A stretch of 34,464 nt of DNA, from NCBI GenBank assembly GCA_016203135.1, contig JACQNI010000046.1, positions 1 through 34,464 on the forward strand. Reading direction: 5' to 3'. A model generated the notes under the pieces. It ran no database searches. It was given only the letters and a program-made list of their open reading frames with translations, and had not been told where the DNA came from. The translations under genes and the position numbers were made by a program. The stretch comes from Candidatus Woesearchaeota archaeon (GTDB taxonomy: Archaea; Nanobdellota; Nanobdellia; SCGC-AAA011-G17; JACPNG01). Positions 1 to 34,464 of the stretch are shown one piece after another; position 1 is the stretch's first letter; every line of letters starts with the position of its first letter.

Positions 1-1806
1 AATTTTATAAAACAGCAAAAAGATATTGGTTTGAGTTACGATTGGAATAGAATGATTAAAACTTCAGACCCAGAATATTACAAATGGAATCAATATTTCT
101 TTTTACAGTTCCTGAAAAATGGCTTAGTTTATAAAAAAAAAGCAATTGTGAACTGGTGCCCTAAATGTTCAACAGTTCTTGCTAATGAACAAGTCCATAA
201 TGGAAAATGCTGGAGGCATACCACTTTAGATGTTGAAGTCAAGCAGCTAGAACAATGGTTTATCAAGACAACAAAATATGCAGAAGAGCTTCTAAGTGAT
301 GTTGATGATCTTCAATGGCCTGAAAGAATAAAAATTATGCAGAGAAATTGGATAGGAAAAAGTCAAGGGACTGAGATTAATTTTAATATAAATGGAAAAA
401 ATTGGCCAATATTTACAACCAGACCAGACACTATCTTTGGTGTTACATTCATGGTTATTTCCGCTCAGCATCCAAGACTTATGGAATTGGTAGCCGAAAA
501 ACAGAAAAAACAAGTAGAGGATTTTCTAAAAAAATTAAAAAGTACCAAACAAGAAGACCTAGATAAATTAGAAAAAGAAGGAGTTTTTACTGGATCATAT
601 GCATTGCATCCATTAACAAAAGAAAAAATTCCAATCTGGGTTGGAAATTTTGTTCTTGCAGATTATGGTTCTGGAATGGTAATGGCTGTTCCAGCTCATG
701 ACCAAAGGGATTTTGAATTTGCAAAGAAATACAATATCCCTATAAAGCAAGTAATTGCTAGAAAAAATTATAATTGTATTATAATCCATGGATGTCCAAG
801 TAAGGATGAAAATAATCCTTTAAAAAGAACTTATGATAAACACTGGATCCCTTGGACAAAGAATCAATTATCTTTCTATGGAATTAAAACAGAAACCCCT
901 TTAATGCCTACCCCTTGGGAAGCAGATTATAAAGAATGGAAAAAAGAATTTGAAAAAAATAAAATTACTGAAAATACAATTCTAATTGGGCATAGCTGTG
1001 GAAGTGCATTTCTTGTACGTTGGTTGGGTGATACTAAACAAAGAATTTACAAACTTATTTTAGTAGCCCCTTGGAAAATTGCAGAAAAAGATAATCCAAA
1101 AAAGAAGGCTTTTTATGATTATCCAATAGACGAGACAATTAAATCTAGAGTAAATGAAATCATAATATTTACTTCAAATGATGAAGAAGAAGATGGAAAA
1201 AAAAGTGCAAAGGTATTTCAGAAAGCACTATCAGCAAGATTAATAGAACTTAAAAATAAAGGGCATTACATTATTGGAGATATGGGAACAGAAGAATTTC
1301 CTGAATTGATCAAGGAAATAATTGAAGAAAAAGAAGCCTATGTCAATCCAGGAGTTTTAATCAACTCAAAAGAATTTAATGGACTTTATAGCGATGAAGC
1401 AAAAGAAAAAATCACAAAAGAACTTGAATCTAAAAATTTAGGCAAAAAAACAACAGAGTATAAGCTAAGAGATTGGCTTATTTCAAGGCAAAGATATTGG
1501 GGAACTCCAATACCAATTATTTATTGTAAAACTTGCGGTATTATCCCAGTTCCTGAAAAAGACCTTCCAATTTTATTGCCAGAAAAAGTAAAATTCGGCA
1601 AGGGAAATCCCCTAGAGACGAATGAAAAATTCTTGAAAGTAAAATGTCCAAAATGTAAAAAAATAGCTAAAAGAGAAACAGACACAATGGATACTTTCTT
1701 TGATAGCTCTTGGTATTTCTTAAGATACATTGACAACAAAAACAAAAAAATACCTTATGATAAGAAAAAGATATCTAACTTGATTCCAGAATACCAGTAT
1801 ATCTGA
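1..1806 (+). CDS. leuS: Leucyl-tRNA synthetase, bacterial type, 5'-partial, first part up to in-frame TGA
   Basis: Class I enzyme that charges tRNA-Leu. The frame is open from base 1, so the N-terminus with the HIGH motif lies outside the window. Visible parts, in order: the zinc-binding region (VNWCPKCSTVLANEQV), the CP1 editing domain (TTRPDTIFGVTFMV, then AVPAHDQRDFEFA), a foreign hydrolase domain (separate entry), the end of CP1 (GVLINSKEFNGL), the return to the catalytic core (LRDWLISRQRYWGTPIPI) and DTMDTFFDSSWYFLRY. The frame stops at TGA 1804-1806, exactly where bacterial LeuRS has the first Gly of a conserved GGxEHA stretch; the downstream frame continues the alignment with no gap. 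These motifs match bacterial LeuRS and not the archaeal/eukaryal form, which suggests ancient transfer. Family identity is clear; whether one full-length protein is made is not. Confidence 0.93.
   Translation, partial: NFIKQQKDIGLSYDWNRMIKTSDPEYYKWNQYFFLQFLKNGLVYKKKAIVNWCPKCSTVLANEQVHNGKCWRHTTLDVEVKQLEQWFIKTTKYAEELLSDVDDLQWPERIKIMQRNWIGKSQGTEINFNINGKNWPIFTTRPDTIFGVTFMVISAQHPRLMELVAEKQKKQVEDFLKKLKSTKQEDLDKLEKEGVFTGSYALHPLTKEKIPIWVGNFVLADYGSGMVMAVPAHDQRDFEFAKKYNIPIKQVIARKNYNCIIIHGCPSKDENNPLKRTYDKHWIPWTKNQLSFYGIKTETPLMPTPWEADYKEWKKEFEKNKITENTILIGHSCGSAFLVRWLGDTKQRIYKLILVAPWKIAEKDNPKKKAFYDYPIDETIKSRVNEIIIFTSNDEEEDGKKSAKVFQKALSARLIELKNKGHYIIGDMGTEEFPELIKEIIEEKEAYVNPGVLINSKEFNGLYSDEAKEKITKELESKNLGKKTTEYKLRDWLISRQRYWGTPIPIIYCKTCGIIPVPEKDLPILLPEKVKFGKGNPLETNEKFLKVKCPKCKKIAKRETDTMDTFFDSSWYFLRYIDNKNKKIPYDKKKISNLIPEYQYI
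771..1335 (+). other. RBBP9/YdeN-like serine hydrolase domain inserted in LeuRS CP1
   Basis: About 190 residues sit between FAKKYNIPIKQVI and EAYVNPGVLINS, where LeuRS normally has only a short linker. They read as a complete small alpha/beta hydrolase: an opening beta strand with HGCPS (His at 787), a MPTPWEADYKEWKK stretch typical of the RBBP9/YdeN family, the nucleophile elbow GHSCGS (Ser codon 994-996), a candidate acid in SNDEEED (Asp codons 1180 or 1192) and a catalytic His in KGHY (codon 1264-1266). The triad order Ser-Asp-His is intact, so it may be active. The substrate is unknown; deacylation of mischarged tRNA or of a free aminoacyl compound would be a guess. Domain boundaries are approximate. 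Confidence 0.82.
1804..1806 (+). other. In-frame TGA at a conserved glycine of LeuRS
   Basis: The reading around this codon is PEYQYI-TGA-GAEHACMHLIYARFF; bacterial LeuRS proteins read YIGGxEHAxxHLLYxRFF here. One G-to-T change (GGA to TGA) explains the stop. At least ten other genes in the window end in TGA, so TGA is a normal stop in this genome. The nearest in-frame ATG (1825) would leave out GAEHAC, part of the conserved core. GAGGAG at 1805-1810 resembles a ribosome-binding site but only because it is the Gly/Ala codon run. Confidence 0.85.
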
Positions 1807-2682
1807 GGAGCAGAACATGCCTGCATGCACTTAATTTATGCAAGATTTTTCACAAAGGCTTTACGAGATCTTGGTTATTTAAAATTTAATGAGCCATTTA
1901 CAAAATTGTTTAATCAAGGAATGTTGCATGGAAATGATGGTTATGTAATGTCTAAATCTCGAGGTAATGTAGTTTTACCAGAAGAAGTCAGCAAGAAATA
2001 TGGCATTGATACAGCTAGACTATTTTTAATGTCAATTGCCTCTCCAGACAAGGATTTGCAATGGAGCGATAAAGGTATAGAAGGCAGCTCAAGATTCATC
2101 AATAACATTATTTCTTATTTTAATGGATATAAACCAAAAGAAAAATTAGACAAAAAACTAGAACATAAAATGAATAAGACAATTAAATTAGTCACAGAAT
2201 ACATTGAAGACTTTAAATATAATTTGGCAATTATCCAAATTAGAGAATTTTTTGACAGCTTGCCAAAGAATTCAGATAAAAAATCAGCAGAAGCATTTTT
2301 AAAACTTTTATCTCCTTTTTGTCCGCATATATCAGAAGAGTTATGGCATAAGATAGGAAATAAAACCTTTATTTCTTTAGAAGATTGGCCTAAATATAAT
2401 CCTAAAAAAATAAATGAAGAATTTGAAAAGCAAGAAGAACTCCAAGAATTGTTATTAAAAGATATAAGGACTGTTGCAGGTCTAATAAAAAGTAAAAATC
2501 ACAAAAAATTATTTATTTATGTCATTCCAAAAGAAGAGTCAATGTATAAGAATTTCATCAACAAGATAAACATACTTGGCTATGAAACAAAGATATTTTC
2601 ATTAAGTGATAAAAACATATATGATCCACAAAATAAATCAAAAAAAGCAAAGCCAGGAAAGCCGGCACTTTATCTCGAATAA
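1807..2682 (+). CDS. leuS: Leucyl-tRNA synthetase, second part (KMSKS, anticodon-binding and C-terminal domains)
   Basis: This is the direct continuation of the LeuRS frame after the TGA. It starts with GAEHACMHLIYARFFTKALRD, then carries the KMSKS loop as VMSKSRGN followed by VVLPEEVSKKYGIDTARLFLM, a helical anticodon-binding domain (LSPFCPHISEELWHKIG), and a C-terminal domain ending KAKPGKPALYLE. If translation restarted it could begin at ATG 1825, giving 285 aa; that product would lack the GGxEHA segment. A natural two-subunit LeuRS is known in Aquifex, where the smaller subunit is of similar size, so a split enzyme cannot be excluded. A full-length readthrough product, a sequence error or a recent nonsense mutation fits better because the lost residues are conserved. 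Confidence 0.9.
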   Translation, partial: GAEHACMHLIYARFFTKALRDLGYLKFNEPFTKLFNQGMLHGNDGYVMSKSRGNVVLPEEVSKKYGIDTARLFLMSIASPDKDLQWSDKGIEGSSRFINNIISYFNGYKPKEKLDKKLEHKMNKTIKLVTEYIEDFKYNLAIIQIREFFDSLPKNSDKKSAEAFLKLLSPFCPHISEELWHKIGNKTFISLEDWPKYNPKKINEEFEKQEELQELLLKDIRTVAGLIKSKNHKKLFIYVIPKEESMYKNFINKINILGYETKIFSLSDKNIYDPQNKSKKAKPGKPALYLE

Positions 2683-2716
2683 AGAAATTATTCTATAGTA
2701 GTTACAAATAGAAAGA

Positions 2717-2746
2717 TTTATAAATTGAAATTTTGCTCTATAGGAG
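2717..2746 (+). promoter_or_regulatory. TATA box and AGGAG site before the 205-aa gene
   Basis: TTTATAAAT lies at 2717-2725, 33 nt before ATG 2754, and AGGAG at 2742-2746 is 7 nt before it. The predicted transcript would start near 2747, so the AGGAG may lie at or just outside its 5' end. Confidence 0.5.
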
Positions 2747-2753
2747 TATAAAA

Positions 2754-3371
2754 ATGATAAGCATTAAAAATTCTAATCATAAAATGGAAGAAAAGATTCC
2801 AGTTAAGCTAAGCTCTTTAGATATAATCATAAACTTAAGCCCTAAAGAAACCCTAATTATGAATCCAATAATATCTGATGAGCAAAACCCATGCTATATA
2901 AGAGATAAAGAGTCTACACAAGGAGACCATATTTCATATGAATATTCTTATTCGAAATTAAGAAGTGATCCAGAATTAAGCTATTTTGTTAAAGCTATGG
3001 CTGAATCAATGGCTTTTTTAGATCTCTTGGATGAAAATTCAAGTAATCCAACTGAACAGCTTGACTCAAAGATAAATTCTTTCTTGATAAAATACCTTAA
3101 CACAACTTATAGAGATCTTATTAAAAAGGTAGATTTTGATTCATTTAATTCTAATGATTATGGAGAAATACCAAAATCCAAATTAAATCTTAAAAAGAGA
3201 TTATTCGATTATAGGGCCAGATTATATCTAGCTTCTCTAGCTGCAGCAGACCAAGCTAATTTTAACCTAGACTCTTTACTTGAAAAAATTCACACATCAA
3301 GGATATATCCCATAAAAAAAGAGATTGATGAGCCTACTTTTAATTATCTAAGGAAATATTTAGCTAAGTGA
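2754..3371 (+). CDS. Hypothetical protein, 205 aa, soluble
   Basis: I do not recognise this protein. ATG 2754 is chosen over an upstream TTG (2733) because AGGAG lies 7 nt before it. It has no signal peptide or membrane segment. The first third is rich in Ser, Ile and Asn; from about residue 75 it is mostly helical and charged (KLRSDPELSYFVKAMAESMAFLDLL, then KSKLNLKKRLFDYRARLYLASLAAADQANF). It has its own TATA box, so it is probably transcribed separately from LeuRS. It ends one base from the 3' end of the convergent SGHY-domain gene. Confidence 0.65.
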   Translation: MISIKNSNHKMEEKIPVKLSSLDIIINLSPKETLIMNPIISDEQNPCYIRDKESTQGDHISYEYSYSKLRSDPELSYFVKAMAESMAFLDLLDENSSNPTEQLDSKINSFLIKYLNTTYRDLIKKVDFDSFNSNDYGEIPKSKLNLKKRLFDYRARLYLASLAAADQANFNLDSLLEKIHTSRIYPIKKEIDEPTFNYLRKYLAK

Positions 3372-3372
3372 A

Positions 3373-4206
3373 CTATTTATTGGATTTGTATTCAGCTCCA
3401 CCTTCAATTTCTTTCCAACCTAACTTCTTAATATAATAATGAAAGACCTCTTCGCTTTGCCTATTAAACCCTTTAATATCTTTTAAGTTCACATAATGAC
3501 CGGAATATGCGTTGAATGACCTTATTTTCCCACCTTCAATAGTTACTTCTCCAGCCCCATATATCCTCTTTCCTCTTGCTAATGTTGCATGAGGCAGCTT
3601 GTGCAATCTATGATGGTAGTCTATCTTTGCTTTATTCATCTGGGGCATTTCATGTAACATTATTTGTTTATTTGCAATTATAAAATTATTATCTTCATCT
3701 ACAACCCACATATATTTGGCATTTGCTGGTTGTCCAAAATGGATTAACTTCCCTTTATTTTCTCCACGCCTTGCTATATGGCTTTCGACATCTATTACTC
3801 TACCACCTTTAGCTGCATGCCCTTCATAAAATTGTTCTTCATAGCTAGTTTTTTTATTTACATCCTCTTTGATTAGACCCCCACTAACTATGGTCTCTAT
3901 AGATTTTTGTATACCTGTTTTTTCATTCTGCCTTTTTCTACTTAAATATTCCTGTTCGATATCCATTATTTTAGAAGACCTGTTTAATCTATACTTTCTC
4001 CAATGGCGATAAGTTCTTTCTTCTAAATTTATTCCAGTAGTAAACATATAAATTGAAGTAAAGATAAAAAATAAACTAATAAATGGATTTATTAATGTAC
4101 TATAATTGCTTATTCCAATAAAATTACCCGTTATTTCAACATCGTTAAGAAACAATCCTGCGAATAATAAACAAGCGCCAATAATAAAATAAACATTTTT
4201 TAACAT
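3373..4206 (-). CDS. Membrane-anchored protein with an SGHY-motif domain, 277 aa
   Basis: Two hydrophobic segments (about residues 4-20 and 40-58) anchor the N-terminus, followed by a basic helical linker (REERTYRHWRKYRLNR-like) and a C-terminal soluble domain from about residue 125. That domain ends with LPHATLARGKRIYGAGEVTIEG (204-225) and SFNAYSGHYVN (230-240). The combination H-A-T/S-L, G-AGE, and SGHY resembles the H-S-S-F/L...AGE/AGR...SGHY signature of plant IQM calmodulin-binding proteins and of C-terminal domains in some bacterial secreted or toxin-like proteins. The biochemical role of that domain is not clear to me. The topology predicts the domain is cytosolic if the two helices form a hairpin. 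The gene has its own TATA box (about 4226-4235, minus strand) and appears leaderless. Confidence 0.75.
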   Translation of the reverse strand: MLKNVYFIIGACLLFAGLFLNDVEITGNFIGISNYSTLINPFISLFFIFTSIYMFTTGINLEERTYRHWRKYRLNRSSKIMDIEQEYLSRKRQNEKTGIQKSIETIVSGGLIKEDVNKKTSYEEQFYEGHAAKGGRVIDVESHIARRGENKGKLIHFGQPANAKYMWVVDEDNNFIIANKQIMLHEMPQMNKAKIDYHHRLHKLPHATLARGKRIYGAGEVTIEGGKIRSFNAYSGHYVNLKDIKGFNRQSEEVFHYYIKKLGWKEIEGGAEYKSNK

Positions 4207-4225
4207 AAATTAGTCAATCTTTTTA

Positions 4226-4257
4226 TTTATTTAAAGATTATGATAAAATATTTAAAT
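4226..4257. promoter_or_regulatory. Divergent TATA boxes between the SGHY gene and the lipoprotein gene
   Basis: On the minus strand TTTAAATAAA (4226-4235) is centred 25 nt before ATG 4206. On the plus strand AATATTTAAAT (4247-4257) is centred 26 nt before ATG 4278. Both genes are therefore predicted to give leaderless transcripts. Confidence 0.6.
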
Positions 4258-4277
4258 TAGGGAATCGTTTTATCACA

Positions 4278-4550
4278 ATGAAAGTGCATTTATTTTTACT
4301 ATCCTTAGTATTAATTACATCTTGTACACTTCAAAATAATCAAGTAGAATGCAATTCAGATTCAGATTGCGCTCCTGCAGGATGTAGCTCTCAATTATGT
4401 GTTCAAAAAGAAAAAGCCTCTGAAATAATCACAACATGCGAATATAAACAAGAATATGAATGCTTAAAACTGACAAATTGCGGCTGCATAAATAACAAGT
4501 GTTCTTGGAAAGAAAACCAAGAGTATAAAGAATGTATAGATAATTTATGA
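4278..4550 (+). CDS. Small eight-cysteine-cluster lipoprotein, 90 aa
   Basis: A hydrophobic N-terminus ends in the lipobox-like LITSC (Cys16), which suggests a lipid-anchored exported protein. The mature part has Cys spaced as ECNSDSDC-APAGC-SSQLC, then TTC, YEC, NCGCINNKC and a final KEC. This fits the eight-cysteine-cluster small proteins found in archaea and bacteria; function is unknown, probably disulfide-stabilised on the cell surface. The TATA box is 26 nt upstream, so the gene is probably leaderless. It ends with TGA, 47 bases before AlaRS. Confidence 0.75.
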   Translation: MKVHLFLLSLVLITSCTLQNNQVECNSDSDCAPAGCSSQLCVQKEKASEIITTCEYKQEYECLKLTNCGCINNKCSWKENQEYKECIDNL

Positions 4551-4566
4551 CTTCTGCTATAGTAAA

Positions 4567-4577
4567 TTATTTAAAAT
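4567..4577 (+). promoter_or_regulatory. TATA box of alaS
   Basis: TTATTTAAAAT is centred 26 nt before ATG 4598, which predicts a leaderless alaS transcript. Confidence 0.55.
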
Positions 4578-4597
4578 AGTCTATAATCTGTTTAAAG

Positions 4598-6355
4598 ATG
4601 GATGCCAAAGAATTAAAATCTAGGTATATAAAATTTTTTCAAAGCAAAGGTCATACTCTCGTAGAGAATGCTTCTTTGATTCCAGAAAACGATCCTACAG
4701 TTTTATTTACAACAGCAGGTATGCACCCATTAGTCCCATTCTTGCTAGGAGAAAAACATCCAAAAGGCAAAAGATTAACGAGTATACAAAGATGCATAAG
4801 AACAGTAGATATTGACGAAGTTGGAGATCCAATTCATTTAACCTTCTTTGAGATGCTTGGCAACTGGTCTTTAGGTGATTATTGGAAAAAAGAAGCAATA
4901 GAATTTAGCTTTGAATTTCTTACTAAGATTCTTAATATTCCAGTAGAAAAATTAGCAATAACTTGCTTTAAAGGAGATAAAGATGCAGCTAAAGATGAAG
5001 AATCAGCAAGAATTTGGCAAAGCCAAGGAATAAAAAAAGACAGAATAGCTTTTTTACCTAAAGAAGACAACTGGTGGGGTCCAGCAGGAGATCAAGGTCC
5101 TTGTGGTCCATGTACTGAAATGTTTTATTGGGCAAGTAAAAAAACAACTCCAAAAAAATTCGATCCATCAGATAAGTCTTGGGTGGAAATAGGAAATGAT
5201 GTGCTTCTAGAGTATAATAAAAAAAAATCAGGAGAATATGAAAAAGCAAAACAAAGAAATATAGATTTTGGTGGCGGAGTAGAAAGAACATTAGCAGTTA
5301 TTAATGGATTAGATGATGTCTATCTATCAGAGATATTTCTTCCAACAATTAAAAAAATAGAAGAAATTTCAAATAAAAGCTATAAAGGAAATGAAAAATC
5401 AATGCGAATTATAGCAGATCATATCAGAACTTCAGTTTTCATCCTTGGAGACCAAAAAGGCATTGTTCCATCAAATCTAGATCAAGGTTATGTTTTAAGA
5501 AGATTGATAAGAAGATCAATAAGACATGGAATAAATCTTGGTATTAAAGATAATTTCACAAAAAAAGTTGCACAAACTGTAATAAAAATACATAAAGATG
5601 ATTATCCAGAGCTAGATAAAAACAAGGAATTAATTTTTAAAGAATTAGATTTAGAAGAGGAAAAGTTTAGGCTTACATTGGGAAAAGGGCTTAAAGAGTT
5701 TAACAAATTAACAGAAAAAGTTAAACAAATTTCTGGAAAAGAAGCATTTATTTTATTCTCAAGCTATGGATTTCCATTAGAAATGGTTGAAGAGCTTGCA
5801 AGAGATAAGAAAATAAAGGTTGATATTAAAGGTTTTCAAAAAGAATTTGAAAAACATCAAGAACTATCAAGAATTGGAGCAGAAAAAAAATTCAAAGGGG
5901 GTCTTGCAGATGCAAGCGAAGAAGTTACTAGGCTGCATACAGCAACCCATTTATTGCATACAGCTTTAAGAAAAGTTCTAGGAAATCATGTTCAGCAAAA
6001 AGGAAGCAACATTACTAAAGAAAGATTAAGATTTGATTTTACTCATCCTGAAAAAATGACAAATGAGCAAATTAAGAAAGTTGAAGACATAGTTAATGAT
6101 ATCATAAAAAGAGGTTTAGATATAAAAAAAGAATTCATGCCTTTAAAAGAAGCCAAGAAAAAAGGAGCTCTAGCTTTCTTCACAGAAAGATATAAAGATA
6201 CAGATAATGTTTCAACTTATACAATAGGAGATTTTTCTATGGAAGTTTGCGGCGGCCCTCATGTTAAAAACACGAGGGAACTTAAACATTTTAAAATTGT
6301 AAAAGAAGAATCGAGTTCTGCAGGTATTAGAAGAATTAAAGCTGTATTGGATTAG
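4598..6355 (+). CDS. alaS: Alanyl-tRNA synthetase, short bacterial-type form lacking C-Ala
   Basis: Charges tRNA-Ala and clears Ser/Gly mischarging. The class II catalytic core is at the N-terminus (KFFQSKGHTLVENASLIPENDPTVLF, RCIRTVDIDEVG, THLTFFEMLGNWSLGDYW-like, GPAGDQGPCGPCTEM). The editing domain carries HTATH (447-451) and CGGPH (551-555), the four metal ligands. The protein ends at 585 aa, right after the editing domain, so the C-Ala oligomerisation/tRNA-elbow domain found in most AlaRS of about 870-900 aa is absent. Archaeal-type AlaRS has a different N-terminus and zinc region, so this is the bacterial form. The stop codon overlaps by 4 nt the 3' end of the convergent coiled-coil gene. 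Confidence 0.95.
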   Translation: MDAKELKSRYIKFFQSKGHTLVENASLIPENDPTVLFTTAGMHPLVPFLLGEKHPKGKRLTSIQRCIRTVDIDEVGDPIHLTFFEMLGNWSLGDYWKKEAIEFSFEFLTKILNIPVEKLAITCFKGDKDAAKDEESARIWQSQGIKKDRIAFLPKEDNWWGPAGDQGPCGPCTEMFYWASKKTTPKKFDPSDKSWVEIGNDVLLEYNKKKSGEYEKAKQRNIDFGGGVERTLAVINGLDDVYLSEIFLPTIKKIEEISNKSYKGNEKSMRIIADHIRTSVFILGDQKGIVPSNLDQGYVLRRLIRRSIRHGINLGIKDNFTKKVAQTVIKIHKDDYPELDKNKELIFKELDLEEEKFRLTLGKGLKEFNKLTEKVKQISGKEAFILFSSYGFPLEMVEELARDKKIKVDIKGFQKEFEKHQELSRIGAEKKFKGGLADASEEVTRLHTATHLLHTALRKVLGNHVQQKGSNITKERLRFDFTHPEKMTNEQIKKVEDIVNDIIKRGLDIKKEFMPLKEAKKKGALAFFTERYKDTDNVSTYTIGDFSMEVCGGPHVKNTRELKHFKIVKEESSSAGIRRIKAVLD

Positions 6356-6702
6356 AGATTAGAAATCTTCTGCCTTAAAGCCATTATGTCGTCTTCAAGC
6401 TTTTTTATTTCCCTTGTTTTTACAGGGGAAAGTTCCTTTTGGGTTGGCAGTCTTGTTTTAAGCCTCTTAATGATTTTTTTGTCTTCATAATCTACTTTAG
6501 GAACATCCAAACCAGAAAAAAATCTGTTTATTTCGTTTATGTTCTTAATCAGTTCTTCCCTATAGATTTTTTTTTGCTTTCTTATTATGCTCAATCTTTC
6601 AAAGTCCTTCAGGCATTGAATTGAAGATACAGCAGCCTCTAGAACATTCTTTCTGCTTTGATCAGAATCCATTATTGCAACATGCATGGTTTGTTTTTTC
6701 AT
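6352..6702 (-). CDS. Hypothetical coiled-coil protein, 116 aa
   Basis: I do not recognise the family. It is a soluble, highly charged, almost entirely helical protein: an N-terminal strand (MKKQTMHVAIMD), then long amphipathic helices and a C-terminal coiled coil (KTREIKKLEDDIMALRQKISNL). Its ATG overlaps the TGA of the upstream 143-aa gene (ATGA), so the two are translationally coupled and may form a complex. Confidence 0.6.
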   Translation of the reverse strand: MKKQTMHVAIMDSDQSRKNVLEAAVSSIQCLKDFERLSIIRKQKKIYREELIKNINEINRFFSGLDVPKVDYEDKKIIKRLKTRLPTQKELSPVKTREIKKLEDDIMALRQKISNL

Positions 6703-7130
6703 TCTTCAAAAAGTTTTCTGTCTATATCGAGAAGCTTTTCTTTTAAATCTTGCAGGTCAGAATGCCAGCTATCGAGTTCTTTGTCTTCCTCGTTTTTTAT
6801 CTCATTTAACTTGACTAATATTTTTTCTGAATCTTCAAGTTTGTTCCTTATCTCGTCAAGGGTTTTCATAACTTCCTTGTATTTTTCAATTTTAACAAAC
6901 AAAGTCCTGCCTTGTTTTACTCTTCCATTGAATTCAGTTGTTGGAATAGAACTCATCTGTGAACTTGGCATTGGCATCATCGGCTTAAATGGCTCATTAA
7001 CAGCTTCCTTTATCTTAAAGCTGTCATCCATGTAATTAGACGCCTCATATTTTGGAAAATCATTAGGAATGCTATCAAATTTAAAGTCAGAATTCTCTTC
7101 TTTTTCCCTTTTTTTCCCAAATAAACCCAT
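6699..7130 (-). CDS. Hypothetical protein with disordered N-terminus and C-terminal coiled coil, 143 aa
   Basis: Starts MGLFGKKREKEEN, a glycine/basic N-terminus often seen in membrane-adaptor or cytoskeletal proteins, followed by a Pro/Met/Ser-rich low-complexity linker (PFKPMMPMPSSQMSS) and a C-terminal region of heptad-like Leu/Ile/Lys/Glu repeats from about residue 75. There is no transmembrane segment. It is the first gene of a two-gene unit with the 116-aa coiled-coil gene. No function can be assigned; the pairing of two coiled-coil proteins suggests a structural partner pair. Confidence 0.6.
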   Translation of the reverse strand: MGLFGKKREKEENSDFKFDSIPNDFPKYEASNYMDDSFKIKEAVNEPFKPMMPMPSSQMSSIPTTEFNGRVKQGRTLFVKIEKYKEVMKTLDEIRNKLEDSEKILVKLNEIKNEEDKELDSWHSDLQDLKEKLLDIDRKLFEE

Positions 7131-7213
7131 CTTTTTTCATTTATATAACATTATAGAAGCTTATTAAACTTTTTTTATCATCTTAAGATAGTTAATTTAT
7201 GGAAAAAAGAAAG

Positions 7214-7223
7214 ATATTTAAAT
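7214..7223 (+). promoter_or_regulatory. TATA box of the TFE gene
   Basis: ATATTTAAAT is centred about 75 nt before ATG 7294. Transcription is predicted near 7244, which leaves a leader of about 50 nt, unlike the leaderless genes around it. Confidence 0.5.
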
Positions 7224-7256
7224 GGGGAATATCATTAATTATATTTCTGGCTAGAT

Positions 7257-7277
7257 AGCTGATAAGGTTCAGCTTTT
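7257..7277 (+). promoter_or_regulatory. Hairpin in the TFE leader
   Basis: AGCTGA (7257-7262), six-base loop TAAGGT, TCAGCT (7269-7274), then TTT. It is a perfect 6-bp stem lying inside the predicted 50-nt leader and ending 19 nt before the start codon. It could be a transcriptional or translational control element, or chance; it is short. Confidence 0.35.
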
Positions 7278-7293
7278 AACCAAGTTGTTTAAA

Positions 7294-7806
7294 ATGAAGG
7301 TGATTAACGAACAGGTAGAAGGCTTAGTCAAGGAACTAAGCGGGGAAGAATCAATTAAAGTATTTAGATTGCTAAAAAACAGGAAGAATGTTTCTGAATT
7401 CAAGCTTGCTGAAAAGCTAGACATAACAGTAAATGCAGTTAGAAATCTTTTGTATAAGATGAATGAATATAATTTAGTTACATCCATAAGAAAAAAAGAC
7501 AAGAAAAAGGGATGGTATATTTATTATTGGACCTTTAATGTCAAAAGGGCTAAAGATCTTTTAGTTGATACAAACAAAAGAAAGCTTACAGATTTAAAGC
7601 ATAAGCTAGACAAGCAGCAATCTACATCATACTTTGTCTGTTCTAATGAATGTATAAGACTAACACTAGAAGAAACAATGGAAAACAACTTTAAATGTAC
7701 AGAATGTGGAAGCTTGATGCTGGAAGAAGCCCAAGTATCTGATACAAATATAATAAATGAGGAAATAACTAATCTAGAGCAGCAACTAGGAAAGCAAGCT
7801 AAATAA
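7294..7806 (+). CDS. tfe: Transcription factor E, alpha subunit (TFIIE-alpha homologue)
   Basis: Helps open promoters with RNA polymerase, TBP and TFB. Residues 1-85 form the winged helix (VFRLLKNRKNVSEFKLAEKLDITVNAVRNLLYKMNEYNLVTSIRKKDKKKGWYIYYW), followed by a helical linker and a C-terminal zinc ribbon with Cys116, Cys120, Cys135 and Cys138 (FVCSNEC ... FKCTECG). ATG 7294 is preferred to TTG 7285. Length (170 aa) is normal for archaeal TFE. The last 21 nt overlap the convergent M50 protease gene. Confidence 0.92.
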   Translation: MKVINEQVEGLVKELSGEESIKVFRLLKNRKNVSEFKLAEKLDITVNAVRNLLYKMNEYNLVTSIRKKDKKKGWYIYYWTFNVKRAKDLLVDTNKRKLTDLKHKLDKQQSTSYFVCSNECIRLTLEETMENNFKCTECGSLMLEEAQVSDTNIINEEITNLEQQLGKQAK

Positions 7807-8328
7807 CCCACTAAACACCTTGGATCCATCAAAAGGTCCAAACGGTATCATGTTAAAGAAGAACAAAATTATATTTATTTTCTTTGTATAACCTAAAATA
7901 ATTAATTGTTTTCTGCTGAATCTTTTTTTGCTTGCAAGCAATAAAGTAGCTATTAGCCATAATAATAGATTTGTAAGCGGTCCTGCAAAGGCAATTATTG
8001 AGCCTTGAGTTATGCTTGCCCCAGATATAGACACATATCCTGGAACTATTATTAAGATTGGGCTGCTTATCAGTTTCAACAAAACACCAATTCCCAAGCC
8101 AATATAACTTGCAAAAAATTCTGCATTTAATCCATAAGATATTGCAACAAGTTTATGAGCCAACTCATGAAGTATAACCGCTGGAGCTGCTACAAGTATT
8201 GAAAATTTTATGTTTTCTAATTTATCTTTTTTCGAATCAATCAAATTATATTGAATGGATCCAGAAAAGATATATCCAATAGCAGCAGTCACTATTATTG
8301 CCCGTATTAATTCTATTATGCTAAACAT
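7786..8328 (-). CDS. M50-family (site-2 protease-like) membrane metalloprotease
   Basis: Intramembrane zinc protease. The zinc site is HELAH (His54, Glu55, His58) in the second hydrophobic segment, with the third ligand in NMIPFGPFDG (Asn159 ... Asp167). At least four membrane segments are visible (about 8-24, 42-60, 88-104, 112-132, 148-165). At 180 aa it is a minimal form without PDZ or CBS domains. Such proteases cleave membrane-bound substrates such as anti-sigma factors in bacteria; the archaeal substrate is unknown. It follows the 31-aa gene with one base between stop and ATG and shares its promoter. Confidence 0.88.
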   Translation of the reverse strand: MFSIIELIRAIIVTAAIGYIFSGSIQYNLIDSKKDKLENIKFSILVAAPAVILHELAHKLVAISYGLNAEFFASYIGLGIGVLLKLISSPILIIVPGYVSISGASITQGSIIAFAGPLTNLLLWLIATLLLASKKRFSRKQLIILGYTKKINIILFFFNMIPFGPFDGSKVFSGLFSLLS

Positions 8329-8329
8329 T

Positions 8330-8425
8330 TTAAGAAGCTATGTAAAGTTCTTCATCAAGATCTAAATCTTCATCATAGAATTCTTCTTCTATTCTTTGTT
8401 TTTCGATTTTTCTTTTCTTTACCAT
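8330..8425 (-). CDS. Small charged protein, 31 aa, first gene of the M50 operon
   Basis: MVKKRKIEKQRIEEEFYDED... ends in LDEELYIAS: a basic first half and an acidic second half, with no membrane segment. Support for a real gene: a TATA box (about 8448-8460, minus strand) is centred 29 nt before its ATG, giving a leaderless start, and its TAA is followed after one base by the protease ATG, giving translational coupling. Function unknown; it might bind or regulate the protease, or act only as a leader peptide. Confidence 0.55.
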   Translation of the reverse strand: MVKKRKIEKQRIEEEFYDEDLDLDEELYIAS

Positions 8426-8439
8426 AGGTATAATACCTA
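8425..8439 (-). promoter_or_regulatory. 15-bp perfect palindrome at the start of the M50 operon (putative operator)
   Basis: TAGGTAT-A-ATACCTA (7+1+7) sits between the TATA box and the first codon, covering the predicted transcription start. That is a typical repressor position. No regulator is identified. Confidence 0.5.
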
Positions 8440-8447
8440 AAATTAAA

Positions 8448-8460
8448 ATAAATATAAAAA
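8448..8460 (-). promoter_or_regulatory. TATA box of the 31-aa/M50 operon
   Basis: On the minus strand the sequence reads TTTTTATATTTAT, centred 29 nt before ATG 8425. Confidence 0.5.
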
Positions 8461-8470
8461 CTTTTCCTTT

Positions 8471-8722
8471 CTACAAACAATTAAAAATGTTAGATAAGGT
8501 TCTCTTTATTGGATTTCTAAGTGTATTTTCTCTATTTAACCAATAACTTCCTTGTATGGTTAAATAAGCAGTGCCCATATAATTGCTATTATCAAAATTT
8601 AACCCAAAATTAATCAAGTTAATAGAAGCTAATTTCTCTAACATACTTTCATCACCCTTTTCAATAGGTTTAGATTTTCTATATTTTCCCAAAATTGAAT
8701 ATTCTTTATCTGATAATAACAT
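8471..8722 (-). CDS. Hypothetical protein, 83 aa
   Basis: Not recognised. From ATG 8722 it reads MLLSDKEYSILGKYRKSKPIEKGDES, then MLEKLASINLINFGLNF and YLTIQGSYWLNRENTL. The helix-strand pattern (LEKLASINLI ... AYLTIQGSYWL) resembles a small winged-helix-like fold, but no recognition motif is certain. A TTG at 8731 would overlap the upstream stop codon; ATG 8722 is more likely. It follows the 64-aa membrane protein gene and probably shares its transcript. Confidence 0.5.
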   Translation of the reverse strand: MLLSDKEYSILGKYRKSKPIEKGDESMLEKLASINLINFGLNFDNSNYMGTAYLTIQGSYWLNRENTLRNPIKRTLSNIFNCL

Positions 8723-8727
8723 TTTAA

Positions 8728-8922
8728 TCAAACATCACTGAATCCAACAATCACCAAAGCTAAGCCTATTAATATTACAAAAACAGTTATACCAGCTTCT
8801 ATAAATTCTAGTGTAGCAATGCCCAAAGTATTTTTCCATCTGAATACAGCAAAATATAATGGTATTAATATAAAAATAAGTCCAAGCACTATTTTGAATA
8901 AGCTGCCTATCGTATCTGCCAT
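8728..8922 (-). CDS. Small two-helix membrane protein, 64 aa
   Basis: Two membrane segments (about 7-27 and 42-61) joined by a short loop (RWKNTLGIATLE). The family is not recognised; such proteins are common in DPANN archaea. TATA box CTTTAAATAA (8943-8952, minus strand) is centred about 25 nt before the ATG, so the transcript is predicted to be leaderless. Confidence 0.6.
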   Translation of the reverse strand: MADTIGSLFKIVLGLIFILIPLYFAVFRWKNTLGIATLEFIEAGITVFVILIGLALVIVGFSDV

Positions 8923-8942
8923 ATAAGCCCTTATATTTAGGA

Positions 8943-9006
8943 TTATTTAAAGATTTATGAATGCCTTAATATATTTTCAAAAAGTATCAAGAAAAGGTTT
9001 AAATAT
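8943..9006. promoter_or_regulatory. Divergent TATA boxes, small membrane gene and translin operon
   Basis: CTTTAAATAA on the minus strand (8943-8952) serves the 64-aa gene, and TTTAAATAT on the plus strand (8998-9006) is centred 25 nt before translin ATG 9027. Confidence 0.55.
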
Positions 9007-9026
9007 ATTGCTTTTACTTTCTTCAT

Positions 9027-9584
9027 ATGTTAAACAAGCCTGAATTTAAATCCATAAAGAAAGAAATGGATAAGAAAGAAAGCCAAAGAGAGTTTACAAT
9101 ACAACTTTCAAGAGAAATAATTCATCTGTCAAAACAGGTAATATATTCCTTGCACAGAAACAATCTGAAATATGCTGTATTAAAAGCTGAAGAAATGAGC
9201 AAAAAAGTAAAGAAGCTGCATAAAGATTCTGATTTAAGCATATCAAGTACAGCCATTCAAGAATATGTTGAAGCCCTAGCTTTTCTTGGATATGTTAAAA
9301 ATAAAAAAATACCAACCAAAAAAAGCATGAATGTTGACGCAGAAAGCTATCTTTGTGGTTTATCAGACCTAACAGGAGAATTAGTTAGAAAAGCAATCAA
9401 TTTAACAATCAATAAAGAATACAATGAAGCCATTAAAATAAAAATATTGGTAGAAGATATCTATGAACAACTTTTAATGTTTGACTTAAGAAACAGTGAA
9501 TTAAGAAAAAAATTTGATTCCATAAAATATAATCTTAAAAAGCTTGATGATTTAGTTTATGAAATTAAAATGAAGCACAGATAA
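9027..9584 (+). CDS. Translin-family RNA/ssDNA-binding protein
   Basis: All-helical protein of 185 aa with the translin hallmark VDAESYLCGLSDLTGELVRKAIN (about 109-131) and N-terminal SREIIHLSKQVIYSLHRNN. Translins form octameric rings and act in RNA processing in eukaryotes, including nuclease activity in C3PO; archaeal versions bind nucleic acid and some are nucleases. It is the first gene of an operon that continues, after 2 bases, into gatC, gatA and gatB, so it shares a transcript with tRNA amidation genes. Confidence 0.88.
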   Translation: MLNKPEFKSIKKEMDKKESQREFTIQLSREIIHLSKQVIYSLHRNNLKYAVLKAEEMSKKVKKLHKDSDLSISSTAIQEYVEALAFLGYVKNKKIPTKKSMNVDAESYLCGLSDLTGELVRKAINLTINKEYNEAIKIKILVEDIYEQLLMFDLRNSELRKKFDSIKYNLKKLDDLVYEIKMKHR

Positions 9585-9586
9585 AA

Positions 9587-9808
9587 ATGGATCAAGAGAA
9601 AATTCAAAAACAAGCCAAGAAGATAATGGATGATTTCATTAAGGCTTTAGAAAAACAAGAGCTGTCTGAATTCTCAATAACAAGAAAAAAAAGCTTAAGG
9701 GACCAAGAAAAATATGAAGCAGACAAGGATTTCAAGGATAATTGGCTCAAGATAGTTCCAAAGAAAAAAGACAGATATCTAGTTGCTGAAAAAGGACATT
9801 GGAAATGA
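9587..9808 (+). CDS. gatC: Probable aminoacyl-tRNA amidotransferase subunit C
   Basis: A short charged protein (73 aa) just before gatA, whose ATG overlaps its TGA. Position and size fit GatC, which wraps around GatA and stabilises the GatCAB complex. The sequence is divergent: an N-terminal helix (KIQKQAKKIMDDFIKALEKQEL) and an extended C-terminus (DNWLKIVPKKKDRYLVAEKGHWK) that would be the linker lying on GatA. It lacks the usual bacterial LARL motif near the N-terminus, so the call rests mainly on context. Confidence 0.6.
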   Translation: MDQEKIQKQAKKIMDDFIKALEKQELSEFSITRKKSLRDQEKYEADKDFKDNWLKIVPKKKDRYLVAEKGHWK

Positions 9809-11163
9809 TTCAAGAAAAACTAAGGTTATTACAATCAGGGAAACTTACAGCAGAGCAAAACATTAAAAGTTTTATAGATAAAATAAAAAAACAAGATAAA
9901 AACATAAATTCTTTCATAGAAGTCAATAAAAATGCTGTTCAAGAAGCAAAAGAATTAGACAAGAAAAAGAAAAAAGGCAGGCTTTTTGGCTTGGCAATCG
10001 CTGTAAAATCAAATATCTGCGTAAAGGGTTTATTGACTTCTTGTGGATCAAAAACATTGAGCAATTTTTACTCTCCATACGATGCAGATGTGATAAAAAA
10101 AATAAAGCAAGAAGACGGCATAATAATTGGAATGATGAATATGGATGAATTCGCCGCGGGATCTACAGGAGAAAGCTCTTTTTACGGTCCAACAAAAAAT
10201 CCAGTTGCTTTAGACAGAGTTCCAGGAGGTTCTTCATCAGGATCTGCAGCTTCGGTTGCAGCTGATTTTTGTGATTTATCTCTTGGATCAGATACAGGAG
10301 GATCTATAAGAACTCCTGCTTCTCATTGCGGTCTAGTTGGAATTAAACCAAGTTATGGCAGGGTTTCAAGATACGGTTTAATAGACCTCTCAATGAGCCT
10401 AGATCAAATAGGGGTTTTTTCCAAAGATGTTTACGGTTCTGCTTTACTATTAAACATTATTGCAGGAAGATCTGAAAATGATCCAATAACCTTTGATAAT
10501 GAAGTTGAAGATTATCATATAGAAATTGACAAAGTCAGCTCTGATCTAACAATTGGTATATCAAAAAACTTTAATGATCTATGCCAAGACAAAAGAATAC
10601 TCGAATTAATTAATAAAAAAATAGATGAATTTTCTAAAAAATATAAATACCAAAAAAAAGAAGTTGATCTGGAATATGTCAAGCTTGCTGTTCAAACCTA
10701 TTATCCCTTGGTTTACGTAGAATTCTTTTCTTCAACAAGAAAATTTGACGGCAGAAAATACGGATTTAAGATTGAAGAGAATTGCGGTGAAGAAGTGTTA
10801 AGAAGAATTCTTGGCGGCAAGGAAATATCTAAAGCAGAACATAAAGGCAGGTATTACAGGCAAGCCTTAGCAACAAAAAATCTTATAAAAAATGATTTTG
10901 ACAATGCCTTTAAAAAAGTTGATTTCATAATTTCCCCAGTAGTTCCAAAACTTCCAAATAAAACCACAAAAAAAATAACAGATCCAAAAGAGATGTATGC
11001 CTATGACGCATTTACTATTCCTTCAAATCTAGCAGGAAATTGCGCATCTGTAATTAACATAGGCAGAATAGAAAATGTTCCTGTCGGCTTGCAAGTTATT
11101 TGCCCTTCATTTAAAGAATCTTTAATGTTTAATGTGCTACATAAATTCGAGATGCTAAAATGA
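9805..11163 (+). CDS. gatA: Aspartyl/glutamyl-tRNA amidotransferase subunit A
   Basis: Releases ammonia from glutamine for tRNA amidation. Amidase-signature triad visible as Lys68 (AVKSN), Ser143 (PGGSSSGSA) and Ser167 (DTGGSIRTPA); spacing matches characterised GatA. Start ATG 9805 overlaps the gatC stop as ATGA; TTG 9799 is less likely. Length 452 aa is slightly short of the usual 480 because loops are trimmed. Archaea use GatCAB for Asp-tRNA(Asn), and GatDE for Gln; here it probably makes Asn-tRNA(Asn), although dual use cannot be excluded. Confidence 0.96.
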   Translation: MIQEKLRLLQSGKLTAEQNIKSFIDKIKKQDKNINSFIEVNKNAVQEAKELDKKKKKGRLFGLAIAVKSNICVKGLLTSCGSKTLSNFYSPYDADVIKKIKQEDGIIIGMMNMDEFAAGSTGESSFYGPTKNPVALDRVPGGSSSGSAASVAADFCDLSLGSDTGGSIRTPASHCGLVGIKPSYGRVSRYGLIDLSMSLDQIGVFSKDVYGSALLLNIIAGRSENDPITFDNEVEDYHIEIDKVSSDLTIGISKNFNDLCQDKRILELINKKIDEFSKKYKYQKKEVDLEYVKLAVQTYYPLVYVEFFSSTRKFDGRKYGFKIEENCGEEVLRRILGGKEISKAEHKGRYYRQALATKNLIKNDFDNAFKKVDFIISPVVPKLPNKTTKKITDPKEMYAYDAFTIPSNLAGNCASVINIGRIENVPVGLQVICPSFKESLMFNVLHKFEMLK

Positions 11164-12539
11164 AAGTAAAAATAGGCTTAGAAGTTCATTTGTATGTAAA
11201 GCTAGAAAATAACAAGACAAAACTATTTTGTTCTTGTCCTATAAATTACAAAGAAGCAGAAACAAATACAAATATCTGTCCTAGATGTACAGGAATGCCT
11301 GGAAACAAGCCAATGCTGCCAAACAAAGAGGCATTTGAAAAGGCAATAGAAGTAGCTTTAATATTAAACTGCGGAATTCCAAAAGGCCCTATTTTATTCC
11401 AAAGAAAGCATTATGACTGGCCTGATTTACCAAACGGATTTCAAAAAACAATTTCTGGAACTTATTCAGTTCCTGTTGGTTATGAAGGAAAATACAACAA
11501 TGTCAGAATTTCTTATATGCATCTGGAAGAAGATCCTGCAAAATGGGATCCTATAACAGGATATGTTGACTATAATAGATCTGGAATTCCTTTGATAGAA
11601 ATTGTAACCGAGCCAGACTTGATTGACTCTGAAGAAACTAGAACTTGGGTTAGAAACTTAATGACTGCATTAAGCTATGTTAATTCAATAGACAAGGATT
11701 TAGGAATAAAAGCAGATGTAAATGTAAACATAGAAAATCATCCTCGAGTTGAGATTAAAAATGTTAATTCCCTAGCAAATATAAAAAAAGCAATCGAATA
11801 TGAAGTTTTAAGACAGCAAAAGGCTTTACTTTCTGGCAAAAATCTAGTTCAAGAAACAAGAACTTACGATGACAAACAAAATATAACAATACATATGAGA
11901 TATAAAGAACAAGCCCAAGACTACATGTTTATTCCAGAGCCAGACTTGCCTAGCATTCAGGTTACTAAAGACCAATTAGAAAAAATCAAAAAAATCGTTC
12001 CTGAATCCCCAGAGTCTAAACGAGAAAGGTTTGTAAACAAGTATAAACTAAAAAAAGAAGATGCAGAAACATTATCTTCTAATTTAAAATTAGCTGAAAT
12101 TTTTGAAGATATAATTAAAGAATCAGAAATAAACGTTACTGCAAAACTTTTAGTCAGAGATTTGTTAAGCGTTCTAAATTATGACAAGCTTGAAATTGAA
12201 AATGTTAATTTGAATCTAGAAAATTTAAAATATCTTTCAAAAATGCTTTCTGAAAACAAAATTACAGAAAATACTTCCAAAAAAATATTGATAGAATTAG
12301 TTAAGAAAGATTTTTCAGTTAAAGACTACATTAAAAAACACGATTTAGAGATTAAATCCGATAAGTCTGAACTAGAAACAATTTGCAAGCAGGTTATTAA
12401 AGAAAATCCAAAAGCAATTGAAGACTATAAAAAAGGGGAAGAAAAGGCCCTTAATTTCTTAGTTGGAATGGTGATGAAAAAAACAAAAGGAACTGCAAAT
12501 CCAGACATTGTTAACAATCTTATTAAGAAATTACTTTAA
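11160..12539 (+). CDS. gatB: Aspartyl/glutamyl-tRNA amidotransferase subunit B
   Basis: Activates the misacylated tRNA carboxyl group with ATP and transfers ammonia to it. The N-terminus has IGLEVHLYVKL and the zinc ligands Cys24, Cys26, Cys40 and Cys43 (FCSCP ... CPRC), then FQRKHYDWPDLPNGFQKT and YNRSGIPLIEIVTEPD, and a C-terminal YqeY-like tRNA-binding tail. Its ATG overlaps the gatA stop (ATGA). Length 459 aa is normal. Its 3' end overlaps by 9 nt the convergent Lrp-type gene. Confidence 0.96.
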   Translation: MKVKIGLEVHLYVKLENNKTKLFCSCPINYKEAETNTNICPRCTGMPGNKPMLPNKEAFEKAIEVALILNCGIPKGPILFQRKHYDWPDLPNGFQKTISGTYSVPVGYEGKYNNVRISYMHLEEDPAKWDPITGYVDYNRSGIPLIEIVTEPDLIDSEETRTWVRNLMTALSYVNSIDKDLGIKADVNVNIENHPRVEIKNVNSLANIKKAIEYEVLRQQKALLSGKNLVQETRTYDDKQNITIHMRYKEQAQDYMFIPEPDLPSIQVTKDQLEKIKKIVPESPESKRERFVNKYKLKKEDAETLSSNLKLAEIFEDIIKESEINVTAKLLVRDLLSVLNYDKLEIENVNLNLENLKYLSKMLSENKITENTSKKILIELVKKDFSVKDYIKKHDLEIKSDKSELETICKQVIKENPKAIEDYKKGEEKALNFLVGMVMKKTKGTANPDIVNNLIKKLL

Positions 12540-13505
12540 AGTTTTGGACATCGGAAAATGGTCTATTGAAATATCCTCAAATATTGGAATAATTTCATAA
12601 TCCCCAATTATTGAATACTTATTTCTGATTTCAATTATTAAATTCTGCAATTCTCTCTCATTTTTTATTCTTATATGAAACAATAAACTCCACCTTCCAA
12701 ATAATTTTGTTGCCTGAGTAATAAATTCATTATTTCTTGCATAATTTAACATTTTTTTCTCTACATCCCTTCCATAACTATAAAAAGAAATTAATAAAAG
12801 ATAAGCTTTATAATTATATTTCTCAGATCTTAAAAACACCCTATATCCAGAAATAATATTATCTCTTTCTAAATTTTTAATTCTATTCTGTATAGTTTTA
12901 TAACTGACATCGCATTTTTTTGCAATTTCTAAACTTGATAATCTTGAGTTTGCTTTTATCTGACTCAAAATACATAAATCAATTTTATCTAGATTTATTA
13001 ATTTATTAGATGCTAAGTCCATTTTTATTGTAAAAGGCGTTTTATCTAATTGTAAAAATTTATGTTTATAAAATTCATGATATAAAACATTTAAGGCTTC
13101 ATAATCTTTCAACACATTTGGAAATTTATTAAATAATTTATCCAAGAAATTTTCAAATTCTTCATAATTCTCTACAAACACAACAACAAACAGATCCCAC
13201 TTGCTTCCAATGATTGCTGCCCAATATACTTTATTATGTCCAGTTAAGTAATTTATTAGCTTATGTTTTACTTCCTCAGTTATATTATTAAATTGGAATA
13301 AGGTTCTATATTGTTTATAGCCCATTTTTGATAGGTTAATTATTGTTCCAAAATGGGTTATAACCTCATTTTCTTGCAATTTTCTAATTCTATAATCAAC
13401 TACCTGCTGACTTAATCTTACTTTCTTTGCTAACTTAGAAACCCTTATCCTTGGGTTTATATCTAATTCTTGCAATATCTTGGTGTCTTTAAGATCTAGC
13501 TTCAT
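12531..13505 (-). CDS. Tandem Lrp/AsnC-type transcriptional regulator, 324 aa
   Basis: Two complete Lrp/AsnC units in one chain. The first has an HTH at about 5-50 (DTKILQELDINPRIRVSKLAKKVRLSQQVVDYRIRKLQENEVI) and a ligand/RAM domain to about 145. The second HTH is at about 172-220 (DKIDLCILSQIKANSRLSSLEIAKKCDVSYKTIQNRIKNLERDNII), followed by a second RAM domain. Ordinary Lrp proteins have a single HTH-RAM unit of about 150 aa and dimerise through RAM, so this protein would be a pseudo-dimer. Targets unknown. TATA-like sequence (13528-13538, minus strand) lies about 28 nt before the ATG. Confidence 0.85.
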   Translation of the reverse strand: MKLDLKDTKILQELDINPRIRVSKLAKKVRLSQQVVDYRIRKLQENEVITHFGTIINLSKMGYKQYRTLFQFNNITEEVKHKLINYLTGHNKVYWAAIIGSKWDLFVVVFVENYEEFENFLDKLFNKFPNVLKDYEALNVLYHEFYKHKFLQLDKTPFTIKMDLASNKLINLDKIDLCILSQIKANSRLSSLEIAKKCDVSYKTIQNRIKNLERDNIISGYRVFLRSEKYNYKAYLLLISFYSYGRDVEKKMLNYARNNEFITQATKLFGRWSLLFHIRIKNERELQNLIIEIRNKYSIIGDYEIIPIFEDISIDHFPMSKTLK

Positions 13506-13527
13506 ATTAAATTATTGGAATTAAAAC

Positions 13528-13580
13528 TATATAAATATATCTAATTTACAAAATTTTTAATGAGAATTTTTAATTATATA
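13528..13580. promoter_or_regulatory. Divergent promoters, Lrp-type gene and metK operon
   Basis: On the minus strand TATTTATATAG (13528-13538) serves the Lrp-type gene. On the plus strand TTTTAATTATATAG (about 13568-13580) is centred 26 nt before ATG 13600. No other TATA box is evident in the 3.4-kb metK cluster, which supports a single operon. Confidence 0.5.
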
Positions 13581-13599
13581 GACAATCTACATTATCCCT

Positions 13600-13824
13600 A
13601 TGAAAACTAATATAGAATATCTGGAATCAAAGTTAAGACCAATCGAATTGAGTAAATTGGCTACCAAATTTTTAGAAGAAAATGGCTATAGTATATTTGG
13701 AAGACCAATTCAAGAGCATAAGCGATTATATTGCCAAAACAGGTTTGAAAACTTTATGGTAAGGGGAGCTTACAGTAAATCAGGAGAAAGTGGAAGATTA
13801 AGGAGTAAAAGGTCATACCAATGA
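13600..13824 (+). CDS. Hypothetical protein, 74 aa, first gene of the metK operon
   Basis: Not recognised. It has an N-terminal helical part (NIEYLESKLRPIELSKLATKFLEENGYSIF) and a basic, probably flexible C-terminus (SGESGRLRSKRSYQ). No signal peptide or membrane segment. The TGA overlaps the ATG of the next gene (ATGA), and AGGAG at 13801-13805 lies upstream of that ATG. Its place as the promoter-proximal gene suggests it belongs functionally to the cluster. Confidence 0.55.
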   Translation: MKTNIEYLESKLRPIELSKLATKFLEENGYSIFGRPIQEHKRLYCQNRFENFMVRGAYSKSGESGRLRSKRSYQ

Positions 13825-14120
13825 AAAAGAAATTAGTCTTTACATTGATTGGCCCAAAAGAATCAAAGAATGTGACTTTAGAAGAAATTACAGCAGAAGA
13901 AAAAGAGGGCAAGAAATACATTGGAACTGCTATCGGTAAAGATGTATCTCATTGCGCCTATCTTGCAGCAAAATATGAAAAAACTTTTTTGAAAGAAGGA
14001 AAATATTATTACATTAATACAGAAAAAGACAAGGATATAGAAGAATTAAGAAAAAAACAACCGAACTCTATCAAAGTAGAATTTTATGGAGAATTAAATG
14101 ATAAAAGGAGAATCAAATGA
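13821..14120 (+). CDS. Hypothetical protein, 99 aa, in the metK operon
   Basis: Not recognised. A small alpha/beta protein: a strand (KLVFTLIGPKE), an acidic helix (TLEEITAEEKEGK), then KYIGTAIGKDVSHCAYLAAKYEKTF and KYYYINTEKDKDIEELRKKQPNSIKVEFYGEL. It is linked by ATGA overlaps on both sides, so its translation is coupled both to the 74-aa protein and to MetK. Confidence 0.55.
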   Translation: MKKKLVFTLIGPKESKNVTLEEITAEEKEGKKYIGTAIGKDVSHCAYLAAKYEKTFLKEGKYYYINTEKDKDIEELRKKQPNSIKVEFYGELNDKRRIK

Positions 14121-15292
14121 TAAAAAAAATTAGAAGATATAAGACAGCAGAATCTGTGACAGAAGGACACCCAGATAAAGTATGTGATATAATCTCAGAT
14201 GCATTGGTTGATTTGTATATAAGTGTAGATCATGAAGCTTTAGTTTCTATAAAGGCTTTAGCAGCAAGAGATTTAGTTTGTTTAGGTGGTGAAGTTGGGG
14301 GTTACAAATGTTTAAAACTAGACATAGAAGAAACAATTAGAAAAGCAATAAAAGACATCGGATATGATCAAGATAATTTAGGTTTTAATTCAAATACTTT
14401 AAGTATCATAGATAAAATAGATAGACACGAAATTAATGATTTTAATAAATTGAGTTGGGGAAAAAACGACTTACTTGGTTCTAGAGATCAATGTATAGTA
14501 TTTGGATATGCATGTAATGAAACAGAAGAATTTATGCCTTTGCCAATAACACTGGCACATAAATTGGCTAAAGGCCTAACTGAATTAAGAAAGAACAAAA
14601 TTCTAGATTACTTAGGTCCTGATGGAAAAACTCAAGTAACAATAGAATATGAAAAAGGAATACCTAAAAGAATAGAAAATGTAGTAATCTCAACATTGCA
14701 TTCCATAGATATTCAATCACAAGTATTAGAAGATGATTTAAAAGAAAAACTAATTATCCCTACTTTAGGAGATTTTTTAGATAAAAATACTAATTTTTAC
14801 ATAAATCCAACTGGCAGATTTATTGTTGGTGGTCCTGCAATTGATACTGGTTTAACCGGGAGAAAATTAATTGTAGATAGTTACGGAGATGCAAGCAAAC
14901 ATGGGGGTGGAGCATTTTCTGGAAAAGACCCAACAAGTTCAGATAGGTGTGGAGCATATCTGGCAAGATACATTGCAAAAAATATTGTAGCATCTTGTCT
15001 TGCTAAAGAATGCGAAGTAGAATTATCTTATGCAATTGGAAGTTTTGTTCCCCTAAATTTAACAATAAACACTTATGGGACTGGTAAATTGGAAGATAGA
15101 TTTGTTGAGGAGATTGTAGAAGAAAGTTTTGATTTAACCATCTCAGGTTCAATGAAAAATCTTAGTTTAAGGAAACCAATATACAAACGAACAGCATCTT
15201 ATGGACATTTTGGTAAGGAGGAATTTCCATGGGAAGCAACAGATAAAGTTGATCTATTAAAAAGTAAAATAGGGGGTGGAGCCAGTGTGTAA
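14117..15292 (+). CDS. metK: S-adenosylmethionine synthetase, bacterial type
   Basis: Makes SAM from ATP and methionine. Bacterial-type MetK motifs are clear: TEGHPDKVCDIISDA (His18, Asp20, Lys21), FGYACNETEEFMPLPI, NPTGRFIVGGP, DTGLTGRKLIVDSYG, HGGGAFSGKDPT with DR(C)GAY, and YGHFGKEEFPWEATDK. Length 391 aa is normal. The loop before FGYA reads SRDQC rather than the usual G-DQG, so the gating loop is altered. Archaea normally carry a distinct MAT family, so this copy was probably acquired from bacteria. GGAG at 14107-14110 lies 6 nt before the ATG. The C-terminus overlaps the next ORF. Confidence 0.95.
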   Translation: MIKKIRRYKTAESVTEGHPDKVCDIISDALVDLYISVDHEALVSIKALAARDLVCLGGEVGGYKCLKLDIEETIRKAIKDIGYDQDNLGFNSNTLSIIDKIDRHEINDFNKLSWGKNDLLGSRDQCIVFGYACNETEEFMPLPITLAHKLAKGLTELRKNKILDYLGPDGKTQVTIEYEKGIPKRIENVVISTLHSIDIQSQVLEDDLKEKLIIPTLGDFLDKNTNFYINPTGRFIVGGPAIDTGLTGRKLIVDSYGDASKHGGGAFSGKDPTSSDRCGAYLARYIAKNIVASCLAKECEVELSYAIGSFVPLNLTINTYGTGKLEDRFVEEIVEESFDLTISGSMKNLSLRKPIYKRTASYGHFGKEEFPWEATDKVDLLKSKIGGGASV

Positions 15293-15686
15293 TGGTAGCG
15301 GTAGTGTGAGGGTAATAAATGTAACAAGAAAACAAAGCAATATTCATTTATATGATTTAAATAAATTGCCTGCCATCGTTTATGCAAAGTTAAATAAGAA
15401 TGAGTTTAAATTGTTTACAAAAGGAACCATAAAATATCTATTGTCCCATGATTCTCGTAGGGCTGCAAACAGTTTTAACTATTTGGTTAGCTTGACCTTA
15501 GGCATAGAGCAAGATGTAGAGAAAAAACTAAACAAACAACTTCATTCATTAAAGAGAGAATATCTAGACGATTTGATCAAATACAATACAAACGGAAATT
15601 CTTCTTTAAATAGACATGCAGATTATAGATCCAAAATTCAGAAATTATCAGAGAAGTTTGAGGAGGTATACGATCAGTATTTTTAG
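15285..15686 (+). CDS. Hypothetical protein, 133 aa, in the metK operon
   Basis: Not recognised. GTG 15285 is chosen because GGGGGTGG (15272-15279) lies 5 nt before it; GTG 15276 and GTG 15306 are alternatives. It overlaps the metK 3' end by 8 nt. The protein is helical and charged after about residue 20, with LYDLNKLPAIVYAKLNKNEFKLF, LSHDSRRAANSFNYLVSLTLG and a C-terminal coiled coil. No membrane segment. It follows metK with translational coupling. Confidence 0.5.
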   Translation: MCNGSGSVRVINVTRKQSNIHLYDLNKLPAIVYAKLNKNEFKLFTKGTIKYLLSHDSRRAANSFNYLVSLTLGIEQDVEKKLNKQLHSLKREYLDDLIKYNTNGNSSLNRHADYRSKIQKLSEKFEEVYDQYF

Positions 15687-15733
15687 TTTAACAAGTATGT
15701 TGAAGAAAATAAAAATATAGTGGGGGAATAAAT

Positions 15734-16594
15734 ATGATGCAAACGTTAGAAGTAATAGGAAATTTTGAAGGAACTTTAGTAAAGTTTTCTGAAGTAAGCG
15801 AGGAAAATAAGAAACAAGAGATTTTAAGTAAGATAGAACAGATAAATGGATTAAATCCAAATGTTTATGAAAGAGTAAGACTTAAAACATATCTAAAAAA
15901 GCGCGCAAGTATCTTGCAAACTCTTGCTGATGATTACCTGACAGCAGAGATTTCTAGCAGATTCCCATTAATCAATGATGGATTATTTGCTTTAAGAAGA
16001 AGTTTATATATAGAGAATACAAGAAATGGATATCAGATTCTGGAAGATATTACAGCATTAGAGGATGTTCCTGCAATTAGTAAAAAACATGAGAGTTTAA
16101 ACAATGTAGAGCGTATCGAAGTGCCTTTATTTGCATATACATCTCTTGACGACGAAAGAGAAGAACACAAGACTTTGCTTGGAAAGATAACAATCGATAG
16201 AAGAAAAATTCGTGATATGGACTATGAAAACACTTATGAAAAGAATTTATGGATAACAGCAAACTTACCTGGTGAAAATCTTGATGGAATGCTAAGAAAA
16301 GCTAGATATGAAGCATTAGGAGAGTATTTTAGTATCTTAGGAAAAGCTATGAAACTGCCAGTAGTTGGTGATATACTTTCTCAGGAAATTGACCTTATGC
16401 CAGATATAGGAGCAATCTGGATTCCAACAGCAGACTCTTTGGATTTAAGGGTAACAGAGCATTTAGTGCATAGGGAATATATCGATCCTGCTATGATTTT
16501 GAGTGCTAGGGACAAAAAATATTTGATAACTACATGGAATGTAAAAGACGAAGAACCATTCGAACATTATCTTAGAGAGTTTACATCGGAATAA
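15734..16594 (+). CDS. Hypothetical protein, 286 aa, in the metK operon
   Basis: Not recognised; the longest unknown of the cluster. A strong GGGGG (15722-15726) lies 7 nt before ATG 15734. The N-terminal third is helical (VSEENKKQEILSKIEQIN, RVRLKTYLKKRASILQTLADDYL), the middle has IEVPLFAYTSLDDEREEHKTLLGKITIDRRKIRD, and the C-terminal part has YFSILGKAMKLPVVGDILS and DIGAIWIPTADSLDLRVTEHLVHREYIDP. It is soluble and of mixed alpha/beta composition with no catalytic motif that I can name. It ends 3 bases before the next gene. Confidence 0.6.
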   Translation: MMQTLEVIGNFEGTLVKFSEVSEENKKQEILSKIEQINGLNPNVYERVRLKTYLKKRASILQTLADDYLTAEISSRFPLINDGLFALRRSLYIENTRNGYQILEDITALEDVPAISKKHESLNNVERIEVPLFAYTSLDDEREEHKTLLGKITIDRRKIRDMDYENTYEKNLWITANLPGENLDGMLRKARYEALGEYFSILGKAMKLPVVGDILSQEIDLMPDIGAIWIPTADSLDLRVTEHLVHREYIDPAMILSARDKKYLITTWNVKDEEPFEHYLREFTSE

Positions 16595-16597
16595 AAA

Positions 16598-16936
16598 ATG
16601 GAAGATAAAGAACACTTTACAAAAAAAGAATTGGAAGATTTGCTTAGAGAACAAAAGGAAGAGATAATATCAGAAATAGGAGATGAATTAGAAAAAGTAA
16701 GGCAATACGCATCATTCTCAGCAATGCTTGGACCTCTTGCAATGTTTTTTCCTAGATCCAATGTTGCAAAAGTAAGGTTTATTAGTAATAAAGAGAATGA
16801 AATAAAAGGTTTTGGTACTTTATGTAAAAGTGGTTATGCTATAGATTCTTATGGTAATGGTGTATATGGTCTTACTTCAGAAAAACAATTGAAATTATTG
16901 GATAAGTTAAAGATACCTTATAAATTAGTGGATTAA
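16598..16936 (+). CDS. Hypothetical protein, 112 aa, in the metK operon
   Basis: Not recognised. An acidic coiled-coil-like N-terminus (KKELEDLLREQKEEIISEIGDELEKVRQY), a short hydrophobic stretch (SFSAMLGPLAMFF), then a beta-rich C-terminus (VRFISNKENEIKGFGTLCKSGYAIDSYGNGVYGLTSEKQLKLLDKLKIPY). It could be membrane-associated through the hydrophobic stretch, but that stretch is short. The stop is followed after one base by the 28-aa ORF. Confidence 0.55.
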   Translation: MEDKEHFTKKELEDLLREQKEEIISEIGDELEKVRQYASFSAMLGPLAMFFPRSNVAKVRFISNKENEIKGFGTLCKSGYAIDSYGNGVYGLTSEKQLKLLDKLKIPYKLVD

Positions 16937-16937
16937 A

Positions 16938-17024
16938 ATGGGATTCAAAGAATATATTTTTATGGACAGACTAATTAGAAACTATATTGGACCAATTACA
17001 AATAAAATTGAAAAACTTGAATAA
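16938..17024 (+). CDS. Tiny ORF, 28 aa, last of the metK operon
   Basis: MGFKEYIFMDRLIRNYIGPI... ends in KIEKLE. It begins one base after the previous stop (TAA-A-ATG) and ends one base from the convergent ATPase gene. The spacing matches the tight packing of real genes here, but there is no independent evidence of translation. It could also be the remnant of a longer protein. Confidence 0.4.
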   Translation: MGFKEYIFMDRLIRNYIGPITNKIEKLE

Positions 17025-17025
17025 G

Positions 17026-17730
17026 TTACTTTAGTACAGCTTCAACATGCTCTTTGGTTACCTTCTCATAACCCCTATCAAAAGCATGTTTAAATACAAG
17101 TTCAGAATTTTTCAATAATCGTCTAGGATTTTCATCAGACTTAGAAAAAATTAATTTTATCGTCTCATCATCAATAATGTCTACATCTCCAATTCTTTTT
17201 CTTATAATACTTACTGAATCTTCAGGGTTTAATTTGTTAAGTTTTATCACATTGCCATCAACAAGCTTCTTCAAGCCGTCAGACATTTTTATGGAAAAAA
17301 AATCATGGCTGACTAAAACAATTGCCCTAAAATAATGATCATTATAATAATAAGCCAAATTCTCAGAGTCTTTTTCATTCATGTATTGAGATTCATCCAA
17401 AAGCAATATCATGTCTTTTGGCTTTATATTAAACATCCTTCCAAAGAATCCATACCTTCCCTTCAAAATTTCTTCTAAATCAATCTCATCTTCTTTCCTG
17501 TTGCAGCTATAATAAACAACCCGTTTTTTCCCTCCAAACTGCCGTATTATTTTTTTTAGAATAGTAGTTTTTCCCTTTCCATAAGCCCCTTCTATAAATA
17601 AAACCTCTCCGTTGTTTATTTTATCCATTATATCTTGCACATTATACCCAAACAGCTCATCGCTAAAAGCAGCAGGCTTTATGCTAAAAGGATTATTGTA
17701 AAAACCCAATTTTTTAAACCAAATTTCCAT
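17026..17730 (-). CDS. AAA ATPase, ExeA/Cdc6-like, first paralogue
   Basis: P-loop ATPase of 234 aa starting with WFKKLGFYNNPFSIKP, a lead-in also seen in ExeA-like ATPases. Walker A is GAYGKGKT (48-55) and Walker B is ILLLDESQ (Asp112, Glu113); a sensor-like LVSHD and a C-terminal winged-helix-like part (ENPRRLLKNSELVFKHAFDRG, TKEHVEAVLK) follow. It is a paralogue of the gene immediately upstream (GRYGFFGRMFNIKPKDMILLLDE versus DKYGFWGRIFNKMPKDMILLMDE). The stop of that gene is one base before this ATG, so the two are coupled and could form a heteromer. Function unknown. Confidence 0.8.
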   Translation of the reverse strand: MEIWFKKLGFYNNPFSIKPAAFSDELFGYNVQDIMDKINNGEVLFIEGAYGKGKTTILKKIIRQFGGKKRVVYYSCNRKEDEIDLEEILKGRYGFFGRMFNIKPKDMILLLDESQYMNEKDSENLAYYYNDHYFRAIVLVSHDFFSIKMSDGLKKLVDGNVIKLNKLNPEDSVSIIRKRIGDVDIIDDETIKLIFSKSDENPRRLLKNSELVFKHAFDRGYEKVTKEHVEAVLK

Positions 17731-17731
17731 T

Positions 17732-18601
17732 TTAATAGTAATTCTCAGCTACATCATCGTAGATTATTTTTATTTGCCCCTTTGGCTTTTCTTTTTCTTC
17801 TTTTTTTTCCAGTTTTTCTTTTTTTTTAATTTGTTTTTTTCCTTTAACCCTTTCTTCTTTCTTTTCAACGTCTAATTTCTCTTGCTTTTCTTCATGAACA
17901 ATCTTTTCTTTTTTCCCAATAACCCCTTCTATTATATCCTTATCTGCCTTTTCAAGTTTTCTTTCAACAACGATTTCTGCAATTTTCTCGCAATTTTCTA
18001 AAAACAGCTTTACATTCTTGTCAGAATGCTTAAATATCATTTTTATGTCTTCATTAGAAAATAATTCCAAATTTCCAAGCCTTGATTTTATTATTCTTAC
18101 AGCCTCATCATCCTTTAGCTCTTTTAATGTTATTATCTTTGCTACTCTCTCTTTTAAGCTTGGAGAAAAATTAGGGTTCTTTCTGTCTTTTGTTGTGAAA
18201 ATAATTGCCTTTATGTAGTTTTGATCATAAAAATATTTTATTCTTTCTAGGTTTTTCTCACTTAACTCTTCAACCTCATCCATAAGCAATATCATATCTT
18301 TAGGCATTTTATTAAAAATCCTTCCCCAGAAACCATATTTATCCATTAAAACATTTTCAATATTTGGGTTTTCTATTTTATTTCCATTGATATAAACAAC
18401 CCTTCCTTGCCCCCTGAATCTGTTAATAACTACATTCAACAATGATGTTTTTCCCCTTCCATCTTCACCTTCAATAACCACTATGTTTCCTGCATTTATG
18501 TTATACAGCAAATCCTCTATTATGTCATTATAGCTTATTAGCTCAGTACTAGAACTATCCTTAAATGGATTTTCTATAAAATTTAAGTCCTCAAACCACA
18601 T
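17732..18601 (-). CDS. AAA ATPase, ExeA/Cdc6-like, second paralogue with Lys/Glu-rich tail
   Basis: 289 aa. It begins MWFEDLNFIENPFKD, with Walker A GEDGRGKT (45-52) and Walker B LLMDE (Asp108, Glu109). From about residue 220 a long Lys/Glu-rich, low-complexity tail follows (KEERVKGKKQIKKKEKLEKK), ending in the distinct IKIIYDDVAENYY. The tail is absent from the first paralogue, and its conserved-looking end suggests a short peptide used for partner binding. It overlaps the upstream TM/TPR-like gene by 11 nt. Confidence 0.8.
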   Translation of the reverse strand: MWFEDLNFIENPFKDSSSTELISYNDIIEDLLYNINAGNIVVIEGEDGRGKTSLLNVVINRFRGQGRVVYINGNKIENPNIENVLMDKYGFWGRIFNKMPKDMILLMDEVEELSEKNLERIKYFYDQNYIKAIIFTTKDRKNPNFSPSLKERVAKIITLKELKDDEAVRIIKSRLGNLELFSNEDIKMIFKHSDKNVKLFLENCEKIAEIVVERKLEKADKDIIEGVIGKKEKIVHEEKQEKLDVEKKEERVKGKKQIKKKEKLEKKEEKEKPKGQIKIIYDDVAENYY

Positions 18602-18818
18602 TTTCTAATTCCCTCGCCTTTTTTCTATAAACTTCAGCTTCATGATAATATTCATTGGCTAATTCTAAGTCTCCCTCATTATAGTATGACTCTCCAATAT
18701 GATGATATTTTCCAGCCTTTCTATAATATTTTTTAGGGGTTTTTCTGGTTAAAATATATAAAAATATTAAAATAATTATTATAGCTGCTATAATAGCCAA
18801 ATTTACTAAAAAAGCCAT
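18591..18818 (-). CDS. Small membrane protein with TPR-like helical pair, 75 aa
   Basis: One N-terminal membrane segment (about 3-25), then a basic RKTPKKYYRKAG stop-transfer and two amphipathic helices spaced like a single TPR repeat (AGKYHHIGESYYNEGDLELANEYYHEAEVYRKKARE). Membrane orientation would place the TPR part in the cytosol, where it could recruit the ATPases encoded next. It is the promoter-proximal gene of the ATPase operon. Confidence 0.65.
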   Translation of the reverse strand: MAFLVNLAIIAAIIIILIFLYILTRKTPKKYYRKAGKYHHIGESYYNEGDLELANEYYHEAEVYRKKARELENVV

Positions 18819-18838
18819 ATACTGCTGAAATAGTAGCG

Positions 18839-18847
18839 TTTTATAAG
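18839..18847. promoter_or_regulatory. Single central TATA box between divergent genes (ATPase operon and DoxX-like gene)
   Basis: TTTTATAAG read on plus is CTTATAAAA on minus. Its centre is 25 nt from minus ATG 18818 and 26 nt from plus ATG 18869. The gap between the two genes is only 50 bp and I see no second TATA box. Confidence 0.5.
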
Positions 18848-18868
18848 TTTTTTTGTTATCTAAAATAT

Positions 18869-19348
18869 ATGAAAGTAAACTACATCTTGGGCTTTTTAAG
18901 AATAAGTCTTGGTTTTATTTTCCTATGGGCTTTTTTAGATAAGCTTTTTGGCTTGAATTTTTTAACCCCAACAGACAAGTCCTGGCTTTTGGGTGTTTCA
19001 CCAACATTTGGCTTTCTAAGCAACTCTCAAGGCCCTTTTAGTGGCTTTTACAAGGCAATAGCAGGCAATATCCTTGTAGATTGGCTATTTATGCTTGGTT
19101 TGTTATTGATAGGTCTAGCCTTGATTTTAGGCATTTTTATGAAAATAGCAAGCTATAGTGGATCTTTAATGCTGATCTTGATTTATCTAGCTTCTTTGCC
19201 ATTAGTACATAATCCAATTATTGATGAACATATAATCTATATCTTAATTCTAATATTGCTTCCATATCTTAAATCTGGGCATTATCTTGGTTTTGGAAGG
19301 TTATGGTCTAGAACAAGCTTTGTAAGAAAATATAACTTCTTAGAGTAA
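18869..19348 (+). CDS. DoxX-like four-helix membrane protein
   Basis: 159 aa with membrane segments at about 5-24, 72-92, 95-112 and 118-136. LRISLGFIFLWAFLDKLFGLNFLT at the N-terminus is the DoxX/DoxD-family opening (RxxLGxxFLxxGxxKL type). DoxX proteins are linked to quinone, thiosulfate or thiol redox processes, but roles vary; none is shown by its neighbours here. A shared TATA box with the divergent ATPase operon predicts a leaderless transcript. Confidence 0.75.
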   Translation: MKVNYILGFLRISLGFIFLWAFLDKLFGLNFLTPTDKSWLLGVSPTFGFLSNSQGPFSGFYKAIAGNILVDWLFMLGLLLIGLALILGIFMKIASYSGSLMLILIYLASLPLVHNPIIDEHIIYILILILLPYLKSGHYLGFGRLWSRTSFVRKYNFLE

Positions 19349-19350
19349 GC

Positions 19351-19361
19351 TTTTTTAATAA
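19351..19361 (+). promoter_or_regulatory. TATA-like box of the M32 carboxypeptidase gene
   Basis: TTTTTTAATAA is centred 24 nt before ATG 19380. Confidence 0.4.
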
Positions 19362-19379
19362 CCTATTTTTAATATAAGC

Positions 19380-20867
19380 ATGAAAAAAGATTTAGACTTG
19401 GTAAATAACTATCAAAAGGAGATGGTATTACTTGGAAGATCTTTAGCTTTGCTTAGTTGGGATCAAGAAACTAATATGCCAAAAAAAGGACTTAAATCAA
19501 GGTCTGAAACAATCGCATTTCTTAGCGGATTAGCTCATGAAAAGTTTACTTCAAATGAGTTTTATAATGCTGTTAAAAGACTTAAAAAAGAAAAGCTCTC
19601 AGAAGATAATAATATAATGATAAATAAGCTCTATAAAGAGATAGAAAAATCAAGAAAATTACCTAAAGAGTTTGTTTTAGAATTAGCAAAAACTACTTCT
19701 TTGGCTTTAGAAGCCTGGAAAGAAGCAAGAAACAAAAAAGATTTCAAGATATTCCAGCCACATTTAGAAAAAATAGTTGCTTTAAAAATAAAGCAAGCAA
19801 AATACCTTAATTTACCAGGGCATATATACAATAGCTTGCTTGATTCTTTTGAAGAAGGTATGACTGTTGAAAAGTTAAAACCAGCTTTTGAAAACTTAAA
19901 GAAAAGGTTAATCATATTAAGTAAAAAAATAAGATCTACATCAACATATAAAAAACAAAACCTTAAACTTCTTAAAGGAGAATTTCCTAAGGAAATTCAG
20001 TTAGAACTCTCAAACGATGTAGTTAAAAGAATTGGTTTAAATGAAGAAAATTCTAGAATTGATTTTTCAGAACACCCATTCTCAACAAAAATAGGTTTGG
20101 ATGACGTTAGAATAACAACCAATATTAGGTCTAGCCCAATGTTCTCTTTCGGATCTTCAATGCACGAAGCTGGCCATTCATTATATGAATTAAGATTGCC
20201 AATAGAACACGAATATGATATCCTTGGTGATGCTCCAAGCCATGGTCTGCACGAATCTCAATCAAGATTCTGGGAAAACATGATTGGCAGGAGCAAACCA
20301 TTCTGGAAATATTATTTTCCCATATTTAAGAAAAAATTCAGGATTAATGGAAACTTAGATGAATGGTATAAAGAGGTTAATGAAGTAAAACCAGGATTGA
20401 TAAGGATTGAAGGTGACGAAGTCCATTACTTTTTCCACATTATTCTTAGATTTGAGATAGAGCTTGGATTAATAGAAGGAGCAATAAAAGTAAAAGATTT
20501 ACCAAAAATATGGAATCAAAAAATGAAAGAACTTCTTGATGTTGTTCCAAAGGATAATAAGGAAGGGGTTTTGCAGGATATGCATTGGTCTAGCGGAGCT
20601 TTTGGTTATTTTCCTACTTATGCCATAGGAACAATTTATGCTTCACAATTATATAATGCATTAAAAAAACAAAATCCAGACATAGAAAAAGATATAGAAA
20701 ATGGAGACTATTCAAAAATAAGAGCTTGGCTCGCAAAAAACATTCATAAACCAGGTTCTAAAATGCTTGCAGAGGAGATAATTAAAAAAGCATGTGGAGA
20801 AGGCTTAAATTCAGATATATATGTAAGTTATCTAACAAAAAAATATTCTGAAATTTATAAATTTTAA
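19380..20867 (+). CDS. M32-family metallocarboxypeptidase
   Basis: Zinc carboxypeptidase, 495 aa, which removes C-terminal residues from peptides with broad specificity. Zinc site HEAGH (His262, Glu263, His266) with the third-ligand motif HESQSRFWE (His291, Glu292); the family motif DVRITTNIRSSPMFSFGSSMHEAGH is intact. The N-terminus (SLALLSWDQETNMPKKGLKSRSE) is also typical. Length is normal. It is followed after 40 bases by an M18 aminopeptidase, so the two may together finish cytosolic peptide breakdown. Confidence 0.95.
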   Translation: MKKDLDLVNNYQKEMVLLGRSLALLSWDQETNMPKKGLKSRSETIAFLSGLAHEKFTSNEFYNAVKRLKKEKLSEDNNIMINKLYKEIEKSRKLPKEFVLELAKTTSLALEAWKEARNKKDFKIFQPHLEKIVALKIKQAKYLNLPGHIYNSLLDSFEEGMTVEKLKPAFENLKKRLIILSKKIRSTSTYKKQNLKLLKGEFPKEIQLELSNDVVKRIGLNEENSRIDFSEHPFSTKIGLDDVRITTNIRSSPMFSFGSSMHEAGHSLYELRLPIEHEYDILGDAPSHGLHESQSRFWENMIGRSKPFWKYYFPIFKKKFRINGNLDEWYKEVNEVKPGLIRIEGDEVHYFFHIILRFEIELGLIEGAIKVKDLPKIWNQKMKELLDVVPKDNKEGVLQDMHWSSGAFGYFPTYAIGTIYASQLYNALKKQNPDIEKDIENGDYSKIRAWLAKNIHKPGSKMLAEEIIKKACGEGLNSDIYVSYLTKKYSEIYKF

Positions 20868-20879
20868 ATATAGAAAACA

Positions 20880-20888
20880 TTATAAATA
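20880..20888 (+). promoter_or_regulatory. TATA box of the M18 aminopeptidase gene
   Basis: TTATAAATA is centred 24 nt before ATG 20908. Confidence 0.45.
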
Positions 20889-20907
20889 AAAAACTTATAT
20901 TTAGATT

Positions 20908-22281
20908 ATGGATAAAAGTTCAACAAAAAATTTTCTTGAAAGAGAATCTGCCTGGTTAAAGCTTGACAATAATAAAATCTTTAATTTTTGCGAAGATTAT
21001 AAGACTTTCATAAGTGAAAATAAAATAGAAAGGGAAGTTGCTGATTATATTGTATCAATTCTAAAGAAAAAAGGTTTCAATGATATTGCACATTTTTCTA
21101 GTTTAAAATCAGGAGATAAGATATATAAAACCCTCAGAGGAAAAGGAGTTATTGCTGCAACCATAGGCAAAGATAGTTCTAAATCTCATATTTTGGGCAG
21201 CCATATAGATAGTCCAAGATTGGACCTTAAACCTTATCCATTAGTTGAAGATTCAGAGATCGCTTTTATGAAGACACATTACTATGGAGGTATTAAAAAA
21301 TATCAATGGGTTAATGTTCCATTAGCATTACATGGGGTTGTAATAACCAAATCTGGTAAGAAGATTACTTTAAAAATAGGGGAGAATGATAAAGATCCTA
21401 TTTTCATAATTCCAGATCTTTTGCTTCATCTTGCAAAAAAACAATTAGAAAAAATAGGATCAGAACTAATAGAAGGTGAGCAGCTTAATTTGCTCGTAGG
21501 AAGCATTCCAGTTAAAGATAAAAAAATAAAAGAAAGAATAAAGTCAGAAGTTTTAAACAAACTTAACAAAGAATATGGGATAACAGAAGAAGATTTTTTG
21601 GTAGCTGAAATAGAAGTGGTTCCTAGCGCAAAAGCAAGAGATGTTGGTTTTGATAAAAGCTTGATAGCTGCATACGGACAAGACGATAAAGTGTGTGTTT
21701 TTACAACCTTAATGGCTTTTATTGAAGCAGCTAAACCAAGGCAGACTACAATAAGCATGTTTTTTGACAAAGAAGAAATAGGGAGTGTAGGAAATACAGG
21801 TGCTCACTCCTTTGCTTTGTTAAACTTTGCAAAGGAAATTTTAGAACTTTCAAATTCAAAAATATCTGCTGAAAAATTCTTAGAAAATTCAAATTCTATA
21901 AGTGCAGATGTAACAGCTTCTATGGATCCAAATTTTAAAGAGGTTTTCGATCCAAACAACTCATCATTTATAGGCAAAGGCGTTGTAATTGAAAAATACG
22001 GTGGTAGTTTTGGGAAATATTCTTCTAATGATGCTTCTGCAGAATATGTACATTTCTTAAGGGACATCTTAAGCAATAAAAGAATACCATGGCAATCAGG
22101 AGAAGCTGGAAAAATAGATGTTGGCGGAGGCGGAACAATAGCTTTATTCATGTCAAGACACGGAATGAATTGTGTTGACGCCGGTCCTGGACTATTGGCA
22201 ATGCACGCCCCAATGGAAATATCTTCAAAAGTAGATATTTACTCTTCATATCTTTTCTACAAAGCTTTTTTAGAATATTAA
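20908..22281 (+). CDS. M18-family aminopeptidase
   Basis: Zinc aminopeptidase, 457 aa, related to aspartyl aminopeptidase. Metal ligands are visible in GSHIDSPRLDLKP (His99, Asp101), then the AYGQDDKVCVF segment and FFDKEEIGSVGNTGAHS; the C-terminal part has NDASAEY and a His in LLAMHAPMEISSKVD. Family members build large dodecameric shells and remove acidic or other N-terminal residues. It is next to the M32 gene and facing the EamA transporter gene; stop codons overlap within TTAA. Confidence 0.92.
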   Translation: MDKSSTKNFLERESAWLKLDNNKIFNFCEDYKTFISENKIEREVADYIVSILKKKGFNDIAHFSSLKSGDKIYKTLRGKGVIAATIGKDSSKSHILGSHIDSPRLDLKPYPLVEDSEIAFMKTHYYGGIKKYQWVNVPLALHGVVITKSGKKITLKIGENDKDPIFIIPDLLLHLAKKQLEKIGSELIEGEQLNLLVGSIPVKDKKIKERIKSEVLNKLNKEYGITEEDFLVAEIEVVPSAKARDVGFDKSLIAAYGQDDKVCVFTTLMAFIEAAKPRQTTISMFFDKEEIGSVGNTGAHSFALLNFAKEILELSNSKISAEKFLENSNSISADVTASMDPNFKEVFDPNNSSFIGKGVVIEKYGGSFGKYSSNDASAEYVHFLRDILSNKRIPWQSGEAGKIDVGGGGTIALFMSRHGMNCVDAGPGLLAMHAPMEISSKVDIYSSYLFYKAFLEY

Positions 22282-23156
22282 CCAATAACTAAATATCCCC
22301 CAATCAACATAATAATTAATGCTATTGATTTTAAGAATAACTTATGTTCATGAAACAATTCCCCCCCAATTATGGTTGAAAACAATGCGTTTATCTTTAA
22401 TATCGGATATACCAGGCTTATTAATTGAATTGAAACAGCTTTATAAAAAAATAATGTTCCTGTAATCCCAAGCATAGAAGTTAGTAAAAACCACTTGAAA
22501 TTCATTTTAAGACTTTCCATTATCCCTGGAAAACCCTTATAAAATATATTTACTAGTATAAGGAAATTTAACATGCTAAACAGCAAAATAAAAAAGAGAT
22601 AAGTTATTATGTCAATGTTTGCTGCTTTGTTGCTTAAGATGTATCTGTCTAGTGTTACAGAAACAGCAAGTAGCAATAATGCTAAAAAAATATAATGTAT
22701 ATATCTTGACTTAATTATCTTTCTAAAAGGCTCTTTTAAATCAGATATTTTATGGTCTGTTTCTATGATGTAAGATCCAGCTATTATAAGCAAGATTCCA
22801 AATATTGACTTGTTCGTTAAGCTTTCTTTAAGAAAAATCCATGAAATAATTGCAACTAGTGCAGGCCCTAAGCCCAACAAAGGGATAGCCGTCGATATTT
22901 CCAAATGTCTTAAAGCCTTTGCAATATACCACGATGCAAATGTTGAGCATAAAGAGACAATATAAATGTAAATAAAAACAGCTAATTCTAAATCAAAATT
23001 AACCTTTCCAACAAAGAATAATATTATTAAAAAATCTAGGATTGAAATTGAGGTTATGCTCACTAAGGCATGCTCACTCTTCAATGTTTTCTTTTCAACT
23101 ACCAAAGCCAACCCGCTAAATAAGGCTGCCAGTAAAGCAAATAAGTACCATTGAAT
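22278..23156 (-). CDS. EamA/DMT-family membrane transporter with broken or non-ATG start
   Basis: Ten-helix DMT superfamily transporter, with two internally repeated EamA halves (first half ends near LLIIAGSYIIET; second near LIIMLIGGYLVIG). The open frame extends upstream of the only in-frame TTG (23111) through IQWYLFALLAALFSG, which is clearly the first half of membrane helix 1. The extension begins at an ATT (23154-23156), preceded 4 nt upstream by GGTGAT, and directly after an in-frame TGA. An ATG at 23160 is out of frame by one base: removing one A would give ATG-ATT-CAA-TGG. The gene either starts at ATT or has a frameshift at its start. Substrate unknown. Confidence 0.75.
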   Translation of the reverse strand: MQWYLFALLAALFSGLALVVEKKTLKSEHALVSITSISILDFLIILFFVGKVNFDLELAVFIYIYIVSLCSTFASWYIAKALRHLEISTAIPLLGLGPALVAIISWIFLKESLTNKSIFGILLIIAGSYIIETDHKISDLKEPFRKIIKSRYIHYIFLALLLLAVSVTLDRYILSNKAANIDIITYLFFILLFSMLNFLILVNIFYKGFPGIMESLKMNFKWFLLTSMLGITGTLFFYKAVSIQLISLVYPILKINALFSTIIGGELFHEHKLFLKSIALIIMLIGGYLVIG

Positions 23157-23180
23157 TCATATCACCCATTTTATATTAGG

Positions 23181-23190
23181 ATATAAAAAC
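23181..23190 (-). promoter_or_regulatory. TATA box of the EamA gene
   Basis: On the minus strand GTTTTTATAT is centred about 25 nt before the A of ATG 23160, the out-of-frame start. Confidence 0.45.
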
Positions 23191-23221
23191 CATTTAAATT
23201 GGTTTTGGTTTTTAGAAAGAA

Positions 23222-23230
23222 TTAAATAAA
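23222..23230 (+). promoter_or_regulatory. TATA box of the tRNA-Arg gene
   Basis: TTAAATAAA is centred 24 nt before the tRNA 5' end at 23250. Confidence 0.5.
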
Positions 23231-23249
23231 ATCCATTTCCAATAATCTT

Positions 23250-23335
23250 GGGCCTATGGTGTAATGGACAACACGGTCGGCTTCAAGAAATAGCCAAGGA
23301 CCGATTGATTCCAGGTTCGAGTCCTGGTTGGCCCA
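23250..23335 (+). tRNA. tRNA-Arg(UCG) with 13-nt intron in the anticodon loop
   Basis: Acceptor GGGCCTA pairs with TTGGCCC (one U-U mismatch at 6:67, no encoded CCA). D stem GTGT/ACAC, anticodon stem GTCGG/CCGAT, T arm CCAGG-TTCGAGT-CCTGG. The loop region is 20 nt, so a 13-nt intron is present. The precursor folds into a bulge-helix-bulge: outer helix CGGTC/GACCG, bulge AAG, 4-bp helix GGCT/AGCC, bulge TCA. Cutting each bulge between its second and third base removes AAGAAATAGCCAA (23285-23297) and leaves loop CTTCGGA, i.e. anticodon UCG for arginine. The intron would lie after position 35, inside the anticodon, and not at the usual 37/38 site. ProRS is next downstream but has its own promoter. 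Confidence 0.88.
23285..23297 (+). other. tRNA intron, 13 nt
   Basis: AAGAAATAGCCAA, set by the bulge-helix-bulge described for the tRNA. Its AGCC is half of the 4-bp central helix. Confidence 0.75.
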
Positions 23336-23343
23336 TAACAATA

Positions 23344-23351
23344 TTTATAAA
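23344..23351 (+). promoter_or_regulatory. TATA box of proS
   Basis: TTTATAAA is centred about 25 nt before ATG 23373, which predicts a leaderless transcript. Confidence 0.6.
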
Positions 23352-23372
23352 CTTTTTATCTTTAAGAATTAA

Positions 23373-24806
23373 ATGTCAAAGCAAAGCAAGCAGGGTTTAA
23401 CAGTAAAGAAAGATGAAAATTTCTCTGAATGGTACCCAGAATTAATCCAAAAAGCAGAATTTGCAGATTATTCTTCAGTAAAAGGATGCATGATCATAAG
23501 GCCTAATGCATATAGCATCTGGGAAAAAATTCAAAACTATTTCAATCAAAGAATTGAAAAATTAAATGTAAAAAACGCTTATTTTCCATTATTTATTCCA
23601 GAGTCTTTTTTTAAAAAAGAATCAGAGCATGCCCAAGGTTTCAAGCCAGAAGTGGCATGGATAGAAAACAAAGAAGAGTCAGAAAGGCTTGCAATAAGAC
23701 CAACATCAGAAACAATTATTTATGACTCATATTCAAAATGGATCAGAAGCCATAGGGATTTGCCGTTAAGGTTAAATCAATGGGGAAATGTTGTCAGATG
23801 GGAGACAAAAGCAACCAGATTATTTCTAAGAACAAGGGAGTTTTTATGGCAGGAAGGACATTGTATTTATGAAACTAAAGAAGAGTGCGATAAAGAAACA
23901 TTGATTTATCTAAAAGAATATAAAAAACTTTGCGAGGATCTTTTAGCAATTCCAGTGATTATGGGCAAAAAAACAGAAAAAGAAAAATTTGCAGGGGCTT
24001 TGTATACAACAAGTATTGAATCCTTCATGCCAGATGGCAAAGCATTGCAAATGGCCACTTCCCATAACCTAGGCCAAGGATTTGCCAAGGCTTTCAACAT
24101 AAAATACCTTGGAAAAGATGAAAAAGAACATTATCCATGGCAAAATTCCTGGGGATTATCTACTAGAACAATAGGCGCTTTAGCAATGATCCATGGGGAT
24201 GATCAAGGCATAGTTCTCCCCCCAAATATTGCTTATAATAAAATTGTAATAGTCCCAATATTATTTGACAAAGATAAAGAAAAAATATTAAAAAAAGCAA
24301 ATGAAATCAAAATTAAGCTTAAAAAATACAATCCTATTCTAGATATAAGAGATTATTCTCCTGGCTGGAAATTTAACGAGTGGGAGCTTAAAGGAATTCC
24401 AATAAGAATAGAGCTTGGTCCAAAAGACATGCAAAAAAAACAAGTTACATTGGTGAGAAGAGATACAAGAAAGAAAGAATTTGTGAAATTCTCAAATTTA
24501 TCAAAAGACATAGATAAAATGCTTAAAGATATACAAAAGAATTTGTTTAATAACGCCAGCAAGTTTCTTGAGCTAAATACAATATATGTAAAAAATATGG
24601 ATGACTTAAAAAGAGCAATTAAAAACAAAAAGCTAGTAAAAGCCCCATTCTGTTTAAATACAAAATGCGAAGATAAGATTAAAGATGAAGCAGATGGAGC
24701 AAAAAGCATCAATATACCACTCGATCAGCCAAAATCTATTAAAGACAACTGCGTTTATTGCAATACCAAAGCAAAAGTCATATGTTTATTTGCAAAGAGT
24801 TATTAA
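23373..24806 (+). CDS. proS: Prolyl-tRNA synthetase, archaeal/eukaryal type
   Basis: Class II synthetase for tRNA-Pro, 477 aa. N-terminal FSEWYPELIQKAEFADYSSVKGCMIIRPNAYSIWE, motif 2 region RLNQWGNVVRWE, FLRTREFLWQEGH, and motif 3 region around LSTRTIGALAMIHGDDQGIVLPP. The C-terminal domain typical of the archaeal/eukaryal form is present and ends FAKSY, with a cysteine-containing zinc-like region (CVYCNTKAKVICLF). No bacterial-type INS editing insert. The stop overlaps by 4 nt the convergent transglutaminase gene. Unlike LeuRS, AlaRS and MetK here, it is of archaeal type. Confidence 0.96.
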   Translation: MSKQSKQGLTVKKDENFSEWYPELIQKAEFADYSSVKGCMIIRPNAYSIWEKIQNYFNQRIEKLNVKNAYFPLFIPESFFKKESEHAQGFKPEVAWIENKEESERLAIRPTSETIIYDSYSKWIRSHRDLPLRLNQWGNVVRWETKATRLFLRTREFLWQEGHCIYETKEECDKETLIYLKEYKKLCEDLLAIPVIMGKKTEKEKFAGALYTTSIESFMPDGKALQMATSHNLGQGFAKAFNIKYLGKDEKEHYPWQNSWGLSTRTIGALAMIHGDDQGIVLPPNIAYNKIVIVPILFDKDKEKILKKANEIKIKLKKYNPILDIRDYSPGWKFNEWELKGIPIRIELGPKDMQKKQVTLVRRDTRKKEFVKFSNLSKDIDKMLKDIQKNLFNNASKFLELNTIYVKNMDDLKRAIKNKKLVKAPFCLNTKCEDKIKDEADGAKSINIPLDQPKSIKDNCVYCNTKAKVICLFAKSY

Positions 24807-26737
24807 AAAAGATTCTTTAAGTAATTTATTATCTTAATATAGAAAGGAATGTTTATAACAAAAACATCTTCTTCTGTTTTGGTTTCATATTCTTTTCCCA
24901 GTTCATCTTTATATTTAAGGTTTATATTTAAGCCATCCTTCACATCTTTTCCTCTAAGCTCAAAGTCCTGCTTTGATTCATTGTTAAGCTCATCTATATC
25001 TATTATTTTTCCATTAACATCTAATTTTACATCAAAAACCTTTATATTTGTATTCAATTTTAAAGTAAAATTATTTGCTTCATTATAACTAAACTCCTTA
25101 TTTCCAAGATATTCAACCTCTACTTTAGGTATTCTTACTACCTTGAGTTGCAATATCTTCGATTTAGAAAAATCATCTGAAATTAAGTCAATCCTCACAT
25201 CTTTATTGTAAAAAACCTTTGTATTAAGATTAACTTCTGTTTCTTCAGTTATCCTTAATGAAATTGCCTTGCATTCACTATCCAAACAAACTTGAATCTC
25301 TTTAAGATTGACATTTCCATTGTTTTTTATTAAACAGCTGATTTTTGCGTTTTCCCCATCGTAATAATTTGACTTATCCCAGGAGCAATTTAATTCTATA
25401 TCTGTAAAGGGCTGTTTTTTATCAACCTCTACATATCTGCTTATTATTTCTTCTGCATTTTCTAAGCTATATAAATCATAATCCTTTGAGTATTCTATTT
25501 CGCTTTTAGAAATCTCATTGAAGTTCGTTTTTACCTCTAAATAAGATTTGTATACATATTTTTCATCTAAATTATCTTGAATCTTTGCAATCCAATAAAA
25601 CTTCTTTGTTTCTTTTGGTTTTAATAAGGTAAAAATATTTTCTCCTTCAACCAGCTCTGGGGCTTTTGTTATTACTAATGTCAAAGGAAGGTAAAAATCA
25701 TTCTTGTTTTCCACATTTACTTCAATTGGGATATAGCTCCCAAATTTAACTTTCGAGATTATTGGTTTTATATCTAGCTTGACAAAACCACCTGCATTTC
25801 CGCTCTTTGACAAGACCTTTGTTCTTACTTCCAGGCTGCTAGGATTTACTTCAACATCCCTTGACTCCCAGGTATAATATACAGCGCTAGACTTTCCATA
25901 ATCAGCAGACTCAACGAGCTTTACATGCCCAGGATCTATCCAGCCATATTCCCCAAAAGTTACATCAAATGGAACCCACCCATATCCAGGAAAATAAACC
26001 TCTGCCCAGCCATGATTTCCAAAATCATAATATAAATTTGTATAAACCTCTCCAGCAACAAATCTTGCTGGAATTCCAACGCTCCTTGCCATTGAAATAA
26101 AAAGATTTGTAAGTTCATCACATACACCATATTTATTTTCAAAAACCCAGCTGGATTTCTGAAGGGCATCTGCTGTCAATGTAGTTAAATTATAATTTAC
26201 ATTCTGCTTAACCCAGTCAGCAAGTTTATAGGTTGCTATGTAAAGATCATTTTCCCCTTCAACGATTTCAGAAGCCTTGTCTTTTATTTTATCATTTGCA
26301 TCAATAAATTCTGTAAACTCTGTGTATTCCCTAATATCAGCGCTAAGATCTTCAATTGGAAAGGGTATTCTATCAGATATCTTTTCAAAGTCATTTTTTA
26401 TATTTAAGATTCCATCAAAACTATAAAATAAATATTTTTCTTCTACATCATCCCACCTAAAAAATAGATTCTCTTTTTCATCTATTTCAGCTTCAGGGCT
26501 GGAAAAAATTTCTTTCGATTTTATGCTTTGTATTTCATCTTCTCTTGGAAATATTCCAAGCTCAACTTCCAGGTATTTAATGTTAGAGGTTTTTTTCAAA
26601 TAGTCTATACTTATATTAGAATTTACAAAAACATCAACTTCAACATTTGCATAGTTGTTGAAGTTTTCTTCCTGGGCTTGGGCTAATGAAGGTAAGATTA
26701 ACAAAAGTAAAAAAATCACCCTTTTATCCAAAACCAT
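24803..26737 (-). CDS. Secreted transglutaminase-like domain protein, 644 aa
   Basis: Signal peptide at 1-21 (VIFLLLLILPSLAQAQ). The transglutaminase-like catalytic triad is Cys206 (KYGVCDELTNLF), His242 (GNHGWAEVYFPGYGWVPFD) and Asp258. From about residue 300 on there are several immunoglobulin-like or CARDB-type beta domains (SYIPIEVNVENKNDFYLPLTLVI; NGNVNLKEIQVCLDSECKAI). The C-terminus has a short hydrophobic stretch (VINIPFYIKIINYLKNLF) that might hold it to the membrane. Family members are proteases or cross-linking enzymes acting outside the cell. It shares a divergent promoter with the acyl-CoA synthetase gene. Confidence 0.85.
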   Translation of the reverse strand: MVLDKRVIFLLLLILPSLAQAQEENFNNYANVEVDVFVNSNISIDYLKKTSNIKYLEVELGIFPREDEIQSIKSKEIFSSPEAEIDEKENLFFRWDDVEEKYLFYSFDGILNIKNDFEKISDRIPFPIEDLSADIREYTEFTEFIDANDKIKDKASEIVEGENDLYIATYKLADWVKQNVNYNLTTLTADALQKSSWVFENKYGVCDELTNLFISMARSVGIPARFVAGEVYTNLYYDFGNHGWAEVYFPGYGWVPFDVTFGEYGWIDPGHVKLVESADYGKSSAVYYTWESRDVEVNPSSLEVRTKVLSKSGNAGGFVKLDIKPIISKVKFGSYIPIEVNVENKNDFYLPLTLVITKAPELVEGENIFTLLKPKETKKFYWIAKIQDNLDEKYVYKSYLEVKTNFNEISKSEIEYSKDYDLYSLENAEEIISRYVEVDKKQPFTDIELNCSWDKSNYYDGENAKISCLIKNNGNVNLKEIQVCLDSECKAISLRITEETEVNLNTKVFYNKDVRIDLISDDFSKSKILQLKVVRIPKVEVEYLGNKEFSYNEANNFTLKLNTNIKVFDVKLDVNGKIIDIDELNNESKQDFELRGKDVKDGLNINLKYKDELGKEYETKTEEDVFVINIPFYIKIINYLKNLF

Positions 26738-26747
26738 AAAAAAATTA

Positions 26748-26760
26748 GCTTGACAAGCTT
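26748..26760. promoter_or_regulatory. Inverted repeat AGCTTG-A-CAAGCT in the divergent promoter
   Basis: A perfect 6+1+6 inverted repeat lies between the minus-strand start codon (26737) and the central TATA box, covering the downstream promoter region of the transglutaminase gene. It may be an operator; the length leaves chance possible. Confidence 0.35.
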
Positions 26761-26767
26761 TAAATAT
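26760..26767. promoter_or_regulatory. Single central TATA box between transglutaminase and acyl-CoA synthetase genes
   Basis: TTAAATAT on plus, ATATTTAA on minus. Its centre is about 26 nt from minus ATG 26737 and 26 nt from plus ATG 26789, in a gap of 51 bp. Confidence 0.5.
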
Positions 26768-26788
26768 CTTTAGATTTCTTTATTTTTT

Positions 26789-27400
26789 ATGAAGGTTCTT
26801 ATGGAAAAAGAGGCAGAGGATTTTCTTTTAAGCAAAGGTTTTCCTATTATTGAATCAAAAATATTTTCTGATGATAAAGAAGCATATGTTTATGCAAGAA
26901 AACTTGGCTTTCCAGTAGTCTTAAAAATAACTGGAAAATTGCATAAGTCAGATCTTCATGGAGTAAAAATAAATGTTCATGAAGAGGATTTCTTTTCAGA
27001 TTTTTTTTACCTAAAGAAACTAACAAAAAAAGTAATGGTTCAAAAGCATATAGAAGGAAAGCAGATAATCCTAGGCATTAAAAAAGACCCAACCTTTGGG
27101 CATGTAATTATTTTTGGCCTTGGGGGAATATTTGTTGAAACATTAAAAGACTTGTCATTCAGGGTTTGTCCTTTAGAAAAAAATGATGTTGAAGAAATGA
27201 TTAGAGAAATAAAAGGATATGAAATACTTCTTGGAACAAGAGGAGAAAATCCAGTTGATATCAACAAAATAAAGCTTTTGCTGCTAAAACTTTCCAAACT
27301 TGCAAAAAAATATAAAAACCTAGAAGAGCTGGATATAAATCCATTGATAGTTAATGAAAGAGAAGCAAAAGTAGTAGATGCTAGGATTGTTTTTTCTTGA
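26789..27400 (+). CDS. ADP-forming acyl-CoA synthetase beta subunit (ATP-grasp), 203 aa
   Basis: Similar to the beta subunit of ADP-forming acetyl-CoA synthetase, which converts acetyl-CoA plus ADP and phosphate into acetate and ATP. It has the ATP-grasp start EKEAEDFLLSKGFPIIES, the nucleotide-binding KLGFPVVLKITGKLHKSDLHGVK (which also holds a His near the phosphate site), GHVIIFGLGGIFVETLKDLSFRVCPL, and LEELDINPLIVNE near the C-terminus. It is slightly shorter than the usual 220-235 aa. The alpha subunit is not in the window. It overlaps by 20 nt the convergent DHH gene. Confidence 0.85.
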   Translation: MKVLMEKEAEDFLLSKGFPIIESKIFSDDKEAYVYARKLGFPVVLKITGKLHKSDLHGVKINVHEEDFFSDFFYLKKLTKKVMVQKHIEGKQIILGIKKDPTFGHVIIFGLGGIFVETLKDLSFRVCPLEKNDVEEMIREIKGYEILLGTRGENPVDINKIKLLLLKLSKLAKKYKNLEELDINPLIVNEREAKVVDARIVFS

Positions 27401-28424
27401 ATTCTTTAGCAAGGCTTTTTATAAATTCATCAAAATCATTTTTCCTTATGCTCCCCCCACAGGCAAGCTCGTGACCCCCGCCAGTGCCGTTAAATTCTTG
27501 CAAGACTTTTTTTAAAATGTCCCTTATTGGTATATTTGGGCTTCTAAGGCTGAATCTTATATATCCGCTTTTTTCTCTTCCAACAAAGACTATTTTATTT
27601 TTTAATTTAAATTTTATCTCTTGAGCCAATTCGCCAGTAAAGCTGTCATTATCTGCAGCATATAAAAACCAGAATAAATCATCTTTAGTTTTTCCAGATT
27701 CTAATGCCTTATTTAGAAGGTCTTTATATTTCTCCATGAATTTTTTATATCTTTGATATATAAACTTTCCATTTTCAGTCTTGCTTTCCAGGATTTCGTA
27801 AGGATCTTTAATTTTTGGTATTGTTTCCATGAATTTTTTTATATCTTTATTTTTGCCTTTTAGATTATAGTTAATTATATCAATTAACTTGCCAAATTTA
27901 TTTGCATAGATTATTTCTTCTATGGTATTTGCATCATTAAAAAGATCCTTGTATTTCTTCTTTAATTTTTTTAAAAACTTAGGTATTTTATAATCCCCAA
28001 TAATACCAATGCCGGCAATCCAATCCTTTCCTTTAACAATTTCATAGCATATTTCTGTTGTCGGCTTGTATAATTTAGGATTTTTAATTTTTGGATTATA
28101 ATAATAAACACCATTTAAGTCAACAACCTCATGGTGGTCTATCCATACAATATCTTTGCATTTTAATCCATCAATAAATTCCTGGCTTATTACAGGTACG
28201 TCTAATATGAATATTATATCAGAATTATATTCATTTATTTTTTCACTTAACCTGTTATCTCTTAATATTGCCCCGCCTTTTGTAGCAAAGGGCCTGCCTT
28301 TTTTAATGTAATCCCTTAAAAGCACATAAGAGCATAAGCCATCATGATCATCATCAAATATAAAAAGGGGATTTTCTGCTTTGTTTAATTTGGATTTTAT
28401 GTCTTTGATCTTTATAATTTTCAT
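27381..28424 (-). CDS. DHH-family phosphoesterase with DHHA1 domain
   Basis: 347 aa. Metal-binding DHH domain at the N-terminus: DDDHDG (24-29), ILDVP, and DHH (96-98). DHHA1 substrate domain at the C-terminus with GGGHELACGG (from 315). Archaeal relatives include RecJ-like nucleases (GAN) and nanoRNases or cyclic-nucleotide phosphodiesterases; this sequence does not settle which. Its ATG overlaps the stop of the surface-protein gene upstream (28421-28424), so the two genes are coupled, although a cytosolic enzyme and a surface protein have no obvious link. Confidence 0.85.
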   Translation of the reverse strand: MKIIKIKDIKSKLNKAENPLFIFDDDHDGLCSYVLLRDYIKKGRPFATKGGAILRDNRLSEKINEYNSDIIFILDVPVISQEFIDGLKCKDIVWIDHHEVVDLNGVYYYNPKIKNPKLYKPTTEICYEIVKGKDWIAGIGIIGDYKIPKFLKKLKKKYKDLFNDANTIEEIIYANKFGKLIDIINYNLKGKNKDIKKFMETIPKIKDPYEILESKTENGKFIYQRYKKFMEKYKDLLNKALESGKTKDDLFWFLYAADNDSFTGELAQEIKFKLKNKIVFVGREKSGYIRFSLRSPNIPIRDILKKVLQEFNGTGGGHELACGGSIRKNDFDEFIKSLAKEFKKKQS

Positions 28425-30133
28425 TTTCTCTTCAGTTCAAATTCCAATAAAACAGCCTCAACTTGCTCTTTTTTCCAACCCTTTTCCAGCAGAGTCCTTT
28501 TTATCTTTTCTGGAGATATTCCCTTGTTTAAGCAAGTTTTTACATAATCCTTAAGAATAACACTTGAAACCGTTTTCCTTTCTTTCACTCCATTTATTCT
28601 TTTATCAGGATATATATCATCTATCTCAACTGCAGGAGAAATCTTAGTTTCTTTCTTTTCTACATTTTCTTCTTTAATTGAAGTTTCTTCTACAAACTGA
28701 TATCCCTTTTTATGCCTGTAATATAAAAATAAACTAGTTGCTATAGATACCAAAGCTATTACTAAAATTATAATTAAAACCAATGTCCTATTTGACTTTT
28801 CCTCCAATATACATTTATTTTCAACACATTTTTCATCATCAGCACATTTTACATCTATCTGGCAGGTTTGGCATCCCTCTCCAGCATCAACTAAATTATT
28901 CCCGCATAAGTCATTTCTATTACTCAAGTTTGTTCCAGAGTTTTGTTCATTTATCGAAGAAACAAAAACAGCCCATTCTTGTGAGTCAGTAAATACACCA
29001 TCAGAAATAATAGCTTTTAACCTATAAACCCCTTTTGTTGTTGGAGTAAAAACATAGCTGCTTGTAGTTGCTCCAGTTATTGCAGCATCATTAAGATACC
29101 ATTGTATCCTTATCAGATCACCATTTGCATCATATCCCTGTATTGAAAAATTAAACGAATTTGATGTATTTACTCTAGGATCTTGTATTGGTGAATAGCT
29201 TATTATTTCAGGGGCTATGTTTTCAGCAACTACTTTCAAAGTAACTTGATTGCTGCTCAATGTAAAAAATGAATCATTTGCTTTAAATATAATTGTACTA
29301 GTTCCAGTCCAGTTGTTTTTGGCTTTTAAAACAACCCTTTCTTCTTGATTGTTAAACTCTAGGTCTATATTTGTTAAATTTGTTGCAGAATAAGTTAGGT
29401 TGCTATCAACATCATCAAAATAATCGCTTAAATCAATATTAAGCTCGTTTGTAGTTTTCCATGTTTGGTTTGGTATTGGCTTTATTAAATAAGGAATATC
29501 ATTTACCGGAGTTATATTAAACAATATATTGTTGCTTGTATTAGTTAAGCTGCCATCGTTTGCTGTAAATGTAGCAATAAAGCTTCCAGAATAGTTTGCC
29601 CTTGGTTTTATAGTGACTATTCCAGTTGAATTATCAATGTCAAATTTTGCCAAAGAATTATCAGAAATATAATAGCTTAGGCTATTTCCATCAGGATCAG
29701 TAAAATAATTTCCTAAACGTAAAGAACTGTTCACTATATCTTCTGGCCATTTCATATCGGGTATTGTTGTATAAAACGGCGCTTTATTACTAGAAATTGT
29801 AAATGAATAATTGGATGAAGCAAAAAAGCCTGAAGTTTCATTTGAAGCCAAGCAATTCCAATTATAGCTTCCAGCTGCTATATTGCTTATTGTTGAAAAG
29901 CTATAATCTGTATTAATAGAAACCGCAGAGCTATTTGTCTGGTTTTCCTGCCATCCATTGATGTTATGATATAGTTTTAATGATGTTAAGGCTTCATCTG
30001 CCTTGCATTTAAATGTAACACTATTCCCAGATAAAATCTGGCTATTTGTCGGCTCTGTTAAAGTAACAGTTAAAGCATAGCTATAACCAGCAAGAATAGC
30101 CATTATTATAATAATAACAACGCCCTTTTTCAT
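28421..30133 (-). CDS. Large surface protein with Ig/cadherin-like domains and a C-terminal membrane anchor
   Basis: 570 aa from ATG 30133 (TTG 30136 is less likely). Signal peptide at about 1-21. Extracellular part: an Ig-like domain (about 22-115), two cadherin/PKD-like repeats beginning PFYTTIPDMKWPED and PYLIKPIPNQTWK, and a further Ig-like domain (PEIISYSPI...). Many N-x-S/T sequons suggest glycosylation. A Cys-rich stretch (CGNNLVDAGEGCQTCQ) precedes a membrane helix at about 452-475. The cytosolic tail of about 95 aa ends in a helix-turn-helix module (CLNKGISPEKIKRTLLEKGWKKEQVEAVL). Role: cell-surface adhesion or S-layer-associated, by inference. TATA ATTATAAAC is 26 nt upstream. Confidence 0.8.
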   Translation of the reverse strand: MKKGVVIIIIMAILAGYSYALTVTLTEPTNSQILSGNSVTFKCKADEALTSLKLYHNINGWQENQTNSSAVSINTDYSFSTISNIAAGSYNWNCLASNETSGFFASSNYSFTISSNKAPFYTTIPDMKWPEDIVNSSLRLGNYFTDPDGNSLSYYISDNSLAKFDIDNSTGIVTIKPRANYSGSFIATFTANDGSLTNTSNNILFNITPVNDIPYLIKPIPNQTWKTTNELNIDLSDYFDDVDSNLTYSATNLTNIDLEFNNQEERVVLKAKNNWTGTSTIIFKANDSFFTLSSNQVTLKVVAENIAPEIISYSPIQDPRVNTSNSFNFSIQGYDANGDLIRIQWYLNDAAITGATTSSYVFTPTTKGVYRLKAIISDGVFTDSQEWAVFVSSINEQNSGTNLSNRNDLCGNNLVDAGEGCQTCQIDVKCADDEKCVENKCILEEKSNRTLVLIIILVIALVSIATSLFLYYRHKKGYQFVEETSIKEENVEKKETKISPAVEIDDIYPDKRINGVKERKTVSSVILKDYVKTCLNKGISPEKIKRTLLEKGWKKEQVEAVLLEFELKRK

Positions 30134-30154
30134 CAAGTTATTTGAAATATCATT

Positions 30155-30163
30155 GTTTATAAT
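30155..30163 (-). promoter_or_regulatory. TATA box of the surface-protein operon
   Basis: On the minus strand ATTATAAAC is centred 26 nt before ATG 30133. Confidence 0.5.
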
Positions 30164-30190
30164 TTTTTTTATTTCAAAAAAACAAAAGAT

Positions 30191-30200
30191 TTTTATAAAA
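30191..30200 (+). promoter_or_regulatory. TATA box of the HAD hydrolase gene
   Basis: TTTTATAAAA predicts transcription near 30222, about 19 nt before ATG 30241. GAGGT (30223-30227) lies in that short leader. Confidence 0.5.
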
Positions 30201-30240
30201 CACCAAGTCTAATTAAGTAAAATGAGGTTAATTCTTAAAA

Positions 30241-30882
30241 ATGGAAATGATATGCTTTGATTTAGATAATACCCTGATTAATTCTGATAGGGCTCATTAT
30301 AGGGCTTATAATAGGGCCTTAAAAGAACTTGGTTTTAAAAAGTTTCCTTTTAATAAAATGGTCAAGCATTTTGGAGCCCCAAAATTAGAAATAGCAAAAA
30401 TACTGACATTTTCAAAAAATCCAAGAATAATTTACAAGATAACCTATCTTCATGCAAAATACTTGGTTAATGAAGCTAAAAAAGATGCAAGAAAAATCAA
30501 AGGATCAGAAAAAACATTAAAATTACTCAAAAAAAAATATGAGCTTGGATTATTATCTAACAATAGCCATAGCAATATCCTTAGCCTTTTAAAATCTGCA
30601 AAGCTTGAAAAAAGTCTTTTTGATGTCATCCTTGGAAATGATGATGTTAAAAACTCAAAGCCATATCCTGATGAAATATTGAAAGCTGAAAAGCTTCTTC
30701 ATCTTAAGGCTTTATATATGGTTGGCGATTCAATTTACGATATTATTGCTGGGAAAAAAGCTAAAGTAAAAACAATTGCTGTATTGACTGGTCATTATAG
30801 CAAAAATACCTTAAAAGAATATAATCCAGATTTTATAGTTAATTCAGTAAAAGACGTTCCAAAGATAATTCTTAAAAAATAG
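30241..30882 (+). CDS. HAD-family hydrolase (phosphoglycolate-phosphatase-like)
   Basis: 213 aa. Motif I is CFDLDNTLINS (Asp7 nucleophile, Asp9), motif II is LGLLSNNSH (Ser in SNN), motif III has the Lys of NSKPYPD, and motif IV is YMVGDSIYDIIAGKKA. The helical cap domain of the C1 type lies between. It resembles phosphoglycolate phosphatases and the pyrophosphatase PpaX, but the substrate cannot be inferred. A second start, ATG 30247, is possible. A 12-codon out-of-frame ORF begins at ATG 30221 and overlaps this start. Confidence 0.88.
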   Translation: MEMICFDLDNTLINSDRAHYRAYNRALKELGFKKFPFNKMVKHFGAPKLEIAKILTFSKNPRIIYKITYLHAKYLVNEAKKDARKIKGSEKTLKLLKKKYELGLLSNNSHSNILSLLKSAKLEKSLFDVILGNDDVKNSKPYPDEILKAEKLLHLKALYMVGDSIYDIIAGKKAKVKTIAVLTGHYSKNTLKEYNPDFIVNSVKDVPKIILKK

Positions 30883-30888
30883 AAAGCA

Positions 30889-30897
30889 ATATAAATC
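30889..30897 (+). promoter_or_regulatory. TATA box of the 85-aa zinc-finger gene
   Basis: AATATAAAT is centred 27 nt before ATG 30920. Confidence 0.5.
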
Positions 30898-30919
30898 CAT
30901 CTTAAGCATTTCTAAAACA

Positions 30920-31177
30920 ATGACAAAAGAAGAAGATGAAGGTGGGATCTATACAGAAGAAGGCAGAGAAGAGTTAGAAGAAGACGAAGACGAATTAACA
31001 AATCTTGATTCTGGTTTCATGCAAGGGTATAACGTAGGCAGTAAACTGGCTAAATGTTCTTTATGTAAAAAACCCCTTGGAGATGATTTCGTTGAAGAAG
31101 AGATTAATGAACAGCTTTACAGGTTTTGCTCAGATGAACATGCAGAAAAATTCATAGAAAAGAAAGCTAAAAAATAA
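30920..31177 (+). CDS. Small acidic zinc-finger protein, TRASH-like, 85 aa
   Basis: A very acidic N-terminus (about residues 4-30) precedes a metal-binding part: CSLCKKPLGDDF and YRFCSDEHAEKF, i.e. C-x2-C ... C-x3-H, like the TRASH/MYM-type knuckle. Such modules bind metals or mediate protein contacts; the role here is unknown. Convergent with the Dph6 gene with a 4-base gap. Confidence 0.65.
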   Translation: MTKEEDEGGIYTEEGREELEEDEDELTNLDSGFMQGYNVGSKLAKCSLCKKPLGDDFVEEEINEQLYRFCSDEHAEKFIEKKAKK

Positions 31178-31181
31178 TTTT

Positions 31182-31871
31182 CTAAATATAAGATTCTACA
31201 AGGCTTTTTTTCTTCAACTCAAGTTCTACATATCCGCAGTAGTTTGATTCAATATTTTTTTTCATGTTTATTGCCTGAAGTTCTTCTTTAAATAAAGGAG
31301 CATCTAAAACCAAAGAGTCCGCAGATCCGCCCTCAAATCCTACATGAAACCCATATTTTTCTGAATCCTTAACTAATTGATTGAAATTTTCTTTATTAAC
31401 AACCTTTCCAAGCCAGTTTATTAAGCCATCTGCAGCAACCTGTGTTATCATAATTTTATATCCAGAATCTATCATACTTCTAAACAACTCCTCGTGGTCT
31501 TCCCCAGCATGAGCTGCAAACACTTCAATCTTTAAATTTCTCAAAGCCTTTTGTATTGATTCTATTTGAGTAACTTGCAGTCCAACACCCCCAAGAACAA
31601 CAGCATCAACAGGATTCTTCTCAACAACTTTTCTAACAATATCTGCTTCTAGTCTTGGATCAGCAACATCGCATTTAACATATATATGGTTTAATCCCAA
31701 GACTTCAGCCTGTTCTTTTGTGTTTTCAACAGTAGCATAATGAAACAAGTAGCAATCAGTCCTTGTTGGTTTTACTGATAATAAATATTTAATCTTCCAG
31801 TTTCTTTTCAAGCAGTATTCAACAGCAAAGTTGCTATCTTTTCCCCCTGAATATAAAACAGCTACGTCCAT
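31182..31871 (-). CDS. Diphthine-ammonia ligase family protein (Dph6-like)
   Basis: ATP-dependent amidation that completes diphthamide on elongation factor 2. PP-loop SGGKDS at 8-13 and the family order LGLNHIYVKCD ... VVLGGVGLQVTQIESIQKALRNLKIEVFAAHAGEDHEELFRSMIDSGYKIMITQVAADGL. The substrate-side motif usually read as E-G-G-E-Y/F-E-T is GFEGGSADSLVLDAPLF here, so the acidic residues are partly replaced. Length 229 aa is normal. No other diphthamide gene is in the window. Leaderless start predicted from its TATA box. Confidence 0.85.
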   Translation of the reverse strand: MDVAVLYSGGKDSNFAVEYCLKRNWKIKYLLSVKPTRTDCYLFHYATVENTKEQAEVLGLNHIYVKCDVADPRLEADIVRKVVEKNPVDAVVLGGVGLQVTQIESIQKALRNLKIEVFAAHAGEDHEELFRSMIDSGYKIMITQVAADGLINWLGKVVNKENFNQLVKDSEKYGFHVGFEGGSADSLVLDAPLFKEELQAINMKKNIESNYCGYVELELKKKSLVESYI

Positions 31872-31892
31872 ATTATCATTACATAGAAATAT

Positions 31893-31900
31893 TTTATAAA
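31893..31900 (-). promoter_or_regulatory. TATA box of the Dph6-like gene
   Basis: On the minus strand TTTATAAA is centred about 25 nt before ATG 31871. Confidence 0.55.
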
Positions 31901-31908
31901 TCTTTGCT

Positions 31909-32094
31909 TTATTTTGGTAGATATTTAGAGACAGTTTCTAAATAAATTTTAACTTCATCATCAGAAGTAAATGATAAAAAACTAGTGCGAACATAAATTG
32001 TGTTTATCCCTAATCTACTCAGGTAACCTCGCTTATTTAAGCTTATTTCAATTCTAGTATACGGCAGAAGTAATGGGACAGTAAGTTCCTCAAT
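31909..32094 (-). pseudogene. Possible remnant of an aminotransferase class V / cysteine desulfurase C-terminus
   Basis: A 61-codon open frame without a credible start, bounded by an upstream in-frame stop at 32095-32097. Its end (GYLSRLGINTIYVRTSF, SFTSDDEVKIYLETVSKYL) resembles the C-terminal strand-helix of cysteine desulfurases and class V aminotransferases, where VRxSFxxYNTxEEIxxLxxAL is typical. The rest of the enzyme, including the PLP lysine, is absent. I read it as the 3' fragment of a lost gene; a short match of this kind may be coincidental. Confidence 0.35.
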
Positions 32095-32163
32095 TTAGGC
32101 TTAAAACCCTGTAATTTACCTATCTATTAAGTTTACTTGTCCTAAAATTAATGTCACCTACTA

Positions 32164-32183
32164 TTAGTATCAATTGATACTAA
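32164..32183 (+). promoter_or_regulatory. 20-bp perfect palindrome before the short HTH gene (putative operator)
   Basis: TTAGTATCAATTGATACTAA is its own reverse complement and ends one base before the HTH start codon. Its position fits autoregulation by a small DNA-binding protein. Confidence 0.65.
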
Positions 32184-32184
32184 A

Positions 32185-32358
32185 ATGGAAACTAAAATAA
32201 GAATCATAAATATACTGGATAAAAACAAAAAAGGAGTCCATATAAGAGAATTTGCTAGATTAGTAAAAACAAGCTATAATAATACTGTAAGAAATATAAA
32301 AATGCTTCAAAAAGAAACAGTAGATTTCGTAAATAAAATAAAAGAATTATTAACTTGA
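32185..32358 (+). CDS. Short winged-helix/HTH-type protein, 57 aa, probably truncated
   Basis: METKIRIINILDKNKKGVHI..., then REFARLVKTSYNNTVRNIKMLQKE: a recognition-helix arrangement like the HIREIARxLxxSxxTVxxxLxxLEKE pattern of archaeal MarR/ArsR-like regulators and HTH domains next to nucleotidyltransferases. The expected beta wing is missing: after LQKE it passes directly to TVDFVNKIKELLT and stops. This looks like an internal deletion that removed the wing. Immediately downstream is a 9-codon ORF (32366-32395) after GAGG, perhaps the start of a lost partner gene. Confidence 0.5.
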   Translation: METKIRIINILDKNKKGVHIREFARLVKTSYNNTVRNIKMLQKETVDFVNKIKELLT

Positions 32359-32405
32359 GGAAAAAATGACAGAACTTAATATTTCTAAGATTTAATACTG
32401 GTAAA

Positions 32406-32981
32406 TTAATTCTTTCTCAGAAAAACAATCAAGCCAAGAAGAACAACAATAACTATTAAAACAATAGTTGCAGGCAAAATATCAGATTTATTAGTTTCTA
32501 ACTTTGGTTCACTAATACTCTCGCCAGTTATTTCAGTGTTTTCTTCAGTTACTTCTTCAGAAACAGGTATAATGCTATTCCTGCAATTTCTAGCAACACA
32601 ACTATCTAAGGTTTCATTATTGCTGTCATCACAATCTATGTCTCTTTTACATTCAAAAAAACATTTTTCATTCCTGCAGTTTCCACCACATTCATTTCTC
32701 TTCTCTATGTTTTCAACCCTAAAAGTTACTTGCTTGGTTGAAATATCAGTAACCCTCACAGTAAAATTTTGATATCTTTCATTTTTATCTTCAACAAAAA
32801 TCTCTCTGTTGTTGTTTATGCAAAATAAAACAGAATCGCTCAAAGGGCTTAAGTTTACAACAGTTATGTTGCTTCCAAAAAACTGAACGCTTTGATTTAC
32901 CTTTAAGGTAGCCCTTTCTGTTTTTGCCATTACTGGAAATACTAAAAACAATATTAAAATAAATACAGCAACTTTTTTCAT
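32406..32981 (-). CDS. Exported, membrane-anchored Cys-rich protein, 191 aa
   Basis: Not recognised as a named family. Signal peptide at 1-19 (FILILFLVFPVMA), a beta-rich segment (TLKVNQSVQFFGSNITVVNLSPLSDSVLFCINN), a Cys-rich part (CGGNCRNEKCFFECKRDIDCDDSNNETLDSCVARNC) that resembles the eight-cysteine type, a Glu/Thr/Ser-rich linker, and a C-terminal membrane helix (ILPATIVLIVIVVLLGLIVFLRKN). It is held on the outside by that helix. A TATA box (33003-33010, minus strand) is 25 nt upstream, so it is leaderless and probably a single-gene unit. Confidence 0.7.
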   Translation of the reverse strand: MKKVAVFILILFLVFPVMAKTERATLKVNQSVQFFGSNITVVNLSPLSDSVLFCINNNREIFVEDKNERYQNFTVRVTDISTKQVTFRVENIEKRNECGGNCRNEKCFFECKRDIDCDDSNNETLDSCVARNCRNSIIPVSEEVTEENTEITGESISEPKLETNKSDILPATIVLIVIVVLLGLIVFLRKN

Positions 32982-33002
32982 TAGTCAGACATCTTTTTCC
33001 AG

Positions 33003-33010
33003 CTTATAAG
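33003..33010 (-). promoter_or_regulatory. TATA box of the exported Cys-rich protein gene
   Basis: CTTATAAG reads the same on both strands; its centre is about 25 nt before ATG 32981 on the minus strand. Confidence 0.5.
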
Positions 33011-33039
33011 AATTATCAATTATCAAAACTTATTTTTCA

Positions 33040-34104
33040 TTATATCTTCTTCACAATTAACTTCCCTTTTTCAGCAATTAAGACAACCTCTTCATCATTC
33101 TTAAATTCAGTCATTTTTGTAGCTATTTCTGGTAGCTTTATGATTCCGCTCTTAATGCTTAAATTAGCCAATATTTCCTTGTTCTCTTTATTCTTTAAAT
33201 CATTAATAATCTTGTTGTAATCAGATTTTTTCATGGCATCATTAAAATTAACAGCTTTCTTAAACAAGAATTCAGCTATTGTTTTTGCTATATTTTTTCC
33301 AATAGCACTTTGTATTCCCTGTAGTCCAGGACTTAAGTTTACCTCTATAACCATTGTTTTTGTTCCTTCAAGCAGATCAACAGCGCATATATCAGCATCA
33401 ATAGACTTTGCAGCCTTAACAGCTACGTTTTCAACATCTTCATTTAACTCAAGTTTCTCGCCTTTTCCACCAGCATGAATATTTGCTCTTACATCATTTT
33501 TGCTGCCTTTTCTTCTCATGCTCGCAATAACCTTGTCTCCAGCAACTATCGCCCTTATGTCTGTTGCATCTGTCTCTACATATTCTTGGATTATATACGG
33601 CTGCTTAAAAACATCTAATGTATCTATGATAGATCTTGCAGAAGCCAATGAATCAGCAAATAAAACCCCTTTTCCTTGGGTTCCTTCAGGAATCTTCATG
33701 ATTATTGGATAGTTTACTTCTTCTAAAACCTTTTTTGCTCCATCTAATGTTGCAGTTAAGTAAGTTGTTGGTATAGGAACTTTGTTTTTTTGCATTTCTA
33801 ATAAAGTCAAAAATTTATTATGTGCTAAAGTAAATGATTTTGGCTTTAATGGCATGTATACTTTGTTTGATAATGCTTCAGTCATGCTTCTTTGTAAAAA
33901 CGCATATCTATAGCTACCTCTTATGTAAATACATTGATATCCATCCATTTCTTTGCCATCATATAAAACACTTAATCTTTTAGAACTGGCATTTACCTGC
34001 ATTTTTCTTATATCTAAGTTATTTGCTTCAGTAAAATAATTTTTAGCTTCATCAACAATTTCTAAACTGCTTTTTCCGCCCAAGCTAACAACAGCCAGAT
34101 TCAT
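33040..34104 (-). CDS. RimK-like ATP-grasp ligase with a C-terminal AbrB/SpoVT-like segment
   Basis: 354 aa. ATP-grasp fold with the RimK-type pattern: GYQCIYIRGSYRYAFL at the N-terminus, HNKFLTLLEMQKNKVPIPTTYLT, the ATP-binding YPIIMKIPEGTQGKGVLFADS, QEYVETDATDIRAIVAGDKVIASMRRKG and IEVNLSPGLQGIQ. RimK-like enzymes add glutamate or other amino acids to protein or small-molecule C-termini. The last 40 residues (GIIKLPEIATKMTEFKNDEEVVLIAEKGKLIVKKI) look like an AbrB/SpoVT-type swapped-hairpin module, which is not part of ordinary RimK. It is coupled (ATGA) to the RimB-like protease gene upstream. Confidence 0.85.
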   Translation of the reverse strand: MNLAVVSLGGKSSLEIVDEAKNYFTEANNLDIRKMQVNASSKRLSVLYDGKEMDGYQCIYIRGSYRYAFLQRSMTEALSNKVYMPLKPKSFTLAHNKFLTLLEMQKNKVPIPTTYLTATLDGAKKVLEEVNYPIIMKIPEGTQGKGVLFADSLASARSIIDTLDVFKQPYIIQEYVETDATDIRAIVAGDKVIASMRRKGSKNDVRANIHAGGKGEKLELNEDVENVAVKAAKSIDADICAVDLLEGTKTMVIEVNLSPGLQGIQSAIGKNIAKTIAEFLFKKAVNFNDAMKKSDYNKIINDLKNKENKEILANLSIKSGIIKLPEIATKMTEFKNDEEVVLIAEKGKLIVKKI

Positions 34105-34436
34105 TTTTTTATGGGATCTATTAAGAAACCCCTCTTCAAAGTCCTTGTTCCAATCAAAACAGGATAATCTAAATGCCCTCTTGGAGCTATATTAAAGCTG
34201 GCTATCAAAATTTTCCCTCCTATCTCAATCTTTGCCTTTACAACAGGCCTTATTTGCTTTCCATGGCTGCTTTTGATCGAAACAGATTTTATTATAGGTC
34301 CAAGCTGAGCTTCAGAAGCTAAGTTTGTATCTATAGAATTAGTTCTGCTTCCAGTATCTATCTTTGCTAAAACTTCTACTTCTTTTACTCCCTTTATTTT
34401 TACCTTCTCTACAAGCCCTATGACTACTTTATCCAT
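34101..34436 (-). CDS. RimB-like retropepsin-fold aspartic protease
   Basis: 111 aa, with the catalytic DTG of AKIDTGSRTNSID (Asp27) and the later GHLDYPVLIGTRTLKRGFLIDP, typical of the small RimK-associated aspartic protease family (earlier called ATP-dependent zinc protease). In bacteria RimB trims glutamate tails that RimK adds to ribosomal protein S6. Here the protease gene comes first and its stop overlaps the ligase start, so the two activities are probably balanced on one substrate. The target in this organism is unknown. Its promoter lies at or beyond the end of the window. Confidence 0.82.
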   Translation of the reverse strand: MDKVVIGLVEKVKIKGVKEVEVLAKIDTGSRTNSIDTNLASEAQLGPIIKSVSIKSSHGKQIRPVVKAKIEIGGKILIASFNIAPRGHLDYPVLIGTRTLKRGFLIDPIKK

Positions 34437-34464
34437 ATTTACTAAAATTAACCCACTTTTTTAA

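Follow-up and report, generated by a model that had tools for sequence, protein, structure and literature searches.

The window analyzed here, a stretch of 34,464 nucleotides, forms the first of the 92 contigs of an archaeal genome (G000; 912 kb, 93% complete). Between positions 13600 and 17024 it carries seven ORFs on the same strand (Table 1), where a first-pass annotation had placed them when it described a seven-gene operon around a bacterial-type metK gene with partners that it could not assign. The layout of this operon held: the junctions of p74 with p99 and of p99 with the MetK homologue (the window MAT) are both ATGA overlaps, the 3' end of the MAT gene overlaps the start of p133, and p286 and p112 are separated by a gap of 3 nt. 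The number of genes did not, since codon-usage scores favored p99, MAT, p286, p112, and, moderately, p133, and spoke against the 74-aa and 28-aa ORFs as genes. The score of the 74-aa ORF was 0.18 in frame versus 0.32 in another frame, and its frame signal fades after approximately 90 nt. An alternative GTG start of p133 at position 15276 would give a protein of 136 aa.

Table 1. Features of the metK locus (positions in the window).
Feature	Position	Strand	Basis and remarks
Double Lrp/AsnC-type regulator, 324 aa	12531..13505	-	PF13404, PF13412, and PF01037, two stretches each; divergent from the operon
Conserved 25-bp element ATATAAATATNNCTAATTTACAAAA, proposed Lrp operator and TATA box of the divergent promoter	13529..13553	+	Zero mismatches in G000, G064, and G089
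74-aa ORF (p74), doubtful or decayed gene	13600..13824	+	Low codon-usage score in frame
p99, 99 aa, rare small-protein family	13821..14120	+	Alignment, AF2 model, 4 of 103 genomes of the order
MAT/MetK homologue, 391 aa	14117..15292	+	TIGR01034 and residue census
p133, orphan, 133 aa, GTG start	15285..15686	+	Overlaps the MAT end; moderate coding signal
p286, 286 aa	15734..16594	+	Relatives in three further Woesearchaeota and on a phage-like contig
p112, orphan, 112 aa	16598..16936	+	Good coding signal
28-aa ORF, unsupported as a gene	16938..17024	+	Codon-usage score

None of the six proteins encoded together with MetK had a convincing Pfam or NCBIfam match, and the five that were also scanned against PHROG and PADLOC (p74, p99, p133, p286, and p112) had none there either, so that the description of the partners as unassignable was borne out. 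Because these five proteins lack a PADLOC match, a known anti-phage defense system was dropped as a candidate. The profile scan of the window proteins likewise agreed with the annotation that the cluster contains no methyltransferase. Downstream of the operon, and convergent with it, lie two AAA ATPases that are related to each other. Reassignment of UGA, considered because a TGA codon is present inside leuS, was rejected because TGA terminates other window genes (for example gatA) and a scan of 126 kb revealed no such pattern.

The MetK homologue belongs to the bacterial type, as annotated. It scored 456 bits against TIGR01034 (cut-off 309), has all three S-AdoMet_synt domains (PF00438, PF02772, and PF02773), and is the sole match to a bacterial-type query in the 93%-complete genome. 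The annotation had asked for a search for a second, archaeal-type MAT; PF01941 had no match in G000, and the same search finds this family in control archaea. Since bacterial-type MATs occur in 177 of the 371 genomes of the phylum, a bacterial-type MetK is ordinary here, and the anomaly of the locus is the MetK itself and not its type. Within the order, 19 of 60 genomes have the bacterial type and 4 of 60 the archaeal type, so many relatives have neither. G000 does encode a SAM-consuming enzyme, a radical-SAM methylthiotransferase (TIGR01578, 375 bits). In a tree of MATs, the window protein lies on a long branch (1.25) inside those of the phylum. Acquisition of the variant from a phage was considered, because the tree joins it to the MAT of an Anaerosphaera phage, and discarded, because the program flags long-branch attraction and the phage enzyme retains the canonical residues. 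No close relative of the variant was found that would reveal constraint on it as a clade.

To locate the changes in the window MAT, we compared it with 109 distinct MATs, 44 of them cellular and 65 from viral contigs or phages (residues are numbered as in full-length E. coli MetK, Met1 counted). Four residues identical in 109 of the 109 other proteins are replaced (Q99H, I103D, G121C, and K270S). Position 43, the K+ ligand site of MAT (Glu42 without Met1), is Lys in the window protein, and among the compared MATs is Glu in 104 and Asp in 1. The gate-loop motif that includes Ile103, QSPDI-x2-GV, is lost, the loop of the window protein being DRHEINDFNKLSW, and the GAGDQG motif has become GSRDQC. 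These replacements are no alignment artefact, since across the changed segments the window protein and a profile built from the other MATs align with no gap. Conserved, on the other side, are H15, D17, E56, D119, Q120, K166, D239, R245, K246, K266, and D272, which include the catalytic His and the ATP, triphosphate, and Mg residues (H15, D17, K166, R245, K246, K266, and D272). In the E. coli enzyme, Gln98 and Lys269 (Met1 uncounted; Q99 and K270 here) bind the methionine carboxylate, Ile102 (I103) contacts the methionine side chain, and Glu55 and Asp238 (E56 and D239) hold the methionine amine (PMC3853416). The window MAT thus has His and Ser at the two carboxylate positions and retains both amine ligands.

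The changes are concentrated. In total, 19 of 101 near-invariant MAT columns are broken in the window protein, 15 of 21 in the methionine, K+, and gate-loop segments versus 4 of 80 elsewhere (Fisher 5e-10); as these segments were partly picked after the changes had been seen, the figure for the gate loop alone (positions 95–121, Fisher 7e-6) is the safer one. Phage MATs with 11 to 13 broken columns have 0 or 1 of them in the same segments. To judge from the sequence, the window MAT has kept its ATP half and lost most of the residues that hold methionine in every compared relative. With the ATP, triphosphate, Mg, and catalytic His residues and the two amine ligands intact and the invariant methionine-side residues changed, the methionine half-site seems to have been rebuilt rather than randomly eroded. 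Because the methionine ligands were looked for and other residues were found in their place, we assign the protein to the MAT family by sequence and, as regards function, refrain from calling it a methionine adenosyltransferase. A literature search of partial coverage returned no MAT homologue with these changes.

The same residues could be read as those of a pseudoenzyme or a tripolyphosphatase-like remnant, which would bind ATP, perhaps hydrolyze triphosphate or take part in regulation, and form no sulfonium, SAM being imported. The destroyed substrate half-site, the long branch, and the fact that most relatives in the order have neither MAT type fit such a protein. We nevertheless consider it unlikely, because only 4 of the 80 near-invariant columns that lie outside the segments have changed and 76 are preserved, the codon-usage signal is strong, and the open frame, the promoter, and the translational coupling have all been maintained.

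The gene coupled to MAT on its 5' side, p99, has homologues in 4 of 103 genomes of the order, all Woesearchaeota, and a search of 84,980 species genomes with one peptide pattern, which has limited sensitivity, found only the same three others. In the alignment of the family, a His-Cys pair is conserved, and the C terminus bears an EFY motif. The AF2 model of p99 is confident; in the structure searches that the annotation had called for, it had no match with E ≤ 0.001 among PDB and viral structures. SAM decarboxylase and other named families were dropped because no Pfam match rose above noise. In G000, p99 adjoins the window MAT. In G064, it follows a SET-domain gene and the methionine salvage genes for MtnB (TIGR03328, 203 bits) and ARD (PF03079, 109 bits). 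The p99 gene of G056 lies divergent to that of an HTH-CBS protein (a regulator), whose other matches in the DNA searched, in about a dozen genomes, lie solely in MAT loci. In G089, p99 follows two unrecognized genes. The annotation's view of the locus as unusual was supported, and so was p99 as a novel family with recurrent links to SAM/methionine genes, seen in four genomes with three different partners and with unrecognized cargo in G089. Toxin-antitoxin-like genes flank the p99 module in G064 and G089.

Upstream of the operon, the annotation had noted one TATA box. This was incomplete, as the operon and the gene of an Lrp/AsnC-type regulator share a divergent promoter in the region between them, which contains a conserved 25-bp element. 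The regulator has an AsnC-type HTH and an Lrp ligand-binding domain, both over the cut-off and each in two stretches. Among 98 other genomes, orthologues (65–67% identical; next best match 35%) were found only in G064 and G089, in both cases just upstream of p99. The element occurs as one perfect site in each of these three genomes, always upstream of the p99 operon, and G000 has no other site even when up to 3 mismatches are allowed. Since it was derived from these very sites, its presence there is by construction, and what is informative is its conservation across families and its uniqueness. In G089, a gene pair has been inserted between the Lrp gene and the element, and the element has stayed with the p99 operon. 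Lrp, the 25-bp element, and p99 make up a module in three genomes, with differing cargo. We infer that the element is a putative Lrp operator, and the occurrence of just one perfect site in each genome points to a dedicated regulator.

The genes downstream of MAT behave differently. Relatives of p286 were found in three genomes (G047, G082, and G030), where they are encoded divergently from a regulator-like protein of 280 aa (no Pfam match in the two of three scanned) and metK is not close by. A further relative lies on a phage-like contig of 124 kb, which also encodes an RNA ligase. A requirement of p286 for its usual 280-aa partner was dropped because the partner was not found in G000. The AF2 model of p286 is weak (pLDDT 67), and a PDB fold search gave nothing with E ≤ 0.001. 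For p133 and p112, no convincing relatives were found in the 98 other genomes or in viral contigs. Co-occurrence with metK elsewhere, which the annotation had proposed as a check, failed: none of the 15 ordinary metK loci of relatives contains a homologue of p99, p133, p286, or p112. An association of the entire gene set with metK was therefore not supported, and p133, p286, and p112 are treated as probable recent passengers. These findings also raise the possibility of a chance assembly, in which a fast-evolving functional metK and unrelated orphan or mobile-element genes became co-directional by accident and form no system; the toxin-antitoxin-like genes beside the module in G064 and G089 would agree with this. 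It would, however, leave unexplained the co-occurrence of the Lrp orthologue, the element, and p99 in three genomes, the neighbors of p99 in G064 and G056, and the concentration of changes in one half-site of the MAT, and we regard it as a shade less probable than the pseudoenzyme.

Taking the gene layout, the residue changes, the conserved module, and the linkage of p99 as a basis, the reading that we favor, at somewhat below an even chance, is that of a locally regulated SAM/methionine-cycle locus around a MAT whose hold on its second substrate is altered. The double-domain Lrp would bind the 25-bp element between its gene and the operon and switch both in response to an amino-acid signal, most likely methionine or a methionine product. 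The operon would yield p99, as a small accessory protein of the SAM cycle, and, translationally coupled to it, the MAT-family enzyme. This enzyme is predicted to bind ATP and Mg normally, to hold the amino group of the second substrate in the classical way, and to close a different gate loop over it without the classical carboxylate ligands; the sulfur would then attack C5' of ATP, and the triphosphate would be displaced and split. The likeliest nucleophile would still be L-methionine, adenosylated on its sulfur. Archaeal MATs hold the carboxylate with His and Asn, as in the T. kodakarensis structure (PMC3853416), which makes a similar solution conceivable here, with a replacement His/Asn in the new loop as the grip. 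Lys43 may stand in for the K+ ion. Besides the pattern and concentration of the residue changes, this reading is supported by the SAM-using methylthiotransferase encoded in the 93%-complete genome, in which no other MAT was found, by the p99 loci, which comprise MAT (G000), MtnB and ARD (G064), and HTH-CBS (G056), and by the co-occurrence of the Lrp orthologue, the element, and p99 in three genomes. Against it, an ordinary MAT deprived of both carboxylate ligands should be badly damaged, and the link of p99 to SAM comes from four genomes with differing partners. Many relatives are without any MAT, so that SAM import is possible and the enzyme need not be the source of SAM.

The retention of E56 and D239 together with the loss of Q99, K270, and the side-chain contact I103 would also suit a switch of substrate. 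The enzyme would accept either a larger derivative of methionine or an amine-bearing thioether without the carboxylate of methionine, such as 3-methylthiopropylamine, whose adenosylation would lead straight to decarboxylated SAM, and would deliver a non-SAM sulfonium product to p99 and the downstream proteins. The position of p99 in G064 beside enzymes that salvage methylthioadenosine, the by-product of the route through decarboxylated SAM, is in line with such a switch, as is the lack of a SAM-dependent methyltransferase in the cluster. However, the carboxylate can be held by other residues, as the archaeal MATs show (PMC3853416), and SAM is required in G000, where no further MAT was found. 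We therefore think a switch improbable, to about the same degree as the pseudoenzyme. Equally doubtful is the broader proposal of a MAT-family enzyme turned to the adenosylation of a non-methionine substrate, giving a new sulfonium metabolite from a dedicated, Lrp-regulated operon with p99.

For the preferred locally regulated locus as for its alternatives, the interest lies in a methionine-binding gate that is invariant in all other compared MATs, from E. coli to phage-borne enzymes. An intact ATP half joined to a rebuilt methionine half would mean either that methionine is recognized here in an independent way or that the enzyme leads to another sulfonium compound, and efforts to engineer MATs could usefully start from the window protein. 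The p99 family could provide a handle on SAM management in genome-reduced DPANN archaea, a group in which many members carry no MAT.

Compared with known systems, the window MAT resembles bacterial-type MetK (TIGR01034, EC 2.5.1.6) in its three domains, its 41–51% identity to relatives, and its catalytic His, Mg, ATP, and triphosphate residues and amine ligands, and differs from it in the loss of QSPDI-x2-GV, the change of GAGDQG to GSRDQC, and the replacements Q99H, I103D, K270S, and E43K. It may share with the archaeal MATs (PF01941; T. kodakarensis, PMC3853416) a carboxylate grip by His/Asn and not Gln/Lys, but these belong to a different sequence family, without a match in G000. The methionine salvage genes mtnB and mtnD (ARD), which stand in the operon of the G064 p99 homologue, are absent from the window cluster. 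Like the archaeal Lrp/AsnC regulators LysM and LrpA, the regulator of the window combines HTH and ligand-binding halves and is divergently encoded with a shared intergenic element, whereas, unlike them, it consists of two Lrp units fused in one chain.

A dozen genomes of the phylum encode a protein of the HTH-CBS family about 3 kb or less from metK; among the DNA stretches compared, the sole site of this family away from metK lies beside p99, the 99-aa rare-family protein of the operon, in genome G056. The HTH-CBS protein is a candidate SAM-sensing regulator of metK. In-frame stops were found inside the MAT matches of some relatives (G091:C19, G243:C15, G168:C1, G356:C1, and G336:C31), for which decay, errors, or recoding are alternative explanations.

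Homologues of the 286-aa operon protein (p286) form divergent gene pairs with a conserved protein of 280 aa, which had no Pfam match in the two of three members scanned. Judged by eye, its sequence seems to start with a helix-turn-helix, and it looks like a regulator. The Lrp-p99 module (double-domain Lrp, 25-bp element, and p99) is flanked or invaded by toxin-antitoxin-like genes in relatives; the one near the module in G064 is MazF-like (PF02452), and in G089 antitoxin-like and short genes flank or invade it.

Locations of features in the window and in DNA stretches from relatives (L-numbers)
Feature	Location	Strand	Remark
Leucyl-tRNA synthetase (leuS)	window 31-2682		bacterial-type
Two tandem AAA ATPases	window 17026-18601	-	convergent with operon
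Diphthine-ammonia-ligase-like protein	window 31182-31871	-	TIGR03679
p286 homologue + 280-aa protein	L047:8886-10628; L048:2544-4239; L081:410-2187		
Toxin-antitoxin-like genes	L050 5317-5879; L051 7279-7919, 9411-9988		at Lrp-p99 module
HTH-CBS loci	L052, L053, L054, L062, L097, L102, L106, L109, L110, L113, L117, L119		near metK

The editing domain of leuS carries an RBBP9-like serine hydrolase domain (PF06821), inserted behind its first part. An in-frame TGA (1804-1806) in this gene occupies the position of the first Gly in YIGG-x-EHA. Because TGA serves as a stop in other window genes, this codon probably reflects a mutation or an error in the assembly. Leaving leuS out, 6 of the 9 TGA-ended window genes have a second stop at most 3 codons away, possibly by chance.

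The diphthine-ammonia-ligase-like protein scored 155 bits against its family model, below the cut-off of 197. The two AAA ATPases are related to each other (approximately 158 bits) and weakly match AAA_14 and PADLOC mad8.

What the first reader, a model, noticed from the sequence alone, without database searches (positions are those of the whole stretch)
23250..23335. tRNA intron inside the anticodon
A minimal 13-nt intron placed after position 35 and not at the usual 37/38, with a bulge-helix-bulge that draws on anticodon-stem bases (GGCT). The usual assumption would give anticodon UCA instead of UCG, so automated annotation may mislabel this gene. The U-U mismatch at 6:67 is a further oddity.
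Basis: partly seen in the sequence, partly recalled or inferred. Interest (0 to 1): 0.55.

Follow-up and report, generated by a model that had tools for sequence, protein, structure and literature searches.

The report
Archaeal tRNA-Arg with intron-split anticodon
This is a real arginine transfer-RNA gene of an archaeon whose three-letter anticodon is cut in two by a 13-base intron and only becomes whole after splicing; close relatives carry the same gene with the intron two bases further on, or with no intron at all, so standard software easily gives the gene the wrong name.

Summary
Window 23250-23335 (+) is a tRNA gene with a 13-nt intron (23285-23297) after position 35, so the anticodon UCG (Arg) is assembled from U34-C35 | G36 by splicing. 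Only the 35/36 register gives the four-pair central helix GGCU/AGCC with three-nt bulges; 36/37 and 37/38 (anticodon UCA) do not. Relatives settle it: a genome of the same order with a 21-nt intron at this site has exons identical, 74 of 74, to intronless genes in two genomes of its genus, and the insertion fits only between C35 and G36. Of 74 genomes classified (103 in the order), 10 have 35/36 introns, 18 have 37/38 introns and 42 none after one hand correction, nearly all with anticodon UCG. The motif here is strictly a bulge-helix-loop, and 13 nt is an ordinary length. ARAGORN misnames the gene Ser(AGA) or SeC(UCA). Non-canonical archaeal tRNA introns are a known kind. New here: the anticodon-splitting site, its alternation with 37/38 or no intron inside genera, and its occurrence beside a single alpha-type splicing endonuclease, a type described as strict for canonical motifs.

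The parts
23250..23284 (+). exon 1 of tRNA-Arg(UCG), positions 1-35, ends ...G30 G31 C32 U33 U34 C35
23285..23297 (+). 13-nt intron AAGAAATAGCCAA between positions 35 and 36
23298..23335 (+). exon 2, positions 36-73, begins G36 G37 A38
23275..23278 (+). outer helix of the splice motif, 5' strand GGTC
23279..23282 (+). central helix, 5' strand GGCT (positions 30-33)
23283..23285 (+). 5' splice site TC|A; opens into the 9-nt loop TCAAGAAAT
23292..23295 (+). central helix, 3' strand AGCC (in the intron)
23296..23298 (+). 3' splice-site bulge AA|G
23299..23302 (+). outer helix, 3' strand GACC
23255..23255 (+). U6 of the U6-U67 acceptor-stem mismatch (partner U67 at 23329)
   Evidence: orthologues L028 and L034 have U6-A67, L032 has C6-G67

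Best explanation
The gene encodes tRNA-Arg(UCG), which reads CGN codons, with a bulge-helix-loop intron between anticodon positions 35 and 36. In the transcript G30-G31-C32-U33 pair with AGCC near the intron's 3' end; the splicing endonuclease cuts after the second base of each splice-site triplet (UC|A and AA|G), and the RtcB ligase joins C35 to G36. The complete anticodon therefore exists only in spliced RNA. Shown: the sequence, the pairing, the register, the orthologues, and the presence of one alpha-type EndA gene and an RtcB gene in this genome. Inferred: expression, cleavage by this EndA, ligation, charging with arginine.
For: Geometry: only 35/36 gives 4 of 4 central pairs with two 3-nt splice triplets and a long outer helix; it is also the RNAfold minimum. 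Natural experiment: L054 (genome G101) minus 21 nt equals the intronless L208 (G044) and L209 (G032) at 74 of 74 bases, all of genus g31, with one possible placement, C35|G36; one flanking gene also matches (77-83% identity). 24 of 24 pairs (6 intron-bearing x 4 intronless genes) give C35|G36 as the single best placement. Six orthologues came from BLAST alone, before any pattern was used. The mature loop CUUCGGA equals that of 27 of the 41 genes the script called intronless. Control: the same register search gives 35/36 for 10 of 10 of this set (3 of which were found only by a pattern that contains the register) and 37/38 for 12 of 20 other long candidates. Machinery: EndA, RtcB.
Against: No RNA was sequenced. 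The motif lacks an inner helix, and reviews say that alpha4 enzymes are strict for canonical BHB (PMC4090602, PMC4033280, PMC6379350, passages seen), which is the only EndA type found here. U6-U67 is a mismatch. CGN codons are rare (18 in about 10,350 codons of 35 window ORFs), so selection on this tRNA may be weak.
Confidence: 0.95

Rival explanations
1. The intron lies at the usual 37/38 (or 36/37), giving anticodon UCA: a SeC-like or UGA-reading tRNA.
For: One in-frame TGA interrupts the leucyl-tRNA synthetase gene of this window at 1804-1806.
Against: 1 of 4 central pairs in those registers. Orthologues with identical exons fix the site at 35/36. The other eight TGA-ending ORFs among the 35 counted in the window end normally, some overlapping the next start codon. 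The LeuRS TGA is absent from 7 of 7 family relatives with a match. The 7-bp acceptor and 5-bp T stem are those of an elongator tRNA; that archaeal tRNA-Sec differs is recalled, not tested.
Confidence: 0.02
2. The gene has no intron and is a tRNA with another anticodon or an enlarged loop (ARAGORN's Ser(AGA)), or a pseudogene.
For: ARAGORN's default call; the U6-U67 mismatch.
Against: Ser(AGA) needs a misplaced stem and has no Ser-type long variable arm (sequence). Ten genomes share the arrangement and intronless orthologues exist. The insert keeps complementary helix bases while the rest of it varies.
Confidence: 0.03

Closest known systems
Archaeal non-canonical BHB/BHL tRNA introns (Thermoproteales, Nanoarchaeum; Marck & Grosjean 2003 and Sugahara 2008, known here only through reviews PMC4090602 and PMC4033280)
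   Same: Four-pair central helix, three-nt splice triplets, relaxed hBH/HBh' forms, several introns per tRNA, positions other than 37/38
   Different: The positions listed in the text of PMC4090602 (20/21, 22/23, 25/26, 29/30, 30/31, 45/46, 53/54, 56/57, 59/60, 'etc.') do not name 35/36; here the anticodon itself is interrupted, and the site alternates with 37/38 and no intron among close relatives
Aeropyrum pernix tRNA-Pro(CGG) intron (PMC4307357)
   Same: Anticodon-loop intron away from the usual site, with splicing shown experimentally
   Different: The passages seen do not give its exact position; A. pernix is described as having an (alpha-beta)2 endonuclease with a specific loop (PMC12397907, PMC6379350)
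Canonical 37/38 introns of tRNA-Arg(UCG) in the same order (e.g. L237, L244, L248)
   Same: Same tRNA, usually the same mature loop CUUCGGA, same kind of motif
   Different: Central helix CTTC/GAAG using the anticodon, intron two bases further 3'

Membership tests
Archaeal BHB-type tRNA intron | 4-bp central helix of exon and intron bases | tested here: met
   GGCU/AGCC, 4 of 4 pairs
Archaeal BHB-type tRNA intron | 3-nt bulge on each side | tested here: inconclusive
   3' bulge AAG present; on the 5' side UCA opens into a 9-nt loop, i.e. the relaxed BHL/hBH form
Archaeal BHB-type tRNA intron | Excision leaves a regular tRNA | tested here: met
   Arg(UCG); identical exons in intronless relatives for orthologue L054
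Archaeal BHB-type tRNA intron | Removal by EndA | not testable with these tools
   gene present, activity unknown
Canonical 37/38 intron | Junction after position 37 | tested here: not met
   1 of 4 central pairs; 24 of 24 placements at C35|G36
tRNA-Arg(UCG) | Nearest mature relatives are Arg(UCG) | tested here: met
   77% and 75% identity to two intronless Arg(UCG) genes, above 12 own-genome tRNAs compared (best Trp, 73%)
tRNA-Arg(UCG) | Charged with arginine | not testable with these tools
   -
tRNA-Sec | Anticodon UCA | tested here: not met
alpha4-type EndA | One single-unit catalytic gene, no second subunit, no long specific loop | tested here: met
   one 186-aa gene with PF02778 + PF01974; no other match at E<=10; colinear with M. 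jannaschii 1a79 with only single-residue gaps; 18 of 20 genomes searched have exactly one match, 2 of 20 none. The oligomer itself was not tested

The most novel reading that the evidence does not exclude
In this archaeal order a lone alpha-type (alpha4-like) splicing endonuclease, without the loops or second subunit held necessary for relaxed motifs, removes anticodon-splitting bulge-helix-loop introns and other non-canonical introns. The intron of one tRNA moves between 35/36 and 37/38, or vanishes, within genera while the mature anticodon loop stays the same: intron sliding or repeated gain, against the rule that alpha4 enzymes confine introns to canonical sites.
Probability: 0.5. Interest if true: 0.6.

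Novelty: new variant of a known kind. Interest (0 to 1): 0.45.

Why it matters
The anticodon is absent from the gene as a contiguous word, so any annotation that assumes 37/38 gives a wrong amino acid (here 'SeC'). The genus-level pairs with and without the intron fix splice sites without RNA data and give a clean system for asking how tRNA introns are gained, lost or moved. The lone alpha-type EndA turns the textbook link between enzyme type and intron repertoire into a direct in vitro test.

Tried and rejected
Readings rejected: Ser(AGA) without intron, SeC/UGA suppressor with UCA, pseudogene (see rivals). UGA reassignment was considered because of the in-frame TGA in LeuRS; rejected, since UGA ends other genes and 7 of 7 relatives with a match lack the stop.

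The taxonomic name of the window is unknown; 'archaeon' rests on BHB-type introns, EndA and protein content, and a DPANN-type lineage is my inference. A loose tRNA search added four weak loci; none is another Arg(NCG) by ARAGORN, but two of the four gave no call and several tRNA families remain unfound, so the claim that this is the only CGN-reading tRNA is not proved. Script slip: G017/L211 was counted as 37/38 with 38 nt, but ARAGORN reads it as an intronless Arg(UCG); corrected by hand (10 / 18 / 42 / 4 unassigned, of 74 examined). In one search, 5 of the 20 long candidates gave no register (L238, L239, L241, L250, L253), 2 a weak 38/39 (L245, L252) and 1 is Trp-like (L256, weak 32/33). Marck & Grosjean 2003 and Sugahara 2008 are not held, so I cannot say that 35/36 is unreported. 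'35/36' itself could not be searched.

Full report
What is there. Window 23250-23335 (+) matches the Rfam tRNA family from end to end (54.3 bits). It lies between an inverted ORF (22278-23111) and an ORF at 23373 that I read as prolyl-tRNA synthetase (name from my own reading). Between stem bases G31 and C39 stand 20 bases where seven are expected, so 13 are extra. ARAGORN without introns calls Ser(AGA); with introns it calls SeC(UCA), intron 13 nt after position 37.

Register. I scored every junction from 31/32 to 38/39 for a central helix of four pairs and three-base splice triplets. Only 35/36 scores 4 of 4 (GGCT/AGCC; TC|A and AA|G; outer helix GGTC/GACC); 36/37 and 37/38 score 1 of 4. Shuffled 13-mers reach this in 0.6% of cases. 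RNAfold's minimum for the whole precursor is the same shape, with the 5' side an open 9-nt loop, so it is a bulge-helix-loop. Among 21 candidate excisions, only this one left a tRNA of normal size, Arg(UCG).

Relatives. BLAST of the gene against 145 genomes (25 with a match, the window's own genome included) brought six intron-bearing orthologues without use of any motif: L028, L029, L032, L034, L046, L054. A motif pattern then found 10 of 103 genomes of the order, reversed control 0 of 103; eight of these ten are called Arg(UCG) by ARAGORN after splicing at 35/36, the other two (L057, L058) gave no call; both have long extra D-loop sequence in the listing. A covariance model built from nine spliced genes was run on the same 103 genomes. 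I examined candidates from 74 of them; after one correction 10 have the 35/36 intron, 18 a 37/38 intron, 42 none, and 4 are unassigned. Four genomes showed an Arg gene with anticodon ACG, in three of them the only one classified.

The decisive pair. G044 and G032 have an intronless tRNA-Arg(UCG). G101, of the same genus, has the same 74 bases plus 21 inserted ones, and there is exactly one placement of the insert that gives identity: after C35, before G36. One flanking gene also matches (77-83% identity). This does for the orthologue what a cDNA would do. For the window's gene and five others the best junction was searched freely against four intronless genes: 24 of 24 comparisons returned C35|G36 as the single best. 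The same script machinery returned 37/38 for 12 of 20 other long candidates, so it is not biased to 35/36.

Alternation. Within genus g31 the site is 35/36 or empty; in g25, G026 has 35/36 and G092 has 37/38; in g18, G047 has 35/36 and G019 none. The mature loop stays CUUCGGA in these. The motif form varies: L032, L046 and L054 have both outer and inner helices; L012, L028 and L029 lack most of the inner one; L034, L056, L057 and L058 lack most of the outer one.

Enzyme. The genome has one EndA gene (186 aa; PF02778 + PF01974) and no second match at E<=10. Of 20 genomes of the order searched, 18 have exactly one match and 2 none (G004, 59% complete; G014, 100% complete). Nine of the ten 35/36 genomes have one; the tenth is G004. 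The proteins are single-unit, 171-244 aa between stops, without large internal insertions, and the own one aligns with M. jannaschii EndA with only single-residue gaps. Reviews state that alpha4 enzymes are strict for canonical motifs and that only (alpha-beta)2 and epsilon2 enzymes remove relaxed ones efficiently (passages of PMC4090602, PMC4033280, PMC6379350); an alpha'2 enzyme can cleave a BHL at 37/38 in full-length pre-tRNA. The same genome has other candidate non-canonical introns: the D-loop of Gly(UCC), Gln(UUG) and Thr(CGU), and two each in Arg(CCU) and an Ile(UAU)-like gene (motif evidence only). RtcB ligase is present.

Identity of the tRNA. The mature form is nearest to the two intronless Arg(UCG) genes compared (77%, 75%), then to own-genome Trp (73%) among 12 own tRNAs compared. 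CGN codons are 18 of about 10,350 in 35 window ORFs, so this is a low-demand tRNA.

Novelty. Archaeal tRNA introns away from 37/38 are well known: tRNAscan-SE 2.0 counts 673 in 217 genomes (PMC8450103, passages), and an anticodon-loop intron off the usual site has been confirmed experimentally in A. pernix (PMC4307357, passages and section 10). In the literature held I found no case named as 35/36 and nothing on DPANN tRNA introns with a lone alpha-type EndA, but the two main catalogues are not held. I therefore rate it a new variant of a known kind, not a new kind.

Noticed in passing
window 832-1311 (+), inside the LeuRS ORF 31-1806: A Ser_hydrolase (PF06821, E 1e-13, aa 268-427) domain is inserted next to the editing domain of leucyl-tRNA synthetase.
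   Followed up: partly
window 1804-1806 (+): In-frame TGA in the only full LeuRS match of this genome, at a codon that is sense in 7 of 7 family relatives with a match; nonsense mutation, strain mixture or assembly error.
   Followed up: partly
L280/L281, G000:C88:10383-13196: RtcB ligase matches in two pieces about 1.4 kb apart within one 1013-aa open frame, as an in-frame insert (intein-like) would give.
   Followed up: no
L022, L024, L206: Other tRNA genes of this genome appear to carry two introns each (Arg(CCU), an Ile(UAU)-like gene, and a gene read as Asp by eye).
   Followed up: partly
L015 489-574 (-): tRNA-Trp of the same genome also has a U6-U67 mismatch.
   Followed up: no
L226, L254, L262, L271: tRNA-Arg genes with anticodon ACG in four genomes of the order (G079, G077, G064, G076), unusual for archaea as far as I recall.
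   Followed up: no
L250, L263: tRNA-Arg(UCG) genes with C instead of U at position 33 (loop CCUCGGA), one with a 37/38 intron (G053), one without (G012).
   Followed up: no
L208 and L209, within 120 bases downstream of the tRNA: A second copy of the tRNA 3' end (CCTGTAGGCCCATAT) lies just downstream of both intronless Arg genes, like a remnant of an integration site (listing).
   Followed up: no
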